Below, piece by piece: positions 1 through 64,000 of a stretch of 64,000 nt of DNA. A program made the translations under genes and the position numbers. How positions within the stretch are numbered: the first letter of the stretch is position 1; every line of letters begins with the position of its first letter. Source of the DNA: Chloroflexota bacterium (lineage in GTDB: Bacteria > Chloroflexota > Anaerolineae > UBA1429); assembly GCA_012729455.1 (NCBI GenBank), contig JAAYDC010000029.1, positions 1 through 64,000 of the forward strand, given 5' to 3'. The notes under the pieces are model-generated. The model saw only the letters and a program-made list of their open reading frames with translations, had not been told where the DNA came from and did not search any database.

Positions 1-576
1 GCCGACATTCAGGGATCTCCGGCGTGCTGGAAGGGCATCTGCCCAGGCGTTACCACGCAGGAAGAAGCTATCGAACTGCTGGAAAGTTATGATGATACCA
101 AAGATATTATGTCCCGGATAGATTATAATGAGCCGAACCCAGCAATACGTGTCTACTATTCGGACCTGCTGCGCGCGAAAATAACACTCAAAGATGGAGT
201 AGTCGACCATATATGCTTGTATGGAACTGTTCGGCTACTCGCAATCACCGACTCGCTGGGTGATCCCGATTTCGTCGCAGTGGCCTACTATGATGCGCCT
301 GATTCTCCCGAAAAAATCGTGTTACTCGGTTACCCCGACAAAGGCCTGACCATCTCGTGTCAACAGTTTCTGTTGAAGCAAGCCCGCATCTATCCAAATA
401 CGGTATTTTACACTATCAGGATTTCATCTCCAGAGCGTGTTGGAGAGTGGTCTTTTTATTGGGGCGTAAAGCAGCCAACCGAGGGTGCAGTAGCCTGGCA
501 CGGATATGGGTTGTACCCAATCACCACGAAACCAAGGTGGTGGGATGAGAGGCCAGAGCCTACAGCCAGACCGTAG
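1..576 (+). CDS. Hypothetical protein, 5'-truncated by window edge
   Basis: The reading frame is open from the first base to a TAG at 576, so the gene begins outside the window and about 191 C-terminal residues are visible. The first ATG at 109 is internal, because the upstream codons encode a convincing stretch with C-W-K-G-I-C-P-G followed by V-T-T-Q-E-E-A. I associate this motif, from memory, with small secreted or lipoprotein-like proteins of Chloroflexota. The rest is predicted beta-rich with no catalytic motif I recognise. Codon use is less GC-biased than in the sugar-catabolism genes further on. Function unknown. Confidence 0.7.
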   Translation, partial: ADIQGSPACWKGICPGVTTQEEAIELLESYDDTKDIMSRIDYNEPNPAIRVYYSDLLRAKITLKDGVVDHICLYGTVRLLAITDSLGDPDFVAVAYYDAPDSPEKIVLLGYPDKGLTISCQQFLLKQARIYPNTVFYTIRISSPERVGEWSFYWGVKQPTEGAVAWHGYGLYPITTKPRWWDERPEPTARP

Positions 577-732
577 CGCCCCCCGCTGCGCCCCCAGCAC
601 GGGTAGGTTCATCCAGGCAGATACCATCGTGCCCGAACCCCGGCAATCCGCAGAGCTGCCGTCCTCACCCACCTCCGTCGGGCATGTCCAGCTCGATCCT
701 GCGCATACAACCAGATCGCAACGGCACTTGCG

Positions 733-1369
733 CTACCAGCCAGCGGGTTTGGTAAAGGTGCCTGCGGCATCGCACAAAGTATCAGGAAACTGGTTGTTGA
801 TCAGATCACCCCGTGTTACGTGGCGGTAGAATGAACACACTTTACGCAGATCATGTGCCATGAGTTTGGTGTTTCGTTGTGGGTTATATACCCCAACCGG
901 AACCCTCTCCTCCGCCACAATCCGTATTGGTTCAACCAAGTCAGAATCATTCGAGAGCACGATAGCAGCCTCACAAGCGTTCGTAAAGGCGTCATATAAC
1001 AAAAGTCGCCAGATTCACATCTGAACCCTTTTCCTCTGTGTTAATGACCTTTACCAGCCGATGGGTTGGATCGTCTGTCAACGGCATGACCTTTGGCCAT
1101 GATACGTATCTTCCGTAGTGTATTGTCAGATTCGGGCAGGTTCGCAGTGCCCTCAGATACAACTCCTGCCGTTGTGGTTTCTGCGGGTCATTAGTGCGTG
1201 CCTGCACCTTGGCCGTGAAATACCTGACAGTCTGGATCGCGTTTTGAGGAAAAGCATTCGCGACCATTTTTCGTATATCCAGCCACTTGAAGCCCGGGGT
1301 CTTTTCGTTTTTAACCGCATTATAATACAGATTAAAGGCGTCAACATATACGTTGGTGACTCGTTTCAA
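733..1369 (-). pseudogene. NYN-domain (LabA/DUF88-like) protein, frameshifted
   Basis: Two adjacent frames together encode one NYN (PIN-like RNase fold) protein. The N-terminal part starts at a TTG (1369) with GGAG six bases upstream and reads V-Y-V-D-A-F-N-L-Y-Y, the first acidic motif of the family. It ends at a TGA just after G-S-D-V-N-L-A-T-F. The C-terminal part continues with L-Y-D-A-F-x-N-A-C-E-A-A-I-V-L-S-N-D-S-D-L, the second acidic motif. Restoring one T in the T-run near 1003 would give A-T-F-L-L-Y-D-A-F in one frame. The cause could be a true frameshift, a homopolymer assembly error or slippage. NYN proteins are metal-dependent nucleases involved in RNA turnover or toxin-like roles. 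Confidence 0.75.
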
Positions 1370-1387
1370 GTTGGCTCCATATAAGCA

Positions 1388-1434
1388 GAGACCGCCTCGC
1401 GGCGGTCTCAGACTCTTTGCCCGAAGGCAAAGAG
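1388..1434 (-). other. Tandem stem-loops in the NYN gene 5' leader
   Basis: Two perfect 9-bp stems stand three bases apart: GAGACCGCC/GGCGGTCTC with a TCGC loop (1388-1409) and CTCTTTGCC/GGCAAAGAG with a CGAA loop (1413-1434). They lie between the predicted promoter and the TTG start of the NYN gene, so they would sit in its 5' UTR. Neither is followed by a T-tract, so simple termination is not supported. Confidence 0.6.
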
Positions 1435-1446
1435 GGGATTACTCAT

Positions 1447-1475
1447 AACATAGCACAGGAGTAAGATTCTGTCAA
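1447..1475 (-). promoter_or_regulatory. Sigma70-type promoter for the NYN gene
   Basis: On the minus strand a perfect TTGACA (1470-1475) is separated by 17 bases from TATGTT (1447-1452). Transcription would start near 1440, giving a leader of about 70 nt that contains the two tandem hairpins. Confidence 0.6.
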
Positions 1476-1504
1476 CATCTCTTTGCCAACAAATACCTCT
1501 GCCC

Positions 1505-2749
1505 TCACCCGCCATCGTCGCGCATATCCAGCTCGATCCTCCTCACCGGGCGTGAGGTCATCGCCGCGACTGCCAGCACGGCAAAGCCGCCCGCGCACAC
1601 CAGGAACCACATCTGCGGGTAGTAGGCATCCGAGAGCACGCCCGCCAGCGCCAGGCCGAGGGGCGCCATCAGCGAGCTGGTGCTATCCAGCAAAGTCAGC
1701 ACCCTGCCCTGCAGGCCGGGCGGCACCACATCCTGCAGCACGGCAAGCATCGGGCCCTGCACGAGGGTTTGCATCATCGAGACAACCCCCACCGCCGCAA
1801 CCGCCAGCACGAACTGGTGGCTATCCACCAGGCCGGCCATCACGCAGCCGATGCTCATCCCCACCAGAGCCCACATTGAGGTAAATATCCTCTGCCTAAA
1901 ACCGCCCCACAGCGAAAGAAGCACCCCGCCGGCCAGAATGCCGGCCCCCGAGACGGCCTCGATCCAGCCATATTCCACCGCGCCGCCCTGATAGTAGCGC
2001 CTGATCCAGATCGGCAGCAGGGTGAAAAAGGGCACTGCCAGCAGATTCACCAGCGCCGCCAGCAGCAGCACCCTGCGCAGGCCGCGTGAAGAAAACAGAT
2101 AATGCACGCCGGCGATCAGCTCTCCCATCACGCCGGGCGTCCCGCTGCCCGTCTTGGGCGGCTGCGGGATGTGCGCCCATATCACCGTGGCGATCGCCAG
2201 CGCCGCCGTCACCAAGTCGATGACCAGCACCAGCGAAAGCGGCCACAGATTCAGCAGCAGCGCCCCCAACGGCGGGGTGGTGATGCGCAGGATGCCGTAC
2301 AGGGCGCTATCCAGCCCCTTGATGTGCGACAGGCTCTCGCGCGGGGCCATCAGTGAGATGCTGGCCTGCATCGCCGGCCAGTGAAAGGCTCCGAGGATGC
2401 TGCGCACAAAGATGGCCAGATACACCTGCCAGGGCTGCAGCAGCCCATGCTGGACGAGGATCGCCAGCGCCAGCGCAGTGAGGCCGATGGCGCCATCCGC
2501 CCAGATGAGCACCTTGCGGCGCGGCCAGCGGTCGACCAGCACGCCCGCCAAAGGCGAGAACAAAATGGTGGGGATGATGCCGACGATCGAGGCGGTAGCG
2601 AGCGCCACCGCTGAACCGGTGATGCTCGTCAGCCACCAGATCAGGGCGAACTGCACCACCATACTGCCAACCAATGAGATCGATTGGCCTGTCCATACGG
2701 TTAGAAAGGGCCGGCGCCAAGCTCCGGAATTTTTCGGCGTTGCCCCCAC
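1505..2749 (-). CDS. MFS transporter, EntS/MdfA-like exporter family
   Basis: A 414-residue integral membrane protein with about 12 hydrophobic segments. It has the conserved cytoplasmic loop after TM2 (A-G-V-L-V-D-R-W-P-R-R-K), the MFS motif A variant G-x-x-x-D-R-x-x-R-R. The architecture resembles enterobactin/macrolide-type MFS efflux proteins. The GTG at 2749 is preferred as start because AAGGA lies seven bases upstream; the TTG eleven codons earlier has no ribosome-binding site. It lies 141 bp downstream of the fusion gene on the same strand. Substrate cannot be assigned. It could export a small molecule or a sugar derivative. Confidence 0.85.
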   Translation of the reverse strand: MGATPKNSGAWRRPFLTVWTGQSISLVGSMVVQFALIWWLTSITGSAVALATASIVGIIPTILFSPLAGVLVDRWPRRKVLIWADGAIGLTALALAILVQHGLLQPWQVYLAIFVRSILGAFHWPAMQASISLMAPRESLSHIKGLDSALYGILRITTPPLGALLLNLWPLSLVLVIDLVTAALAIATVIWAHIPQPPKTGSGTPGVMGELIAGVHYLFSSRGLRRVLLLAALVNLLAVPFFTLLPIWIRRYYQGGAVEYGWIEAVSGAGILAGGVLLSLWGGFRQRIFTSMWALVGMSIGCVMAGLVDSHQFVLAVAAVGVVSMMQTLVQGPMLAVLQDVVPPGLQGRVLTLLDSTSSLMAPLGLALAGVLSDAYYPQMWFLVCAGGFAVLAVAAMTSRPVRRIELDMRDDGG

Positions 2750-2890
2750 TCTGCTTTCCTTATCCAGCCGTGTTGCACTCAATGCGAGGCAGTTGCCAGC
2801 GCCGAGAGCTGAATTCCGGCACCAGCGCTGCGATTATGGCACCACACTGCGCAGTTGGCAAATCAACCTGTTTTGTTGCAGCGACTGCTG

Positions 2891-4753
2891 CTACTCTCCG
2901 TGATAGCCCACCGAGCGCCACACCTCGCGCGCCCGCGCGGTGGCCTCCTCGCTCAGCGTGACGCGCCCCAGGATGCTGGGGGGCGGCTGGCCCTCACGCG
3001 CATCCTTGGGCCATGGCGACCAGTCGTCATCGGCATATGGCGCCCGCGAGGCCTCATCGCGAAAGTTGGGCATGGCGTGCGGCACGCCCTCCTGCAGGGC
3101 GCTCTTCCACGCCAGGATGCCCACCGACGACATATTCACCCCACGGTAGACGTCCAAGAAGGGCTGCTCGCCCGAACGGATCGCCCGCGAAAAGTGAAAG
3201 CTGGTCCAAAAGTCGCCGCCGCCATGGCCGGCGCGGTCGGCCAGCTTGCCGTATTCGGGCCACTCGGGGGTATAGACCCTGTCGCGCAGCTCACCGGGAC
3301 GCAGGTCGTAATCTTCGTGCCAGACCCGCACCTGTCCGGGACCAAAATAGCCCGGCCCGCGGGTGATCTCCATCGCCCCGCGCGAGCCGTGCATGCGGTA
3401 CCAGTTCGAGTGCCCGGGCGTCGAAAGCCCAAACAGGCGGAAGACGGCCCCCGAATCGGTGCGGCACAGGATCACCGAGGTCGGGTCGCCCAGACGGTAG
3501 TTGCGGTCCATGCGCTCGCGGTCGGCCACCGACAGCCCGATCACGCTGACGGGCAGGGTATCCGCCATATAAACCAGCGGCGCGAGGGCGTGCGTGCAGT
3601 AATAGGTGCTGGGCAGCCAGTTGCGCCAGTGATACTGCCCCGGCGCGATGCGCTGGCGGTCTACGGGGCTCATCGGGTGGTTGTATTCGCCCTCGGCATA
3701 CAGCGCGCGGCCGATCTCGCCGCTGCGGTAAATGCGGCGCATCTCCTGACAAAATACGGTATAGGGATAGTTCTCGGCCAGCATATAGATCTTGCCGGTC
3801 TCCTCGACGGCGCGGCAGAGCGCCACGCCCTCCGCCAGCGTCGAGTTCGACGAGGTCTCGCTCATCACGTGCTTGCCGGCGCGCAGGGCCTTGATGGCAA
3901 AGGGGGCGTGCTCGTGGAAATAGTTGGCCAGCACCACCGCGTCCATGTCGTGCTCGAGGAAGCGGTCGTAATCGGTATAGGTGGCCACGCCCAGTTTGGC
4001 ACCGGCCTCCAGCAGGCGCTCTTCCCAGATGTCGCAGATCGCCACCAGCTGCATGCCCAGCTCGGGGATGGCGGCCGTGGCGAACGACATGCCGCGCCCG
4101 ACCCCCACCACCCCCACACGGATCGGCTTCTCCGGGGCAGGCAGTTTGACGGCGTCCGCCTTTTCGGCCGGCGGCGGCGATGGCCAGGCATCCGGCGTGT
4201 AATCGCGGCCGAGCTGCTCGCAGAGGGTCTTCCAGCGCGCGCGCATGCCGTCGCGATGCAGAAACGGCTCGAACCCGAGGTCCAGATAGATCTTGATGGC
4301 CGGCAGGCGAAAATCATCCGTATGCAGATAGATGCGCCGGTAGCCGGCCGCCGCGTAACGCGCCAGCACCGCGGCGCTCACCGCACGCCCCAAGCCCTTG
4401 CCCTTGTGCTGTGGATCGCCCGCCACCCAGCCCAGCTCGCCGCCGGATGGGTGCTCTGCTGTGGCGTTGTGGGTCGCCATCGCCGTGGCAGCCAGCTTGC
4501 CCGAGGCGAGGTGCTCGATCACGAAAAAGCCGTCCGGCAAGACGGTGTTGCGCGTACGCGCCACATACGCGCTGTCAAAGTGGGCAAAGCCGGCGCCGTG
4601 CATCAGGCGGATATAGTCGGCCTCGTCGCTGTCGCGGTACTGGCGCAGGAGGTACCCCTCCGGCACCGCCGGCTCGGGCAGCGCCTTGAACACACGCGGG
4701 TTCAGCAGCATGCACAGCTGCGGCGGATTGGTGACGGATCTGGGCTGGCTCAC
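2891..4753 (-). CDS. GNAT acetyltransferase fused to Gfo/Idh/MocA oxidoreductase
   Basis: A 620-residue two-domain protein starting at a GTG (4753) with GAGGAGG five bases upstream. Residues from about 20 to 170 form a GNAT N-acetyltransferase, with an acetyl-CoA loop reading Q-H-K-G-K-G-L-G-R and a terminal Y-L-D-L-G-F-E-P strand. From about residue 215 a Rossmann dehydrogenase begins (V-G-V-V-G-V-G-R-G) and runs to the C-terminus with the substrate domain. The usual Gfo/Idh/MocA E-K-P catalytic loop reads S-E-T-S-S-N, so the canonical lysine is absent. The protein probably acts in the cytoplasm on a sugar or amino sugar. It is flanked by a glycosidase and an MFS transporter on the same strand, which suggests one sugar-modification unit. 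The fused arrangement is the notable feature. Confidence 0.85.
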   Translation of the reverse strand: MSQPRSVTNPPQLCMLLNPRVFKALPEPAVPEGYLLRQYRDSDEADYIRLMHGAGFAHFDSAYVARTRNTVLPDGFFVIEHLASGKLAATAMATHNATAEHPSGGELGWVAGDPQHKGKGLGRAVSAAVLARYAAAGYRRIYLHTDDFRLPAIKIYLDLGFEPFLHRDGMRARWKTLCEQLGRDYTPDAWPSPPPAEKADAVKLPAPEKPIRVGVVGVGRGMSFATAAIPELGMQLVAICDIWEERLLEAGAKLGVATYTDYDRFLEHDMDAVVLANYFHEHAPFAIKALRAGKHVMSETSSNSTLAEGVALCRAVEETGKIYMLAENYPYTVFCQEMRRIYRSGEIGRALYAEGEYNHPMSPVDRQRIAPGQYHWRNWLPSTYYCTHALAPLVYMADTLPVSVIGLSVADRERMDRNYRLGDPTSVILCRTDSGAVFRLFGLSTPGHSNWYRMHGSRGAMEITRGPGYFGPGQVRVWHEDYDLRPGELRDRVYTPEWPEYGKLADRAGHGGGDFWTSFHFSRAIRSGEQPFLDVYRGVNMSSVGILAWKSALQEGVPHAMPNFRDEASRAPYADDDWSPWPKDAREGQPPPSILGRVTLSEEATARAREVWRSVGYHGE

Positions 4754-4907
4754 GGCGCCTCCTCGGGCACGTTTTGGGCCAGTTTGCACCCGCACGGACG
4801 CCTTGTCAAGCGCGCAAGCGCAGCAGCATAGCCATTTCCGGCGTATCAATCAGGCACCGCGAACGGCAACGTAAAGGCGGCGCTTTATCGCGCACGCCTC
4901 CCCCCTC

Positions 4908-6179
4908 CTACATCAGCCACTCGCGCACCGCCGGCCGATCCCCCAGCTCGCCCGCGAGCATATTCAGCACCAGATAGTTCCAGTTCATGAACCCGGGGTT
5001 GATGATCGGGCGCATGGTTTCGGGGGCGTAATACTCGTGCATCACGCCGGAGGTGCGCACGTCTCCGGCGAACAGAGCGGCCGTCTTGCGGCACAGGTCG
5101 GCGGCCTCGGCGCGGTAGCCGTAGCGCTGCAGTCCCGCCCAGGCCATGTAGTTGCTGATGCCCCACACCGGCCCCAGCCAGTTAGAGGGATTGCCGCTGG
5201 CCGCCAGATTGTACATCGGCTCGCAGGCCGCCAACGTGCGCACCCCGCCGGCCGAGGCGAACTCGTCCGGGTTCGCCAGATGCTCGGCCACCCGCGCGGC
5301 CTGTTCGGCGGTGGCGATGCCGGCCCACAGCGCCAGCACGCCCGTCCAGCCCAGGATACGCACCGGCAGGCTCGGCCACATGTCACGCTGGTTGGCGTGC
5401 AGGTTGGGGATCACCGGGTCGATCCTGCACTGCAGGTCGGCGTTATAGAACCACCCGTCGCGCGCATCCCACAGATAGCGTTGGATGGCGTCGATCAGCG
5501 CCCGACGCTCGGCCAGATGCGCGGCACGCTCGAACTCGCGCCCCACCAGCCCCTCGAGGTAGGCCAGCGCCCCCAGCTCGACCACCATCAGCGTGTTCAT
5601 ATAGATGGTGGCGGCCGAGTTGCGCGGGCGGCCAAAGACGGCCGGCTCGTTATCCACCCCGATCGCCAGATCCGAGTGCCAATAGTAAAGCCCGGTGGCG
5701 GCATGGTAATAGTCCGCGCGGTAATGGCCGATAAAGCGCTCTAGTTTCTGCACGCCATCCTCCCCGAGCCAGCCGGCATCGCCCCCCAGCTCGCGGGAGA
5801 TCAGCGCGGCGAACTGTGAGAGCACCGGCTTGGCCTGGTTGGGCTCGTCTCCCTCGGCGCGTTTGGCGGCCATCGCGTTGAGGAGCCACGGCTCGATGCA
5901 GATCGGCAGGTAGCCATCCTCGGCCTGATAGTCGAGAAAGTTGAGCACGCTGCCCTGCATGTGCGCCATCAGCTGGTCGCGGTCAAAGGCGGCATCCGGC
6001 TCGTGCAGAGCCTGCAGGAGCGCCACCGAGCACAGCCACGAATCCCAATCCCACAGGATGTGCGAATAGACCGAGCCGGGCACCAGGTAGGGGCGCGGCA
6101 GCAGGTCGGTGGGGGCGTGCAGCATGCCCACGGCGTGTTGTGCGATGTGGCGGCGCAGGATTTCGGCATCGGCGTGCAT
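4908..6179 (-). CDS. GH63/trehalase-like (alpha/alpha)6 glycoside hydrolase
   Basis: A 423-residue protein with the six-hairpin glycosidase signature. The N-terminal motif H-I-L-W-D-W-D-S-W matches the W-D-S region of GH63/GH37-like enzymes, and the middle has Y-Y-W-H-S-D-L-A-I-G-V-D-N. A late G-P-V-W-G-I-S-N-Y-M-A-W is followed by V-M-H-E-Y-Y-A-P-E-T, the likely general base region. Known relatives hydrolyse trehalose, mannosylglycerate or glucosidic oligosaccharides; the substrate here is not predictable. The ATG at 6179 has GGAGGA nine bases upstream. There is no signal peptide, so it is probably cytoplasmic. It heads the minus-strand block that continues into the fusion gene 154 bp downstream. 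Confidence 0.8.
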   Translation of the reverse strand: MHADAEILRRHIAQHAVGMLHAPTDLLPRPYLVPGSVYSHILWDWDSWLCSVALLQALHEPDAAFDRDQLMAHMQGSVLNFLDYQAEDGYLPICIEPWLLNAMAAKRAEGDEPNQAKPVLSQFAALISRELGGDAGWLGEDGVQKLERFIGHYRADYYHAATGLYYWHSDLAIGVDNEPAVFGRPRNSAATIYMNTLMVVELGALAYLEGLVGREFERAAHLAERRALIDAIQRYLWDARDGWFYNADLQCRIDPVIPNLHANQRDMWPSLPVRILGWTGVLALWAGIATAEQAARVAEHLANPDEFASAGGVRTLAACEPMYNLAASGNPSNWLGPVWGISNYMAWAGLQRYGYRAEAADLCRKTAALFAGDVRTSGVMHEYYAPETMRPIINPGFMNWNYLVLNMLAGELGDRPAVREWLM

Positions 6180-6242
6180 GGGATCCTCCGTAAAGTTGGG
6201 CTCCGCGAAGTATAGGGTGCGCAGCAGGCAGGGTCAATTCGG

Positions 6243-6272
6243 ATGACACACACGTTCAAAATACGCTATAAT
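6243..6272 (+). promoter_or_regulatory. Promoter of lipoprotein/SGNH cluster
   Basis: ATGACA (6243-6248), an 18-base spacer and a perfect TATAAT (6267-6272) lie 33 bases before the lipoprotein start codon. Confidence 0.55.
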
Positions 6273-6304
6273 GTCTTTAGGCCGGATACACATAGGAGGG
6301 ATAC

Positions 6305-6730
6305 ATGCGCCACGTAAAACCATTCTATTGGCTGATCGTCGGACTCTTTCTGATGGCAACCCTGGCGGGCTGCGGCGGAGCCGCCACGCCGGTGAGCTGC
6401 GGAGTCGGCACCGAGGGCGACCCCAACACCGAACGCTTTGCCGCCAATTTCACATCCATCGCTCTGGCTGTCAAAGGCGGCAACGCGGCGATCACCGAGG
6501 CGCCTGCGAACCAGCCGCTGGTGCTGCGCCTGGAGGGCAAGGGCGGTTTGACAGTGCGCATCTGCGTCCTTACACAGGGCGGCACGGTGCAGCGTGCTTT
6601 CGATCAGTCGGTCATTACCGTGGATGGCAGCAACGATTACGACATCGGCACCTTTGGCCCAGGCGAATATCGCCTGCACCTGCTCGACCGCAATGTGCTG
6701 ATCGGCCTGATCAACTTTAGCGTCAAATAG
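6305..6730 (+). CDS. Small putative lipoprotein
   Basis: A 141-residue protein with a signal peptide of the form M-R-H-V-K-P, a hydrophobic core, and a lipobox L-A-G-C with the lipidated cysteine at residue 23. The mature part is predicted beta-sandwich, including repeated strands such as G-E-Y-R-L-H-L-L-D near the end, and resembles a compact Ig-like or PPC-type fold. GGAGGG precedes the ATG. It stands eleven bases before the SGNH hydrolase and shares its promoter. No specific function is recognised; a cell-surface role is likely. Confidence 0.7.
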   Translation: MRHVKPFYWLIVGLFLMATLAGCGGAATPVSCGVGTEGDPNTERFAANFTSIALAVKGGNAAITEAPANQPLVLRLEGKGGLTVRICVLTQGGTVQRAFDQSVITVDGSNDYDIGTFGPGEYRLHLLDRNVLIGLINFSVK

Positions 6731-6741
6731 GAGGCGCTGCG

Positions 6742-7344
6742 GTGACCAAACCGCTTGAACGCATCGAATGGCTGGATATCTGGGTGGCGGGTGCCGACCT
6801 GGCTGACCTGCCCAGGTTGTTGATGATCGGCGACTCAATCTGCCGCGGCTATTACGGCGATGTGGATGCCGCGCTGGTGGGGCGCTACCACTGCGCCAGG
6901 CTGTGCAACTCGACCTGCGTGTGCGATCCAACCTACCTCAAACAGCTCGATCTGCTGCTGGATGATTACACGTGGGATACGATCCACTTTAATACCGGCC
7001 TGCACTCGGGCTCCTACACCACCGAGGAATACACCGCCGGACTGGAGCGCGCCTGGGCGCATCTGCGCGCCAAGGCTCCGCAGGCCAGGTTCCGGTGGGC
7101 ATCCAGCACGCCGGTGCGCCAGCAGGGGCTGATGAGCGACCTCAACCAAGAGCGCACCGACTGGGTGCATGAGCGCAACGCCGCAGCTGAGCGGGTAGCC
7201 GCCTCGCAGGGCGTGGGCGTGACGGACCTGTGCTCCGTGACCATCGCCCGCCCGGACTACTTTTCCGCCGACGGCGTGCACTATAACGCCGAGGGCAACC
7301 AGGCCCTCGCCCAAGCCGTACTCAAGGGGCTGGGGCTGGTATAA
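6742..7344 (+). CDS. SGNH/GDSL-type hydrolase
   Basis: A 200-residue hydrolase starting at GTG 6742, with AGGAGG upstream. Block I reads M-I-G-D-S-I-C (catalytic Ser in G-D-S), the block III-like region contains F-N-T-G-L-H-S, and the C-terminal block V reads S-A-D-G-V-H-Y-N, supplying Asp and His. SGNH enzymes of this size usually remove acetyl groups from sugars or act as esterases. It has no signal peptide. Its position after a lipoprotein and before a beta-helix protein suggests a role in deacetylating plant or microbial polysaccharide fragments, which is inference. Confidence 0.85.
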   Translation: MTKPLERIEWLDIWVAGADLADLPRLLMIGDSICRGYYGDVDAALVGRYHCARLCNSTCVCDPTYLKQLDLLLDDYTWDTIHFNTGLHSGSYTTEEYTAGLERAWAHLRAKAPQARFRWASSTPVRQQGLMSDLNQERTDWVHERNAAAERVAASQGVGVTDLCSVTIARPDYFSADGVHYNAEGNQALAQAVLKGLGLV

Positions 7345-7451
7345 CGCGCCGCCCGCGATCGTGCGCACCAAAGCCTGCTGATGCTCTGGCGCTTGCGCGC
7401 GCGGCGATAGCGCGCTATAAAGCGTATGAGCACCCTGCCACAGGAGGCACC

Positions 7452-9110
7452 ATGACGGCCTATTACATCGATTCGCGCGCAGCCGGCAACGATGCCAATG
7501 CCGGCACCAGTCCCGAGGCGCCCTGGAAGACCTTTGCTCCGCTGCACCAGCGCTCTCTGCAGCCCGGCGACCGCGTCCTCCTGGCGCGCGGCGGCGAGTG
7601 GAACGCCATGCTGATCCTGAACAATTCGGGCACGGCGGAAGCCCCCTGCGAGCTGGGAGCCTATGGCGATGGCCCGCGCCCCAAAATCTGGCGCAACGGC
7701 GACCCGATGGAGCGCTGCATCCGCATGATCAACTGCTCGCACTGGGCCGTGCGCGACCTCGAGTTCGGCAACTGCGGCACGGGCCTGCACATCACCTATA
7801 CCGAAAAGGGCCACCGCGGCCTGACCCTCGAGCGCCTCTTTGTGCACCAATGCTATGGTATTTTCATCCGCGACATGGGCGAAGGCCCCGCGCGGCAGCT
7901 GGCGCGCAAGGATCGCATCAGCATCGCCGCCGGCATTATCATCACCTGCGAGCCGATCGAGCTCGAGGGAGACGAAAAGGTGCTGGAAGACGTTTACATC
8001 GCCGATCTGGAGGGCTGCCACAACGCCGACACGTTGGCGATCAACCCGGCTGGCCCCAACGTGCGCGATCAGGTCAGCTATTCCTTCCGCAACCTGGTGC
8101 TGAACCGCCTGTGGCTGCACGATGACGACGCCCCCAACCCGGGCGGCATCCCCGATTCGCTGCGCTTTGTGCGCTGCGAGCACCTCTTGTTGATCAACTC
8201 GCGCATGCATCGCTGCTGCGGGCAGTTCACCACCTCGGGCACCGCCATGCTCTTTTTGGGCGGCATCCGCGACCAGATTTTCGTCAACAACACCTTTACC
8301 GAGACGCCCGATTCGGGCTCGGTGGATCAGTGCGCGATCGATTTCGAGGCCACCACGCGCAACATCCGCATCCGCAACACCTATTTCGGGCGCAACGCCG
8401 GTCCCGGGATCGAGTTTCTGGATATCTGGGGCGAGACCAGCTATTCGCAGGGCCACGAGGTTTCCGGCAACGCCTTTGAGGATAACGGGCACTCGTCGCG
8501 CGGCGGGCAGGCCGGCGCGGCGGGCATCCACCACCATGGCGGCAACTTTGCCACGGGCGTCATCCGCGACAACCTGATGCACGAGCCCGGCCGGCCCCTC
8601 CTGCACGGCGAGTTTGTCAAGTTCGAGCTCACCAACAACCTGCGCGCCTCACAGCCGATCAGCTCGGCGATGAACAGCTTTAACGGCGACGGCTGGTCGC
8701 TCGAGGCCGCCGGCGCGGATGGCGTGTGGCGTGCCGCCGGCGAATACGATGCCGCCCGCGAGCGCTACAGTGCCGCGGGTCTCGGGTGGCTCTCGCGCTC
8801 CGAGCAGGCGGCTCTGGCGGAGGGTGCCATCAGTGCGCGCTGCTGGACGGCTCCCAGAGCCGGCACGGTCGAGGTGCGCAGCCGCGCCCTGCGGCTGTGC
8901 GGTGGGGTCGATGGGAAGGTCGCTATCACCCTCAACGGCAAGGTGCTGGCCGAGGGCGCGGTCGCGGCCGGCTGCTGGGATGGCACCGAGCTCAACCTTG
9001 GCGCGCTCACGGTGGCGGCGGGCGACCAGCTGCGCTTTGAGGATCGCTCGGCGTTCGCTGGCGAGGCCGGCGCCATCAGCTGGGCGCCGATCGTAGCCTA
9101 CACCGATTAA
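7452..9110 (+). CDS. Right-handed parallel beta-helix protein
   Basis: A 552-residue protein. The N-terminus reads Y-Y-I-D-S-R-A, then G-N-D-A-N-A-G-T-S and P-W-K-T-F, the typical lead-in of right-handed beta-helix (pectate-lyase-like/DUF1565) proteins. About eight helix turns follow, rich in N-N-T-F, I-R-I-R-N-T-Y-F and V-S-G-N-A-F. From about residue 415 a distinct beta-rich C-terminal domain begins. No signal peptide is visible although many relatives are secreted. It may act as a polysaccharide lyase or hydrolase, but no catalytic triad can be picked reliably. An inverted repeat immediately downstream acts as a terminator. Confidence 0.75.
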   Translation: MTAYYIDSRAAGNDANAGTSPEAPWKTFAPLHQRSLQPGDRVLLARGGEWNAMLILNNSGTAEAPCELGAYGDGPRPKIWRNGDPMERCIRMINCSHWAVRDLEFGNCGTGLHITYTEKGHRGLTLERLFVHQCYGIFIRDMGEGPARQLARKDRISIAAGIIITCEPIELEGDEKVLEDVYIADLEGCHNADTLAINPAGPNVRDQVSYSFRNLVLNRLWLHDDDAPNPGGIPDSLRFVRCEHLLLINSRMHRCCGQFTTSGTAMLFLGGIRDQIFVNNTFTETPDSGSVDQCAIDFEATTRNIRIRNTYFGRNAGPGIEFLDIWGETSYSQGHEVSGNAFEDNGHSSRGGQAGAAGIHHHGGNFATGVIRDNLMHEPGRPLLHGEFVKFELTNNLRASQPISSAMNSFNGDGWSLEAAGADGVWRAAGEYDAARERYSAAGLGWLSRSEQAALAEGAISARCWTAPRAGTVEVRSRALRLCGGVDGKVAITLNGKVLAEGAVAAGCWDGTELNLGALTVAAGDQLRFEDRSAFAGEAGAISWAPIVAYTD

Positions 9111-9141
9111 AACTCAGCGGGCGGTCCGGTGCCGCCCGCTG
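9109..9141 (-). terminator. Intrinsic terminator between convergent genes
   Basis: CAGCGGGCGG/CCGCCCGCTG forms a 10-bp stem with a 7-nt loop. On the minus strand it is followed by TTTT, so it ends the FmdE-domain transcript. It may also stop read-through from the plus-strand beta-helix gene. Confidence 0.7.
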
Positions 9142-9678
9142 TTATCCTATGCAGACCCGCTCGCGCGGCGGGTTGCAATCCAGGCAGACCTTTTCGTCAT
9201 TCACCAGCCTCAGCCATGGTTCGGCAGTGAGCTCGCCGCAGCGCGCACAGACGTGCGAGGCAAACAGCGGGGCCCGCTCGGGCAGCGGGATGTGCACCGG
9301 CCCCACCCGGTAAAGCTCAGCCGGGTCGCGCTCGAGCAGCCACGCGAGGCTCTCCTCGCGCGTCATGCCCTGAGGCCGCTCGCCCAGCACCAGGCGCACC
9401 GACTTACCGCCGCGCTGGTAAAAGCTATAGGCCGACTTGCCGCGTAGGCGAAAGAGCAGGTTGCCCTTGCCTGCGCTGCACCCCAACAGCACCTGGATGG
9501 CGTCCACCCCGCAGGCGTCGTTCTCCGTCACACAGACCAGTTCTTCATCGGCCGAGCGCAGCGCCCCCCACAGCCTGATCACCATCTGCGCGACCTGAAA
9601 CCCGATCGCCAGCCCCGGGCAGGTATGGCCATGAAAGTCGACGCAGCGCTGCCAGTCGCGCTGGGCGGCCTCGTCCAT
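9142..9678 (-). CDS. FmdE-domain protein with C-terminal zinc ribbon
   Basis: A 178-residue protein. The FmdE core contains D-F-H-G-H-T-C-P-G-L-A-I-G near residue 15, and later E-N-D-A-C-G-V-D-A-I-Q-V-L-L-G-C, the Cys/His metal-binding signature. The C-terminus has a two-knuckle zinc ribbon (C-A-R-C and C-L-D-C) as in many FmdE-family members. The family is named after a subunit of tungsten formylmethanofuran dehydrogenase, but stand-alone proteins occur in many anaerobes and have been linked to metal or molybdopterin handling. The ATG at 9678 is chosen because AGGAGG is seven bases upstream; the GTG two codons earlier is too close to it. No formylmethanofuran genes are nearby. Confidence 0.85.
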   Translation of the reverse strand: MDEAAQRDWQRCVDFHGHTCPGLAIGFQVAQMVIRLWGALRSADEELVCVTENDACGVDAIQVLLGCSAGKGNLLFRLRGKSAYSFYQRGGKSVRLVLGERPQGMTREESLAWLLERDPAELYRVGPVHIPLPERAPLFASHVCARCGELTAEPWLRLVNDEKVCLDCNPPRERVCIG

Positions 9679-9693
9679 TCTCACACCTCCTGT

Positions 9694-9724
9694 AAAACGA
9701 AACGGGCAGTCTGCGGGCTGCCCG
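9694..9724 (-). terminator. Intrinsic terminator of glycosyltransferase gene
   Basis: CGGGCAG/CTGCCCG with an 8-nt loop; on the minus strand it is followed by TTTCGTTTT. It lies just after the stop codon of the glycosyltransferase. Confidence 0.55.
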
Positions 9725-9733
9725 CTGAGTGCT

Positions 9734-10876
9734 TTAGGCCAGCTGCGATTCGATCAGATTCGCCGCGGTCTGGGCGCCGTTTTCCGTGCGCAGAATACGC
9801 CCGACCGCTTCGGCATTGGCGCGGTAGCCCGCGTCATCCACCGCCCTGCGGATCGCGGCCGCCAGCCGTTCGCTCGTGAGGCGCTGCCGGGCGAGCGGCG
9901 CGGGGCTGGCCCCCAGAGACACAAGCCGGCGCGCCCAAAAAGGCTGATCCATCCCAAAGGGCACAGCCACCGAAGGCAACCCCGAGCGCAGCGCCTGCGC
10001 CGTGGTGCCGGCTCCCGCGTGGTGCACCACCGCCGCGCAGCGCGGAAAGAGCCAGTCAAAGGGCACCTCGCGCGTCACGAAAACCCTATCCGAGCTGGCT
10101 GCCGCAACTTCCTGGCCGGCGCCCGTCAGCAAAATGGCGCGCTGGCCGGCCTGCGAGAGGGCATCCAGCACCAGGCGCGCCGTCAGCAGCGGCTCAGACT
10201 GGTATGAGCTGCCGAATCCCACTACCACCGGCGGCGAGCCTCCCGCCAGAAAGCACTGCAGGGCGGCCGGCGGGGTGTATTCGGCGGGTGTATCCAAAAA
10301 CCAGTAGCCCGTCACATGCGCATGGGCAGGCCACTCGGGCGGACGCGAGACCACCGCCGACGAAAAGGCATACAGCTGGATGGGATAGGGCTGCTGTTCA
10401 AGGCACCCCGCGTCCGGGTTGGCCAGCTGGCTGGAACGGCGCGCCTGACGGTAGGTCAAGAGGTTGTACAGCCCGCCCAGCCTGAGGGGCCGGTAGGAAG
10501 GATGCGCAAAAGCGCGCGTCGGCAGGCTGGGAGAAAAGGCGGTGTAAATAAAGGGCACCGAGATGGCGCGCGCATAGGTGCCGGCCGAGAGCGCCAGATA
10601 GGTGCCGATGATCGCATCCGTGCGTTCAGAGAGTGTCGCCAGGATGCGCGGCCGCAGCGCCCGCACCAGAGTCGGCACGTCGCGGTAGGCAGCGGCCGTA
10701 TCGCGCAGGCTGATGCCCAGCGGCACCGGCACCATCGGCGATTGCCCCACCATGTCGGTAAAATCGTCCGGCGCGGTAAAGCGCACCTGGTGGCCGCGGC
10801 GCTGCAGCTCGATCCCCAGCGCCACCAGCGGCTGCACATCGCCGCGCTGCCCGATCGCCAAAATCGCTATGCGCAT
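9734..10876 (-). CDS. GT1/GT28-type glycosyltransferase (UGT/MGT-like)
   Basis: A 380-residue GT-B fold glycosyltransferase. The N-terminus reads I-A-I-L-A-I-G-Q-R-G-D-V-Q-P, the conserved start of sterol/macrolide glucosyltransferases. The C-terminal nucleotide-sugar signature includes V-H-H-A-G-A-G-T-T-A-Q-A-L and G-M-D-Q-P-F-W-A. Such enzymes transfer a hexose from a UDP-sugar to a lipid, sterol or polyketide acceptor in the cytoplasm. GGAGG precedes the ATG. It is divergent from the FG-GAP gene, with a TATAAT on the minus strand at 10906-10911. The acceptor cannot be predicted. Confidence 0.85.
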   Translation of the reverse strand: MRIAILAIGQRGDVQPLVALGIELQRRGHQVRFTAPDDFTDMVGQSPMVPVPLGISLRDTAAAYRDVPTLVRALRPRILATLSERTDAIIGTYLALSAGTYARAISVPFIYTAFSPSLPTRAFAHPSYRPLRLGGLYNLLTYRQARRSSQLANPDAGCLEQQPYPIQLYAFSSAVVSRPPEWPAHAHVTGYWFLDTPAEYTPPAALQCFLAGGSPPVVVGFGSSYQSEPLLTARLVLDALSQAGQRAILLTGAGQEVAAASSDRVFVTREVPFDWLFPRCAAVVHHAGAGTTAQALRSGLPSVAVPFGMDQPFWARRLVSLGASPAPLARQRLTSERLAAAIRRAVDDAGYRANAEAVGRILRTENGAQTAANLIESQLA

Positions 10877-10905
10877 GCGTCCTCCCGGGCCGTTCGGTTT
10901 CGACC

Positions 10906-10911
10906 ATTATA
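10906..10911 (-). promoter_or_regulatory. -10 box of glycosyltransferase gene
   Basis: A perfect TATAAT on the minus strand, 30 bases before the start codon. The -35 region is weak. Confidence 0.4.
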
Positions 10912-10954
10912 CATTCAAGTAAGCCGTCTGTGTAACACAGTTTTGTGCTGTGCC

Positions 10955-10983
10955 TTGACGCGCGCCGACTCGGCTTTTACAAT
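10955..10983 (+). promoter_or_regulatory. Promoter of FG-GAP/GH4/esterase cluster
   Basis: TTGACG (10955-10960), a 17-base spacer and TACAAT (10978-10983) are placed correctly before the ATG at 11009. This makes it the likely promoter for the downstream catabolic cluster. Confidence 0.6.
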
Positions 10984-11008
10984 GGCGAAAACAACAAGGG
11001 GGTGTGCG

Positions 11009-12064
11009 ATGGTCAAGTTCCGCAAACAGCTGATCGCCGACGAGCGCTACGAATCGGCCGGCGTGATGGACGTGGATGGCGACGGCGTGCTCGATATCGT
11101 GTCGGGCGCCTGGTGGTACAAGGGTCCCGACTTTACCCAGCGCTATAAAATCGGCGATATTCAAGCCGAGGGCGAGTATTATGACGACTTTTCGACCATC
11201 CCGATGGACGTCAACGGGGATGACCGCATCGATTTCATCACCGGCGGGTGGTGGGGCGACACACTGCGCTGGCGCGAGAACCCGCCCGACCCGACGCAGC
11301 CCTGGCCCGAGCACATCATCGCCCACACCGGCAACGTCGAGACCACCCGTGCCTGGGATGTGGATGGCGACGGCGAGCTCGAGATCGTGCCCAACTGCCC
11401 GGGCATGCCCCTGACGGTCTTTAAGCTGGTAAACGGTACCTTTGTAAAGTACGTGATTTACGACCAACCTCAGGGCCACGGTCTGGGCGCCGGCGACATC
11501 GCCGGCAATGGCCGCTGCGACTTTGTGATGACGCACGGCTGGCTGGAAGCCCCTGCCGACCCCTGGAAGGGGCAGTGGATCTACCACCCCGGCTTTGACT
11601 TTGGTCCCGCCTCGGTGCCGATTCTGGTGGTGGATGTGGATGGCGACGGCGTCAACGACCTGATCGTTGGCGGCGGGCACCGCTATGGCCTGGAATGGTA
11701 CAAGCACACCATCGCCGCCGACGGCAGCCACGCCTTTGAACGGCGCGAGATCGACCCGTTCAACTCGCAGTACCACGACCTGCACTGGCGCGATATCGAT
11801 AACTGCGGTTCGCCCGAGCTGATCAGCGGCAAGCGCTACCGCGCTCACAACGGTAACGACATCGGCGCCGACGACGACTATGGCATCTATTACTGGAAGG
11901 TGGTGAACGGGCAGTTCTTCAAGCAGCCGATCATTTTCGGCGCCCAGCGCGAAACCACCGGCTGCGGCATCCACTTTGCCATCGCTGACCTGCGCGGCAC
12001 GGGCCGGCTGGATATCGTCGCGCCCGGCAAGGACGGCCTGTACGTCTTTTTCAACCTTGGATAA
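11009..12064 (+). CDS. FG-GAP/VCBS-repeat protein
   Basis: A 351-residue protein built of about seven FG-GAP/VCBS units, each with a Ca-binding-like D-x-D-x-x-G-x-x-D/E loop: D-V-D-G-D-G-V-L-D, D-V-N-G-D-D-R-I-D, D-V-D-G-D-G-E-L-E, D-I-A-G-N-G-R-C-D, D-V-D-G-D-G-V-N-D, D-I-D-N-C-G-S-P-E and D-L-R-G-T-G-R-L-D. The fold should be a seven-bladed beta-propeller. The ATG at 11009 is preferred (AGGGGGTG upstream); an in-frame ATG at 10982 lies inside the -10 box. No signal peptide is present, although most VCBS proteins are extracellular. It precedes GH4 by 15 bases, so a glycan-binding or rhamnogalacturonan-lyase-like role is possible but unproven. Confidence 0.8.
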   Translation: MVKFRKQLIADERYESAGVMDVDGDGVLDIVSGAWWYKGPDFTQRYKIGDIQAEGEYYDDFSTIPMDVNGDDRIDFITGGWWGDTLRWRENPPDPTQPWPEHIIAHTGNVETTRAWDVDGDGELEIVPNCPGMPLTVFKLVNGTFVKYVIYDQPQGHGLGAGDIAGNGRCDFVMTHGWLEAPADPWKGQWIYHPGFDFGPASVPILVVDVDGDGVNDLIVGGGHRYGLEWYKHTIAADGSHAFERREIDPFNSQYHDLHWRDIDNCGSPELISGKRYRAHNGNDIGADDDYGIYYWKVVNGQFFKQPIIFGAQRETTGCGIHFAIADLRGTGRLDIVAPGKDGLYVFFNLG

Positions 12065-12079
12065 GGAGGTAGTTTAAGC

Positions 12080-13492
12080 ATGAAAGTCGCTATTATCGGA
12101 GCCGGCAGTATTGTATTCTGCAAGACGCTGATGCTCGACATTATGCACACCCCTGGTCTGGAGGATACCGAGTTCGCCCTGATGGCGCCCAGCACGCGCC
12201 GCACGACCCAGGTGGAGGCCTTTGCCGAGCGCGTCATCAAGCGCAACAACCTGAAAGCCAAAGCCTACAAGACCACCTCGCAGCGTGAAGCACTCAAGGG
12301 TGCCGATTTTGTGATCAGCACCTTTCAGATCGGCGGCAATACCGCCTACGGGCACGACATCATGGTGCCGATGAAATACGGCGTGAACCAGTGCATCGGC
12401 GATACGCTGGGCCCCGGCGGGATCATGCGCGCCGTGCGCAGCATCCCCACCACCATGCAGCTGGCCAACGACATGCTCGAGCTCTGCCCGGATGCCCTGC
12501 TCCTCAATTATGTCAACCCTATGGCGATGATCTGCTGGGCGCTGGGCACCACCCCCGTCAAGTATGTGGGGCTGTGCCACGGCGTGCAGACCACCCTCGA
12601 CCTGATCAGCGGCTACACAGATGTGCCCAAGGCAGAGATCGACTACCTGTGCGCGGGCATCAACCACATGGGGTGGTTCCTGCGCCTCGAGCATGACGGG
12701 CACGACCTGTATCCCCTCCTGCGCGAGCGCTTTGAGCTGCCCGAGTATTACGCCAACGAAAAGGTGCGCGGCGAGGTTTTCCGCCATTTCGGCTACTTTA
12801 TGACGGAATCGACCGGTCATCTTTCCGAGTACCTGCCCTATTTCCGCAAGAACCAGGCCGCGCTGGACGCCTACTGCGACGAGCCCGGCTTTGGCGGCGA
12901 GTTTGCCGCCTACTATAACTTTGGCGTCGATGTCGCCAACAAGTACGATAACCGCGACCTGCTGGCTGGCGAATCGACCGAGTTGCCGCCGCGCAGTGTC
13001 GAGTATTGCAGCTATATCATCGAGGCGATCGCCACAGGCAAGCGTTTCGAGTTCAACGGCAACCTGCGCAACGACGGCATGATCACCAACCTGCCCGCGG
13101 ATTGCACCGCCGAAGGCCCCGTCTATGCCGACCGCCTCGGCCTGCATCGTACCATCGTGGGCGATCTGCCGCCCCAATGTGCAGCACTGAACCTGACCAA
13201 TATCAATGTGCAGCGCATGGCAGTACTGGCGGGCCTGCAGGGCGACCCCGAGGCGCTCATGCAGGCGATCGCGCTCGACCCGCTCACTGCCTCGGTGCTG
13301 ACCCTGCGCGAGATCCGTGAGATGACCACCGACCTGCTGGAAGCCGAGCGCGAGTGGTTGCCACAGTTCGAGGGCAAGACGCTGCGCGCCACGCCGGCCA
13401 TCGTGGTGCCGGAGGGCATCGAACGCGCGCGGGTGCCGGTCGATCCGGCTCTGGCAATCAACGCACGTTTCGGCGAACTGGCCAAGGAGTAA
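12080..13492 (+). CDS. GH4 family glycosidase (alpha-galactosidase/glucosidase type)
   Basis: A 470-residue NAD- and Mn-dependent glycoside hydrolase of family 4. The N-terminal Rossmann motif reads I-I-G-A-G-S-I-V-F. Metal-ligand candidates are Cys166 in C-H-G-V-Q and His196 in G-I-N-H-M-G-W. The C-H-G-V-Q form points to the MelA/AglA group (alpha-galactosidase or alpha-glucosidase, or alpha-galacturonidase) rather than 6-phospho-beta-glucosidases. The enzyme is cytoplasmic and acts by transient oxidation at C3. AGGAGGT precedes the ATG. It sits between the FG-GAP and esterase genes with gaps of 15 and 6 bases, so the three are probably co-transcribed. Confidence 0.9.
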   Translation: MKVAIIGAGSIVFCKTLMLDIMHTPGLEDTEFALMAPSTRRTTQVEAFAERVIKRNNLKAKAYKTTSQREALKGADFVISTFQIGGNTAYGHDIMVPMKYGVNQCIGDTLGPGGIMRAVRSIPTTMQLANDMLELCPDALLLNYVNPMAMICWALGTTPVKYVGLCHGVQTTLDLISGYTDVPKAEIDYLCAGINHMGWFLRLEHDGHDLYPLLRERFELPEYYANEKVRGEVFRHFGYFMTESTGHLSEYLPYFRKNQAALDAYCDEPGFGGEFAAYYNFGVDVANKYDNRDLLAGESTELPPRSVEYCSYIIEAIATGKRFEFNGNLRNDGMITNLPADCTAEGPVYADRLGLHRTIVGDLPPQCAALNLTNINVQRMAVLAGLQGDPEALMQAIALDPLTASVLTLREIREMTTDLLEAEREWLPQFEGKTLRATPAIVVPEGIERARVPVDPALAINARFGELAKE

Positions 13493-13498
13493 AGCATC

Positions 13499-15097
13499 AT
13501 GCTCATGCACCAACCTTGGCGGCGGCGCGACACTGTTTTGTATGACGAACGCTGCGCTGTCGTCCAAACCGCCGCGGGCACAGTACGCGGCTACATCCGT
13601 AACGGCATCTACACCTTTAAAGGATTGCCCTATGGCGAGGCGGGCGGTCCGGCGGGGCGTTTTATGCGCGCCACGCCGCCCGTGCCCTGGCAGGGGGTCA
13701 AGGCCTGCGTGCAGTACGGCAACATCAGCCCGCAGGTGCCGGCCGGCCCCACCCCGCCGGTGGGCAGCAATACCGGCGCCAGCGATGAGGACCTGCTGCT
13801 CCTGCAGCGCACCGGCGGGCGGCCGGTAGGCGAAGATTGCCTGGTGCTCAACCTGTGGACCCCCTCGCGCGACCCAAGCGCCAAGATGCCGGTACTGGTC
13901 TGGCTGCACGGCGGCGGCTATGGCTTTGGCTGCGGGCACGACCTGGTAGCCTACGACGGCGAGAACCTGGCGCATCAGGGCGCGGTGGTGATCACCATCA
14001 ACCACCGTCTGGGGCTGCTGGGGCACTTCTACCTGGCCGAGCTGGGCGACGAGCGCTATCGCGATTCGGGCAACATCGCCGCGCTCGACCAGCTGCTGGC
14101 CCTCGCATGGGTGCGCGAGAATATCGCCAACTTTGGCGGCGACCCGGATTGCGTCACGATCTTTGGGCAATCTGGCGGAGGCGGCAAGGTCAGCACCCTG
14201 ATGGGCATGCCGGCGGCCAGGGGCTGGTTTCACCGCGCGATCGTGCAATCCGGCTCGATGCCGGCCGGTGTCGATGCGACGGCAGCCACCGAGCTGGCCA
14301 AAGCGGTGCTGGAGGAGCTCGAGATCCAGCCGCACGCGCTGGATAAACTGCACGAACTGCCGGTGGATGAGCTCCTGAGGGCAGGATTTGCGGCCATGAA
14401 AAAGCGCGATGTCAGGCCGATGATGGGTTTTGGGCCGGTGGTAGACGGCGTGAATCTGCCCGAGGTCAGTTTTGGCGAGCACGCTCCCGAGTGCTCGCGC
14501 GATGTGCCTCTACTGGTGGGCACCAACTATCACGAGTTTACCTCGGGGGTGGATAACCCCGACGCTTACAGCCTGTGCGCCGATGAGCTCCCCGACAAGC
14601 TGCGTGAGCGCCTCGGCGAGCGTACCGAAGAGATGCTCGCTGCCAGTTATGAGGTTTTCCCCGACATCGTCCCCTTTGACCGTTACGCGCTGCTTTCGAA
14701 CTGGTTCCGCACCCTGGCACGCAAGCAGGCTCAGCTGAAAGCCGAACAGGGCGACGCGCCGGCCTATCTGTATTGGTTCACCTGGCGTACGCCGATCCTC
14801 AACGGCCGTCCGGGGGCCTTTCATTCGGCCGAGATCTCGTTCGCCTTTGATAACGCCGACCGCTACGAGACCTATAACGGGGGCGGCGTGGAACCGCGCC
14901 GGCTATCCGCGCAGATGTCGGCCGCCTGGCTGGCCTTTGCACGGCGCGGCAACCCCTCGCACCCCAACCTGCCGGCCTGGCCGGAATATGACAAAAAGCG
15001 CGCCAAAGTGATGGTGCTGGATGACCCCTGCCGCGTCGAGACCGACCCGGATACACGGCTTGAGCGCGCCATGGCCAAGAGTAAAGAGGGGCGCTAG
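13499..15097 (+). CDS. Type-B carboxylesterase (PnbA-like)
   Basis: A 532-residue alpha/beta hydrolase of the carboxylesterase type B family. It has L-H-G-G-G-Y-G-F-G (oxyanion hole), E-D-C-L-V-L-N, and a nucleophile elbow G-Q-S-G-G with the serine at residue 225. The usual elbow is G-E-S-A-G, so the G-Q-S-G-G form is slightly unusual. No signal peptide is seen. AAGGAG overlapping the end of the GH4 gene serves as its ribosome-binding site. In this context it could cleave acetyl, feruloyl or other ester decorations from imported oligosaccharides. Confidence 0.9.
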   Translation: MLMHQPWRRRDTVLYDERCAVVQTAAGTVRGYIRNGIYTFKGLPYGEAGGPAGRFMRATPPVPWQGVKACVQYGNISPQVPAGPTPPVGSNTGASDEDLLLLQRTGGRPVGEDCLVLNLWTPSRDPSAKMPVLVWLHGGGYGFGCGHDLVAYDGENLAHQGAVVITINHRLGLLGHFYLAELGDERYRDSGNIAALDQLLALAWVRENIANFGGDPDCVTIFGQSGGGGKVSTLMGMPAARGWFHRAIVQSGSMPAGVDATAATELAKAVLEELEIQPHALDKLHELPVDELLRAGFAAMKKRDVRPMMGFGPVVDGVNLPEVSFGEHAPECSRDVPLLVGTNYHEFTSGVDNPDAYSLCADELPDKLRERLGERTEEMLAASYEVFPDIVPFDRYALLSNWFRTLARKQAQLKAEQGDAPAYLYWFTWRTPILNGRPGAFHSAEISFAFDNADRYETYNGGGVEPRRLSAQMSAAWLAFARRGNPSHPNLPAWPEYDKKRAKVMVLDDPCRVETDPDTRLERAMAKSKEGR

Positions 15098-15133
15098 GCG
15101 AGGGGAGCGCCTGGTCTTTGCATAGCGAGCGAT

Positions 15134-15163
15134 GTGCAGCACGTCCGCGCGGACGTGCTGCAC
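15134..15163. other. 30-bp perfect palindrome between esterase and GH127
   Basis: The DNA reads as a loopless perfect dyad (GTGCAGCACGTCCGC followed by its exact reverse complement). It lies 37 bases after the esterase stop and 52 bases before the GH127 start. No T-tract follows on either strand. It could be a regulator-binding site or a processing hairpin. Confidence 0.6.
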
Positions 15164-15214
15164 GTATATGCTTTGTGCTGACGAGTATGGAATATGCGCG
15201 CCTGAGGAGGCAAG

Positions 15215-17146
15215 ATGGATAAACCCTTTGCACCCGAGATGCTGCCGGCGGAAGTACAGCTGCGACCCGTGCAGAACAGGGTAACGCTCTCAACCGAGGA
15301 CTTTTGGGGGACCAAGCTCGATACCTTTCGGCGCGTGACGCTGCCCGGCACGTTTGACAGGCTCATCGCCGATGGCGCGCTGACCAATTTCATGCACCTG
15401 CGCGACGGCGGCGGAGAGCACCGTAGTAATCCGTGGACTGACGGCCTTTTTTGTGAGACCATCACCGCTGCCAGTGATTTTCTGCAGCAATCGCCCGATC
15501 CCAGCCTTGATCAGCGTCTGGATGGCTATATTGCCATCATCGCGGCGGCGCAGGAAGCCGGCGGCGGGTATCTCTCGACCTATACTCAACTGGTGCGCCC
15601 GAACCAGCGCTGGGGCGAGGCGGGCGGCAATATCCTCTGGCAGCACGACCTTTACAACCACGGTTGCCTGATCGAGGCCGGCGTGCATCACTACCGCGCT
15701 ACCGGCAAGGTCTCACTGCTGCGCTGCGCGGTGCGGGCTGCCAACTACCTATGCGACACGATTGGCGAGCCACCCAAGCGTTTCGTAGTGCCGGGGCATT
15801 CGATAGCCGAAGGCGCCATACTTGAGCTTTACCAGCTAGTACGCCGTGAGGCAGGCCTGGCTGATAAACTGGGCATTCCGGTATCGCCTGCTGACTATTG
15901 GACCCTGGCCAGCTTTTGGATACACGGGCGCGGGCGTCATCAGTCCCGCATCAACCACCCGCAGTATATGGGCGAATACGCTCAGGATCACGCCACCATC
16001 CACGAGCAGTACCAGGCTGTCGGCCATGCTGTGCGTGCCACGCTCTATTATACCGGCATAACCGGCCTGGCTGCTATAGAGGAGGATCAAACCCTTTGGA
16101 ACGACGCCGTACGGCTGTGGCGCAACGTCACCGAGCGCAAGCTGGCGATCAGCGGAGGGATCGGTGCGATCCACTACGAGGAACAGTTCGGCGCTGACTG
16201 GCAGCTGCCCAACAACGCTTACAATGAAAGCTGCGCTTCGGTCGGACTGGCCTTTTGGGCGTGCGCCATGCACGCCGCCAGCGGCGACGGGCGGTTCTAT
16301 GACGTCATCGAGCGCGTGCTCTACAACAACGGGCTCTCGGCTATCAGTTTGAGCGGCGACCGCTATTTTTACACCAACCCGCTGGAATCCAACGGCGATG
16401 TGCATCGCTGGCACTGGCACGGCTGTCCCTGCTGCCCGCCGATGCTGCTCAAGCTCTTTGCCAGGCTGCCCGAGATGGTCTGCAGCGTCGATAATGATAC
16501 TTGTTATGTCAATCTCTACACCAGCGCCGTCGTCGCAGTTGAGCTGCCCTCAGGCCAACTGGCTTTCGACATGCAGAGCGACTATCCCTGGCAGGGAGTG
16601 GTCTCGATCAGCATCACCCAGGCACCACATAGCCACGGACAACGCCTGGCTGTAAGGATCCCTGAATGGGCAGCCAAGGCGGAGGTGTTTGTCAACAATG
16701 AGCGCCAGGATGAGGGACGCGAAAACGGCTACCTGATGCTCGGCAACCTGAAAGCGGGCGACCGGATAAGGCTTGAACTGCCTATGGAACCACGGCGAGT
16801 GCAGGCCCACCCCTACGTGCGCGAGCTGCGCGGCCAGGTGGCGTTAATGCGGGGACCGCTCGTTTATTGCCTGGAGGCTATCGACAACGACGGCCAGCTG
16901 AATGAGCCGCTGGCCATCAACCAGCACCTGCACTCGAGCTGGGAATCAGGCCTCTTGGACAACGTAACAACGCTGTCGGCCGCCACGGCTTCAGGACGTT
17001 GCCTCAATGCTATCCCGCTGTACGCCTGGGATAACCGCGCCGCCGGCGCCATGCGCGTCTGGCTGCCGCAGGCGGGCATGCCCGATAGTTGGGATACCGC
17101 GGGATGGGGCAACCAGCTCTATCGAACCTATGAACCGGAGAGATAA
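15215..17146 (+). CDS. GH127 beta-L-arabinofuranosidase (DUF1680)
   Basis: A 643-residue (alpha/alpha)6-barrel protein. The zinc/thiolate catalytic site of GH127 is intact: Glu322 in H-Y-E-E-Q-F (acid/base), Glu338 and Cys340 in N-E-S-C-A-S-V-G, and Cys406/Cys407 in C-P-C-C-P-P, one of which is the nucleophilic cysteine. Family enzymes release L-arabinofuranose from beta-linked arabino-oligosaccharides such as those of hydroxyproline-rich plant glycoproteins. GAGGAGG precedes the ATG. There is no signal peptide, so oligosaccharides must be imported first. The SDR gene starts two bases after its stop codon. Confidence 0.92.
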
Positions 17147-17148
17147 GC

Positions 17149-17928
17149 GTGACGAACCTTCTCAATAAACGTGCCCTGGTCACCGGCGCCGGCACCGGCA
17201 TCGGCCGCAGCATCGCGCTCGAGCTGGCCGCGCAGGAGGCGCAGGTAGCCCTCCACTATAGCCACAGCCGCGCGGGCGCCGAACGCGCCGTGCAGGAAAT
17301 CGTCGCCGCGGGGGGCGTGGCAATGTGCTATCAGGCCGACCTGAGCTCGCCTCAGGCCGGTATGGCGCTGGTCGAGCAGGCCGCCGGCGTGCTGGGGGGG
17401 CTGGATATCCTCGTCAACAACGCCGGCATCACCGAGGAGGTGCCCTTCCTCGAGGCCACCCCGGAGCACTTTGACAAGCTGTGGCAGGTGAATATCCGCG
17501 GGCAGTATTTCTGCGCCCAGGCGGCCGCCAAACAGATGCTTGGTCACGGCGGGGTGATCATCAACCTGGCGAGCGTACACGGCCTGGCAGGCTCGCCCGG
17601 CAACAGCGCCTATGCCGCCACCAAGGGCGCCATTATCGCCTTTACGCGCACGGTGGCCGTCGAGCTGGCCCCCAAAGGCATTCGGATGGCGGCCGTAGCG
17701 CCCGGCTGGATCGAGGTGGAGGGGCACTGGCAGCGCTACGAGGGCTATGACCCAGTCGGGGCCGGCAAGATCATCTCGGCCGGACGGGTTGGCCAGCCCG
17801 AAGAGGTCGCCCGCACGGTGGCGTGGCTGGCATCCGACGCCGCCAGCTATATCGTCGGGCAGACCATCGTGGTGGATGGCGGGGTCACCGCGCTCATGTC
17901 GCTGGCGCGGGCGATCCCGGGGGGCTAG
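17149..17928 (+). CDS. Short-chain dehydrogenase/reductase
   Basis: A 259-residue classical SDR. It has T-G-A-G-T-G-I-G near residue 14 (cofactor binding), N-N-A-G-I, catalytic Ser in I-N-L-A-S-V-H-G, and Y-A-A-T-K with catalytic Tyr and Lys. The C-terminal V-D-G-G-V segment is typical of sugar or 3-oxoacyl dehydrogenases. The start is GTG, tightly coupled to the GH127 stop. Its position suggests oxidation or reduction of a released sugar, for example L-arabinose, but this is inference. Confidence 0.88.
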
Positions 17929-17997
17929 CAGCGTACCACGCCGGCACGTGTCCGCCGTGGGCATACCAGGCGCTGACCATCGCAGTCCGAATTAAAG

Positions 17998-18029
17998 CGG
18001 TTGTTCGGCAATATCGAACAGCCGGTTTT
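17998..18029 (+). terminator. Probable terminator of the arabinofuranosidase/SDR operon
   Basis: TGTTCG/CGAACA with flanking CGG/CCG pairs forms a stem around a 7-nt loop, followed by GTTTTA. It lies about 70 bases after the SDR stop, before the convergent GNAT gene. Confidence 0.45.
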
Positions 18030-18642
18030 ATGCAGGCGGCGCTTTGCCCAAGGTCCAAAAGGGCACGGCGCTGCCGGGCAGCTCGCCCTCAGCCAGGCGC
18101 TCGAGGCCGAGGCGCTCGTAAAAGCGCGCGTTGGCGAGCGTTGTGGCCTCCACATAGACCCCCGCGCCGGCCGCAGCGGCATCCGCCAAAGCGCGCTGCA
18201 TCAGCCTGGTGCCGATGCCGGTGCCCTGGTAAAGCGGATCGACCCCCAGCACAAAGAAATACCAGTGCGGCCGAGGGGCATGGGTGCGGCGCAGGCGCGC
18301 GCGGGCCTGGTTGTAGTGCCTCAGGCGCCGGCAGCCCGCCTGTCCGAGGTGTTGCGGGGTGCTGAGCAGTCCCGATGTGAGCACATCCCAGGCGTTGAGC
18401 GACGGATGTTCGGGCGTCAGGCAGCCCAGCACACCCTCCAGCGTGGTTGTGGTATAGAGCAGCCCGCGGCGCAGCACAAAACGCAGCAGTCTGGTATTCA
18501 GCCAGGTGAGCTGTTCGAGGCGCGCGAGGGCATCCGGCAGGATGGCGGCGTACACCGGGTCGTTGGTGAACGCGCGCCCCAGCAGGGCTCCGGATTGTTC
18601 CAGTCGGGCGCCGTCGAGGGGCTGGATGGTGCGGTCGCTCAT
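18028..18642 (-). CDS. GNAT-family N-acetyltransferase
   Basis: A 204-residue acetyltransferase. The acetyl-CoA loop reads Q-G-T-G-I-G-T-R-L-M near residue 138, preceded by the V-D-P-L-Y strand and followed by E-A-T-T-L-A-N-A-R-F-Y-E-R-L-G-L, the normal motif B. The N-terminal half is typical of the family that includes small-molecule and antibiotic acetyltransferases. The start codon ATG at 18642 has only a weak ribosome-binding site. It is convergent with the SDR operon. Substrate unknown. Confidence 0.85.
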   Translation of the reverse strand: MSDRTIQPLDGARLEQSGALLGRAFTNDPVYAAILPDALARLEQLTWLNTRLLRFVLRRGLLYTTTTLEGVLGCLTPEHPSLNAWDVLTSGLLSTPQHLGQAGCRRLRHYNQARARLRRTHAPRPHWYFFVLGVDPLYQGTGIGTRLMQRALADAAAAGAGVYVEATTLANARFYERLGLERLAEGELPGSAVPFWTLGKAPPA

Positions 18643-18750
18643 GCCACTTGCTTCATGCGGGATGGCATGTTTATATCCGCGGAGAGGGACTTGTCAAGCG
18701 CAACCGCGCTGTGCCCAGCGCGTATAGCCTTCAGCAGTTGGAGAGAACCT

Positions 18751-19032
18751 ATGTTGAACCCGTTTTTTGGCCCATTTAGTCACCGCAACCTGCGCCGCAA
18801 CATCCGCTACAACAGCGGCTGCTGCCTCTTTCGGCTGATTCAGCTGATCCTGGTAGGGTTCGGAATCAAGTACCTCTACGACCGTTCGCGCACCGAAGGC
18901 CCCACCCAGGTGTGGCCGCCGCAGCCGTCCACCAAAACCATCGACCAGCTGCCGCCCGCCGAGCCCGTCCCGGGGCGCGAGACCGCCAAGTTGGATCCGG
19001 ACGCCAAGGATCCGTGGGTCGACCCGGTCTAA
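18751..19032 (+). CDS. Small single-pass membrane protein
   Basis: A 93-residue protein beginning at ATG 18751 with GGAGAG upstream. It has a basic N-terminus (R-N-L-R-R-N-I-R-Y), a hydrophobic segment about residues 23-42, and a proline-rich, charged tail, consistent with one transmembrane helix and a short soluble tail. The open frame continues upstream, but that part overlaps the minus-strand GNAT gene and is judged spurious. No function is recognised. Confidence 0.6.
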   Translation: MLNPFFGPFSHRNLRRNIRYNSGCCLFRLIQLILVGFGIKYLYDRSRTEGPTQVWPPQPSTKTIDQLPPAEPVPGRETAKLDPDAKDPWVDPV

Positions 19033-19111
19033 GCCGCCGATAAGCCCTTGATCGGGTGCCAATCTGCATCTAAGATGGGGGCATTATCCGGTATCGTCAG
19101 GAGGATGCCTC

Positions 19112-20194
19112 ATGTTCGAAAACCGCGTCGTGCTCAACCTGCTGGTGACGGACGAATCGCCGCGCAACTCGGAGGGCGCCTTTGCCAGCCTGGCGGATGG
19201 CAGCACCCTGTATGCCTGGTCGCGCTATCAGGGGAATGACCCCGACGACTGCTCCCCGGCGGTGATCGCCGCGCGCACCTCCCCCGACGAGGGGTGCACC
19301 TGGCCGGATGACACCATACGTGAGGTGGTTGGGCGCGAAGGCCGCTGCAACGTGATGAGCGTCTCGCTGCTCAGGCTGGCCGACGGCCGCCTGGCGATGT
19401 TTTACATTCGCAAGGAATCGTTCCTGGATTGCCGGCCCAGGATGCGCATCTCTACCGACGAGGGCAGGACCTGGAGCGAACCCAGCTTGTGCATCGCCGC
19501 CCCGGGCTATTTCGTGGTTAATAACGACCGCATCATCCAGCTGAAATCCGGCAGGCTGCTGATCCCGGCCGGCTACCACCGCGCGCGCAGCACCTCCCTA
19601 GAGGTATCCGACTACGGCCAGCTCGACTTTCGGGCGCTGGCGATGTTTTTCTATTCCGACGATGCCGGCCAGAGCTGGAAGGAAGCCCCCGACTGGCTGG
19701 CGCTGCCCTTGCCCAACCAGATGGGCCTGCAGGAGCCCGGCGTGGTCGAGCTCAAGGACGGGCGCATCCTGGGATATGCGCGCACCGATACCGGCACGCA
19801 CTGGCGCTTTATCTCTGACGACGGCGGCCTGCACTGGCATAGCCTCGAGGCGTGGCAGGCCTTTCCGGCGCCCTGCTCGCCTCTGTGCATCAAGCGCATC
19901 CCCAAAACCGGCGATCTGCTGGCGATCTGGAACGACACCTCCATCGATATCGGCGCCCAGGCTTCGAGCTGGGGGCGCACCCCGCTGACGGCGGCTATCT
20001 CGCGCGATGACGGCGAGACCTGGTCCAAGAGCAAGCTGGTGGAAGACGATCCGCGGCGCGGCTACTGCTATACGACGATCCATTTTACGCGCGACGACGC
20101 CGTGCTGCTCGCGTATCAATCCGGCGGGGTGGATATCTCGGTGCTGGCTGAGCTGACCATCCGGCGCATCGCGCTCGACTGGTTCTACGCCTAG
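19112..20194 (+). CDS. Sialidase-like (BNR/Asp-box) protein
   Basis: A 360-residue six-bladed propeller of the exo-alpha-sialidase superfamily. At least five Asp-box motifs (S-x-D-x-G-x-T-W) are visible: S-P-D-E-G-C-T-W, S-T-D-E-G-R-T-W, S-D-D-A-G-Q-S-W, S-D-D-G-G-L-H-W and S-R-D-D-G-E-T-W. It lacks a signal peptide, so a cytoplasmic glycosidase acting on imported sugars is likely. The classic sialidase R-I-P and arginine triad are not obvious; activity on other sugars is possible. AGGAGG precedes the ATG. Its stop codon overlaps that of the convergent SDR by four bases. Confidence 0.8.
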   Translation: MFENRVVLNLLVTDESPRNSEGAFASLADGSTLYAWSRYQGNDPDDCSPAVIAARTSPDEGCTWPDDTIREVVGREGRCNVMSVSLLRLADGRLAMFYIRKESFLDCRPRMRISTDEGRTWSEPSLCIAAPGYFVVNNDRIIQLKSGRLLIPAGYHRARSTSLEVSDYGQLDFRALAMFFYSDDAGQSWKEAPDWLALPLPNQMGLQEPGVVELKDGRILGYARTDTGTHWRFISDDGGLHWHSLEAWQAFPAPCSPLCIKRIPKTGDLLAIWNDTSIDIGAQASSWGRTPLTAAISRDDGETWSKSKLVEDDPRRGYCYTTIHFTRDDAVLLAYQSGGVDISVLAELTIRRIALDWFYA

Positions 20195-21054
20195 AGATTG
20201 TCCAGCAGGCCTTTATCGTCGTGCTTTTTGGCACGTTCGACGGCTGGCCTGATAAAGAACTGATGCGTGATCCAATCCGTCAGCCTGGGAAAGAGGGTGC
20301 GCGTCAGCACCGCCGGCAGCCCGGGGGGCATTAGCACGCGTGCCTTGCGTTTGGCAGCCCCCCGCAGGGTGATCTCGGCGGCGCGCTCGGCGCTCATCAT
20401 GCGCTTGGTATAGACGCTGCGCCCCAGTTCGGTATAGTGACGGCCGTGCGCGTCGATGATGTTCTCGTTGAGTTCGGTGACCACCCAGTATGGGCACACC
20501 AGCGTCACCGCAATACCGTTGCCGGCCAGTTCCATGCGCAGGGCATCCGAAAGGCCCACCAGCGCGAATTTGCTGGCCGAGTAACTGCTGGCTCCCGGGA
20601 TGGCAAGGTAGCCGCCCAGCGAGGCAATGTTGACGATGCGCCCGCGCGAGGCCGTCAGGGCCGGCAGGGCGTAATAGGTACAGTTGAGCACCCCGTAAAA
20701 GTTGACCTCCATCAGACGGCGAAAGAGGGTCAGGTCGGGCATCTCGGCCAGCTTGGCGAACTGCGACATGCCGGCGTTGTTGATAAGCATGTCGACGCCG
20801 CCGAACTCGCTGATGCACACGCGCAGGAGCTCGCGGCACTGGGCTTCGTCGGCCACGTCCGTCGGCACGGGGAGGGCCTCGCCGTCCAGTGCGCGGCATT
20901 CTTCGGCCAGAGCCTGCAGGCGCTCCACACGGCGCGCCGCCAGCACCAGCTTGGCGCCCTGGCGAGCCAGCTGGCGGGCGAGCTCGCGCCCGATCCCGCT
21001 GGATGCGCCGGTAACGATCACGACCTGCCCGCGGAAGGGGGATTTCTGTAGCAT
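20191..21054 (-). CDS. Short-chain dehydrogenase/reductase (DltE/YqjQ-like)
   Basis: A 287-residue SDR with T-G-A-S-S-G-I-G at the N-terminus, N-N-A-G-M, the catalytic Ser in V-N-I-A-S-L-G-G and Y-S-A-S-K. The C-terminal extension (P-G-L-P-A-V-L-T-R-T-L-F-P-R) resembles the SDR group often annotated as oxidoreductases of lipid or fatty-acid metabolism. The ATG at 21054 is chosen over upstream in-frame starts because GCAGGAGG lies just before it. The substrate is unknown. Confidence 0.88.
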   Translation of the reverse strand: MLQKSPFRGQVVIVTGASSGIGRELARQLARQGAKLVLAARRVERLQALAEECRALDGEALPVPTDVADEAQCRELLRVCISEFGGVDMLINNAGMSQFAKLAEMPDLTLFRRLMEVNFYGVLNCTYYALPALTASRGRIVNIASLGGYLAIPGASSYSASKFALVGLSDALRMELAGNGIAVTLVCPYWVVTELNENIIDAHGRHYTELGRSVYTKRMMSAERAAEITLRGAAKRKARVLMPPGLPAVLTRTLFPRLTDWITHQFFIRPAVERAKKHDDKGLLDNL

Positions 21055-21107
21055 GGCAGACCTCCTGCGGGGTATTGTAAGCCAAATGCGGGAGACGGGA
21101 AAGAGAT

Positions 21108-21138
21108 AAAAACAGACCCCCCATTGCTGGGGGTCTGT
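21108..21138 (-). terminator. Intrinsic terminator of GlsB-type gene
   Basis: ACAGACCCCC/GGGGGTCTGT stem with a short loop; on the minus strand it is followed by TTTTT. It separates the small membrane protein gene from the SDR. Confidence 0.75.
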
Positions 21139-21171
21139 CACAATAACTGTTCGGCTGAAAGCGAGAATCAA

Positions 21172-21423
21172 CTAGGCACGACGGGCGGCGCGGCCGATCA
21201 GCTTTACGATCAGCAGCAGCACAACAGCGCCGAGCAGCGACCACACGATGCTCATGAAATCAAAGCCGCCGGAGAGAGCGCCCTTGCCGACCAGCCAGCC
21301 GGCGATCACGGCGCCGATGATGCCGACCAACAGGTCAACCAGGAACCCGCCGGGGCTCTTGACGATCAGGCTGGCAATCCAGCCAACCAGCGCACCAATC
21401 AGGATCGTGATAACGATGTTCAT
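21172..21423 (-). CDS. GlsB/YeaQ/YmgE family membrane protein
   Basis: An 83-residue protein with three glycine-rich transmembrane helices, including G-A-L-V-G-W-I-A-S-L and V-G-I-I-G-A-V-I-A-G-W-L, the signature of the transglycosylase-associated (stress-response) membrane protein family. The ATG at 21423 has GGAGGGG upstream; a longer version would start without a ribosome-binding site. The family is induced by general stress in several bacteria, but its biochemical role is unclear. Confidence 0.88.
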   Translation of the reverse strand: MNIVITILIGALVGWIASLIVKSPGGFLVDLLVGIIGAVIAGWLVGKGALSGGFDFMSIVWSLLGAVVLLLIVKLIGRAARRA

Positions 21424-21515
21424 GACAGACCCCTCCAGGGGCAGCCGCTCCACCTGACTCGTTTCACGGCATTATCCGTTACTGTACTTTGCCGTGCTAT
21501 CAGTCAGCCTCCGGC

Positions 21516-22913
21516 TTACACGCCCTTTTCTGTCTCGACTTTCTCCCGTCCGTTTTTCGGCGGAAAGATCAGGAAGATGGCATTCAGCAAAATGCCCATC
21601 ACGGCCGCTGTGGCGATTGCCGGCGGGTTGCCATCCGGGAATACTCCCGCCAGCCACCTGGCGTTCAGGGGCAGGTTTCCGCCCGGGAACACCGAGCCGC
21701 CCACACCAACGATCAGGATCAGCGCGCCTACCGCCAGCTGGCGCGAATCGAACAGGTTGACCCTTTCGGACTGGATCAATGCCACGCCCTGCAAGGCGAT
21801 AATGCCAAAGAAGAAAATGGCAAGTCCGCCCGTAACGCCGGTCGGCAGGGTGTTGATCAGCGCCGACAGCTTGCCCACAAACCCGAGCAGCATGGCGATC
21901 ACGCCAGCCGCGATCAGCACCGGCACGCTATAGCAGCGCGTGATGGCCATCAGCGAGTTGTTCTCGCCATAGTTGGTGCCCGCGCAGCCGCCCAGCAGGC
22001 CGTTGATCGAATCTCCCAGGCCGTCCAGGACCAGGTTCAGGCCGATCAGCTTGCTGATCGTCGGGCGCGGACGCTGCATCTCGTCAGCCAGAGTATCGAT
22101 GTACAGGCTGATCTGATACAGGTGCGCGGTCGATTCCGGGATCGTCGCAATCGCGATCGGGGCGATCGCAAGAATCGCCGACCACCTAAAGATCGGCGTG
22201 GTAAAGGGCGGCAAGCGCAGCCACTGGGCATCTACCACCGGCTGGAAAAAGGCCGCCTTGTCGGGCGTCAGGATCAGCGAGAGCAGATAGCCCGCCAAGG
22301 TGCCAAAGATCACCGGCAGCATCGAGATCAGCCCCTTGCCGCGGATATAGACCGAAAAGAGCACCGTCGCCACCAGGGTAAAGAGCGCCACGACCCAGTC
22401 AGCTCCCGCCATATCGAGGGCCGTCTTGGCCAGCGACAGGCCGATCACCATTGCGACCGACCCCGTCACGATCGGAGGCAGCACTTTATCCAGCGCGTCC
22501 TTGCCGATCAGGCGGATGATCACGCCCGCCAGCATCGAGACCAGACCGGTCGCCACAATGCCGCCCTGTGCCACACGGATACCCTCGCGCAGCGCCTCGG
22601 GGCTGGCGGCAGCCAGGTCACCGACGCCGGCGTTGTACGAGATGATGCTGACCACGGCGGCGATGTACGAAAAACTCGAACCGTAATAGAGCGGGATGCG
22701 GCGGCCTGAAAGCAAAAGCGCCACGACGGTGGCCAGGCCGGAACCAAACAGCGTCACGCCCACGTCAAAGTGGGTGAGCAGGGCCACCAGCACCGTCGCC
22801 GGAAACATGGCGATGACGTGCTGCAGGCCCAGCAGGATCGTGGCGCCTAGAGGCGGGGCATCCTGCGGGAGGTACCCGATCCGTCGTTGCGAACTGGCGG
22901 TGTTGGCTGACAC
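21516..22913 (-). CDS. NCS2-family uracil/xanthine permease (UraA-like)
   Basis: A 465-residue transporter with about 14 membrane segments. Characteristic motifs are L-Q-H-V-I-A-M-F in TM1, Y-G-S-S-F-S-Y-I, I-A-I-A-T-I-P-E-S-T (counterpart of the UraA substrate-binding Glu in TM8), and N-Y-G-E-N-N-S-L-M (second binding Glu in TM10). These match proton-coupled uracil permeases better than the xanthine/urate group, which carries Q in the second motif. The GTG at 22913 follows AAGGAGA by six bases. A structured leader and intrinsic terminator precede it, so expression is probably controlled by attenuation. Confidence 0.9.
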   Translation of the reverse strand: MSANTASSQRRIGYLPQDAPPLGATILLGLQHVIAMFPATVLVALLTHFDVGVTLFGSGLATVVALLLSGRRIPLYYGSSFSYIAAVVSIISYNAGVGDLAAASPEALREGIRVAQGGIVATGLVSMLAGVIIRLIGKDALDKVLPPIVTGSVAMVIGLSLAKTALDMAGADWVVALFTLVATVLFSVYIRGKGLISMLPVIFGTLAGYLLSLILTPDKAAFFQPVVDAQWLRLPPFTTPIFRWSAILAIAPIAIATIPESTAHLYQISLYIDTLADEMQRPRPTISKLIGLNLVLDGLGDSINGLLGGCAGTNYGENNSLMAITRCYSVPVLIAAGVIAMLLGFVGKLSALINTLPTGVTGGLAIFFFGIIALQGVALIQSERVNLFDSRQLAVGALILIVGVGGSVFPGGNLPLNARWLAGVFPDGNPPAIATAAVMGILLNAIFLIFPPKNGREKVETEKGV

Positions 22914-22969
22914 AGCATTCTCCTTTCGCTTGGCACGAACTGTTTGACGGCCCAGCACGGGCGGCAGGC

Positions 22970-22996
22970 AAAAAAAATCTAGCGCGTGCGCTAGAT
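22970..22996 (-). terminator. Leader terminator upstream of permease gene
   Basis: ATCTAGCG/CGCTAGAT 8-bp stem, CACG loop, followed on the minus strand by eight Ts. It lies in the 5' leader, 57 bases before the GTG start, so it would abort transcription unless prevented. Confidence 0.85.
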
Positions 22997-23083
22997 CAAT
23001 TGGGCAATGGCCGGCAAACGCCGGTTACACGCGGAAGCATCAGTTTGGAACCATTCACTGCTTGCCCCTGCCTGACCGTATTA
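22997..23083 (-). promoter_or_regulatory. Candidate riboswitch or attenuator of the permease gene
   Basis: Immediately 5' of the leader terminator, the minus-strand RNA can form a closing stem GGGCAA/TTGCCC (23062-23067 with 23002-23007). It encloses CAGT/ACTG (23041-23060) and CCGGC-GTTT-GCCGG (23011-23024), a three-way-junction-like arrangement. CGCGTG at 23028-23033 is complementary to CACGCG inside the terminator and could form an antiterminator. I do not see the purine-riboswitch consensus or a convincing PyrR site. Confidence 0.5.
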
Positions 23084-23089
23084 ACGGGG

Positions 23090-23118
23090 AGTATAGCACA
23101 ACTAGATGCAGCGCGCAA
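23090..23118 (-). promoter_or_regulatory. Promoter of permease gene
   Basis: On the minus strand TTGCGC (23113-23118), 17 bases and TATACT (23090-23095). The predicted start, near 23083, places the whole structured leader in the transcript. Confidence 0.5.
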
Positions 23119-23157
23119 GAAGCAAGTGAGGTGCATATCTAGTGGTGTATTCGGGGT

Positions 23158-23185
23158 TTGGCAGCGGCGGTCGGGTGCATACAAT
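23158..23185 (+). promoter_or_regulatory. Promoter of the small-gene operon at 23.2 kb
   Basis: TTGGCA (23158-23163), a 16-base spacer and TACAAT (23180-23185), 27 bases before the first ATG. Confidence 0.5.
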
Positions 23186-23211
23186 ATAGTGACATTCATG
23201 GAGACAGCAGC

Positions 23212-23385
23212 ATGATCCTGCATGCCCCGCGCCTGACGCTGCGGCCCCGGACGGCAGAGGATGCCGTGCGCCTTGCCCAGCCTGGCAGCGGCCCGCTCCT
23301 GGCCGAGCTGCTCTCCCGGCGCATCAGATCCCGGGTGCAGCTGGCGCACGAGTGCAAGTGGTACACCCGCGAGGATCAGCCGTGA
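23212..23385 (+). CDS. 57-aa GNAT N-terminal-like fragment
   Basis: A short ORF with ATG at 23212 and GGAG nine bases upstream. The first 22 residues (A-P-R-L-T-L-R-P-R-T-A-E-D-A) match the first strand and helix of GNAT acetyltransferases, but the acetyl-CoA-binding part is absent. It ends in a TGA that overlaps the GTG of the next gene (GTGA), so the two are translationally coupled. Likely the remnant of a GNAT gene. Note that a GNAT C-terminal remnant occurs three genes downstream. Confidence 0.45.
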   Translation: MILHAPRLTLRPRTAEDAVRLAQPGSGPLLAELLSRRIRSRVQLAHECKWYTREDQP

Positions 23386-23786
23386 AACACACGCGCAAAC
23401 CGCGCTGGTTCAAGCCCGAAGTCGCCATCCTGGGGGTGGTGCTGCTGGCGGCCCTGCTGGGCTGGCAGATCGAGCGGCGCTACCGGCCGCTGCACCGCCT
23501 CTACGACCAGGTGCGCTACGAGGCCTATAACCACTATCTCCCCTGCGAGGCCCTGCCGACCGCCAAAGAGGCCGAGGCGATCCTCGCCGACCACGCTGAA
23601 GCCGCCGAACGCATCCGCCAGACCGATCCGGGCTACACCGATATCGTGCTGGATACCGAGCGCTGCCCCGGCCGCGCGGATGCCGTGATCACCTACTTTG
23701 ACCGCGACGACCGGCGCGTGATCGAGGCGATCCTGTCGTACAGGGTCGACTTTTTCGGCATCCCGGCGCGCTGGCGCAGGAGCTAG
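23382..23786 (+). CDS. Small membrane-anchored protein, paralog of the 28.8-kb gene
   Basis: A 134-residue protein starting at GTG 23382. An N-terminal transmembrane segment (V-A-I-L-G-V-V-L-L-A-A-L-L-G-W) is followed by a soluble domain with N-H-Y-L-P-C-E-A-L-P, C-P-G-R-A-D-A-V-I-T-Y and F-F-G-I-P-A-R. Two cysteines are shared with the protein encoded at 28826-29209, which has the same order of motifs, so the pair forms a small family. Function unknown. The domain probably lies outside the membrane and may be disulfide-stabilised. It is coupled to its neighbours by very short spacings. Confidence 0.75.
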   Translation: MKHTRKPRWFKPEVAILGVVLLAALLGWQIERRYRPLHRLYDQVRYEAYNHYLPCEALPTAKEAEAILADHAEAAERIRQTDPGYTDIVLDTERCPGRADAVITYFDRDDRRVIEAILSYRVDFFGIPARWRRS

Positions 23787-23787
23787 C

Positions 23788-24402
23788 GTGCGCCTTCGTC
23801 TCTCGGCCGATCTGGCAGCCCTGGCGCTGATTCTCGCCGCCACCGCCCTCTTGTTCGGCGCGATCGGCTGGTGGCGCAGCACCTCGCTGGTGCCGCTGAT
23901 GTACTTTACCCGCGATGCCGTAGCCCTGCGCCACGCCCCCTGGTATACCGGCATGCTCTCGCAGCTCGGCATCATGACCTGGGTGGCCGCGGCAACCGCT
24001 GCCCTGTTGGGCGCGCTGGCCCTGCCTGCCGGGCGCACGCGCAGCATGCTGGCGACCTTTGGCGCCATCACGGCCTACATCGCCCTGGATGACGCCTTTT
24101 TGCTGCACGAGGTCGTCATCCCGCACAGCATTGGCCTGCCCGAAAGCGGCGTGTATGCCCTCTACCTGCTGCTGACGGGCGCTGCGGCGCTCTGCTTTTG
24201 GCGCGAACTGCTCGCACACAGCCGACTGCTGCTGGGAGCCAGCATCGTGCTGCTGGGGGCGCCGGTAGTGCTGGATATGCTGCAGCAGATCAGCCCCGCG
24301 CTCGAGCCCTGGATGGCCGCCAGCAAGCTGGCCGGGCTGTGGTGCTGGGCGGCCTACTGGCTGCGCCGTTCGCTGCAAGCCCTGCGCGAGACGCACCGAT
24401 GA
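23788..24402 (+). CDS. Six-TM membrane protein of unknown function
   Basis: A 204-residue protein from a GTG one base after the preceding stop codon. About six hydrophobic helices are visible. A conserved-looking polar motif, A-L-D-D-A-F-L-L-H-E, is embedded near residue 95 inside a membrane segment; acidic/histidine groups of this type may bind a metal. The stop codon TGA overlaps the ATG of the next frame (ATGA). I recognise no family with confidence. Confidence 0.65.
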   Translation: MRLRLSADLAALALILAATALLFGAIGWWRSTSLVPLMYFTRDAVALRHAPWYTGMLSQLGIMTWVAAATAALLGALALPAGRTRSMLATFGAITAYIALDDAFLLHEVVIPHSIGLPESGVYALYLLLTGAAALCFWRELLAHSRLLLGASIVLLGAPVVLDMLQQISPALEPWMAASKLAGLWCWAAYWLRRSLQALRETHR

Positions 24403-24793
24403 AGGATCATCTGGCGACCGCGCGCGCGTATGCCGCCGCCTGGATGGTGACCGAATCGCTCTTTGCAGACGGCCTGCGTGCGGTCTACAACCCCGCGCAC
24501 AACCACGCCCAGATCGGCTACGGCAAGGTCATCGAGCTGATCGCCTGGGGCGCGCCGGGCGGGATGATCATCTCTTATGACGATGCCTGGGCAGCACGGA
24601 TCGGCGAGCTGCCGGCCGCCTCCGAGCTGGATGTGCTGGCAGAAGCCATCACGCGCCTGTGCGGACGCGCGCCGCACCCTGCAAGTTCTACGCCGAACAC
24701 GCCCCCGCACTGCAGTCATCCGCGGCGCGGGCGCTGGTTGAACGCTGCGGGTTTATCAGACTCGGCGATGCCCTGCTCGTGTACGCCGCCTGA
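24399..24793 (+). pseudogene. GNAT-like acetyltransferase, frameshifted
   Basis: The frame from ATG 24399 encodes M-K-D-H-L-A-T-A-R-A-Y and a core with I-G-Y-G-K-V-I-E-L-I-A-W-G-A. It loses coding character after L-C-G-R-A-P near 24680. A different frame then continues with F-Y-A-E-H-A-P-A-L-Q and A-L-V-E-R-C-G-F-I-R-L-G-D-A-L-L, a typical GNAT C-terminal strand, and stops at TGA 24793. A single net frameshift near 24670-24685, in a GC-rich run, would join them. Decayed gene or assembly error are both possible. Confidence 0.6.
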
Positions 24794-24794
24794 T

Positions 24795-24812
24795 CTGGTA
24801 CAACCGTACCAG
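24795..24812. promoter_or_regulatory. Inverted-repeat operator upstream of aldolase
   Basis: CTGGTACAACCGTACCAG: 7-bp arms around AACC. It ends six bases before a TACAAT -10 box (24819-24824) and covers the -35 position, as expected for a repressor site of the GntR or LacI kind. Confidence 0.45.
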
Positions 24813-24843
24813 GCATGCTACAATACCATTCTGGAGGCCTGCC

Positions 24844-25731
24844 ATGCCGATTGCTCCGCTGCAGCCGATGCTCGCCGCCGCCCGCGCGGGCGGCTATGCC
24901 TTGGGCTATTTTGAAGCCTGGGACCAAACCTCGTTCGAGGCCGTTATCGCCGCCTGCGAGCGTGCTCAGGCGCCCGCCATCTTGGGCTGGGGCGGCGCCA
25001 TCACGAGCTATGATTGGCTCGAATCGGGCGGCATCGAACAGCAGGCCGGCATCGCCATGGCGCTGGCTGAGCGCGCCACGGTGCCCTGCGCGGTGATGTT
25101 TAACGAAGCCAAGACCCTCGCGCACCTCGAGCGTGCCTTGGCGTTGGGGGCCAACGCTGTCATGCTGGATAGCTCGCATCTTGAATACGCCGAGAATCTG
25201 GCCTCCGCCGCTGCCCTGTGCCAGCTGGCGCACCCCCTGGGGGCGGCCGTCGAGGCCGAGCTGGGGCGCTTGGGAGATGCCTCCGATCCCAACTCCGTGC
25301 CCGAACTGACCGATCCAGTCCAGGCGGCCGAGTTCGTGGCAGCCAGCGGGGTGGATGCGTTGGCCGTCTCGGTGGGCAATGTGCACGTGATGACGGCCGG
25401 TGAATCGGGGGTCGATCTCGAGCGTCTGGCGGCGATCGCGGAGGCTGTGGATGTGCCGCTGGTGATCCACGGCGGTTCGGGCTACCCGGCCTGGGCGGTA
25501 CGCGAGGCGATCGCGCGCGGGGTCTGCAAGTTCAACGTCGGCACCCGCTTAAAGGGGCGCTGGCTGCGCGAGCTGCGCGCGGCTCTCTCGGCACTGCCCG
25601 AGGCGCTCGATATTCAACAGACGGTCGGCTCGCGCAACCGCGGCGATGTGCTCGAGCGCGTGCGCGAGGGGCTGATCGCCGAGATCCTCCACATGCTCGA
25701 GCTCTACGGCGCGGCAGGGCGCGTATCGTGA
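24844..25731 (+). CDS. Class II ketose-bisphosphate aldolase-like protein, atypical metal site
   Basis: A 295-residue TIM-barrel protein of the class II fructose-/tagatose-bisphosphate aldolase family. Recognisable segments include V-M-L-D-S-S-H-L, A-V-E-A-E-L-G-R-L-G-D, S-V-G-N-V-H and V-I-H-G-G-S-G followed by F-N-V-G-T. The segment that in true aldolases reads H-x-D-H, with the catalytic Asp and one zinc His, is M-F-N-E at residues 85-88. The other two His ligands appear present. It may act on a different substrate, bind metal differently or be non-aldolase. The start has GGAGG upstream. Its stop overlaps the GTG of the phosphoesterase gene, indicating a two-gene operon. Confidence 0.85.
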   Translation: MPIAPLQPMLAAARAGGYALGYFEAWDQTSFEAVIAACERAQAPAILGWGGAITSYDWLESGGIEQQAGIAMALAERATVPCAVMFNEAKTLAHLERALALGANAVMLDSSHLEYAENLASAAALCQLAHPLGAAVEAELGRLGDASDPNSVPELTDPVQAAEFVAASGVDALAVSVGNVHVMTAGESGVDLERLAAIAEAVDVPLVIHGGSGYPAWAVREAIARGVCKFNVGTRLKGRWLRELRAALSALPEALDIQQTVGSRNRGDVLERVREGLIAEILHMLELYGAAGRVS

Positions 25732-26390
25732 CGCGCATGCGCCTCCTGGCCCTGGCCGACCAGGAGGTCGACGGGCTCTACAGCCCCAACCTGCTGCAGC
25801 ATGCGCCGAATGTCGACTGCGTGCTCTCTGCCGGCGACCTGCCGTTCGGCTATCTGGACTATATCCTGACGATACTCAACCGCCCGCTCTATTACGTGCA
25901 CGGCAACCACACCCAAAAACGTGCCCTGCACGGCAGCGACGAGCTCTCGGAAGAGATCGAGGGGGCCACGAATCTGCACATGCGCACCGTCAACTACCGC
26001 GGGCTGCTGCTGGCCGGCCTGGAGGGCTGCCGGCGCTATCGCAACGCCGAACACCAGTATTCCGAGGCGCAGATGGGGCGGCGCGCCATGCACCTGGCCC
26101 TCAGGCTGCAGCGCAACCGCATGCGTTATGGCCGCGCGCTGGATATCCTGGTGACGCACGCTCCGCCAGCCGGCATCCACGACGGCGATGATCACGCCCA
26201 TCGCGGCTTTCAGGCCTATCTGGCGCTGATGCGCTGGTTCCGCCCGCGTTACTTGGTGCACGGCCACACCCACATCCACCGCCACGACCAGCCGCGCCGC
26301 ACGCGCTACCAGGATACCACCGTGCTGAACGCCTACGGCTACCAGTTGATCACCCTCGACCTGCCGGAGCCCAACCCGGCTGCGCGCTGA
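25728..26390 (+). CDS. Calcineurin-like metallophosphoesterase
   Basis: A 220-residue protein with the metallophosphoesterase motif series L-A-L-A-D-Q-E-V-D, S-A-G-D-L-P, V-H-G-N-H-T, V-T-H-A-P-P and V-H-G-H-T-H. The first motif has D-Q-E in place of the usual D-x-H, so one metal ligand is atypical. Translation starts at a GTG overlapping the aldolase stop (GTGA). The coupling suggests hydrolysis of a phospho-sugar or nucleotide in the same pathway, which is inference. Confidence 0.88.
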   Translation: MTRMRLLALADQEVDGLYSPNLLQHAPNVDCVLSAGDLPFGYLDYILTILNRPLYYVHGNHTQKRALHGSDELSEEIEGATNLHMRTVNYRGLLLAGLEGCRRYRNAEHQYSEAQMGRRAMHLALRLQRNRMRYGRALDILVTHAPPAGIHDGDDHAHRGFQAYLALMRWFRPRYLVHGHTHIHRHDQPRRTRYQDTTVLNAYGYQLITLDLPEPNPAAR

Positions 26391-26401
26391 GATCCGCACA
26401 T

Positions 26402-26434
26402 AAAAACAGGAGGGGCACCATGCCCCTCCTGTTT
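26402..26434 (-). terminator. Bidirectional intrinsic terminator
   Basis: AAACAGGAGGGGC/GCCCCTCCTGTTT, a 13-bp stem with a 5-nt loop. On the minus strand it ends in TTTTT after the sugar-binding protein gene. The plus-strand phosphoesterase transcript can also use it. Confidence 0.85.
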
Positions 26435-26452
26435 GGCGTCAGACCGCCAAGC

Positions 26453-28132
26453 CTAGAGCTTGATCTCGCACTGCCACTGCGTCAGATCCCAGGTGCCTTC
26501 ATCAGAATACTGGATGGCGGCCTTGCGGATGACCTCCTTGGCCAGCACCTCGCCCTCGGTTTTGAGGTTGGTGAAAAAGGTCTCTTCGTCGATCTCGTCC
26601 ATAAAGTAGAGCGTCTCTTCACGGCGCAAGAGGTCGCCCCACTTGTCTTCCTGCCAGCCAAACCAGCCATACGGACCCGAAATCGGGTGGTAACCGCCGG
26701 CTTTCAGGCGCGTCTCGCCCACAAAGAGGTTCTCGACCTCGGGCAGGCTCTTGGCCTTTTTGTGCGAGGGGATCGTCGAGGGCACCTCGTTGACGATCAT
26801 CTCGTCGTGCTCGGGCGTGGTGATCCACATCAGCCAGTCGACGCAGATATCCACCGCCCCCTTGGCGATGGTGGTCGGGTTGAGGCCATAGGTGGTCGAA
26901 CCATATCCGCCCACGCCCATGGGCAGGATCACCGGATCGGGCGCGTATTCTGAGCTCTCTTTGGTGACGGGCGGCAGCCAGAAGGAGGTGAACTCGAACT
27001 GGCGGCGGTTATCCTGCAGGATGGTGCCGACCGACCAGGAGCCATCCCAGACCATGCCCAGGCCGCCGGTGAGGAAGAGTTCCATCGGGGCACCGAAATC
27101 CGGGTTGGCAAAGCCCGCCGGCATGTATTGTGCCCAGTCCTTGATGAGCTGGAACATGGCGCGCACTTCGGGGGCTTTGAAGACGTCCAGCCCCATGCAG
27201 TGGTAGGCGTGCACCACTTCTTCCTGCGAGAGGTTGCCGACCTGCAGTATCTCGAGGACCTGTTTGTTATAGTTGAGCACATCGTACTTTTCGAGCCAGC
27301 CGTTGAGGAACTGGTCCGAGAGCACGCCGGTGATCCACCACTGGTTGATGATGCCAGCGCCAGCCGACATGGCGATATAGCCGGCGTCCTTGAGCTTCTT
27401 GCACCAGTCGATCATCACCGCCCAGCTCTTGGGCGAGGCCAGCTGAGGGTCGATCTCGATTTTCAGGTCGATGCCGACTTCTTTGAGCATGTCGATGTTG
27501 GCGTACACGCCGGTGGCCACCAGGTCAAGCGGCACACCGCCCCAGTGGTTCAGCTTGGCAAAGGTCAGAAAGGGCGCTTTGAAGTGCTCCTTCCAGGGGC
27601 TGGAGTCTTCGGGGGTGTACTTGTTGGGCAGCTCGAGATAGTCATCCAGCGGGACGGCCTTGCCCTCTTCGGAATACTGGTTGAGCGAGCTCAGCCACAG
27701 CCAGTAGATATCCGGGCCGGTGCCGCCGATCAACTGGGTGGTCAGCCACGAGAAATAATCTCCGGAAGGAGCCTGCATGAACTTGATCGTCACGCCGGGG
27801 TGGATATCCTGCCATTCCTTGCGCAAGACTGCCATAGCCTCGCGCTTGGGGGCCTTGGGGTCGGGGTTTTCGACCTCGCTGGTGGGCATAAAGCCCTGCA
27901 CGCCAAAGAGGATCTCGCCCTGGAACTCGGATGCTTTGGGGGCTGTGGTAGCCTCTGCTTTGGTCGGCTCGGGCTTGGCGGTTGGGGCCTTGGTGGCCTC
28001 GGTCTTGGTCTCACCGTCATCCTTGGGGGCAGCGGTGGGTTCTGCGGGTTTCGGCACACAGGCGGCAGCGATCACCGCGGTGCCTGCCAGGGCGGCCAGT
28101 TTCAAAAAATCACGACGCTTGAGCGTTTGCAT
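26453..28132 (-). CDS. ABC-type sugar-binding lipoprotein (paralog 1)
   Basis: A 559-residue extracellular solute-binding protein. The N-terminus has a twin-arginine-like K-R-R-D-F-L-K signal and a lipobox A-A-A-C with the lipidated cysteine at residue 25. A low-complexity linker rich in K, P, T and E (residues 27-70) follows. The mature domain resembles family-1 carbohydrate-binding proteins: G-G-T-G-P-D-I-Y-W, P-L-D-D-Y-L and W-D-G-S-W-S-V-G-T. It is clearly paralogous to the protein encoded at 49976-51619 (shared P-L-D-L-V-A-T-G-V-Y and S-L-P-E-V-E-N-L-F-V-G-E). No permease or ATPase gene is adjacent. Confidence 0.92.
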   Translation of the reverse strand: MQTLKRRDFLKLAALAGTAVIAAACVPKPAEPTAAPKDDGETKTEATKAPTAKPEPTKAEATTAPKASEFQGEILFGVQGFMPTSEVENPDPKAPKREAMAVLRKEWQDIHPGVTIKFMQAPSGDYFSWLTTQLIGGTGPDIYWLWLSSLNQYSEEGKAVPLDDYLELPNKYTPEDSSPWKEHFKAPFLTFAKLNHWGGVPLDLVATGVYANIDMLKEVGIDLKIEIDPQLASPKSWAVMIDWCKKLKDAGYIAMSAGAGIINQWWITGVLSDQFLNGWLEKYDVLNYNKQVLEILQVGNLSQEEVVHAYHCMGLDVFKAPEVRAMFQLIKDWAQYMPAGFANPDFGAPMELFLTGGLGMVWDGSWSVGTILQDNRRQFEFTSFWLPPVTKESSEYAPDPVILPMGVGGYGSTTYGLNPTTIAKGAVDICVDWLMWITTPEHDEMIVNEVPSTIPSHKKAKSLPEVENLFVGETRLKAGGYHPISGPYGWFGWQEDKWGDLLRREETLYFMDEIDEETFFTNLKTEGEVLAKEVIRKAAIQYSDEGTWDLTQWQCEIKL

Positions 28133-28425
28133 GATCTTCTCCTGTTATATGATTGATTCAACACAGGCAACTGATGGCCGCGAAACGTCGGCGGAATGGT
28201 CTTATAGGCACCTCCCGGGAATAAAAACACACGGCACCCGAGCTGGCAAGCGTTTGCCAGACCCCGGATGCCGTCGGTTGCCGAACACACGCATCGCATT
28301 TACGCTCACAGCCTGCCCCCAGCCATGCACGAGCGTATGGATAGCCCTACAATAGGGCGAATCGGCGCTGATGTCAAGGGTTTTTATGGTCAGTGACAGG
28401 TGCGCCATCTTGTTATATCAAGAGA
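28133..28425 (-). promoter_or_regulatory. Regulatory region with LacI-type operator
   Basis: The gap upstream of the binding-protein gene contains CTGGCAAGCGTTTGCCAG at 28243-28260. This 18-bp dyad has 8 of 9 complementary pairs and a central CG, the classic LacI-family operator form, 111 bases before the start codon. No LacI gene is adjacent. I see nothing else coding here. Confidence 0.6.
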
Positions 28426-28715
28426 CTACTCGATTTCGAAATCCTTGTGTTCGAGCTTGGCGGCGATCTCTTTCAGGGAACTGAAGTCCTCGATCGGGTT
28501 GTTGCCGAGCTCCAGTTCCATCAGGTTGGAGAGTATAGCCAGCGGGCTCACATCCGTGATCTGGTTATCAGTTAAATAGACACCCCGTGGTTTGGTCAAG
28601 CCGGCAAGCACCGAGATATCGACAATACCGGCATTCTTGCTGTTCATCTCTTCCCAGCCAAAGTTGGAGAGGTTGAGCTCGGTGACCCTGGCCGCTTCGG
28701 CCTGGCGAGGGCTAT
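28426..28715 (-). pseudogene. Leucine-rich-repeat protein fragment
   Basis: The open frame encodes an internalin-like LRR segment: V-T-E-L-N-L-S-N, then I-S-V-L-A-G-L-T, Y-L-T-D-N-Q-I-T-D-V-S-P-L and L-E-L-G-N-N-P-I-E-D-F-S-S-L. Upstream it reads R-Q-A-E-A-A-R before meeting a TGA, and no plausible start codon or ribosome-binding site precedes the repeats; the only ATG lies inside them. It therefore looks like a 5'-deleted remnant of a longer surface protein. Base composition is more AT-rich than flanking sugar genes. Confidence 0.65.
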
Positions 28716-28825
28716 AGTCATATCACAGTGCGGGGGAACCGAGCAGGTTATGTATATCCTGCCGCCCTACAGGATCCTGATCAGCCCGGTAAACCGGCTT
28801 TTGTTGTTTCCATGATTAATAATGT

Positions 28826-29209
28826 TTACCGGTTAATTAATGTAACAGGTATTCCAAAAAAGGTTTTATCCGGCAGAATCTGATCAATTTGGGACCTCTG
28901 ATCTGTGGAAGCATAGTAAATGGTAATACTCCCTTTACCTGGGCATGTCCACGAATCAACCATGAATTCAACATGATCAGGATTTACATTTTTGATTTTC
29001 TCTACTATCTCGCTGTGCTCAGCAACCGTTTTCTCTACTTTGTCTATGTCGGGCAAATCGGAGCACGATAGATAGTGGTGATAATTGTTGTACAGTAGGT
29101 TGTCTACCAGCCGGTGGAACAAGTGCGTAGAGGGCTCAGAAACAGCTAAAATGACAACGACCAAAAGTAAAATAGCTACTGGTATCAGTGTTTTTACCTT
29201 TCTCATCAT
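28826..29209 (-). CDS. Small membrane-anchored protein, paralog of the 23.4-kb gene
   Basis: A 127-residue protein with ATG at 29209 and GGAGGGAG upstream. It has an N-terminal hydrophobic anchor (V-A-I-L-L-L-V-V-V-I-L-A-V). The soluble domain carries the same motif order as the 23382-23786 product: N-Y-H-H-Y-L-S-C, a charged helix with V-A-E-H-S-E-I-V-E-K-I, C-P-G-K-G-S-I-T-I-Y-Y and F-F-G-I-P-V. Both conserved cysteines are present. This copy is much more AT-rich, so it probably arrived separately rather than by recent duplication. Function unknown. Confidence 0.75.
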   Translation of the reverse strand: MMRKVKTLIPVAILLLVVVILAVSEPSTHLFHRLVDNLLYNNYHHYLSCSDLPDIDKVEKTVAEHSEIVEKIKNVNPDHVEFMVDSWTCPGKGSITIYYASTDQRSQIDQILPDKTFFGIPVTLINR

Positions 29210-29610
29210 ACTCCCTCCATATGGAGATGCTAACCCAAACTCGAATTCGTCTGTCAGTTTGCGAGTTATTTGATAGCGTCTTTCGATGAAAACATTCTAT
29301 ACCTTTCCATCCGTTCTGGCTATCCAGACCGCCAGGGGGGCGAGCTGTCATTTTCGCAAACAGTGCAATAACTCCCCTCTTACACCCCTGACCATCCTGA
29401 TTCTTACCGTCGCTGTTTCGCAGACGAAAACGGGGAGCAGGTTTTTTATAACCCTGTCCCCGCATTCGTCTGCTCTAATGACTAGGACTTCCAAGTAGCC
29501 AAGGACAAACCCTGCCTGTTATCCGGAAGGTACCCAACTTGTGTTGGGTACCTTCCGGATAACAGTATCAGGCCGCGCTTGATTATAGCAACCGATCTTG
29601 TCAGCTTTGA
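29210..29610. other. Intergenic stretch with long perfect hairpin
   Basis: AT-richer sequence with no convincing gene. Its main feature is a hairpin at 29517-29564: 22 perfectly paired bases per arm around a TTGT loop, extended by a short CCTG/CAGG pair (29511 and 29572). It lies 47 bases beyond the stop of the tyrosine phenol-lyase-like gene. No strong T-tract follows, but it may protect or terminate that mRNA. Confidence 0.7.
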
Positions 29611-31056
29611 TCAGAGCGAGCCGGGTAAATCACTGGCGAATTTTGCCGCGATTTTCTCCTGCCAATCGGAAAGCGGAGCGAGTTTACCGAGGAAAAAGCG
29701 CAGAATTTTCGGCTCATGCTCAAAGCGCAGACCGCCGATCAGATTGCGGTTTTCGTAGAGCCAGGTCACGCGATCAATCGCATAGTCGATCTGGCTCATG
29801 GTAAAGACACGGCGCGGAATCGCGAGGCGCAGCAGCTCCATCTCGGCTATTTTCTCATTGCCGTCGGCATCTCTGCTCTCACTTAATGTGCCGCGCTCCA
29901 TCCCGCGGATACCGCCGGCGATAAAGAGAGCGGCGGCAAGTGCTGCGGCAGGATACTGCTCTGACGGAATATGCGGAACAAAGCGGGAGGCGTCGAGATG
30001 GCAGCCGAGTCCGCCCGCCGGCGTCACGACCGGGACACCGCGTTCTTCCAGTTTGGCAACCATATAGGCGATAAACTCTGGGCCCTGCGAAACAACCGAG
30101 AAATCCAGCGTCTCTTCGAGCCCGACCGCGATCGCCTCAATCTCACGGACCGACATGCCGCCGTATGTGAGAAAACCTTCGTTCAGCACGACGAGCTCTT
30201 TGAGTCTGTCGACGAGCTCGCTCTCTCGCATACAGATGCCGCCGCCGCGCGCAAAGCCGAGTTTTCTCGCCGAAAAGTAGATGATATCGCACAGGTCGGC
30301 GACTGCCCGCATAATCTCGCGCAGCGAGAGGTCTTTACATTCCTCATCCTTGGTCTTGAGAAAGTAGAGATTATCCTGCAGCAGCGACGCGTCCATGACG
30401 AGGTTGATGCCGTGTTTGTGGCAGATAGCTGCCGTCTCTCTCAGGTTGGCAAAGGAGAACGGCTGTCCGCCGATCAGGTTCGTCCCCGCTTCGATGCGGA
30501 CAAACGCCACCCGGTCGTGCTCTTTATCGAGAAGTCTGGCCAGCGCCTGAGTATCGATATTGCCCTTGAACGGATGGTCGCTTTGGTATACAAGACCTTC
30601 CGGGCAGATGAGCTCGATGACCTCGCCGCCGCAGCGCTCAATATGCGCTTTGGTCGTCGTAAAGTGATAGTTCATCGGTACGATATCGCCTGGTTTCACA
30701 AGCAGGTCTGCGAGAATCTTTTCACACCCGCGGCCCTGATGAACCGGCAAAAAGTGATCCATGCCGAAAATGCCGTGAAGGGTTTTTTCGAGCCGGAAAA
30801 AGGACTCGCTGCCGGCATAGGCGTCATCGGCCTGCATCATCGCTGCCTGCTGGCGGTCGCTCATCGCGTTGACGCCGCTGTCGGTCAGCATGTCGAGGAA
30901 AATATCCTTGTTGTGGAGAAGATAGAGATTGCTCGATGCTTCCTTGATGCGTTCGAGCCGCTCTTCAACCGGGAGCAGAGTCAGCTGCTGGACAATGCGC
31001 ACCTTGTGGCGCTCGAGCGGGATTTTTCTGCCGTCGAAAAACGAGATGGTCTCCAT
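29611..31056 (-). CDS. tpl: Beta-eliminating lyase, probable tyrosine phenol-lyase
   Basis: A 481-residue PLP enzyme of the tryptophanase/tyrosine phenol-lyase family. The PLP lysine is Lys265 in F-S-A-R-K, and the phosphate-binding H-Q-G-R-G lies at 106-110. Two residues that, from memory, distinguish tyrosine phenol-lyase from tryptophanase are of the lyase type: Thr133 in H-F-T-T-T-K (Asp in tryptophanase) and Arg388 in M-E-R-G (Ile in tryptophanase). The E-L-V-V-x-x-E-G segment also matches. The reaction converts tyrosine to phenol, pyruvate and ammonia and is reversible. A Tyr-specific T-box precedes the gene. Base composition is lower in GC than in neighbours, so acquisition by transfer is plausible. 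Confidence 0.85.
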   Translation of the reverse strand: METISFFDGRKIPLERHKVRIVQQLTLLPVEERLERIKEASSNLYLLHNKDIFLDMLTDSGVNAMSDRQQAAMMQADDAYAGSESFFRLEKTLHGIFGMDHFLPVHQGRGCEKILADLLVKPGDIVPMNYHFTTTKAHIERCGGEVIELICPEGLVYQSDHPFKGNIDTQALARLLDKEHDRVAFVRIEAGTNLIGGQPFSFANLRETAAICHKHGINLVMDASLLQDNLYFLKTKDEECKDLSLREIMRAVADLCDIIYFSARKLGFARGGGICMRESELVDRLKELVVLNEGFLTYGGMSVREIEAIAVGLEETLDFSVVSQGPEFIAYMVAKLEERGVPVVTPAGGLGCHLDASRFVPHIPSEQYPAAALAAALFIAGGIRGMERGTLSESRDADGNEKIAEMELLRLAIPRRVFTMSQIDYAIDRVTWLYENRNLIGGLRFEHEPKILRFFLGKLAPLSDWQEKIAAKFASDLPGSL

Positions 31057-31143
31057 GTGTTATCCTTGTCCTCCTCTACGTTCCGTGATGCCTTTTGCGC
31101 ATACATGCTCTGGCAATCATTGTGCCGGGAGGCGAAAGGCAAC

Positions 31144-31466
31144 AAAAAAACGCCCTTCCCGACATTTTGTCGAGAGGACGTCTGTCAACGTGGTACCACC
31201 TCTCTTCGCTTTCAGCATGAACTGAAAGCCTTGACCGGTACGCCGACTTGTCACCGGAAAGATCAGGTGGGGCCATCCTGGCATAAGTCGGTTATACCGC
31301 TGCGCTGTCACGGGCGCACCCGTCGTCTCCTACCTCCGGTTATACGGTCTCAGGACGCTGCTCTCGGAATGTATTCACCTCACCGTCTGCTTTCTGCCTC
31401 GCACCACCCGGCATATCTCTGGAAGCGTCCGATGAAGCTACTTTTTCCCGGTCATGGCATTTACGG
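31144..31466 (-). promoter_or_regulatory. T-box leader, specifier UAC (tyrosine)
   Basis: Minus-strand leader of about 320 nt. Stem I elements include AGTAG, a CAGAGATATGCCGGG distal part and GGTGAA-TAC-ATTCC, in which the specifier codon is TAC at 31371-31373. The T-box core AGAGGTGGTACCACG lies at 31189-31203, with TGGT (31195-31198) complementary to an ACCA tRNA end, fitting tRNA-Tyr with discriminator A. The competing terminator is a stem at 31151-31182 followed by seven Ts. Uncharged tRNA-Tyr should turn on the downstream gene. Confidence 0.9.
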
Positions 31467-31471
31467 GCCCC

Positions 31472-31500
31472 ACCATACCACAGGAATACAAATCTGTCCA
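31472..31500 (-). promoter_or_regulatory. Promoter of the T-box transcript
   Basis: TGGACA (31495-31500), 17-base spacer, TATGGT (31472-31477) on the minus strand. The start near 31465 gives the full T-box leader. The remaining gap to 31658 holds nothing I recognise. Confidence 0.5.
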
Positions 31501-31658
31501 TTCTCTGGTTTTGCGCGTTTAGGGCAGAGAAAGGCCCATCCGTCAGACATGACATTAGCTTGTGCTCAGCGCACCAATACTCACATCTTGACGGCGCCGG
31601 AAGAGATGCCATGCCAGGTCATCTCCAACCATGTTCATAACGTACAGGCAGTAGTTGC

Positions 31659-33158
31659 TTACAGACGTGCCTGGCTGCCCGATGTAGCGGCTGCGTCATC
31701 TTCCGCCGGATCCATCAGGCACGCCCGATCCAGTACCAGGCAACCGCCCTCGGGTATATAGCGTACGGCGCCCTGCGGCATGCGGCTGATCACCTCAAGC
31801 GCGCCTGAATCCATTGCCTCCCAGATCAACTGGAAGGGCGCCTTGCCCGCCGCCCACTTTTCGACGATGAACACGCCGTGTCCGGGTAGGATAGTAAAGA
31901 CCAGCCGCCGCGGATCGTCGGGGTTGTTCAGCGCCTGTGAGGTGCCCAAGGCCTGCTGGATGCCCAGCGCCTGCGCTTCCGAGCCGCACGACACCAGATA
32001 GTGGTGGTAGGCCTCCGCCAGGGGCACGTACTCGCACACCTCGGGGTCATAGGCGCCAATGCCGCGATGCCCGTGCAGCTTGCTGCGCACCACCGGCACC
32101 TCACGGCCATCCCAGGCGATGCGCGGCAGCACAGCATCGATCGCCGCCATCTCCACCGCCTCGCTGGAGGCCGGCAGGTTATAGCTGCCCTCCACCTCGC
32201 GCGTGATGGCGCCCAGCCAGTCATCGCGCACGCCGGTGATCACCGCCAGGTCATCTTCCGTGATGGAATCCTTGGTCATGGGGCGCGCGCGGCCCGTCAC
32301 CGTCGCTATCAGCCCCTCGAGCTCGGGCTCATAGGTGGCATAACAGCCCTCAGAATAGTGCGCAGCGATCGAATCGCCCACCGCGGGCACCGCCACCAGA
32401 TCCGCCACACGGATCATCTCGGTAAAAAATCCGCGTCCGCCCAGCTCGACGCCGGCGCGCAGCATGGCCTGGGGGGTGCTGAGGGCTTGCCACACCGTGC
32501 GCGGCACCGGGTCTCCGGCCATACGATGATCCGAGATGTCGTGGGTCGAGACGGTCGTCACCAGCCTGAGGACTGCGTCGCGCGCGACCTCGGCCAGCGT
32601 CTCGCCCTGCGAGACCGGATAAGCACCCGGCAGGTCAAAGTGGTAGATGAGCTCGGGCGTATCGTCGCCCACCGCCAGCAGCACCCGCAGGCACTTGCAT
32701 TGGGCCTGTATCAGCCGCTGGAGCGCCAAGATCGGCCCGCCGCGCGTGCCCTGCTCGGTCAGCACGTGGTAGGCACTCGGCGAAAGCCCGGCAAACTCGA
32801 AATCAGCCGGGTCGAGCAGGTCGCGCGCGAGGGCACGCCTGAGCTGTATAAGCGCCGCGCGGAAATCTGCCGTATTGATGTGAAGCAGGGTATAAACCAC
32901 CGGCGAGTGCGGCAGCTTCCAGATCCGGCGCACGTTAAAGAGGGCTGCCTCACGCCAGGGGACGTGTTCGCCGTAAACCGCGGTGGTGATAACGGCATCG
33001 GTGCGCTCGTCCGGCTCGCTCTGCATGCTGTGGCCCAGCACCGCGAACGCCTCGCTCAGCGCTGTAGCGGTACGGTCTATCAGCGGGGTACGAGTGCGCG
33101 GCAAATACGCCACCCGCACGCCCGTACGCAACCAGGGGTGCAGCACGGCATGCTCCAT
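31659..33158 (-). CDS. Conserved-looking protein of unknown function
   Basis: A 499-residue soluble protein, probably cytoplasmic (no signal peptide or membrane segment). Distinctive segments are S-K-L-H-G-H-R-G-I-G-A-Y, Y-H-H-Y-L-V-S-C-G-S-E, T-I-L-P-G-H-G-V-F-I-V-E-K-W and A-H-Y-S-E-G-C-Y-A-T-Y. Clustered His, Cys and Glu residues suggest a metal-dependent enzyme, but I recognise no known family. It follows the dehydrogenase on the same strand by 13 bases, so the two are probably co-transcribed and work on a related substrate. Confidence 0.75.
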   Translation of the reverse strand: MEHAVLHPWLRTGVRVAYLPRTRTPLIDRTATALSEAFAVLGHSMQSEPDERTDAVITTAVYGEHVPWREAALFNVRRIWKLPHSPVVYTLLHINTADFRAALIQLRRALARDLLDPADFEFAGLSPSAYHVLTEQGTRGGPILALQRLIQAQCKCLRVLLAVGDDTPELIYHFDLPGAYPVSQGETLAEVARDAVLRLVTTVSTHDISDHRMAGDPVPRTVWQALSTPQAMLRAGVELGGRGFFTEMIRVADLVAVPAVGDSIAAHYSEGCYATYEPELEGLIATVTGRARPMTKDSITEDDLAVITGVRDDWLGAITREVEGSYNLPASSEAVEMAAIDAVLPRIAWDGREVPVVRSKLHGHRGIGAYDPEVCEYVPLAEAYHHYLVSCGSEAQALGIQQALGTSQALNNPDDPRRLVFTILPGHGVFIVEKWAAGKAPFQLIWEAMDSGALEVISRMPQGAVRYIPEGGCLVLDRACLMDPAEDDAAATSGSQARL

Positions 33159-33171
33159 TCGGTCGAGCTCC

Positions 33172-34368
33172 TCAGACAGGGTACAGGCTAAAAGCTGCCT
33201 TGATCATGCCCAGGCGCGCGCGCTGGCGGAGATCGCCAAAAGCGCGCCGGTAGGCATCCAGCGGGTACACATGCGTTAACAAGGGCGCCAGATCGAGCCC
33301 GGCCGCCATCAGCCCGAGCGCGCGGGCGGTGTCGCCGAGGCCCGACCAAAAGGTGCCGCGCAGGCGCACCTCATCGAGCCACAGCGTGGTCCAATCGACC
33401 GCCGCCAATCTGCCGGCTAACCCGGCCAGCACCAACTGACCGCCGCCGCACACTGCATCCAGCGCCAGGTTGAGGCTATCGGACGACCCAACACAATCAT
33501 ATACCAGCTTGACCCCGCCGCGCAAAAGAGCCTGTTCCAGCACGGGGCGCACAAACTCACCGCCCGTCACGGCGGACACTGCCTTCAGCACCTCAGCGGG
33601 GTTATCGCGCAGGACCTCGTCGGCCCCCAGCGCGGCGGCCATGCGCGCCTGGTAAGGGTGCCGCGCGCTTATCAGCACCCGGCCAGCGCCGGCTGCCTTG
33701 AGCGCCGTCACCAGGCACAGGCCTACCGTGCCGGCCCCGATGATCAGCGCCGTCTGACCGGAGGCCTCTGCCGGCTCGCCCACGGCGTGCAGCGCCACCG
33801 CCAGCGGTTCGGCCAGCAGGGCGCTCTCGAAGGAGACGTTATCGGGGATGCGCACCACCTGGCTGCGATGCGCCACAAAATACTCGCCCCAGCTGCCGCC
33901 CACATCGCGGCAGTTGCCGATGCCGATGCCCGCCGAAACCGTTCCGCGCGTAAAGTTGCGGCACAGGGCATGGTCGCCGCGCGCACATTCCGGACAGGGC
34001 GGATCAATCCCGCGCGGCTCACAGCCCAGCACCGGATCCGCCACCACCCGCTCGCCTGCCGAAAACCCGCTTTCGTGCCCGGCCTCGGCGATGATGCCAG
34101 CATTCTCGTGGCCCACCACAAAGGGCAGCGAGCTGAGCGCCGAAAGGCGCGGGCTGGCCTCCAGCCGGACGGTGTCCAGGTCCGAACCGCAGATTCCGCC
34201 GTAACGCACCCTGATCCGAACCCACTCGGGGTTGGGCAGCGGCGGGGCGGCGATGTGCACCAGCCGCAGGGGCGCCAGGGCGCCGCTGTAGGCCGCGGGA
34301 GTAACCCGGCCCAGCAGCGTGGTGGCGCCGTAACGCGCCAGATTGCCGGAAAACTGCAATGCACGCAT
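33172..34368 (-). CDS. Zinc-dependent MDR-family dehydrogenase
   Basis: A 398-residue medium-chain dehydrogenase. Catalytic zinc ligands are visible as Cys in G-I-C-G-S-D and His-Glu in V-V-G-H-E-N. A structural-zinc loop contains C-P-E-C-A-R-G-D-H-A-L-C, with a further Cys upstream. The nucleotide-binding site reads I-I-G-A-G-T-V-G-L. Such enzymes oxidise polyols, sugars or alcohols with NAD(P). Its ATG overlaps the TGA of an upstream micro-ORF (TGATG), indicating translational coupling. A sugar-alcohol substrate is plausible from the neighbourhood only. Confidence 0.9.
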   Translation of the reverse strand: MRALQFSGNLARYGATTLLGRVTPAAYSGALAPLRLVHIAAPPLPNPEWVRIRVRYGGICGSDLDTVRLEASPRLSALSSLPFVVGHENAGIIAEAGHESGFSAGERVVADPVLGCEPRGIDPPCPECARGDHALCRNFTRGTVSAGIGIGNCRDVGGSWGEYFVAHRSQVVRIPDNVSFESALLAEPLAVALHAVGEPAEASGQTALIIGAGTVGLCLVTALKAAGAGRVLISARHPYQARMAAALGADEVLRDNPAEVLKAVSAVTGGEFVRPVLEQALLRGGVKLVYDCVGSSDSLNLALDAVCGGGQLVLAGLAGRLAAVDWTTLWLDEVRLRGTFWSGLGDTARALGLMAAGLDLAPLLTHVYPLDAYRRAFGDLRQRARLGMIKAAFSLYPV

Positions 34369-34523
34369 CAGGTTTGTTCCTCGTTATCTGTTATAACACC
34401 GCCGAGGGGCTCGAGGGCCGCGATCAGCTCATCCAACCAGGCCGCTCACACGCGCGGATGTGCGCCGGCGGCGCGCTCCAGCGTTGCAAGCAGTTTCTGG
34501 CGGGTGACGGGCATGGCACTCAT
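34368..34523 (-). pseudogene. Micro-ORF interrupted by in-frame TGA, coupled to dehydrogenase
   Basis: From ATG 34523 the frame encodes M-S-A-M-P-V-T-R-Q-K-L-L-A-T-L-E, then reaches TGA at 34446-34448. It continues in the same frame with A-A-W-L-D-E-L-I-A-A-L-E-P-L-G-G and ends in a TGA overlapping the dehydrogenase ATG. Both halves look coding: amphipathic, Leu/Ala-rich helices. A perfect minus-strand TATAAT (34535-34540) lies only 11 bases before the ATG, so the mRNA would be nearly leaderless. CGA or TGG mutated to TGA would explain the interruption. Confidence 0.5.
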
Positions 34524-34617
34524 GCAGCTTGACGATTATACACGAGTGTCTATAGTATAGGCGTCTTTTTTAAGCTCGCCTATTGGGAGAATCCTTTGTC
34601 CACGGAACGTCACTGAC

Positions 34618-37600
34618 ATGTTTGCCTCGCTGGGAGTCTGGCTCCTAATCTTTGCCGCACTGTTGATGGTCGCCGCGGCCATCCTTGCGCGGCGTTTTCG
34701 CGCCCAGCCCGGCATCCAGGCGCTCAACACCCTGCTGTGGGTGGTGGCGGTCCATTCTGTGCTCATCGTTGCCTCCCTGGGCGCCACAACCTTTCAAACC
34801 CGCCTCTTTTGGGACCAGCTGACCGCCATCCCGGCCTCGCTGATCGGCCCGCTGGTCTTTATAATGGTCTATAGCTATACTGAGCCGGAACGCCCGCTGC
34901 GCAGCCACCACATCCTGCTGCTGATGATTGTGCCGGTCATGACGGTGATCCTGGCGCTCACCAGCAACTATCACCAGCTGTTTACTTATGACTGCGGCTT
35001 ACAAGTGTTAGGGTCGACCTCACGGCTGCACTGCCGCATCGGCGCGTGGTTTTGGGTCCACTATGTCTATACGGTGTTGATGGTGAGCATACCCACCGGC
35101 TATCTGCTGATCAAGCAGCGCCGCGACATTTCGCGGATCAACAAGGTGGTACTGGTGATCGGCGTGATGCTCACTATCGCTGTCGCGACGGCAGACTACC
35201 ATCAATTTTGGGCCAGCCGCGAGCTTAACTATACCCCGCTGTTGATGGCGCTGGTGCTGCTTTTGTTCATGTGGATTACCCTGCGCGACCAGATGGTGGC
35301 CTACTACCCGCTCAGCCGCGGCGGCATCCTCGAATCACTCGACCAGATCATCTTTATTACAAACCGGCACGGCCTGATTACCTACTTTAACCAGTTGGCC
35401 GGCAGCACGCTGGGGCTATCAGCCAAGAGCCTGGGGCTGCCGGCCGTCCAGCTTGACGACCAATGGTCGCGCCTGGTGGTGATGTATTCCGACCGTGAAG
35501 TCTACCAGGAAGAGGTCAGCGTAGAGGTAGGCGGGCGCGAGCACATCTATGAGCTCTCGCTGCTGCTGCGCTACAACGCCCTGAGCCGCTACACCGGCAA
35601 AGTGTACATCCTGCGCGACATCACCGAGCACAAGCGCCTCGAATCCGCCTTGAGGCGCTCGCGTCAGTTGCTGTTGGAAGCGCAGTCGGTGGCGCGCCTC
35701 GCCAGTTTTCACTGGGATGTGCGCTCTAACGAACTGACGTGGTCAGACGGCATCTACTCCATCCTGGAGCTCGACAAAGCCGAGTTCAGCGGCAACATAC
35801 TCTCCTATATGCGCTCCCTAGTACACCCCGACGACGAAGCTGCCACTGAAGCCGCTCTTGCCAAGCTGCGCACAACGGGCGCGCCCCTTGAGCTGACCAA
35901 TCGCATCGTCCTGCCGGATGGTACGCAGCGGCGCTTCTATGCTAAAAGCCGTGGCGTGCTGTTCAATTCCGGCGGCACGCCGCAGTCCGACGAGGGCATC
36001 GTCCAGGATATCACCCAGCAAAGTGAGATCGAGTCGGCCCTGCTCGAAAGCGAAGCCAAGTTCCGCTCGCTCTTTGAGCACTCGCTGTTAGGCATCGCCC
36101 TCGTCACCGACGAGGGCCGCTTTGTGGATGTCAACCCAGCCTTTGCGCGCATTGTCGGCTGGAGCAAGCGCGAGCTGAGCATCATGCACGTGAGCGAGAT
36201 CAATCCAAAAGAATGGCGCCAGGAAGGCGAGAGCATGCCAGACTGGATGGGCAAACTTGGCCATACTATTGAGACCACCCTGGTTCACCGCAGCCGCGAG
36301 CAGGTACCGATCGAACTGACCACCTCGCGCCTGCCGGGCGATGAGCGCTTGATCGTGGCGATGGTGCAGGATATTTCGGAACGCAAGTGGCTGGAGCAGA
36401 CCGAGCACGAGAGCGAAGAGCGCTACCGCTCGCTGGTGCTTTACTCGCCGGATGCCATCCTGGTCTACCAGGACAATGTCGTGACGATGGCCAACTATGC
36501 CAGTGCTGATCTGTTTGGAGCATCCTCGCCCGAAGAACTGGTCGGCAAATCGATCTTTGGGCTGATCCACGGCGACTATCACGAGCTGACGCGCGACCGC
36601 CTGCACCGCCTGCGCGAATCCAATGTGCCGTTGCCGCCCGTCCGCCAGCGTATCGTGCGTCTGGATGACGGCGAGGTCGATACAGAGCTTTCGGCGGCGC
36701 CCTTTAGCCTAGATGGAAAATTCGCCGTGCACATCATCATTCGCGACATCACCGAGCGCCTCAAGACCGAGAGCGCCCTGCGCGAATCCGAAGAGCGCTA
36801 CCGGTCGCTGCTGCAGGTGATGCCGGTGACTCTGGCGGTGGTGGTGGATAGCCGTGTAGCATATGTTAACCCGACCGGCCTGCGGCTGATGGGAGCCAAG
36901 AGTGAGCGCGAGGTCCTGGGGCAAAGCGTCGAATCCTTCATCGACCCGGCCGATCTCGATGATTTCCGCCAGCTCATGCGGGAAAACGCCACCTATGCCG
37001 ATCACGACTTCCCCATGGAGACGCGTCTTCGGCGCATGGATGGCTCAATGCTGGACGTGCAGACGATCAGCTCGCAGATCACCTATGAGGGTCGCCCGGG
37101 TGTGCAATACATCATCACGGATATCTCGCGCCGCAAGCAGGCCGAGGAGCAGCTCTTGCGCCACCTTGACCGCGAGCGTACCATTGTGTCGCTGGGGCGC
37201 GAACTGGCCACCACCCTGGACCTGCAGCGCGTCTACCGCATCGTGGGTTCGCGCATCGACCAGCTGATTGATGCCCCCAACGTGGCGATCGAGCTGTTTG
37301 ATCCCACCCGCAACGTACTCACGATCGCCTATATCATTACCGAAGGCGAAGAAATTCCTGTGGATAACCTTCCCGAGCTGCCCTATGAGCCCGATGACCC
37401 TTCCAACGGCCGCTCTCAGGCGATCCTCAAGCGCGTGCCGGTGGTCGTCAATGACCTGGCAGCCCGCATCGAAGCCGGCACCACCACCCTGGTGGGCTCC
37501 GGGCACGACCCGCGCTGCGCCATTTACATCCCCATGATCGCCGAGGGGCGCGTAATCGGGCTGATCGACCTGCAATCCTACCGCGAGAACGCCTATTCGG

Positions 37601-38316
37601 CCACCGACGACGTCTGGCTGGAGAGCGTCGCCAACCTGATCGGGCTGGCGATCCAGCAGGCCAGGCTATCGGCCGAAGCCCAGCGCACCGCTGTGGCCGA
37701 GGAGCGCAACCGCCTGGCCGGCGAACTGCACGACGCCGTCAGCCAGACACTGTTTGCCAGCAACCTGGCGGCCGAATCGCTGACGCGCGTCGCCGCTAAA
37801 AACCCCGAACGCATCGGCCCAAGTGTTGCCAGGCTGCAGCAGCTCAACCGCGGCGCGCTGGCCGAGATGCGCACCCTGCTGATGGAGCTGCGCCCGGCGA
37901 CCTTGCTCAACACCAATTTAAAGGTGCTCCTGAACCAGCTGGGCACGGCGATCGCCTCGCGCATTAACGCCGAGATAACGATGGATCTCGACGATGTGCC
38001 GCTCCTGCCGCCGGATGTGCAGGTGGCGATGTACCGCGCCGTGCAGGAGGCGCTCAACAACGTCGTGAAGCATTCGGGAGCCGAACACATCCGCATCGAC
38101 CTGCACCAGACTGACGGCGGGGTGTGCGTGAGCGTGCAGGACGACGGCGTCGGCTTTGACCCGACCGCCATTTCTCCCGAACATCAGGGACTTTCTATCA
38201 TGCATGAACGCGCCGAAAAGCTCTCGATTGAACTCGAGACCGAGTCGACCCCCGGGCAGGGCACGATGGTCAGGGCGTGGTGGAAGCTGCCCGAGAATAG
38301 CCCGGAGGCCAGTTAA
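34618..38316 (+). CDS. 7TM multi-PAS/GAF sensor histidine kinase (NarL-type)
   Basis: A 1232-residue kinase. Residues 1-225 form seven membrane helices of the histidine-kinase N-terminal 7TM type, with W-V-H-Y-V-Y-T and a Y-S-Y-T-E-P loop. Five PAS domains follow (about 235-345, 350-475, 480-600, 600-725, 725-850), recognisable by E-S-E-E-R-Y-R-S-L linkers. A GAF domain lies at about 860-1015. The C-terminal HisKA_3 segment E-R-N-R-L-A-G-E-L-H-D-A-V-S-Q carries the phosphoacceptor His1038. The HATPase_c domain contains E-A-L-N-N-V-V-K-H and D-D-G-V-G-F. It is translated with the response regulator directly downstream (TAATG overlap). The signal is unknown. Confidence 0.93.
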   Translation: MFASLGVWLLIFAALLMVAAAILARRFRAQPGIQALNTLLWVVAVHSVLIVASLGATTFQTRLFWDQLTAIPASLIGPLVFIMVYSYTEPERPLRSHHILLLMIVPVMTVILALTSNYHQLFTYDCGLQVLGSTSRLHCRIGAWFWVHYVYTVLMVSIPTGYLLIKQRRDISRINKVVLVIGVMLTIAVATADYHQFWASRELNYTPLLMALVLLLFMWITLRDQMVAYYPLSRGGILESLDQIIFITNRHGLITYFNQLAGSTLGLSAKSLGLPAVQLDDQWSRLVVMYSDREVYQEEVSVEVGGREHIYELSLLLRYNALSRYTGKVYILRDITEHKRLESALRRSRQLLLEAQSVARLASFHWDVRSNELTWSDGIYSILELDKAEFSGNILSYMRSLVHPDDEAATEAALAKLRTTGAPLELTNRIVLPDGTQRRFYAKSRGVLFNSGGTPQSDEGIVQDITQQSEIESALLESEAKFRSLFEHSLLGIALVTDEGRFVDVNPAFARIVGWSKRELSIMHVSEINPKEWRQEGESMPDWMGKLGHTIETTLVHRSREQVPIELTTSRLPGDERLIVAMVQDISERKWLEQTEHESEERYRSLVLYSPDAILVYQDNVVTMANYASADLFGASSPEELVGKSIFGLIHGDYHELTRDRLHRLRESNVPLPPVRQRIVRLDDGEVDTELSAAPFSLDGKFAVHIIIRDITERLKTESALRESEERYRSLLQVMPVTLAVVVDSRVAYVNPTGLRLMGAKSEREVLGQSVESFIDPADLDDFRQLMRENATYADHDFPMETRLRRMDGSMLDVQTISSQITYEGRPGVQYIITDISRRKQAEEQLLRHLDRERTIVSLGRELATTLDLQRVYRIVGSRIDQLIDAPNVAIELFDPTRNVLTIAYIITEGEEIPVDNLPELPYEPDDPSNGRSQAILKRVPVVVNDLAARIEAGTTTLVGSGHDPRCAIYIPMIAEGRVIGLIDLQSYRENAYSATDDVWLESVANLIGLAIQQARLSAEAQRTAVAEERNRLAGELHDAVSQTLFASNLAAESLTRVAAKNPERIGPSVARLQQLNRGALAEMRTLLMELRPATLLNTNLKVLLNQLGTAIASRINAEITMDLDDVPLLPPDVQVAMYRAVQEALNNVVKHSGAEHIRIDLHQTDGGVCVSVQDDGVGFDPTAISPEHQGLSIMHERAEKLSIELETESTPGQGTMVRAWWKLPENSPEAS

Positions 38317-38915
38317 TGCCTGACGTGCGCGTGTTGATTGTGGACGACCATGCCATGGTGCGCTCTGGGTTGCGTATGGGCCTGGAGGGCGAAGAGGGTA
38401 TCGAGATCGTCGGCGAGGCCGCCAACGGCACCCAGGCGATCACGCACTGTGAACAGCTGAACCCCGATGTGGTGCTGATGGACCTGCGTATGCCGCAGAT
38501 GAACGGGGTGGAAGCCACGCGTGCCATCCATGAGCGCTGGCCAGATATACGCATCGTGATCCTCACCAGCTTTACCGAGCCCGATATGGTGCAGGAGGCC
38601 ATGCACGCCGGCGCGGTCGGCTTTTTGCTCAAGGATTCGTCGCTCGACGAGCTGTGCACCTCGATCAGCGCCGCCGCCGAGGGGCGCTCGACTATCTCGG
38701 CCGACACCCTGCGCATCTTGGTGGACACAACCGCCGGGTCGCTGGAGAGCATCCTGGGCCTCACCGAGCTGGAGCGCAGCGCGCTCGAATCCCTCTTTCA
38801 GGGCAACCGCGGCGAAGTAGTGGCCGAAAGCCTCGGCATGCAGTCGAGCGAACTCGACGACCTGGTCACCAACATACTGGCCAAGCTCTCGGCCTCGCGC
38901 AACAACAACCACTGA
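38316..38915 (+). CDS. NarL-type response regulator with divergent output domain
   Basis: A 199-residue regulator. The receiver domain is intact: D-D-H near the N-terminus, phosphoacceptor Asp near residue 55 in V-L-M-D-L-R-M-P, Thr/Ser in I-L-T-S-F and Lys in L-L-K-D-S. The C-terminal region aligns in position with a LuxR-type helix-turn-helix (L-T-E-L-E-R-S-A-L-E) and ends I-L-A-K-L-S. However, the recognition helix region E-V-V-A-E-S-L-G-M-Q-S-S-E-L-D-D-L lacks the usual I-A-x-x-L and T-V-K-x-H residues. DNA binding is therefore uncertain. It is the cognate partner of the kinase by overlap. Confidence 0.9.
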   Translation: MPDVRVLIVDDHAMVRSGLRMGLEGEEGIEIVGEAANGTQAITHCEQLNPDVVLMDLRMPQMNGVEATRAIHERWPDIRIVILTSFTEPDMVQEAMHAGAVGFLLKDSSLDELCTSISAAAEGRSTISADTLRILVDTTAGSLESILGLTELERSALESLFQGNRGEVVAESLGMQSSELDDLVTNILAKLSASRNNNH

Positions 38916-38916
38916 C

Positions 38917-39780
38917 TCAGGGGCAAGTCCACAGGCCCACGCAGGCCGCGCGCGCGTCATCCTGCGCCACCGCCAGCTGGGCAGCATAGTCTTCCTCGAC
39001 ATCCGCGCCGGTTACCTCGGCCAGGCCCTGGCGCACCAGCTCGAGCCCCACATCGATACCGCCGGCCGAAAGGCGCCCCACCAGCTCACCCTCTGTGCCC
39101 AGTTCACCGGTAGGATCCACCAGCAAGGGGCTGCCCTGCCCCAACAGCGTGGTGAGCGCTTCTGCCTGAGCTGCCAGGGCAGCGCGGCGCTCGTCGGGGT
39201 CATCCCTGGCGGGCACCACAATGCCGGCCAGCTGCAGGGTTCTGGCAGCGCCCTCTACCTCGAGCTCGATGCGCACCGCGCTGTCTATCCCCGTCAGGCG
39301 CGCGGGATAGCTGCCGGCGGGCAATTCTACGGCGGGGGCGGGCTCCTCGGCAGGCGACTCAGTAGTGGGCGGTTCGGGTTCGGCAGCAGGCGGCTCGGGG
39401 GTGGGCGGTTCCGCGGTGGGCGGTTCAGTCGTCGCGCTGGGCTGCGGCTGGGTTATGCCGGCTATGGTACGAGCCGGCGTAGCGCTGGGGGCGGATGTGT
39501 GCATGGCGCTCTCGCGCACCGCCACCAGGGCTGTTGCGACAGGGCGCGCGGCCGGCGCCGTCACCCGGCTATAGACACGCGAGCCCACCCAGACCGCGCC
39601 GGCCACAATCGCGCCAGCCCACAACGTCAAGCCCGCTACCAGCACCCATATGGGCAGACGCAGGGCACGCCGACGCGACGGCTCGATCGGCGGCAGCGGA
39701 TCCAGCCACACCTCGGTGCCGTCGTCCTGCGGCGCATTTGACGCCTTGAACTGCTTGAGCAGTCGCTTGATCAAAATCAC
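38917..39780 (-). CDS. Membrane-anchored SNase-like protein
   Basis: A 287-residue protein. A cytoplasmic basic segment is followed by one membrane helix (L-P-I-W-V-L-V-A-G-L-T-L-W-A-G), then a linker with repeated E-P-P-T and P-A-A-E motifs of about 50 residues. The C-terminal domain of about 130 residues resembles the staphylococcal-nuclease (thermonuclease) fold. The D-G-D-T, R-L-I-G-I-D-T-P-E and D-R-Y-G-R catalytic motifs are degraded to V-R-I-E, L-Q-L-A-G-I-V-V-P and E-L-V-G-R. It is probably a binding module rather than an active nuclease. GTG 39780 is the preferred start; the exact start is uncertain. Confidence 0.65.
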   Translation of the reverse strand: MILIKRLLKQFKASNAPQDDGTEVWLDPLPPIEPSRRRALRLPIWVLVAGLTLWAGAIVAGAVWVGSRVYSRVTAPAARPVATALVAVRESAMHTSAPSATPARTIAGITQPQPSATTEPPTAEPPTPEPPAAEPEPPTTESPAEEPAPAVELPAGSYPARLTGIDSAVRIELEVEGAARTLQLAGIVVPARDDPDERRAALAAQAEALTTLLGQGSPLLVDPTGELGTEGELVGRLSAGGIDVGLELVRQGLAEVTGADVEEDYAAQLAVAQDDARAACVGLWTCP

Positions 39781-39904
39781 AATCCTGCGAACTTGATAAC
39801 TTATTATAGGCAGCCCGGCATGTCGATCAAAAGGTTTGCCCGGTTCCCGGCAAATGGGCATAATGGCGCCCAGTAACCCTCTTATTGGCAAAGGAGATCA
39901 GCAG

Positions 39905-41221
39905 ATGGCGTCGGAAAGGCTCAAGCGCTTTAATTATGCCATAGGCATGTTTGGCACCTCGATCCCCATCAACATGCTCAAGACCTATGCTGCCGCCTAT
40001 TACGTGCTGGGGCTGGGGCTCACCACCCCCCAGCTGGCGCTGGTGCTCTCGGTGTACACCTTTATCGACGCGCTCGATAACCCCATCTACGGCTACCTTT
40101 CGGACCGCACGCGCACGCGCTGGGGACGCCGCCGGCCGTGGCTGGTGATCGGCACCCCGCTGCTGGTGCTGGGGCTGATCGCGTTTTTCTCGGCGCCGGC
40201 AGGCCTGAGCGGCAACAGCCTGCTGGGCTATGCCATGCTCTTTTACATCCTCACCGGCACGATCGATTCGTTGATCAACGCCAACTATGGTGCGCTCTTC
40301 CCCGAGCTGTTCCCCGATGAACATTCGCGCGCCGTCACCAACGCCATGCGCCAGGCCTTTCAGCTGGTGGCGATGATCATCGCCATCGCACTGACTCCGA
40401 TGGTGACCGAACGGCTGGGCTATTCGCTCACCGCTGTTATTTACGGCATCCTGGGCGGCGCGGTGATCCTGTATATGACGTTTACCTCGCGCGAAGAGAC
40501 CGACCAGGCCGCCCTCGAGGACCTGCCGCGTCTGTGGGATTCAGTGCGTTCTTTGGTGACCAACCGCAAATTTTGGGTGGCGGGCTTTGCCAACGCCTTT
40601 TACAGCGCCGCCATGTCGCTGGTGATGGCGTCTACTACATTTTATGTCAAGTATTCTCTGGGGCTATCCCCCGGGCAGACTACCATGCTGCTGGGAGCCG
40701 TGCTGATCGTGGGAATCGTGGGAGTGCCGCTGTGGGCACGCCTGATCCGCTCGTTCGGCACCATGCGGGTATGGCGCGCCGCTCTGGTGACCCTGGCACT
40801 GGCTTTTATCCCCCTGTACTTTGCGACCAACCTGGTGCAGGCCGTCATCGCCAGCGTCGCAGTGGGGCTGGGCTTTGCCGGCGTGATCTCGACCATGGAC
40901 CTGGTGCAGGCCAAGATCATGGACGAGGATACCGCGCGCTACAACGTGCGCCGCGAGGGGATTATTTCGAGCGCCCTGGGATTCATGAACCGCCTGAACG
41001 GGCTCTTTACCGCCGGCGCCTTTTGGCTGGTGTTTGTGCTGTTTGGTTTTCAGTCGGGCGATGTGCCCGGCCCTAACCCGGCTCTGGCTTCCAGGTTCCT
41101 GATCGCGGTAGTTCCCTGCACGCTGATGGTGATCAGTTTTGGGTTTTCGTTCTTTATCGACTTTCGCGAGCCGTCCGCCGAGCTCGAGTTAGTCAGTTCA
41201 GACGCACTCAGCAAGGAGTAA
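39905..41221 (+). CDS. GPH-family sugar:cation symporter (MelB/XylP-like)
   Basis: A 438-residue MFS protein of the glycoside-pentoside-hexuronide:cation symporter family. It has the N-terminal N-Y-A-I-G-M-F-G-T-S, then D-A-L-D-N-P-I-Y-G-Y-L-S-D-R-T-R-T-R-W-G-R-R, the diagnostic GPH loop with Asp residues for cation coupling, and about 12 membrane segments. It would import a pentoside, glycoside or hexuronide with sodium or protons. AAGGAGAT precedes the ATG by six bases. It starts a three-gene operon with the esterase (three-base gap) and a PHP protein (four-base overlap). Confidence 0.9.
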   Translation: MASERLKRFNYAIGMFGTSIPINMLKTYAAAYYVLGLGLTTPQLALVLSVYTFIDALDNPIYGYLSDRTRTRWGRRRPWLVIGTPLLVLGLIAFFSAPAGLSGNSLLGYAMLFYILTGTIDSLINANYGALFPELFPDEHSRAVTNAMRQAFQLVAMIIAIALTPMVTERLGYSLTAVIYGILGGAVILYMTFTSREETDQAALEDLPRLWDSVRSLVTNRKFWVAGFANAFYSAAMSLVMASTTFYVKYSLGLSPGQTTMLLGAVLIVGIVGVPLWARLIRSFGTMRVWRAALVTLALAFIPLYFATNLVQAVIASVAVGLGFAGVISTMDLVQAKIMDEDTARYNVRREGIISSALGFMNRLNGLFTAGAFWLVFVLFGFQSGDVPGPNPALASRFLIAVVPCTLMVISFGFSFFIDFREPSAELELVSSDALSKE

Positions 41222-41224
41222 AGC

Positions 41225-41992
41225 ATGGCACTTGTACAGATCGCCCATTCCGCCCGCTCGGTAGGCGTCAACCAGCCGCTGTGGCTGATCGTGCCCGACC
41301 CGGCAGAGCTGGCCGAACGCCCGCTGAGCGAGCGGCCGGTGCTCTATCTGTTGCATGGCCTCAGCGACGACGCCTCCGCCTGGGCGCGCTATACCTCTAT
41401 CGAGATGGTGGCGCGCCAGTACGGCCTGGTAGTGGTGATGCCCACCGCCGGGCGCAGCTTTTATGCCGATATGCGCAACGGCCAGGCCTATTTCACTTAT
41501 GTAACCGAGGAGCTGCCGCGCTACCTGACAGAGCTCTTTAACCTGCGCCCGCCGCGCGAGCGCACCCTGGTGGCCGGCAACTCGATGGGCGGCTATGGCG
41601 CGCTAAAATGCGGCCTGCTGCAGCCGGAGCGTTACGGCGCCGTCTGCAGCCTCTCGGGGGTCACCTCGCTGCAGCTGCTCGAATCCGCCACGCCCAAGTG
41701 CCGCGCAGAGTTCGAACTGGTCTTTGGCGACCTGGGCGCTCTGACCGGCTCACAGCACGACCCGGCGGTGTGGCTGGCCGATGCCGCCGCCACCCCCGGG
41801 CGTATCCCGCGCCTGCACGCGTGTTGCGGCACCGAAGATGAGCTGATCGGCCTCAACCGCCAGTTCGCCGCACAGTGCCGGGCACTGGGCGTGCCCCTGC
41901 AATACGACGAAGAGCCCGGCGCGCACAACTGGTTTTACTGGGATGTGGCCATCCGCCGCTTTCTGGCGTGTGAGTTGGGCGGTGCAGCATGA
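41225..41992 (+). CDS. Esterase D-type alpha/beta hydrolase
   Basis: A 255-residue alpha/beta hydrolase. It has Y-L-L-H-G-L-S-D-D near the N-terminus and the nucleophile elbow G-N-S-M-G-G-Y-G-A-L, typical of the esterase/S-formylglutathione hydrolase (EstD/FrsA-like) family. The catalytic His is probably in G-A-H-N-W near the C-terminus. Feruloyl and acetyl xylan esterases share this arrangement. There is no signal peptide. It follows the GPH symporter, so de-esterification of imported glycosides is likely. Confidence 0.85.
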   Translation: MALVQIAHSARSVGVNQPLWLIVPDPAELAERPLSERPVLYLLHGLSDDASAWARYTSIEMVARQYGLVVVMPTAGRSFYADMRNGQAYFTYVTEELPRYLTELFNLRPPRERTLVAGNSMGGYGALKCGLLQPERYGAVCSLSGVTSLQLLESATPKCRAEFELVFGDLGALTGSQHDPAVWLADAAATPGRIPRLHACCGTEDELIGLNRQFAAQCRALGVPLQYDEEPGAHNWFYWDVAIRRFLACELGGAA

Positions 41993-43290
41993 ACGAACTC
42001 GACCTGACGCTGGAGATAACCCACGAGCAGGAAGGCCAGTACCTGACGCTGCCCTTCCAGCTGCCCGAGGGCACCGAACGGCTGGAGCTCTCGATCCGTT
42101 ATGAGGGCCGTGTAGAGCAGGCCCTCGAGGGCGGCATGCAGGGTTCGCGCGATGTGACGGTGATCGATACCGGCCTGATCGACCCCAGGGGTATGCAGGT
42201 GGGCTACTCGGGCTCCATCCGCAACGAGATCTACCTGAGCGCCACAGAGGCCACCCCCGGCTACCAGGCGCGCACCCTTATCCCGGGCGAGTGGCGTATC
42301 CTGGCGGGGCTGTACCGCGTCGCGCCGGAGGGCGCCACGGTGCACTACCACCTGCGCTTTGTGAGCAAGCACCTGCGCCTGCTGCTCGGCGACCTACACA
42401 CCCATTCCTATAATTCGGACGGCGTGCTCTCGCCCGAGGAGCTGGCGCGCCATGCCCGCCGGCACGGGCTGGATTTTGTCGCCCTTACCGACCACAACCA
42501 GTTCTCGACGGCCGCCACCCTGCCGAGCGAGCCCGGCCTGAGCATGATCGCCGGCACCGAATGGACCACCTATCAGGGGCATGCCAACTTTTTGGGGGTC
42601 GATGAGCCCTTTACCGGGTCGTTCTTTGCGGATGACCTCGCGGGCGTGCAGGCCATCTTTCAGCAGGCGCACGAGAACGGCGCGCTGATCACCCTCAACC
42701 ACCCCCTGGAAGAGCCCTGGGCCCTGCACGTGCCGATGGAAGCCCTGGTTTGGGATTGCCTGGAGGTCTGGAACGGGCCGATGCGCTCCGCCAACCTGCG
42801 CACTCTGGAGCTGTGGCATTCGATGCTGGCCGCCGGGCAGCGCGTGGTGATGTGTTCCGGCAGCGACTATCATCGCGACTCCCCCTTTGAGATGCTGGGC
42901 GGGCCGACGTTGTGCGTTTACAGCGCCTCGCCCGACCCGGCCGATATCCTGGCCGGGGTGCGTGCCGGGCTCAGCTATGCCGTCTTTGGGCCGCACGGCC
43001 CGCGCCTGACGCTCGCCGTCGGCGAGCTCCTGCCCGGGCAGACAGCCGGCTGGCGCGATCACCGTACGCTGCACGTGGCGCTCGAAGGCCTGGCAGCGGA
43101 CGACCGCATCCGCGCCCTGAGCGGCAGCGGCGAGCTGCTGTGCGTCGAGGCCGCCTCGGATGGCTGCTGGCAGGGCGATGTGCCGGTGCCCGAGCCCGAT
43201 TTCGTGCGCATCCAGGTCGACCGGTGCTTTGCACCGGGCTTGCCGCACCTCCCTGCCCTGCTTTCCAACGCGGTCTGGCTCGAGGGCTAG
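41989..43290 (+). CDS. PHP-domain CehA/McbA-family metallohydrolase
   Basis: A 433-residue protein. An N-terminal beta-sandwich of about 130 residues precedes a PHP domain with D-L-H-T-H-S-Y-N-S-D-G, L-T-D-H-N-Q-F, G-T-E-W-T and a terminal G-S-D-Y-H-R-D metal motif. CehA/McbA enzymes hydrolyse esters or carbamates in some bacteria, but most members are uncharacterised. Its ATG overlaps the esterase stop (ATGA). Context supports a role in processing the symporter substrate. A related but longer protein is encoded at 46536. Confidence 0.88.
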   Translation: MNELDLTLEITHEQEGQYLTLPFQLPEGTERLELSIRYEGRVEQALEGGMQGSRDVTVIDTGLIDPRGMQVGYSGSIRNEIYLSATEATPGYQARTLIPGEWRILAGLYRVAPEGATVHYHLRFVSKHLRLLLGDLHTHSYNSDGVLSPEELARHARRHGLDFVALTDHNQFSTAATLPSEPGLSMIAGTEWTTYQGHANFLGVDEPFTGSFFADDLAGVQAIFQQAHENGALITLNHPLEEPWALHVPMEALVWDCLEVWNGPMRSANLRTLELWHSMLAAGQRVVMCSGSDYHRDSPFEMLGGPTLCVYSASPDPADILAGVRAGLSYAVFGPHGPRLTLAVGELLPGQTAGWRDHRTLHVALEGLAADDRIRALSGSGELLCVEAASDGCWQGDVPVPEPDFVRIQVDRCFAPGLPHLPALLSNAVWLEG

Positions 43291-43655
43291 ACGTTCATCC
43301 CGGCATGCAAAAGTCGAGCCGGTTACGGCGCATGCTGCCTCCCGGCAGGTGCCGTAACCGGCGTGGCCAGCACCAGGCCCAATCCGGCTGCAGCGCGAGA
43401 CGGAGGTGGACGAGTACCGCGAGGGCTGACGGCTGATGCCTATCGCGTTTCAGAATCAGTCACAACGGAATTCAAGACCGGCAGAAAATCGTTTTCCCGT
43501 GAAAACCCCGTATTCACGCAGTCCTGCATATCGCCAGGGCATCGTTCCATTACGCCCGGTATCCATGCATCCGAAGAGGATTCCCATTGCACAAGATCAA
43601 AATGGCACGAATCAAGAAACGCAGATATCTTTGCGGTTGGATATGTGATGTTCAG
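43291..43655. other. Intergenic stretch with hairpin and gene remnant
   Basis: Contains an inverted repeat GCCGGTTACGGC/GCCGTAACCGGC (43318-43329 and 43351-43362) enclosing a smaller CTGCC/GGCAG stem, a possible operon end. It also holds a 55-bp remnant matching the AlkC-like gene (43393-43447). The remaining sequence to 43655 is AT-richer and I see no gene in it. Confidence 0.65.
43393..43447 (+). repeat. 55-bp direct repeat, copy 1 (truncated AlkC-like sequence)
   Basis: Matches 44759-44813 at 52 of 55 positions, in direct orientation. In this copy one difference creates a TGA in the AlkC reading frame. No similarity is evident beyond either end. Confidence 0.9.
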
Positions 43656-44276
43656 TTAATGTTCTCGCTCTAAAACCGCCTCTACGACAACCCTGACGCC
43701 GGCTTCCAAGCCTCTGCAGATATCTTGCAGAGGCAGCGCCGGATCGTCTTTTCCCACGACCTGTTCTTCACAGTACGGCAGGTGGATAAATCCCGTAAGG
43801 AACGGCATCTGTGCCATGTTTGCTTCATGCAGCAGACGATACATGACGTGGTTGCACACATATGTCCCGGCCGAGTTCGAAATCTGAACGGGCACACCAA
43901 CTTGATCGATTGCCTCGATTATTTTGCGGACAGGCAGCGTTGTAAAGTATGCCTCCCTTGCGCCTTTTACGATTGGCCTATCAACGGGCAGCTGTCCGTT
44001 GTTGTCCGGCATCCTTGCGTCATCTACATTAATCGCGACGCGCTCGGGGGTGATGTACTTACGTCCTCCTGCCTCCCCGACCACTATCACGGCACGCGGT
44101 TTTGCTCTTCTTGTGAATTCCAGGATAGTATCCGCGCTTTTCCCGAACACTGTCGGAATCTCCATCTTGCATATTTCGACACCATCAATCTTGTCCGGCA
44201 GCCGCTTTACGGCTTTCCATGACACATTGATCGTCTGTCCACCAAAGGGCGTAAACCCAGTCACCAGGATCTTCAT
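43656..44276 (-). CDS. pcp: Pyroglutamyl-peptidase I (pyrrolidone-carboxylate peptidase)
   Basis: A 206-residue cysteine peptidase of family C15. It starts V-T-G-F-T-P-F-G-G. The catalytic triad is present: Glu78 in P-E-R-V-A-I-N, Cys141 in Y-V-C-N-H and His165 in F-I-H-L-P. The enzyme removes N-terminal pyroglutamate from peptides in the cytoplasm. GGGAG lies eight bases before the ATG at 44276. Its base composition is clearly more AT-rich than its neighbours. It lies between two copies of a 55-bp repeat, one inside the adjacent AlkC-like gene, which suggests insertion. Confidence 0.92.
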   Translation of the reverse strand: MKILVTGFTPFGGQTINVSWKAVKRLPDKIDGVEICKMEIPTVFGKSADTILEFTRRAKPRAVIVVGEAGGRKYITPERVAINVDDARMPDNNGQLPVDRPIVKGAREAYFTTLPVRKIIEAIDQVGVPVQISNSAGTYVCNHVMYRLLHEANMAQMPFLTGFIHLPYCEEQVVGKDDPALPLQDICRGLEAGVRVVVEAVLEREH

Positions 44277-44525
44277 TGCATTTTCTCCCACAACATTCTT
44301 ATGGAATACTCGTTTATTATACTGCATCAACTCTGCTGAAATAGAGGAATATTTTTGCCTTGTTCGCTTACCTGTCTGGAGACCTCGCTGTCTATACCCC
44401 GCGAGAAGCTGGGGTTCCACACGCCTCGCTCATTTATGCTATCAGGCCAATAGCCAAATGTCTGTTCAATTAAGTTCATGCTCATACGCTTGAATAATCG
44501 CTTCCGCTGTTGGTAAAATCGGTCT

Positions 44526-45269
44526 ATGGCCAAACGCATTGTGGATTATTACGACGCTGCCTATGCCGCCGAGCTGGCCGGCCGGCTCGGGGCACTGACA
44601 GGCTTTGACCGAGACGTGTTTATGCGTCTGACGCAGGCGCGCTTGGGCACCGAGACGCTCTTTGCACGGCTCGACCTCTACGCCGAGGCGCTCGATGCGA
44701 GCCTCCCGGGGGATGTGGCCGCGCATCTGCGCGCGCTGGCGGCGCTGTTGGGTCCGCCGCGCGAGACGGAGGCGGGCGAGTACCGCGAGGGCTGGCGGCT
44801 GATGCCTATCGCGCGCTATGTTGAGCGCTACGGCCCGGCGGATTACGCCAGTTCGGTGGCGTTTATCTATGAGATGACCCAGCGCCACACGGGCGAGTTT
44901 GCCATCCGCCCGTTTCTGATCGCCGAGCCGCGCCGCACGATGGAGACCCTGACGTGCTGGAGCCGCGATGCCAACGTGCACGTGCGCCGGCTGGCCAGCG
45001 AGGGGATGCGCCCCAACCTGCCGTGGGGGCGCCGCACGCTGGCCGCGCTCTCCGAGCCGGCGTTCTACCGCGGGATCCTGGATACCCTGCGCGACGACCC
45101 GTCTCGCTATGTGACGCGCTCGGTGGCCAACAACCTCAACGACCTGTACCGCCACCAGCCATCCTGGGCGGATGCGATCATCGCCGATTGGCTGGCGGCG
45201 AGCCCGAGCGCCGAAACACGCTGGCTGATCCGCCATGCGCGCCGCAACCAGCCCCCCCGCCTGCCATAA
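44526..45269 (+). CDS. AlkC-like DNA alkylation repair protein (HEAT-like)
   Basis: A 247-residue all-helical protein. The region R-L-M-P-I-A-R-Y-V-E-R-Y-G, then M-T-Q-R-H-T-G-E-F-A-I-R-P-F-L, A-N-V-H-V-R-R-L-A-S-E-G and S-V-A-N-N-L-N-D-L matches the AlkC/AlkD family of HEAT-like 3-methyladenine DNA glycosylases. The ATG has only a weak upstream site. A 55-bp part of this gene (44759-44813) is repeated upstream at 43393. Alkylated-base excision is the likely role. Confidence 0.85.
   Translation: MAKRIVDYYDAAYAAELAGRLGALTGFDRDVFMRLTQARLGTETLFARLDLYAEALDASLPGDVAAHLRALAALLGPPRETEAGEYREGWRLMPIARYVERYGPADYASSVAFIYEMTQRHTGEFAIRPFLIAEPRRTMETLTCWSRDANVHVRRLASEGMRPNLPWGRRTLAALSEPAFYRGILDTLRDDPSRYVTRSVANNLNDLYRHQPSWADAIIADWLAASPSAETRWLIRHARRNQPPRLP
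44759..44813 (+). repeat. 55-bp direct repeat, copy 2 (inside AlkC-like gene)
   Basis: Intact counterpart of 43393-43447. The two copies are 1311 bases apart and flank pcp and its surrounding AT-richer DNA. Confidence 0.9.
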
Positions 45270-45273
45270 CTGG

Positions 45274-46056
45274 TTACAAGCCGCGGATGATCGGGTCGCT
45301 CTCGGGCTTGTCCTCATCGCCGCCCACCGGCTGGTGGGTAAAGAAGCGGGGTTTGCCCCAGCGGTAGATCACGATCGACGCCACCAGGGTGAGCATCCCC
45401 AGCAAATAGGCGCCCAGCACGTCGCTCATCCAGTGCTGACCCAGCCAGATGCGCGAAAAGCCCACCAGGGCAATCAACAGGACCAGCGCCACCAGCGCCG
45501 CGGTGCGCTTACGCGAGGGCTTGATCAGGCTATAGAGCAGGTAAAAGACAAAGCCGAAAAAGCCGACAAAGTACATCACGTGGCCGCTCGGGAAGCTGAA
45601 ATCCTCGAGATGCCAGAAGACCTCGACCAGATCGGCGGTCGGGCGCGGGCGGTCGATGAGGTTTTTGGCCACAAAGTTGACGGTCATGGTCAGCGCACCG
45701 GCGATGCCGGCCGAGACAGCTTCCCAGTACCAGCCCAGGATAAAGATGATAAAGATGACCAGCCCCGAGATGATCGCATTCTGCGGGGTAAAGCCGATCC
45801 AGCTGACAAAGTGCATCAGCCAGCCCCAGGGCTCCCAGGTAAAGCTCTGCAGGGCGCGGGAAAAGGCGACGTCAATATCCCAGGTCGGGAACCGCTTCAC
45901 CAGAGCGGTGAGCACACCAAAGGCGCCGATCGTAATGATCAACCCGACCAGGAACAATCTGCTGCGCAGCAGCCGGATTGCCGGTTGCTCTTTTTCGGCG
46001 CGGGCGGCTTTGCGGGCGCTCTCGGTGAATTGCGCTGCCTGGTTTCCTTCTTTCAT
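45274..46056 (-). CDS. PAP2-family membrane phosphatase
   Basis: A 260-residue membrane protein with about six helices. All three phosphatase motifs are present: K-N-L-I-D-R-P-R-P, F-P-S-G-H-V-M-Y and S-R-I-W-L-G-Q-H-W-M-S-D. Members dephosphorylate lipid phosphates such as phosphatidate or undecaprenyl pyrophosphate at the outer face of the membrane. The ATG has AAGGA upstream. It is convergent with the AlkC-like gene, with only four bases between stops. Confidence 0.92.
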   Translation of the reverse strand: MKEGNQAAQFTESARKAARAEKEQPAIRLLRSRLFLVGLIITIGAFGVLTALVKRFPTWDIDVAFSRALQSFTWEPWGWLMHFVSWIGFTPQNAIISGLVIFIIFILGWYWEAVSAGIAGALTMTVNFVAKNLIDRPRPTADLVEVFWHLEDFSFPSGHVMYFVGFFGFVFYLLYSLIKPSRKRTAALVALVLLIALVGFSRIWLGQHWMSDVLGAYLLGMLTLVASIVIYRWGKPRFFTHQPVGGDEDKPESDPIIRGL

Positions 46057-46535
46057 AACAATCCTTTACTGTAAAACCTCTTCTGCTTTAGGTACGGTAT
46101 GAGCTGTGCGGCCTTCTCCGCTCGGTCGACCGCTCTGCTCGCCCTACACCCTCATCCATGATCGGCGCGGGCGGTTCTTAGACGACGCACTTGCACCACC
46201 AGGCTGCGCGAGCCCGAGACGGGCCTACTGGCGATCGTCTCCGACATCGTTTCCGTCCTGATGCGGCTCTCGTCGTCGAGTGTAGTATGAACTTGGGGAT
46301 ACGCGCTATTATAATCCCTGGCGGTGATCTCGACCAAGACGTCATCGCGCATGTGCATCCGGCTGACGATCCTGCAGGCCGCCTGGTTGGCATCACGCTT
46401 TGCCAGCGATGGGAATCTTGCCGGCACACGCCGCTTTGCGGCTGCATAAACCCGGATTGTGCGCCGTTCTACCGCTAATTGCCGAACTGTGTTATTTTAT
46501 CCATAAAAATCGACCGCATCCTGGAGGAACCTGCC
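46057..46535. other. Intergenic stretch without a clear gene
   Basis: Both strands contain overlapping open frames of about 90 codons (46152-46427 minus, 46191-46478 plus). Neither has a convincing ribosome-binding site or recognisable domain. A promoter for the plus-strand CehA gene may lie near 46480-46510, where AT-rich sequence precedes GGAGG. I see no RNA gene. Confidence 0.5.
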
Positions 46536-49103
46536 ATGTCCTGCAGCCACGATGGTCCGCGTTCGCCCCGCTTTCGCACCCTGTCCCTGCCAGCGGAATA
46601 TACCTGGGAGCGCGTCGCGGAGCACCCAGCCCTGCCGGGTTCCATGCGCGCTGCTCTGGATGACGCCCTGCGCGGCGAGAATACTGCCTGGGGCATCCCC
46701 TTTGAGGCTGACCACCCGCTGGCCGTCGCCGACGGCGAACTGCTCGCCGTGACGCTCCCTGCCGCCACCGCGCGCTGGGTGGTGTTCATGCACACCCTCA
46801 GCCTGTGGCAGGAGCCGGAGCGGGGGCCCGAGTACCTGCCCGGCTACCGGCATGGCATGGGCGGCCTGGACCAGCCGGCCGGCAGTTACAGCCTGATATA
46901 TGCCGACGGCACGCGCGCCACGCTCGAACTGCGGCGGCGCCACCAGATCGGTGCGCACAACCGCTCCTGGGGCGAGAGCTGCTTTCAGGCCGTGGCGGCC
47001 CACAAACCCATGACCCTGCCGGCTGCTCAGGAGCAAAAAGGGGCTGACTGGGGCTGGTCGCAGACTCGTGTCGAACAGCCCGACATCCGCCCCTGGACCA
47101 ACTGGCTCTACGCCTGGGAGAACCCGCACCCCGAGCGCGCCATTGTGAGGCTCGAACTGTGCGCCGCCCCCGCCACCATGCTGGTGCTCTCGGGCATAGC
47201 GGCGGGCGATGTGACCGAGCACCCCCTGCGCTGGGGCACGCGCCGCAAAGCGCTGCTGACCTTGCCCGAGGGCGTCAAGCTCGACCGGCACATTGACAAA
47301 GACGGGCTGCTCGAACAGATCCAGCTCGATTTGGGACAGGTGATCTCGGCCGTGCCCCGCCTGTACTATCCTAAAGATTGGGAGGCTTCGAGCGCCAACC
47401 AGCAGGCCAAAGCAGCGGCTAACCAGGCGGTGGTGGAATACACCGCCCATCCCGAGGCGCACTTTCACCTCTGGAACGGCGCGCTGGTGAGCGCGGCGTC
47501 GCTGGAGGGCGACGAGGCGGGCGAGGCACTCGCGCCGATAACGCGCACCAGCCAACGGGTGCGCATCCTCGTGACGGAAAAGGGCTCGGCAAAGCCCGTG
47601 AGCGTCAGGCTGCACGTGCACGGCGAGGCCGGCGAGTATCTGGCGCCCTACGACCGCCACAGGTTGCTCAACGACGCCTGGTTCGAGGATTACGCCCCCG
47701 AGTGGCGCAACCTGGGCATGAACACCGCCACCTATATCGACGGCGAGACAGATATCGAGCTGCCGCTGGGGCGGGTATACCTCGAGATCTCCAAGGGATT
47801 TGAGATCCGCCCGCTGCGCATCACGCGCGAGATCACCCCCGAGACGCGCGAGCTGCACATCACGCTCGAGCGGGTGCTGGATTGGCGCGCGCGCGGCTGG
47901 GTGACGGCCGATACGCACGTGCACTTTTTATCGCCCATGACCGCCATGCTGGAAGGCGCGGCCGAGGGGGTCAATGTCGTCAATCTGCTGTCCAGCCAGT
48001 GGGGCGAGCTGATGACCAATGCTGGTGATTTCGACGGCAAAAACACCTGGGGTTCGCGCGAGGCGGGCGGCGATGGCGAGTGGCTGGTGCGGGTCGGCAG
48101 CGAGAACCGCCAGCATGTGCTCGGGCACATCTCGCTGCTGGGCTATAACGGCCGGCCGATCGTGCCTTGGACGCGCGGCGGCCCGGATGAATCCGCCCTC
48201 GGCGACCCGGTGGACGTGCTGCTGAGCGAGTGGGCAGCGCAGTGCCGCGCTCAGGGCGGCCTAGTGGTGCTGCCACACTTTCCTAACCCGCGGGCCGAGC
48301 ACGCCGCCGCGATCGTCGAAGGGCAGGTGGATGCGATCGAGATGACCTCGTGGGCCGACAGTTACTTTGGCCTGAACCCCTATTCGCTCACCGACTGGTA
48401 CCGCTATCTCAACTGCGACATGCTGCTGCCGGCTGTGGGCGGCACCGACAAGATGGCTGCCACCACCGCGGTGGGCACCGTGCGCACCTATGCGCGCCTC
48501 GCACCCGGGCAGCTCCTGAGTTATGAGGCCTGGATGAACGCCGTGCGGCGCGCCGAGACCTTTGTGAGCTACGGCCCGCTGCTCGAGTTCAGCGTCTCCG
48601 GCACACCGATGGGCAGCCGCCTGGTGTTGCCGTACGGAGGCGGACACCTTGAGGTGCACTGGGAGGCGCGCAGCGTCACCCACCCGATGACCAGAGCTGA
48701 GCTCATCGTCAACGGCGAGATCCGCGAGAGCGTGGCAATCGACCCGTGGCAGGCCTCGGGCAGCTGGAGCTGGCACGTGCCCGCCAGTGCCTGGTGCGCC
48801 CTGCTGCTGCGCGCGCAGCCAACCGGCAGGCCCGAGATCATCGCGGCGCACTCGTCGCCGGTGATGGCCATGGTTGAGGGCAGCGACCTCGTGAGCGCGG
48901 CGGATCTGGCATCCATCCTGGCGCAGATCGAGGGGGCGCTTGCCTACCTCGACACGGTCGGCACGCGCGCCGAAGACCACCGTTACCGCCAGATGCGTCT
49001 GGCGCTGGAGGGCAGCGCGCGCAAGCTGCACAACAGGCTGCATCAGGCAGGGTGGTATCACGAGCACCCCACCACGCCCGACCACGGTGGACATCAGGGT
49101 TAG
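46536..49103 (+). CDS. Large CehA/McbA-type PHP-domain protein
   Basis: An 855-residue protein starting at ATG 46536 with GGAGG nine bases upstream. The first 430 residues are beta-rich and probably ligand- or sugar-binding. From about residue 450 a CehA/McbA-type PHP domain follows, with T-A-D-T-H-V-H-F-L, V-V-L-P-H-F-P-N-P and A-I-E-M-T-S-W. The final metal-motif Asp-His is replaced by G-G-T-D-K-M. A C-terminal beta domain and helical tail complete the protein. No signal peptide. Its stop overlaps the convergent methyltransferase gene by four bases. Confidence 0.82.
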   Translation: MSCSHDGPRSPRFRTLSLPAEYTWERVAEHPALPGSMRAALDDALRGENTAWGIPFEADHPLAVADGELLAVTLPAATARWVVFMHTLSLWQEPERGPEYLPGYRHGMGGLDQPAGSYSLIYADGTRATLELRRRHQIGAHNRSWGESCFQAVAAHKPMTLPAAQEQKGADWGWSQTRVEQPDIRPWTNWLYAWENPHPERAIVRLELCAAPATMLVLSGIAAGDVTEHPLRWGTRRKALLTLPEGVKLDRHIDKDGLLEQIQLDLGQVISAVPRLYYPKDWEASSANQQAKAAANQAVVEYTAHPEAHFHLWNGALVSAASLEGDEAGEALAPITRTSQRVRILVTEKGSAKPVSVRLHVHGEAGEYLAPYDRHRLLNDAWFEDYAPEWRNLGMNTATYIDGETDIELPLGRVYLEISKGFEIRPLRITREITPETRELHITLERVLDWRARGWVTADTHVHFLSPMTAMLEGAAEGVNVVNLLSSQWGELMTNAGDFDGKNTWGSREAGGDGEWLVRVGSENRQHVLGHISLLGYNGRPIVPWTRGGPDESALGDPVDVLLSEWAAQCRAQGGLVVLPHFPNPRAEHAAAIVEGQVDAIEMTSWADSYFGLNPYSLTDWYRYLNCDMLLPAVGGTDKMAATTAVGTVRTYARLAPGQLLSYEAWMNAVRRAETFVSYGPLLEFSVSGTPMGSRLVLPYGGGHLEVHWEARSVTHPMTRAELIVNGEIRESVAIDPWQASGSWSWHVPASAWCALLLRAQPTGRPEIIAAHSSPVMAMVEGSDLVSAADLASILAQIEGALAYLDTVGTRAEDHRYRQMRLALEGSARKLHNRLHQAGWYHEHPTTPDHGGHQG

Positions 49104-49894
49104 GGATTGCGTTTGGCGGCGATCTCGTAAAGCAGGACGCCGGCCGCGACTGCCAGGTTCAGACTAGTGGAGCGGCCGCGCATCGGCAAGCGCACCAGCA
49201 CATCGCAGGCCTCGCGCTGAGCGGGGGTAAGCCCCTCGCGTTCCGAGCCCAGGAGCAGGATGGTGCGTTCTGGATAAGTGAGCACCTCGGCGGTATCCGC
49301 CGCGCCGCGCGCAGAGCTGCCCACCAGCCAATACCCATGCGCGCCCCCCCAGGCGTAGAATGCCTCCCACGATGTGCGCACCACCGGCACGAAAAAGAGC
49401 GCTCCCATGCTGGCGCGCACCGCGGCCGGCTGGGAGGGGTCGGCTGTATCGCCCAGCAGCACCAGGGCATGGGCGCCGGCGGCGTCGATGCTGCGCAGGA
49501 TCGTGCCGATGTTGCCCGGATCCTGGGCGCGGTCGATAGCCGCCAGGAAGGGCTGCGCCGCCGGCTCGAGCGCCTCCAGCGCCGTGGGCTGCCAGTGCAC
49601 GGCCGCCACGATCCCCTGGGGGTGTTCGCGGCCGGCCAGTTGGGCGAGCAGCCTGGGGTCGAGCTCGAGCACCTCGGCGCCGCGCGCGCGGGCAGTCTCC
49701 ACCAGAGAGCGGCCATAGGAGCTATCCAGGAGCGCCGGGCTCCAGGCAAGCATCTGCACCGGCCAAGCTGAGGCCAGCACTTCCCCCACCGGATGGATGC
49801 CCTCCACCAGCACGAGCCCTTGACGGGCGCGCGCGTCGGCTTTAAGCAGATCCCTCAGGACGCGAAAGCGCGGGTTGGCGGATGAAGTCAGCAT
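49100..49894 (-). CDS. SpoU/TrmH-family RNA 2'-O-methyltransferase
   Basis: A 264-residue trefoil-knot methyltransferase. An N-terminal substrate-binding domain of about 90 residues precedes the SPOUT core. The three motifs are present: D-P-G-N-I-G-T-I-L-R-S (motif 1), L-L-L-G-S-E-R-E-G-L (motif 2) and M-R-G-R-S-T-S-L-N-L-A-V-A (motif 3). It should 2'-O-methylate a tRNA or rRNA nucleotide using S-adenosylmethionine. The ATG follows a modest ribosome-binding site. Confidence 0.92.
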   Translation of the reverse strand: MLTSSANPRFRVLRDLLKADARARQGLVLVEGIHPVGEVLASAWPVQMLAWSPALLDSSYGRSLVETARARGAEVLELDPRLLAQLAGREHPQGIVAAVHWQPTALEALEPAAQPFLAAIDRAQDPGNIGTILRSIDAAGAHALVLLGDTADPSQPAAVRASMGALFFVPVVRTSWEAFYAWGGAHGYWLVGSSARGAADTAEVLTYPERTILLLGSEREGLTPAQREACDVLVRLPMRGRSTSLNLAVAAGVLLYEIAAKRNP

Positions 49895-49930
49895 GGAGCA
49901 AGTCTAGCCGCGCGCACCATAGTCGTCAAC

Positions 49931-49960
49931 AAAAATGGGGGAGGCTGACGGCCTCCCCCA
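49931..49960 (-). terminator. Intrinsic terminator of LacI/binding-protein operon
   Basis: TGGGGGAGGC/GCCTCCCCCA, a 10-bp stem with a 5-nt loop; on the minus strand TTTTT follows. Lies directly after the binding-protein stop. Confidence 0.85.
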
Positions 49961-49975
49961 CAGCGGATGCACAGT

Positions 49976-51619
49976 CTAGATAACCGGCTCGCAGGTCCAG
50001 CGGGTCAGGTCCCAGGAGCCAGCATCCGAGTACTGCTTGGCCGACTCACGGATTACCTCAGGGACAGCCTCGTCGGCCGCCGCGCGGATGTTGCTCAGGA
50101 AGTTATCCTGGCTCTGCTCCTCGAGCAGGTAGAGCTGCAGTTCGCGGCGGTAGGTATCCGGGTATTTACTGCCGACCGAACCGAACCAGTAGAGCGGAAC
50201 CGGCCAGCCGTTGGTGGAATCCGCAATGCGCGATTCGCCCACAAAGAGGTTCTCCACCTCGGGCAGGCTCTTGGCCTGCTTGTTGGAGGGGATAAAGCTG
50301 GGCACCTCGTTGACCACCATGGCATTGTTTTCCGGGGTGGTGATGTACATCAGCCAGTCGATGCACTCGTCGGTGTTGCCACGCCTGAGCGTATCCGGGT
50401 GCACGCCCATGTTGTGGGCACCATAGCCGCCCACACCCCACGGCAGGATCTGCGGGTCGGGCGCGTAGGAACTTGTGACCTTGTCCATCGGCGGCATCCA
50501 GATCGAGGTAAACTCGAACTGGCGCGTGGTATCCTGCAGGATCGTGCCGACCGCCCAGGAGCCATCCCACAGCATCGCCAAACGGTTGGTCAAAAAGTAC
50601 TCCATGTGGGTCCACATCTGGTCGCTATCGGCGAATCCAGGCGGAAAGTATAGTGAAAAATCTTTGATAATGCGAAAGACCTCTTTGGTGTGCTCATCGC
50701 TAAAGGCATCCCACTTATCGCAGACGTACTTCATAATGAACTCTTCCTGCGAGACCTGCTTTTCCTGGCTACGCATGGGGACAGTGTCGTGATAGTTGAG
50801 CACATCGAAATCGGGCGTTAGCGACCAAAAGATCTGCGGCATCAATACGGCTTCCAGCCAAAAGTTGACAATGTAGCCGCCCAAACTAAAGGCGAAATAG
50901 CCCGCATCCTTGAACTTTTTACACCACTCGAACAGGGTAGACCAGTCCTTGGGCGAGCCCAGCATCGGGTCTATCTCGGTCTTCAGGTCGATACCGACCT
51001 CTTTGAACATGTCGACGTTGCAATAGACGCCGGTCGCCACCAAGTCGAGCGGGATGCCGGCATACAGCATCTTGAGGCTAAAAGCCGTCTCGAAGGGGCT
51101 CCTGAAGGTATCCTTCCATGATTTGGCGCCCGAACCATCGTACTTGTTGGGCATCTCGAGATAGTCATTGAGGGGTAGTACCTTGCCCTCGTCGACATAC
51201 TGCGCGGGCGTGGCGATCCAGAACATGTCTGGGCCAGTACCGCCGATCAACTGGGTGGAGAGCCAGCCCCAGTAGTCATCGCCCGTGAACACGTAAAAGC
51301 CCATCTCCACACCAGGGTGCAGCTCTTCCCACTCTCTGGCGAGCACATCCAGGGCGGTGTATTTCGGCGCTTTGGGGTCGGGGTTTTCCAGGGCTGAAGT
51401 GGGCGTGAACGACTGAGCGTACATCTCGATCTTGCCCTGGTAACCGGTAGCAGCGGGTACGGCTGTCGGCTCGGTATCCTTGGGCGCATCGGTGGCTTTG
51501 GGCGCGGCGGTGGCATCGGCCGCGGGCGGGACGGGTGTAGCTTGGGCGCAGGCTGCCACAATGGCAGCTACGCTGGTCAGAGCGGCTGATCGTAAAAAGG
51601 CACGTCGTGAGAGTTGCAT
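49976..51619 (-). CDS. ABC-type sugar-binding lipoprotein (paralog 2)
   Basis: A 547-residue solute-binding protein. The signal has L-S-R-R-A-F-L-R with a lipobox V-A-A-C (Cys24), followed by a Thr/Pro/Ala linker. Core segments G-G-T-G-P-D-M-F-W, P-L-N-D-Y-L and W-D-G-S-W-A-V-G-T match the family-1 sugar-binding fold and the paralog at 26453-28132. The ATG at 51619 has AAGGAGG upstream. It is transcribed 21 bases after the LacI-type regulator gene, so the regulator probably controls its own operon. No permease genes are near. Confidence 0.92.
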   Translation of the reverse strand: MQLSRRAFLRSAALTSVAAIVAACAQATPVPPAADATAAPKATDAPKDTEPTAVPAATGYQGKIEMYAQSFTPTSALENPDPKAPKYTALDVLAREWEELHPGVEMGFYVFTGDDYWGWLSTQLIGGTGPDMFWIATPAQYVDEGKVLPLNDYLEMPNKYDGSGAKSWKDTFRSPFETAFSLKMLYAGIPLDLVATGVYCNVDMFKEVGIDLKTEIDPMLGSPKDWSTLFEWCKKFKDAGYFAFSLGGYIVNFWLEAVLMPQIFWSLTPDFDVLNYHDTVPMRSQEKQVSQEEFIMKYVCDKWDAFSDEHTKEVFRIIKDFSLYFPPGFADSDQMWTHMEYFLTNRLAMLWDGSWAVGTILQDTTRQFEFTSIWMPPMDKVTSSYAPDPQILPWGVGGYGAHNMGVHPDTLRRGNTDECIDWLMYITTPENNAMVVNEVPSFIPSNKQAKSLPEVENLFVGESRIADSTNGWPVPLYWFGSVGSKYPDTYRRELQLYLLEEQSQDNFLSNIRAAADEAVPEVIRESAKQYSDAGSWDLTRWTCEPVI

Positions 51620-51640
51620 GGGGTTCCTCCTTGTACCCAC

Positions 51641-52696
51641 CTAGGTTCCTGCCGCGATCGGTTGTGTGTTTTGTCGATGCTCCTCCTTATACTCGGTTGT
51701 GGATGCACGCAATATCAGCTGAGGTTCGATGCGCACCGTGGTCGCCTCGTCGGGACGATCCAGAAGCATCTCCACGGCGTGCGCACCGATCTCACCAAAG
51801 GGTTGGCTGATGGTGGTAAGAGGCGGATGCACGTGCGCTGCCAGTTCGATATTATCGACCCCCATGATCGAGATGTCGCGCGGAACGCTCAGGCCGGCAT
51901 CATAGACGGCGTGCATCGCGCCAACGGCCATCAGGTCGGAAGCTACAAACACCCCGCTGGGACGCACGATCCCTTCCAGCAACCTTTGCATAGCCTGGTA
52001 GCCGGAATGGGCGTGCCAGTCGCCCTCGCGGTCGCTGACGACAAGAGTCGCCCCTGCCCACGAGCACACCTCGGCGAATCCGGCCTGGTTATCGCGCGCA
52101 ATCGAGAGCCGGTGCGGCCCGGCGATCAGCCCCAGGCGACGATGCCCCAACCCCAGCAGGTGCTGGGCTGCCAGCACGCCCACGCGGCGGTTATCCAGCG
52201 CCACGCTCGCGACTGCCTGGCCAGCCGGCACGCGGTCGACGGCCACCACCGGGATGCCGGCACTGGTGAGAGGCGTGAAGTCGGTTAGAACTTCGTCGAT
52301 GGCCACGATGATCACACCATCCACCCAGCGGTCGACAGCCTGCTGGATGTAGTGGCGTTCGCGTTCGAGGTCGTTGTGGGTGTGGCTGATCTGCAGGCTA
52401 TAACCACGCTGGCAGGCAGCCTCTTCGATGGCGCTCACCATTGCTGCCAGGGGAGAGGTAGCGATGTCGGAGACGAACAATGCAATAGTGTGGGTCTGGC
52501 GGGTGCGCAGACTGCGCGCCACAGCAGAGGAACGGTAGCCCAGCTCGCTGACTGCCTCCAGCATCCGTGCGGTGGTGGCCGCGCTGATACCGGGCTTACC
52601 GTTAATGACCGCCGAGACGGTCTGGATCGACATACCTACCCGCTCGGCTACTTGATGCATAGTAACGTTATTACGCTTGGGAACCTTGACATTCAT
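51641..52696 (-). CDS. LacI-family transcriptional regulator
   Basis: A 351-residue regulator. The N-terminal helix-turn-helix reads T-M-H-Q-V-A-E-R-V-G-M-S and T-V-S-A-V-I-N-G-K-P-G, the LacI-type DNA-reading motif. The remaining 290 residues form a periplasmic-binding-protein-like effector domain with F-V-S-D-I and I-M-G-V-D-N-I. The start is uncertain; ATG 52696 was chosen because the DNA-binding domain then begins at its usual place. It should bind a sugar effector and control both its own operon and the divergent putative glycosidase through the dyad sites upstream. Confidence 0.92.
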   Translation of the reverse strand: MNVKVPKRNNVTMHQVAERVGMSIQTVSAVINGKPGISAATTARMLEAVSELGYRSSAVARSLRTRQTHTIALFVSDIATSPLAAMVSAIEEAACQRGYSLQISHTHNDLERERHYIQQAVDRWVDGVIIVAIDEVLTDFTPLTSAGIPVVAVDRVPAGQAVASVALDNRRVGVLAAQHLLGLGHRRLGLIAGPHRLSIARDNQAGFAEVCSWAGATLVVSDREGDWHAHSGYQAMQRLLEGIVRPSGVFVASDLMAVGAMHAVYDAGLSVPRDISIMGVDNIELAAHVHPPLTTISQPFGEIGAHAVEMLLDRPDEATTVRIEPQLILRASTTEYKEEHRQNTQPIAAGT

Positions 52697-52703
52697 TTCA
52701 ACT

Positions 52704-52727
52704 CGATTATGATTGGGATAATAATCG
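52704..52727. promoter_or_regulatory. Secondary inverted repeat in the LacI/glycosidase region
   Basis: CGATTAT and ATAATCG arms separated by ten bases, adjoining the main operator. Confidence 0.35.
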
Positions 52728-52741
52728 TTCATGTGAACGAT
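52724..52741. promoter_or_regulatory. LacI-type operator in divergent region
   Basis: ATCGTTCATGTGAACGAT, an 18-bp dyad with eight-base arms around TG, lies 28 bases before the regulator start and 64 bases before the divergent glycosidase start. The form suits a LacI-family repressor. Confidence 0.6.
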
Positions 52742-52804
52742 CATATTCTATACATAACAAAAAAGTGCGTGACTGTCAAGCCCTATTTGGCGAAAGGAGC
52801 CACC

Positions 52805-55489
52805 ATGCACGAACAATTCAGTAACAACTATGTGCGGCTGGAGATCGCCGACGACGGCACAGCTGCCAGCCTGACTGAACTGGCCACCGGGCGCGAGCTG
52901 CTGGCGCGGGCGGGGGTACCGATCGCGGTGCTTGAGCTGGGCGAGGAGTGCGTACCGGCCAGCTCGGCGCGACGTGAGGGCAATGTCCTGCGCCTGGGCT
53001 TTGGCGAAACAGGCATCGAGGCGAGCCTGGCGATCACCCCATGTGGCAGTTGGATGCTGTGGGCCCTGCAAGCGCTCACAGGTAGAGATGACGTCACGGC
53101 GATCACCTTCCTGCAGCTCGACTTGGCGCTTAACCTGGCCGGCAGTGACGTAATACGCGCAGCCGTGCTGACGCGCAACCTGCACACACACGTGGCGGCA
53201 CTGCCCAAGCCCACCAACGAGCTCAGAGCCCACGCCTATCAGCGCTTTGGGTTTGCCGGCGCCGAGGCGAGTGTGCTGATCACGCCAGTCGAGGCGATGC
53301 GCACCGCCATGCAAGCGGCAGTCAGCGCCAGCCCAGAGCTACCGCATTCGCCGTTGGGCGGGCCGTGGGCCTGGGATAAACCCGAGACGCGCGGATCATA
53401 CATATTCAACATTAAAGACCTCACCGTCGAAAGCGCGCCCGAATGGATCGCCCTGGCGCACAAGCTGGGCATCAACCAGATTGATTTTCATGGTGGGCTA
53501 TCCTTTCGCTTTGGCGACTGCATGCCCAACCCGCTCTATTATCCTGAGGGGCGTGCTAGTCTAAAGGCGGTCATCAACCAGCTGCACTCGGCGGACATCA
53601 AGGCGGGGTTGCACACCTATGCCTTTTTCATAGACAAAACCTGCCCTTGGGTGACGCCCGTGCCCGACCCGCGCCTGGCAGCCGCGCGCACCCTTACCTT
53701 GGCGCAGGGCATCGACGCCGAGGCGACCGAGATCACCGTCAACGAATCGACCGAGGGGATGCACGCCACCACCGGCTTTTTCGTGCGTAACTCGAACGTA
53801 TGCATGATCGGCGAGGAGCTAATTACCTTTACCGAAGCGAGCCAAAGCGCGCCGTGGGTAATCCGCGGCTGCGAGCGCGGGGCACTCGGCACGCAAGCCG
53901 CGCCACATGCCGCCGGCAGTACTCTCAGACACCTGAAGGAGTGTTTTGGCCTGCTGGTGCCCGACCCTGAGACTGACTTTCTGTCCGAGGTGGCCGCCAC
54001 TCAGGCGCAGTTTTATAACGAATGCGGCTTTGACATGATGTACCTGGACGCCCTGGACGGCGAGGATATCCTGGGCGGGGCTGAGAACGGCTGGCATTAC
54101 GGCAGCCAGTTCGTCTATGAGCTCTTTAAACACCTCAAGAAACCACCCATCATGGAGATGAGCACTTTCCACCACCATCTGTGGATGGTGCGCTCGCGCA
54201 TCGGTGCGTGGGATCACCCCAACCGCTCGCACAAGCGTTTTATTGACCTGCACGTTAGGGAAAATGCCGCCCACAGCCAGATCTATCTGCCCGGACATCT
54301 GGGCTGGTGGGCCGTCAAGACCTGGGGCGGGTCGCTGAATGAGCCCACCTTTAGCGACGACATCGAGTACCTGTGCGGCAAGGCGATCGGCACGGGAGTA
54401 GGCATCTCGGTGATGGGCATCGACCCGGTGACGATCCGCGAGGTGCCGGCCTACCAGCGCCTAGGGGCACTGATGGCTACTTATGAGGGCTTGCGCCACG
54501 CCAACTACTTTACGGAAGCCCAGCGCGCCGAACTAGCTGTGCCGGGCGCCGAGTTCACCTTGCGCGAGGCCAATGGCGTCCAGCGCCTGGTGCGGCGCCA
54601 CAGCCAGCGGCGCGTGCTGGATGCGAAAACGAGTTTTACCTTGGATAACCCCTTCGCCACACAGGTGCCCTCACTGCGGCTGGAGGGCTTGCTCGAGTGC
54701 GCGCCTGAAGATGACCCGCTTGCTGTGACGCTCTTTGACCTGTGCGATAGTTCACAGGTGAGCATGCGCGAGGCGGCCGAAGGCGTCACGCTCGACTATG
54801 ACGCCGGCGAGGGGCGCATCAGCGTTACCAACCACTCGGCGCCCGAAAATGGCGCCTGGGCGATGCTACACCGCGACCTTGGGTTGCTCGACCTTTCCAA
54901 ACAGTTGGGCTTGGGGCTGTGGGTCGAGGGGGATGGCTCGGGGGCGACTCTGAACATCCAGCTGCGCAGCCCGCAGCACCTGCCAGCCGGCATCGGAGAG
55001 CATTATGTCAAACTCAACTTTAGCGGCTGGCGCTACATCACCCTGATAGAGCCCGAAGGCGAGGCTTGGGAGGCCTTCCAGTGGCCTTACGGTTACCCTT
55101 ATATGATCCACCGCGAGAACGTGCATTACGATGCGGTGGCAAGCGTGAGTGTGTGGCTCAACGGCATCCCCCAGGACAAGCGCGTCAGCGTGGCCATCCG
55201 CGAGGTGCGGGCGCTGCCGTTGTTAGAGGGCGAGGTCGTCAACCCGGGGTTTGGCATCGGGCGTGAGAGCGTGACGCTGCCCGTGACGATCAAGACCGGC
55301 CAGTACCTAGAGTGCGGTCCCGACGGCGCGGGGGTGCTGTATGGTCTGCGCGGCGAAACGCTCGCCAAGGTGTGCGCCGAGAGCCCCCTGCCCACCCTAC
55401 CGCAGTGCAACGGCACGCCTGCCAGCCTGTGGTACGAGGGCACGGGAAGGGTGCGCCTGACTGTTTTTACCGAGGGCGAGGCAATATGA
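52805..55489 (+). CDS. Putative TIM-barrel glycoside hydrolase
   Basis: An 894-residue protein starting at ATG 52805 (AAAGGAG upstream). The N-terminal 180 residues are beta-sandwich. Next comes a TIM-barrel-like region with I-N-Q-I-D-F-H-G-G, I-K-A-G-L-H-T-Y-A-F-F and F-D-M-M-Y-L-D-A-L-D-G-E-D, a plausible catalytic Asp position. It resembles the clan GH-D/alpha-galactosidase architecture. An inserted beta-rich segment near residues 290-360 (T-L-T-L-A-Q-G-I) and a C-terminal sandwich domain follow. No signal peptide. It is divergent from the LacI gene and probably under its control. Family assignment is uncertain. Confidence 0.6.
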   Translation: MHEQFSNNYVRLEIADDGTAASLTELATGRELLARAGVPIAVLELGEECVPASSARREGNVLRLGFGETGIEASLAITPCGSWMLWALQALTGRDDVTAITFLQLDLALNLAGSDVIRAAVLTRNLHTHVAALPKPTNELRAHAYQRFGFAGAEASVLITPVEAMRTAMQAAVSASPELPHSPLGGPWAWDKPETRGSYIFNIKDLTVESAPEWIALAHKLGINQIDFHGGLSFRFGDCMPNPLYYPEGRASLKAVINQLHSADIKAGLHTYAFFIDKTCPWVTPVPDPRLAAARTLTLAQGIDAEATEITVNESTEGMHATTGFFVRNSNVCMIGEELITFTEASQSAPWVIRGCERGALGTQAAPHAAGSTLRHLKECFGLLVPDPETDFLSEVAATQAQFYNECGFDMMYLDALDGEDILGGAENGWHYGSQFVYELFKHLKKPPIMEMSTFHHHLWMVRSRIGAWDHPNRSHKRFIDLHVRENAAHSQIYLPGHLGWWAVKTWGGSLNEPTFSDDIEYLCGKAIGTGVGISVMGIDPVTIREVPAYQRLGALMATYEGLRHANYFTEAQRAELAVPGAEFTLREANGVQRLVRRHSQRRVLDAKTSFTLDNPFATQVPSLRLEGLLECAPEDDPLAVTLFDLCDSSQVSMREAAEGVTLDYDAGEGRISVTNHSAPENGAWAMLHRDLGLLDLSKQLGLGLWVEGDGSGATLNIQLRSPQHLPAGIGEHYVKLNFSGWRYITLIEPEGEAWEAFQWPYGYPYMIHRENVHYDAVASVSVWLNGIPQDKRVSVAIREVRALPLLEGEVVNPGFGIGRESVTLPVTIKTGQYLECGPDGAGVLYGLRGETLAKVCAESPLPTLPQCNGTPASLWYEGTGRVRLTVFTEGEAI

Positions 55490-55493
55490 TATC

Positions 55494-55522
55494 GGGGCGG
55501 GGTCAGAAACCCGCCCCTTCTT
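55494..55522 (+). terminator. Intrinsic terminator after putative glycosidase
   Basis: GGGGCGGG/CCCGCCCC stem with an 8-nt loop, then TTCTTTT on the plus strand. It is shared with the convergent rhamnosidase end only by position. Confidence 0.65.
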
Positions 55523-58303
55523 TTATGCGTTGCTGCTGCTCGGGTCGGCATGCGGCACCGGGTAGCTGAACTGGTAACGCCCCGAGCCCAGGTCGAGCGC
55601 CAGACCGCTATCGGTGTGGTGCACGGCGCCCTCGGCAGCGAACTCGTCCAGACGACGCTCGCCCACCCTTACCTCGCCCGCCTCGGACGAAAAGGGCAGG
55701 TGCACGGCGGCGCGCGTGTTGTGCGGGATAGTCACTTCCATGCGCATCTCGCCCTCCGCCAGCTCCCAACTGACGGCCACTTCGCCGTAAAGGGTATGGT
55801 AGCTGCCCTTTGCCCACGTCAGCCCGCCGCCGGGCTGCGGGCGGATGCTGAGCTGCTGACCGCTGGCGCCCACCAGCGCGATGCCAGCCACCGCCTCGAC
55901 CAGCCAGCGCACCACCGCGCCATAGGAATAGTGGTTTAGCGAGCCGTGCGGGTTGCCGGCCGCGTCGATGCCCTCCCACGATTCCCAGATGGTGGTGGCG
56001 CCCTTTTCCACCGCGTACAGCCAGGAGGGCATGCTGGTCTGCTGCAGGAGCTCATACGCCAGCGGCAGGTGACCGTTCTCGCTCAGGACGCTCAGCAAAA
56101 AGGGTGTGCTGAGAAAGCCGGTGCCCAGGTGCGTATCAGCCGCGCGGATCAGGCGCACCAGCTGCATCACCAGCTTGGGGCGCATCGCCGCTGGGCACAG
56201 GTTGAACGCCAGCGCACGCACATAGCTGGCCTGGGTATCGGGGTGCATGCGCCCGTTTTTATCGATAAAGCGCGCAGTATAGGCCTCGCGCACCTTGGCC
56301 GCCAGGACGCCGTACCTTCGGGCGTCGTCATCGTGCCCGAGAACCCTGGCTGCCTCGGCCAGCAGGCCGGCGCTGTAGGCCAGGTAAGCCGTTGCGACAG
56401 CCGGCTCGCCAAACAGCAGACGCTTGATGATCCCCAGCCCCACCTGCGGGCCCACCGATTTGCCAGCCTCGAGCCACTCGCCCCAGTGGTAACCAACCTC
56501 CCAGATGTATTTGGCGTGTTCGCGCTCGGCAGCGCTGAACCAGCGCAGCGGGTTGAGCCGCGAGTACCAGGGGATCTTTGCGGCGTTGGTGCGCATATAC
56601 TCGACCCACGCAACCATCGAGGGGTACTGCTCTGCGAGCAGGCGCGTATCGCCGTACAGGCGGTACAGCTCCCAGGGGATGATCACGGCGGCGTCACCCC
56701 AGCCGGCTGACCCTTCCAGCTGGTCGAACATCGAGCGCTTGCGTGCGCGGCGGTTGGGGTTGGGCACCAGGTTGGAGACCATGCCATCTGCGCGCTGCTC
56801 GAGCGCCAGGTCGCACAGCCATTTGCTGAAAAAGGCGGCCGTCTCCATCAGATATGAGCCGGTGCGCACGAAAATCTGGGCGTCGCCCGTCCAGCCGGCG
56901 CGCTCGCGGGTGGGGCAATCGGTGGGGATATCCAGAAAGTTGCCCTTCATGCTCCACAGGGTGTTGCGGTAAAGCTGGTTGAGAGCCTCGTTCGAGCAGC
57001 TGAACGAGCCGGCACTCGGCATGTCGGAATAGATGGCGTGCGCGGTGAAATCCTCGGCGCGCACAGCCGTCTGCCAGCCGCTGACGAGCACATAACGAAA
57101 ACCATGCACGGTAAAGCGCGGGGTGTGCACCTCACGGCCGTTGCCGCGGCAGATATAGCGCACCTCCTGCAGCAGTTTGGTCTTGCCAAAGCTGAGATGA
57201 TCGAGGGTAAAGTTGCCGTCGGCATCCAGGGCCTCGCCGTGGGTCAGCACCACCTCGGTGCCGGGCTGAGCATCCACCGCAAAGGTGACCACGCCGGCAA
57301 TGTTCTGGCCGAAATCGAGCACGGTATTGCCGTCGGGAGTGTGCAGCACGGTCGGCGTAAAGCACTCGTGAGCGCGCACCGGCACGCCCGGCGAGGCGGC
57401 CAGCGACCCGAGCGGCAGATCGAGCTCCTCGGCGGGCTGCCAGCCGTCATCCGAGGCTCCCGGCAGGTCCCAGCCATCCAGCTCGAGGCGCGCGTCATAG
57501 ATCTCGCCATCCTTGAGATCCGCCTTGAGGATCGGGCCGGTGCGCGCGCGCCATGATCGATCGCTGGCCACCAGCTCGGTCGAGCCATCCTCATACCACA
57601 GCGCCAGCTGCGCGAGCAGCCCCAGCTGGGTGCCGTAGACGTTGCGCGCGTTGGCCACTCCGGTTTGGCCGCGGTACCAGCCATCCCCCAGGATCACCCC
57701 CAGCAGGTTGGCGCCGCTAGTGAGCTGGCCCATCAGGTCATAGGTCTGCACCTGCAGCCTGAGATCGTAGGGGGTGCAGCCGGGGGTAAAGAGGTCGGGC
57801 GTAACGGATTGCCCGTTCAGGCTGAGCTCATAGAGGCCGTGCGCGGTGATATAGAGGCGCGCCATCACCAGGCCCTCGCGCACGGTGAACTCGCGGCGCA
57901 GATAGGGACAGGGTTTGAACCCCGCGGTCGAGTCGTCGCCGGCCAGGCCGATCCAGTGGGCGGCCCAATCCTCGGCATCCAGCAGGCCCATCTCGAACCA
58001 AGCCTCTTTGGACCAGAAACTGGGGCTCGAGTTGTGATCCCACACGCGCACGCGCCAGTAATAGCGTTCGGCAGAGATCAGGGCCGGCCCGCCGTAGGGT
58101 ATCTGGGCAGAACGCAGGCTGCCGACCTTGCCGGAATCCCACAGCAACTCGCCGGCAGGGCTGCGCACCTGCAGCTGATAGGCGCTCTGCAGCACGTCGC
58201 GGCCGTCGGTTTCGAGCTCCCACGAAAAGCGCGGAGCGCGGTCGTCGATGCCTAACGGATCGACCAGGTAGTTGCAGCGCAGATTGATCGGGTTTATGTC
58301 CAT
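55523..58303 (-). CDS. GH78 alpha-L-rhamnosidase
   Basis: A 926-residue enzyme beginning at ATG 58303 with GGAGGA upstream. Order of domains: fibronectin/beta-sandwich with P-R-F-S-W-E-L, an N-terminal rhamnosidase sandwich, a second sandwich domain, the (alpha/alpha)6 catalytic barrel and a C-terminal sandwich. The catalytic region contains D-C-P-T-R-E-R-A-G-W-T-G-D-A-Q, the family's most conserved segment with Asp and Glu. Near the end Y-S-Y-G-A-V-V-R-W-L-V-E-A-V-A-G-I is typical. It should hydrolyse terminal alpha-L-rhamnose from plant or bacterial glycans. No signal peptide, so it acts inside the cell. Confidence 0.93.
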   Translation of the reverse strand: MDINPINLRCNYLVDPLGIDDRAPRFSWELETDGRDVLQSAYQLQVRSPAGELLWDSGKVGSLRSAQIPYGGPALISAERYYWRVRVWDHNSSPSFWSKEAWFEMGLLDAEDWAAHWIGLAGDDSTAGFKPCPYLRREFTVREGLVMARLYITAHGLYELSLNGQSVTPDLFTPGCTPYDLRLQVQTYDLMGQLTSGANLLGVILGDGWYRGQTGVANARNVYGTQLGLLAQLALWYEDGSTELVASDRSWRARTGPILKADLKDGEIYDARLELDGWDLPGASDDGWQPAEELDLPLGSLAASPGVPVRAHECFTPTVLHTPDGNTVLDFGQNIAGVVTFAVDAQPGTEVVLTHGEALDADGNFTLDHLSFGKTKLLQEVRYICRGNGREVHTPRFTVHGFRYVLVSGWQTAVRAEDFTAHAIYSDMPSAGSFSCSNEALNQLYRNTLWSMKGNFLDIPTDCPTRERAGWTGDAQIFVRTGSYLMETAAFFSKWLCDLALEQRADGMVSNLVPNPNRRARKRSMFDQLEGSAGWGDAAVIIPWELYRLYGDTRLLAEQYPSMVAWVEYMRTNAAKIPWYSRLNPLRWFSAAEREHAKYIWEVGYHWGEWLEAGKSVGPQVGLGIIKRLLFGEPAVATAYLAYSAGLLAEAARVLGHDDDARRYGVLAAKVREAYTARFIDKNGRMHPDTQASYVRALAFNLCPAAMRPKLVMQLVRLIRAADTHLGTGFLSTPFLLSVLSENGHLPLAYELLQQTSMPSWLYAVEKGATTIWESWEGIDAAGNPHGSLNHYSYGAVVRWLVEAVAGIALVGASGQQLSIRPQPGGGLTWAKGSYHTLYGEVAVSWELAEGEMRMEVTIPHNTRAAVHLPFSSEAGEVRVGERRLDEFAAEGAVHHTDSGLALDLGSGRYQFSYPVPHADPSSSNA

Positions 58304-58412
58304 ATTATCCTCCGACACCGCCAGTATAGGCCAGCGGAGGCGCCCAGCGCAAAGTCCTTTACAAGGCGCTCAGGGTGTGTCACAATCGAGCGAGACCATC
58401 GAGGAGTTTGCC

Positions 58413-59270
58413 ATGCAAGCCAGCGATTTTACCTATTACGACCTCAGGGCGCGTTCCAGCTCGCCGGATATTAACCTGCTCTTTCCCGCCTGGCGCGGCG
58501 CCGAGGAGCGTGTGATGGTGCTCGCGCCGCACGATGACGACGCCCTGCTGGGAGCCGGCTATGCCATGCTGGCGACGCAGGCGAACGGCGCACAGGTGCA
58601 AGTGGCGATCTGCTGCGACGGCTCGGCCGGCTATTCGCGCGCCGAGCAGCGCGACGAGATCGTCTCGATCCGCCGGCGCGAATCGGTGGCAGCCCACGGG
58701 ACTCTGGGACTGGTGGATGGCGAGACGCTGCATTACCTGGGGTTCCCTGATTTTTCGCTGGTGGCCAACATCGGCTGGAAGCTGCCCTCAGGGGGCAAGG
58801 GCACGCTGCAGCCGGTGATCGAGCTGCTGCGCAAGCAGTGCATCACCAGGCTGATGGTGCCCAACGGCTACCGCGAACATTCGGACCACACCGCCGCCTG
58901 GGATATCGGGCGCTACGACGGCGTGCAGGCCGGCGACGCGGTGGCGGTGGATTGGGCGCCACCCACCAAAGTGGCATCCACGCTGCAGTATTCGGTGTGG
59001 GGCGACCTGACCCCCGAGGATGCCCTGGTGCACGGCGACGATGTACGCATCCGCGCCAACCGCGCCCTGCGCGCCCCCGCGGCGGCCGAGGAGCTGCTGG
59101 GGGAGGCGCTCGCCAAATGGGTCAGCCAGGGCACGATCATCGCCGACCTCCTGGCCAGCCGCCGCGAAAGGGCGGTGCGGGGCGGCATGCTCGAGGTCTA
59201 TCTGGCCTTTGAGGCGCGCCCCAAGCTCGAATACGGTCCCTATACCGCGCTGGTGGACGCGATCGGCTGA
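58413..59270 (+). CDS. PIG-L-family deacetylase
   Basis: A 285-residue zinc-dependent deacetylase-like protein. The signature A-P-H-D-D-D-A-L-L-G-A-G (family A-H-P-D-D-E) lies near residue 38 and the second motif H-S-D-H-T-A-A near residue 154. The family removes N-acetyl groups from amino sugars or related thiols. The ATG at 58413 (GAGGAG upstream) is chosen over in-frame starts inside the divergent promoter region. It is divergent from the rhamnosidase gene. Confidence 0.88.
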   Translation: MQASDFTYYDLRARSSSPDINLLFPAWRGAEERVMVLAPHDDDALLGAGYAMLATQANGAQVQVAICCDGSAGYSRAEQRDEIVSIRRRESVAAHGTLGLVDGETLHYLGFPDFSLVANIGWKLPSGGKGTLQPVIELLRKQCITRLMVPNGYREHSDHTAAWDIGRYDGVQAGDAVAVDWAPPTKVASTLQYSVWGDLTPEDALVHGDDVRIRANRALRAPAAAEELLGEALAKWVSQGTIIADLLASRRERAVRGGMLEVYLAFEARPKLEYGPYTALVDAIG

Positions 59271-59302
59271 TCTGACAGATTTTCGGCTGGGAGGAGGGCA
59301 CG

Positions 59303-59899
59303 ATGGGCTACTTGCCGGCTGGATTGCAGAAACTGGTGCAGCGCTACGAATCCTCGCGGCGGGATCTGGCAGCCGCCGATAACGGGGCGCTGCAGGTCGA
59401 GCGCGACTATGTGCAGCCCCTGCTGGAACTGCTGGGCTGGGACGTGCACGCTATCCAGCCGCGGGGGCACCATCCGGCGGTGGAAGAGCTGGCGCTGCAG
59501 GTCCCCAACCTGCGCGCGCTGGTGCTGCACGAGCACGCCTACAAATACTGGCGCCACCACATGCTGGGCATCTGCGCGCCGCCCCTCGAAGCGCACGCCC
59601 AAGCGTTGCTCGCGGTGCTCGATCATCCCCTCTCGCACGCGTCGTACCTGATCGAGACCCTCGCGCTGACCGATTTCGCCAGCATCCGCTTTTACGACAA
59701 CACCCCCTCAGAGCCGCACGCCCGCGCGCGCACGCGCCGCATGCTCTACAGCCTGCCGATGAGGCACTATGGCGCCTGGTGGGATGCCCTGCCCCCGCTG
59801 CAGACGCTTTTCATCAAGCGGCGCTCCTTTGGACTGTATGCCGAAAAGCTGCGCATCTGGAGCGGATTGCCGGTGCGCGAAGACGAGGGCGAGCTCTAG
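59303..59899 (+). CDS. Hypothetical protein
   Basis: A 198-residue soluble protein with no recognised domain. Residues 25-50 (A-L-Q-V-E-R-D-Y-V-Q-P-L-L-E-L-L-G-W-D-V) resemble the helical lead-in found at the N-terminus of some restriction or methylase proteins, but no catalytic motif follows. A His-rich patch (L-H-E-H-A-Y-K-Y-W-R-H-H) is visible. AGGAGGG lies before the ATG. It follows the deacetylase by 32 bases and overlaps the convergent HAD gene by four bases. Confidence 0.65.
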   Translation: MGYLPAGLQKLVQRYESSRRDLAAADNGALQVERDYVQPLLELLGWDVHAIQPRGHHPAVEELALQVPNLRALVLHEHAYKYWRHHMLGICAPPLEAHAQALLAVLDHPLSHASYLIETLALTDFASIRFYDNTPSEPHARARTRRMLYSLPMRHYGAWWDALPPLQTLFIKRRSFGLYAEKLRIWSGLPVREDEGEL

Positions 59900-60519
59900 A
59901 GGGCGATCAGCGCGAGTAGCTCGGCATAGTCGTCGGCAAGATACTCGGGCGCGGCGCCCAGCGGGTCGCGGCCATACAGAAAACTCACCAGCCCGGCGGC
60001 GCGTGCTCCCAGAACGTCGACGGCGCGGTCGCCCACGGCCATGGTTTCGCACGGGTCGAGCTGGTAACGCGCCAGCGCCGCCAGATAGGCGGCCGGGTCG
60101 TGCTTGCGCGGGTAGCCATCGTCGCCGGCGATGATACCCGAGAAATACCCCGTCAGGCGGTGCGCCGCGAGCAAGGCGGTTGTCGAGGCGCGCTCACGAT
60201 GCGTGACGATCACGTTGCACCCGCCGCGCGCACACACCGCCGCAAGCACCTCACGCGCGAACGGCATGACCGGCTGCACAGCCGGATCGACGGCGGCGTA
60301 CGCCTTTTGGCAGGCCTCGGACATGCGCGCCTTGTCTGCGCCGGCGCAGCGCGCCAGCTCGGTGATGCACGTGGTGAGCGACACTTTGGCGAGGGCGTAC
60401 ACCTCATCGGTAATCATACGGTAGCCCAGCTCAGCGGCAGCCTCCTGATAGGCGCCGGCGATGGCGGGGTACGAGTCGATCAGGGTGCCGTCGAGATCCC
60501 ACAGGAGGTGTCTGATCAC
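59896..60519 (-). CDS. HAD-superfamily phosphatase (phosphoglycolate phosphatase-like)
   Basis: A 207-residue HAD hydrolase. Motif I reads W-D-L-D-G-T-L-I-D, motif II is V-T-H-R-E-R-A, the Lys motif is near Y-P-R-K-H-D-P and motif IV is A-V-G-D-R-A-V-D. The cap is helical as in the Gph/phosphoglucomutase class. It likely dephosphorylates a small phosphosugar. GTG 60519 is favoured over an in-frame GTG nine codons earlier because translation then begins just before the first strand. Confidence 0.88.
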   Translation of the reverse strand: MIRHLLWDLDGTLIDSYPAIAGAYQEAAAELGYRMITDEVYALAKVSLTTCITELARCAGADKARMSEACQKAYAAVDPAVQPVMPFAREVLAAVCARGGCNVIVTHRERASTTALLAAHRLTGYFSGIIAGDDGYPRKHDPAAYLAALARYQLDPCETMAVGDRAVDVLGARAAGLVSFLYGRDPLGAAPEYLADDYAELLALIAL

Positions 60520-60776
60520 GCCGGCACCCCCTCGCCGCGGCGGCACGCGGCGGCCGTGCAGCTGCTGGGAACGCTCGCCTTGTCACCAGCAACCCAGCTG
60601 GCGGCGACAACAATTAGGGCGCGGTGTGATACAGGCACGACGACTCCTAGTGTTTTTCATATATAGTCAGCAGAGACGCAGAGATCGGCAGGGGTGGTGA
60701 CAGGATAAGGCTCTTACGGGTGTGCAAAAACGAGTTAGGTCTTGACAATGCCATACACCCTTGTTATAATGCTAGC
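60520..60776. promoter_or_regulatory. Intergenic stretch with consensus sigma70 promoter
   Basis: TTGACA at 60742-60747, a 17-base spacer and TATAAT at 60765-60770 on the plus strand: the strongest match to consensus in the window. It directs transcription into the candidate small RNA, with a start near 60777. The rest of the stretch is transitional in base composition and has no gene I can support. Confidence 0.8.
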
Positions 60777-60867
60777 GTAATAACAATGTGCCTTGAGTTA
60801 CCGAATTCTGTACCCGTGGTACAGTGCAGCCGTGAGGCTGGGTAGGGCTCAAGGCATGTTGGTTTTT
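60777..60867 (+). ncRNA. Candidate structured small RNA
   Basis: Downstream of the perfect promoter the transcript can fold with a 9-bp closing stem TGCCTTGAG/CTCAAGGCA (60789-60797 with 60848-60856), then TACC/GGTA (60799-60802 with 60841-60844). Two internal hairpins are TGTACC-CGT-GGTACA (60809-60823) and CAGCC-GTGA-GGCTG (60827-60840). Five Ts at 60863-60867 follow the closing stem. There is no ORF. Its 3' end overlaps the end of the convergent DUF3800 gene. I cannot match it to a known RNA family. Confidence 0.6.
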
Positions 60868-61571
60868 GGGCGCCATTTCCAGATATTGAACAGCGCGTCG
60901 CGTTTATTCTCTATCTCTGATAGTGAAGATACCCCCAGTCGAGATTGAAGATAATTACAGAACTCGACTTTGGCCTCTCCGCTTATATCTTCGCAGTAAC
61001 AAGCACGCACCGCTCCGATAAGCACATCTGATAACTGCATTATATCAGACATTCTTGAGTTTATTTCTTGCACATGAACCAGAGGACTAACTCCGATATG
61101 CTTGGTACAGTCCATATTCGCATAGCATTGCAATGTATGAAGTCTATTAGGAACTCGATTATTGCGCTGGTCCGCCCATAGGTAATAACGGTATTCGCCA
61201 GACATTCGATATCTGATCAGTAGCCGATAGAATTTGTAAAACCCAAGTTCGTGGTCGTTGTGATGATAGGTATGCCAATCGACCTTCTGCTTTTCCACGA
61301 CGATGCAGTAAAATCGCACTCTATTCCAGCAATTGAAATAGAGATCGAGCAAGTCCTTGTATTGATTGAAGTATCCTTTAGAAATTTTAGCCCACTTGAT
61401 TTCACGAGTAAGCTCATACTTCGTTCGGAATGCCGTGAGCTGCCTAAGTATAATAGGGTGATAGAGGCGTTTGACCCACAAGCCACCAATGACCAGATAC
61501 CTTCCAGAGTCAGTTCCAGACTCGTCGCAATATATGTCGATAATATCGTCTCGATTAATAGCAGTAGTCAC
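60849..61571 (-). CDS. DUF3800-domain protein
   Basis: A 240-residue protein. It begins with I-I-D-I-Y-C-D-E-S-G-T-D-S-G and Y-L-V-I-G-G-L-W, the DUF3800 signature with its acidic RNase-H-like residues. Later E-I-K-W-A-K-I-S-K and a terminal Q-L-S-D-V-L-I-G-A-V segment are typical. The family often occurs in mobile or defence-related contexts and is thought to be nuclease-like. The start is a GTG at 61571 without a strong ribosome-binding site. Base composition is strongly AT-biased relative to the window, which suggests horizontal acquisition. Confidence 0.88.
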   Translation of the reverse strand: MTTAINRDDIIDIYCDESGTDSGRYLVIGGLWVKRLYHPIILRQLTAFRTKYELTREIKWAKISKGYFNQYKDLLDLYFNCWNRVRFYCIVVEKQKVDWHTYHHNDHELGFYKFYRLLIRYRMSGEYRYYLWADQRNNRVPNRLHTLQCYANMDCTKHIGVSPLVHVQEINSRMSDIMQLSDVLIGAVRACYCEDISGEAKVEFCNYLQSRLGVSSLSEIENKRDALFNIWKWRPKTNMP

Positions 61572-61738
61572 ACAGCCGTCCTACTCAGCATCTGGCAAAT
61601 GCAACCCGCCAACCCTGTAGATGCGAGCAACCTCGTTAGTATACTCCTTGAACGCCTTTTCGCCCTAAGCTACAACGTTACAAGATGGATCATACCGCCT
61701 TTTCATTGTGCCTTTCAACCCCCTGATACCTCTTAATC

Positions 61739-62263
61739 CTATTTGGATGCTAACAAAACATCCACCTCAGCCTGAAACTTTTTGTAGACCTTGGCAGCGC
61801 CGTCAAAGTTACCGTAGGTAGACCAGCCTTTCATAAAGTCGATAACACCTTTGGTCGCGACGTTACAGTAATTAACGAGGTATTTATATGCAGTCTCAGC
61901 ACATGGGGGATATGGTGTCTGCTCAATCTCACGGCTAATACGTTGCATTTCTGCAACAGGGCCTGCAAGACTAGCCTTGTTAGTTGCTACAACCACATCA
62001 ACAGCATCCTCCCATTCGGCCAGCAACGGTTCAAGATCAAGGAGCCACTGCTGGGTAGCCGTCTTGCAGTCTGGTGTGGGAGTTGCATCGGGGACCATGG
62101 CGGTCAGGGTAGCCTGCACGGCCGCATCGATCTGGGGCTGATTGGCAGTCAAGGTAGCCTGTACGGCTGCATCGACCTGAGGCTGAATGATAGCGGTGCA
62201 GCCAGTGGCAATCATAGCCAACACGAGTAGCACCGAGACTACAAAGCTAAGTCGCTTATACAC
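61739..62263 (-). CDS. Small lipoprotein with a 15-residue tandem repeat
   Basis: A 174-residue protein with a signal sequence and lipobox I-A-T-G-C (Cys22). Two consecutive 15-residue units follow: P-Q-V-D-A-A-V-Q-A-T-L-T-A-N-Q, then P-Q-I-D-A-A-V-Q-A-T-L-T-A-M-V. They correspond to a 45-bp DNA repeat at about 62104-62193. The remaining domain is helical and contains three cysteines that may form disulfides. The gene is AT-rich like its DUF3800 neighbour. No function recognised; the repeat probably serves as a spacer from the membrane. Confidence 0.7.
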   Translation of the reverse strand: MYKRLSFVVSVLLVLAMIATGCTAIIQPQVDAAVQATLTANQPQIDAAVQATLTAMVPDATPTPDCKTATQQWLLDLEPLLAEWEDAVDVVVATNKASLAGPVAEMQRISREIEQTPYPPCAETAYKYLVNYCNVATKGVIDFMKGWSTYGNFDGAAKVYKKFQAEVDVLLASK

Positions 62264-62762
62264 AGACGGCTCTCCTACCCATTATGTACACGTATTATAC
62301 GCATAACCCCTGCCAAACACTATCCCCTTGTTGGCTTGTGGGGCCATTCCGTGTTGCGTTTATAACCTTTTTTCTAGCCTGCCGAAGGCTCACTGAATAG
62401 ATTGCATAAACTCCGTGTCAACTTACGCCTAATGTATGCGACTTTCCAAGGTCTCGTACAGGTTCTGTACCATCATAATCAACATATAGCAGAAAGCCAA
62501 GTATTGTGTTTATTTTATGCTAAATCTATTAACAACCATATATCATCTTGCTATTTTACATCTAGCGTACTGATGCCTCCTGGGCTGCATGATAACCACC
62601 AGCGCCGGGCTGACAAGTTGCCGCGCGGCGTCTGCGGCGGTATCATCAGGGGAGTCAACACAGCGGAGTCAGAATGCACTTTCAGCGCGACGTGTCTGCG
62701 GGCGTTTATCCCCGTCTTCAACCAACAGGGTCAGCTGCCCGGCTGCGCCATCGGCGGCGGCT
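62264..62762. other. Intergenic stretch without a clear gene
   Basis: AT-rich up to about 62580, then GC-rich into the glycosylase gene. An upstream in-frame extension of that gene lacks coding character and a ribosome-binding site. I see no tRNA, hairpin with T-tract or repeat here. Confidence 0.55.
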
Positions 62763-63314
62763 ATGAAGCGCCCCACGCGCGAGGAGCTGGAGGCGGCCGT
62801 CACCCGCACGATCCCCGATCTGATCGCCCCCGACCTGCAGCTTTTGCTGGTGGGCATCAACCCCGGGCTCTATTCGGCCGCCATCGGGCACCACTTTGGG
62901 CGCCCGGGCAACCGCTTTTGGCCGGCGCTGTACGCTTCCGGCCTGACCCCCAGACTGCTCTCGCCCTATGAAGAGCACGAGCTGCTGGGGCTGGGGATCG
63001 GGATCGTCTCGCTGGTCGACCGCGCATCACGCGCCGCATCCGACCTGACGCGCGAGGAGCTGATCGCCGGCGCTGAGGCGCTCGAGGTCAAGGTGCGCCG
63101 GTATCGGCCCAAATGGGTGGCGATCCTCACCATCGGCCTCTACCGGCAGGCCTTTCGGCGGCCCAAGGCGGTCATCGGCCGCCAGCCGGAGGATCTCGGC
63201 GGCGCGCGCCTGTGGGTGCTGCCGCATCCCAGCGGGCTGAACGCCCACTTTACCCCGGCGATGCTGGCCGCCAGCTATGCCGAGCTGCGCCGGGCGATGC
63301 AGGACGAGGAGTAA
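62763..63314 (+). CDS. mug: Mug-type G/T(U)-mismatch DNA glycosylase
   Basis: A 183-residue DNA glycosylase of the Mug/TDG family (UDG family 2). Motif 1 reads G-I-N-P-G-L-Y-S-A (catalytic Asn33), followed by F-G-R-P-G-N-R-F-W, and motif 2 is L-P-H-P-S-G-L-N. The family normally has N-P-S-G-L in motif 2; here it is H-P-S-G-L. The enzyme removes uracil or thymine mispaired with guanine, or ethenocytosine. ATG 62763 is chosen as the homologous start although the upstream site is weak. Confidence 0.9.
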   Translation: MKRPTREELEAAVTRTIPDLIAPDLQLLLVGINPGLYSAAIGHHFGRPGNRFWPALYASGLTPRLLSPYEEHELLGLGIGIVSLVDRASRAASDLTREELIAGAEALEVKVRRYRPKWVAILTIGLYRQAFRRPKAVIGRQPEDLGGARLWVLPHPSGLNAHFTPAMLAASYAELRRAMQDEE

Positions 63315-63346
63315 AAAAACGGGGAGGATGCTGAGCACCCTCCCCG
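63313..63346 (-). terminator. Intrinsic terminator of the partial minus-strand gene
   Basis: CGGGGAGG/CCTCCCCG stem; on the minus strand it is followed by seven Ts. It may also serve the plus-strand glycosylase gene. Confidence 0.8.
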
Positions 63347-63353
63347 AATTGTT

Positions 63354-64000
63354 TTAGCGTTCCTGCCAGACGATCAGCGGCACGCCCTGCAGCTCCTTGG
63401 GGATGTGCAGGGTGGTTTCGCCGTCCTTGACCGTCACGTTCGCCTTTTGCGGCTCGCCGCGGCCGTTAAAGAACGGGTCAGCCGCCCACTGCAGATCCTC
63501 GGGCATCCGGCAGGGCAGGTGCAGGTCAAACACCGCCGTCTCCTGACGCGGTCTTACATACACCAGCCACGCCTGGGTCACGCCCGGCTCGAGGTGTTCC
63601 GCATCGAGCACGGTGTAGGTGACGTCGGCCGGGGCGTCGGAAAGTTTGTAGCAGCGCCCGTCGACTTTGATGCCGGTGGTGTTATCGCCCGCAAAAGCCA
63701 CCAGGCTGCCAGCAATGGTGCGGAAGGTGACCACGCGGTCGCCCTGATAGCTCACCTGGTAGGGGCCTACCTTTTCGTCGCACAGATCCAGGCACACCGG
63801 CGGCAGGTCGGGGCTTTCGTAGGGCTTGTCTTCCTTGCGGAAAAAGCCGCCCGTCCAGGCCTCGCGGATGCCGCGGTAGTGATGGGTGATCGCCACCGCC
63901 CCGTTGGGCGATTCGGCCACCAGATAATCCGAGTTGTTGGCCTTCCATTCGGGCCAGCCGATGCCCGCCGGCTGGTATGCCCCGAGGGCTTCCAGCAGGC
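63354..64000 (-). CDS. 3' portion of an unidentified protein, cut by window edge
   Basis: The minus-strand frame stays open to base 64000, so the start is outside the window; about 214 C-terminal residues are visible. They include G-I-G-W-P-E-W-K-A-N-N, H-H-Y-R-G-I-R-E-A-W and beta-rich segments such as W-L-V-Y-V-R-P-R-Q-E-T-A-V-F-D-L. The internal GTG at 63920 is not the true start. The beta-sandwich look suggests the C-terminal part of a carbohydrate-active or extracellular protein, but I recognise no family. Confidence 0.55.
   Translation of the reverse strand, partial: LLEALGAYQPAGIGWPEWKANNSDYLVAESPNGAVAITHHYRGIREAWTGGFFRKEDKPYESPDLPPVCLDLCDEKVGPYQVSYQGDRVVTFRTIAGSLVAFAGDNTTGIKVDGRCYKLSDAPADVTYTVLDAEHLEPGVTQAWLVYVRPRQETAVFDLHLPCRMPEDLQWAADPFFNGRGEPQKANVTVKDGETTLHIPKELQGVPLIVWQER

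Follow-up and report, generated by a model that had tools for sequence, protein, structure and literature searches.

A tyrosine T-box leader ahead of a tyrosine phenol-lyase-type enzyme in a Chloroflexota genome, and a possible route to tyrosine from phenol

Background

T-box leaders turn a gene on when the cognate tRNA is uncharged and off when it is charged. A familiar tyrosine example is the leader of Bacillus subtilis tyrS (Rfam family RF00230), with its UAC specifier, its UGGU bulge and a terminator/antiterminator switch placed before the gene. Tyrosine phenol-lyase (TPL, EC 4.1.99.2) belongs to a different world: in industry it is run backwards to make tyrosine and L-DOPA, while in nature it is taken as a breakdown enzyme. 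The catabolic TPLs of Erwinia and Citrobacter are switched on via TyrR, not by starvation (PMC1173090). The reaction is reversible, its reverse direction being well known in vitro, and in TPL the hydroxyl group of the substrate is bound by Arg381 and Thr124 (PMC9262865). The specificity residues that separate TPL from tryptophanase are Thr124, Met288, Met379, Arg381 and Phe448 (PMC5805759).

The two worlds appear to meet in the stretch of DNA analyzed here, a 64,000-nucleotide window from the genome of a Chloroflexota bacterium (the host, below). Our search of the open literature, at the level of titles and abstracts and with subscription papers outside its reach, turned up no report of a T-box with TPL, tryptophanase or any beta-eliminating lyase as its target, so that the link may provisionally be regarded as new.

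The leader RNA and its specifier

An earlier note, made from the sequence alone, had placed before the lyase gene a T-box core, a terminator with seven T, a TAC specifier in the context GAA-TAC-A-TTCC and a TGGT in the antiterminator bulge. All four stand. The leader of the gene occupies 31057-31490 (minus strand), and a covariance search (cmscan) aligns positions 1-219 of the RF00230 model to it over its full length; the model does not shift the specifier to another codon; the T-run (31150-31144) belongs to a hairpin with a z-score of -4.7; and the TGGT lies at 31198-31195, where it would fit the acceptor end (ACCA, with A73) of the tRNA. Terminator and antiterminator both fold and share 31172-31182, which makes them mutually exclusive (Table 1).

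Table 1. Coordinates of features (window positions unless a locus is named)
Feature	Position	Strand	Basis
T-box leader RNA, Stem I to antiterminator	31171..31464	-	RF00230 full-length match, 88.2 bits, E 8e-20
Specifier UAC (Tyr), context GUGAA-UAC-A-UUCC	31371..31373	-	RF00230 alignment; frame agrees with other T-boxes
T-box core AGAGGTGGTACCACG	31203-31189	-	sequence
Antiterminator hairpin, 7-nt UGGUACC bulge	31172..31204	-	fold and sequence
Intrinsic terminator	31144..31182 (hairpin 31149-31182, seven U 31144-31150)	-	fold, -21.9 kcal/mol, z -4.7
Promoter-like site TGGACA-17-TATGGT, TG before second hexamer	31472..31500	-	consensus scan
Ribosome-binding site GAGGAGG	31070..31076	-	sequence
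PLP-dependent beta-eliminating lyase, TPL type, 481 aa	29611..31056	-	ORF; NF009709; residues; predicted fold
Perfect 23-bp inverted repeat downstream of lyase gene, possible terminator	29516..29565		sequence
Transferred cassette	29603..31488	-	DNA similarity to Bacillota units starts and stops here
UGC-specifier T-boxes, bulge UGGU	L010:3561-3852; L013:264-554		before duplicate lyase copies

The score of the leader is less than the RF00230 gathering score of 93 bits, and a default Rfam scan of the window is accordingly silent. The reading that the window holds no T-box can be rejected as a threshold effect: four aminoacyl-tRNA synthetase T-boxes of the host genome likewise score below 93 bits, while the leaders of the same lyase gene in relatives mostly exceed that value, reaching as much as 135 bits. 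The promoter-like consensus is weak evidence when taken alone (one found, 0.3 expected); it lies on one border of the cassette described below. (The window also encodes, a few kb apart, two apparently related small membrane-anchored proteins, at 23352-23786 and 28826-29209.)

How far can the frame of the specifier be trusted? The host genome contains eight T-boxes in all, the one in the window included, and the other seven precede trpB (UGG), trpS (UGG), valS (GUC), thrS (ACC), serS (UCC), ileS (AUC) and pheS (UUC), these targets having been identified by reading their translated sequences. Because the codon at the equivalent position names the correct amino acid in 7 of these 7 controls, we trust the UAC frame, and the element in the window is, to judge by its sequence, the tyrosine T-box of the host genome. 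No T-box was found on tyrS in that genome.

The lyase: a third branch of the family

By curated models the enzyme belongs to the NF009709 / PRK13238 subfamily (588.4 bits, cut-off 285). It fails the TPL equivalog TIGR02618 (441.4 bits vs 720.7) and also both tryptophanase models (TIGR02617, 329.9 vs 825.8 bits; NF053783, 403.2 vs 750 bits). The earlier designation as a TPL-like enzyme therefore holds in part: the residues bear it out, Thr133 and Arg388 aligning with Thr124 and Arg381 of Citrobacter freundii TPL, while the curated model does not call the protein a TPL. Identity to the C. freundii enzyme is 39% (Z 50), and the residues kept from it (its numbering is used from here on) are Ser51, Tyr71, Arg100, Thr124, Asn185, Asp214, Lys257, Met379, Arg381, Arg404, Phe448 and Phe449; the differences are Arg217Leu, His343Leu, Lys256Arg and Met288Phe. 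Thus four of the five specificity residues are TPL-type, and the fifth, Met288, is Phe as in tryptophanase. The tryptophanase residues Asp137, Val394, Ile396 and His463 are replaced by Thr, Met, Arg and Phe. The claim that TPL residues stand in place of those of tryptophanase is thereby upheld in the alignment, and identity as a tryptophanase is rejected both on residues (Asp137 and His463 are absent) and on model scores.

The predicted structure (pLDDT 89) matches TPL and tryptophanase equally in a fold search, with Z-scores of 50.5 and 50.3 that cannot tell the two apart. On a quick tree, a long and fully supported stem separates the branch of the window lyase from TPL and from tryptophanase. 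Tyr71, Thr124, Lys257, Arg381, Arg404, Phe448 and Phe449 are conserved across this branch, in which Arg217 and His343 have become Leu in every member. The lyase thus belongs to an uncharacterized branch, the third alongside TPL and tryptophanase. Its link to a tRNA-Tyr switch suggests that "tryptophanase", the NCBI label (PRK13238) for this family of enzymes, is a misnomer.

Recurrence in relatives

A T-box lies directly upstream of the same lyase gene in 16 of 80 fetched relatives, in addition to the window; for twelve of these the covariance model bears the T-box out, and the other four (L012, L016, L017 and L083) were recognized by sequence pattern alone. A strict core pattern had left the nearest relatives seemingly T-box-free; that result was discarded when a relaxed pattern yielded the cores GGTGGTATCAC and GGTGGTAACAC, which the covariance model confirmed. 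Every carrier has a UAC-specified T-box, and all the T-boxes are UAC except for two that precede duplicated genes. Tyrosine is for that reason the amino acid tied to this branch of lyases, at least in the Bacillota. The carriers are scattered over the enzyme tree, in several distinct places (parsimony gives six changes, and none of 500 shuffles is as low), although this is a quick tree and its strongly supported branches alone are still compatible with one origin. At one locus (L038) two tandem T-boxes, both UAC (1412-1653 and 1963-2202), stand ahead of a single lyase gene.

Other leaders are of a different kind. At L018, L019, L020, L021 and L024 the lyase gene has no T-box upstream; instead there are GTAG-bearing repeats of about 8 nt followed by a hairpin of the type GCACTCC-ATTTT-GGGGTGC and a T-run (for example L020:1512-1577), possibly a different attenuator acting on the same lyase. 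In Bacillales, repeats of the GCGTTGAA type with an 8-nt period come just before the ribosome-binding site of the lyase gene (L023:5937-5975 and L042:5773-5812).

Duplicated copies with a changed specifier

The two exceptions to the UAC rule are instructive. L010 and L013 each carry a tandem pair of T-box-plus-lyase units whose T-boxes differ in specifier, with UAC in one and UGC (Cys) in the other. The two UGC copies cluster together on the quick tree (support 92) and share Phe448Ser and His131Pro, two changes at positions that are invariant in 79 of 79 other sequences; the L010 copy has Arg381His as well. Replacing Phe448 in C. freundii TPL lowers tyrosine cleavage a thousandfold or more and spares activity on S-ethyl-cysteine and S-alkyl-cysteine (PMC9262865). 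Since the UGC copies have lost Phe448, which is needed for tyrosine cleavage, specifier and pocket have changed together, and their joint change is consistent with a compound resembling cysteine having taken the place of tyrosine. Reading these copies as cysteine-responsive calls for caution: tRNA-Cys normally needs a UGGA bulge, and theirs is still UGGU.

What is the lyase for?

Why should an enzyme of the tyrosine-cleaving type be made when tyrosine runs short? The T-box probably senses uncharged tRNA-Tyr, with the lyase working in the synthetic direction, making tyrosine from phenol. When tyrosine is plentiful, charged tRNA-Tyr would be unable to pair with the bulge, the terminator would form and the lyase gene would be off; when it is short, uncharged tRNA-Tyr would pair at both UAC and UGGU, the antiterminator would form and lyase would be made. 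The enzyme would then generate aminoacrylate on its PLP, with either pyruvate plus ammonium or serine as the source, and add phenol at the beta carbon of the aminoacrylate to give tyrosine, with Tyr71, Thr124 and Arg381 placing the ring. Cells unable to make tyrosine from chorismate could in this way salvage phenol, in parallel to indole salvage by the trpB of the host. The T-box and its Tyr specificity, the active site of TPL type, the recurrence, the joint transfer and the missing genes are all seen in the sequences; what we infer is that the lyase runs towards tyrosine, that phenol is its natural substrate and that the leader would respond to tRNA-Tyr in vitro.

The synthetic direction is favored by a switch that opens under tyrosine shortage, and further because 1) the link recurs across lineages, 2) several carriers are without tyrosine synthesis genes, and 3) two duplicates have changed specifier and pocket together. 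The earlier note had offered synthesis through the reversible reaction as one option; on these grounds it now becomes the favored reading. Against synthesis it counts that the equilibrium is such that high ammonia and pyruvate are needed, and that Arg217 and His343 of TPL are Leu here, with the tryptophanase-like Phe for Met288.

The second of the favoring points requires some qualification for the host itself. In its genome, which is 99.2% complete, neither chorismate synthase nor aroA was found, and no tyrA scored above cut-off (a candidate on host contig C7, a weak match under every cut-off and lying amid glycosyltransferase genes, was discarded). Chorismate synthase is kept in 12 of 15 genomes of the host's family. 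In a relative, the aro genes form one operon, aroF-tyrA-aroA-aroE-aroC-aroKB, so that a gap in the assembly could account for the missing host tyrA-aroA-aroC; there is also an orphan pheA, inside a leuA-leuC-thrC-leuD-leuB-ilvE operon (L094, C30:12000-26000). For both reasons we do not claim outright that the host has lost the entire shikimate pathway. Nor was trpA found in the host, a gene that is patchy in its family (7 of 15 genomes); a trpB under its Trp T-box (C1:51738-52021, L001) without trpA fits indole salvage. Among the T-box carriers, four Bacillota MAGs (G002, G003, G005 and G006) yielded no chorismate synthase, TyrA, PheA or TrpA. In most of the remaining carriers both chorismate synthase and TyrA are present, and phenol salvage would thus be a supplement in them.

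Tyrosine could instead be broken down, for carbon, for nitrogen or to release phenol, with the T-box serving some other purpose, such as holding expression down while charged tRNA is plentiful because peptides supply the tyrosine. All characterized TPLs are named for breakdown, those activated by TyrR are catabolic (PMC1173090), and the intact TyrA of many T-box carriers is in keeping with such a role. We nevertheless regard it as unlikely: a T-box that opens with uncharged tRNA-Tyr would have breakdown deepen starvation, and in auxotrophs, such as the four carriers without tyrosine synthesis genes, a tyrosine-destroying enzyme under that control would be senseless; run in reverse, the reaction would supply tyrosine. 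The surroundings of the gene speak in the same direction, in that no gene cluster is widely shared around the lyase among relatives and, in a sample of relatives lacking the T-box, neither a tyrosine transporter nor a gene for phenol degradation was seen among those directly adjacent genes to which a name could be given.

It is less likely again that the true substrate is another beta-substituted compound (cysteine, an S-alkyl-cysteine, serine or a substituted phenol), with tyrosine involved only indirectly. The depth of the third branch, the failure at both equivalog cut-offs and the two branch-wide Leu replacements would suit such an enzyme, and TPL itself also cleaves S-alkyl-cysteines (PMC9262865). 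Against it, all members other than the two UGC copies retain Thr124, Arg381, Phe448 and Phe449, and UAC specifiers recur in T-boxes that are otherwise divergent.

Synthesis from phenol thus remains the preferred reading for the UAC-linked enzymes. The full proposal can be advanced only tentatively: that a widespread TPL-type branch constitutes a route to tyrosine from phenol that dispenses with the shikimate pathway and is induced by uncharged tRNA-Tyr, with a duplicate re-targeted to cysteine (UAC to UGC, Phe448Ser).

Transfer of the cassette

Among 15 genomes of the host's family, the host's alone has the lyase, and the rows closest to it on the quick tree are Bacillota MAGs. DNA similarity to five Bacillota loci (L009-L013; blastn, 79-83%) runs through the whole cassette, starting at the promoter-like site (about 31488) and breaking off shortly beyond the stop codon (29603), and the cassette is low in GC (0.566 vs 0.628; GC3 0.695 vs about 0.80). 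Promoter, T-box and gene, these comparisons show, were imported from Bacillota as one unit. That the unit is an inert passenger in the host, its T-box failing with the host tRNA-Tyr or its gene silent, is improbable, for in spite of the foreign composition, the exact edges and the lone occurrence in the family, the ORF, all the T-box parts and the ribosome-binding site are intact at this degree of DNA divergence, and the host uses T-boxes widely.

Comparison with known systems

Should the synthetic reading prove true, nature too runs the TPL reaction backwards, as a salvage pathway, and phenol is a shared good between microbes. The analysis also suggests a use for T-box specifiers, as a guide to what an enzyme without an assigned function produces.

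With C. freundii TPL the window lyase shares the catalytic and phenol-binding residues Tyr71, Thr124, Lys257, Arg381, Phe448 and Phe449; it differs in falling below the TPL cut-off, in its four substitutions and in its control, the Erwinia and Citrobacter enzymes being activated by TyrR. PRK13238 / NF009709 "tryptophanase" is its formal family, and the cut-off is exceeded; the name, however, implies indole chemistry, and the window lyase has Thr and Phe where Escherichia coli tryptophanase has Asp137 and His463. Salvage of indole by TrpB, for example in Chlamydia trachomatis (PMC4042155), likewise makes an aromatic amino acid from a free ring after loss of the de novo pathway; the window lyase would use phenol rather than indole, with another PLP fold type and another reaction, and the parallel is put forward as a proposal only. 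The B. subtilis tyrS leader is the nearest counterpart of the switch itself, alike in specifier, in bulge and in the alternative hairpins before the gene; what sets the window T-box apart is its target, a PLP-dependent lyase and neither a tRNA synthetase nor one of the classical biosynthetic genes.
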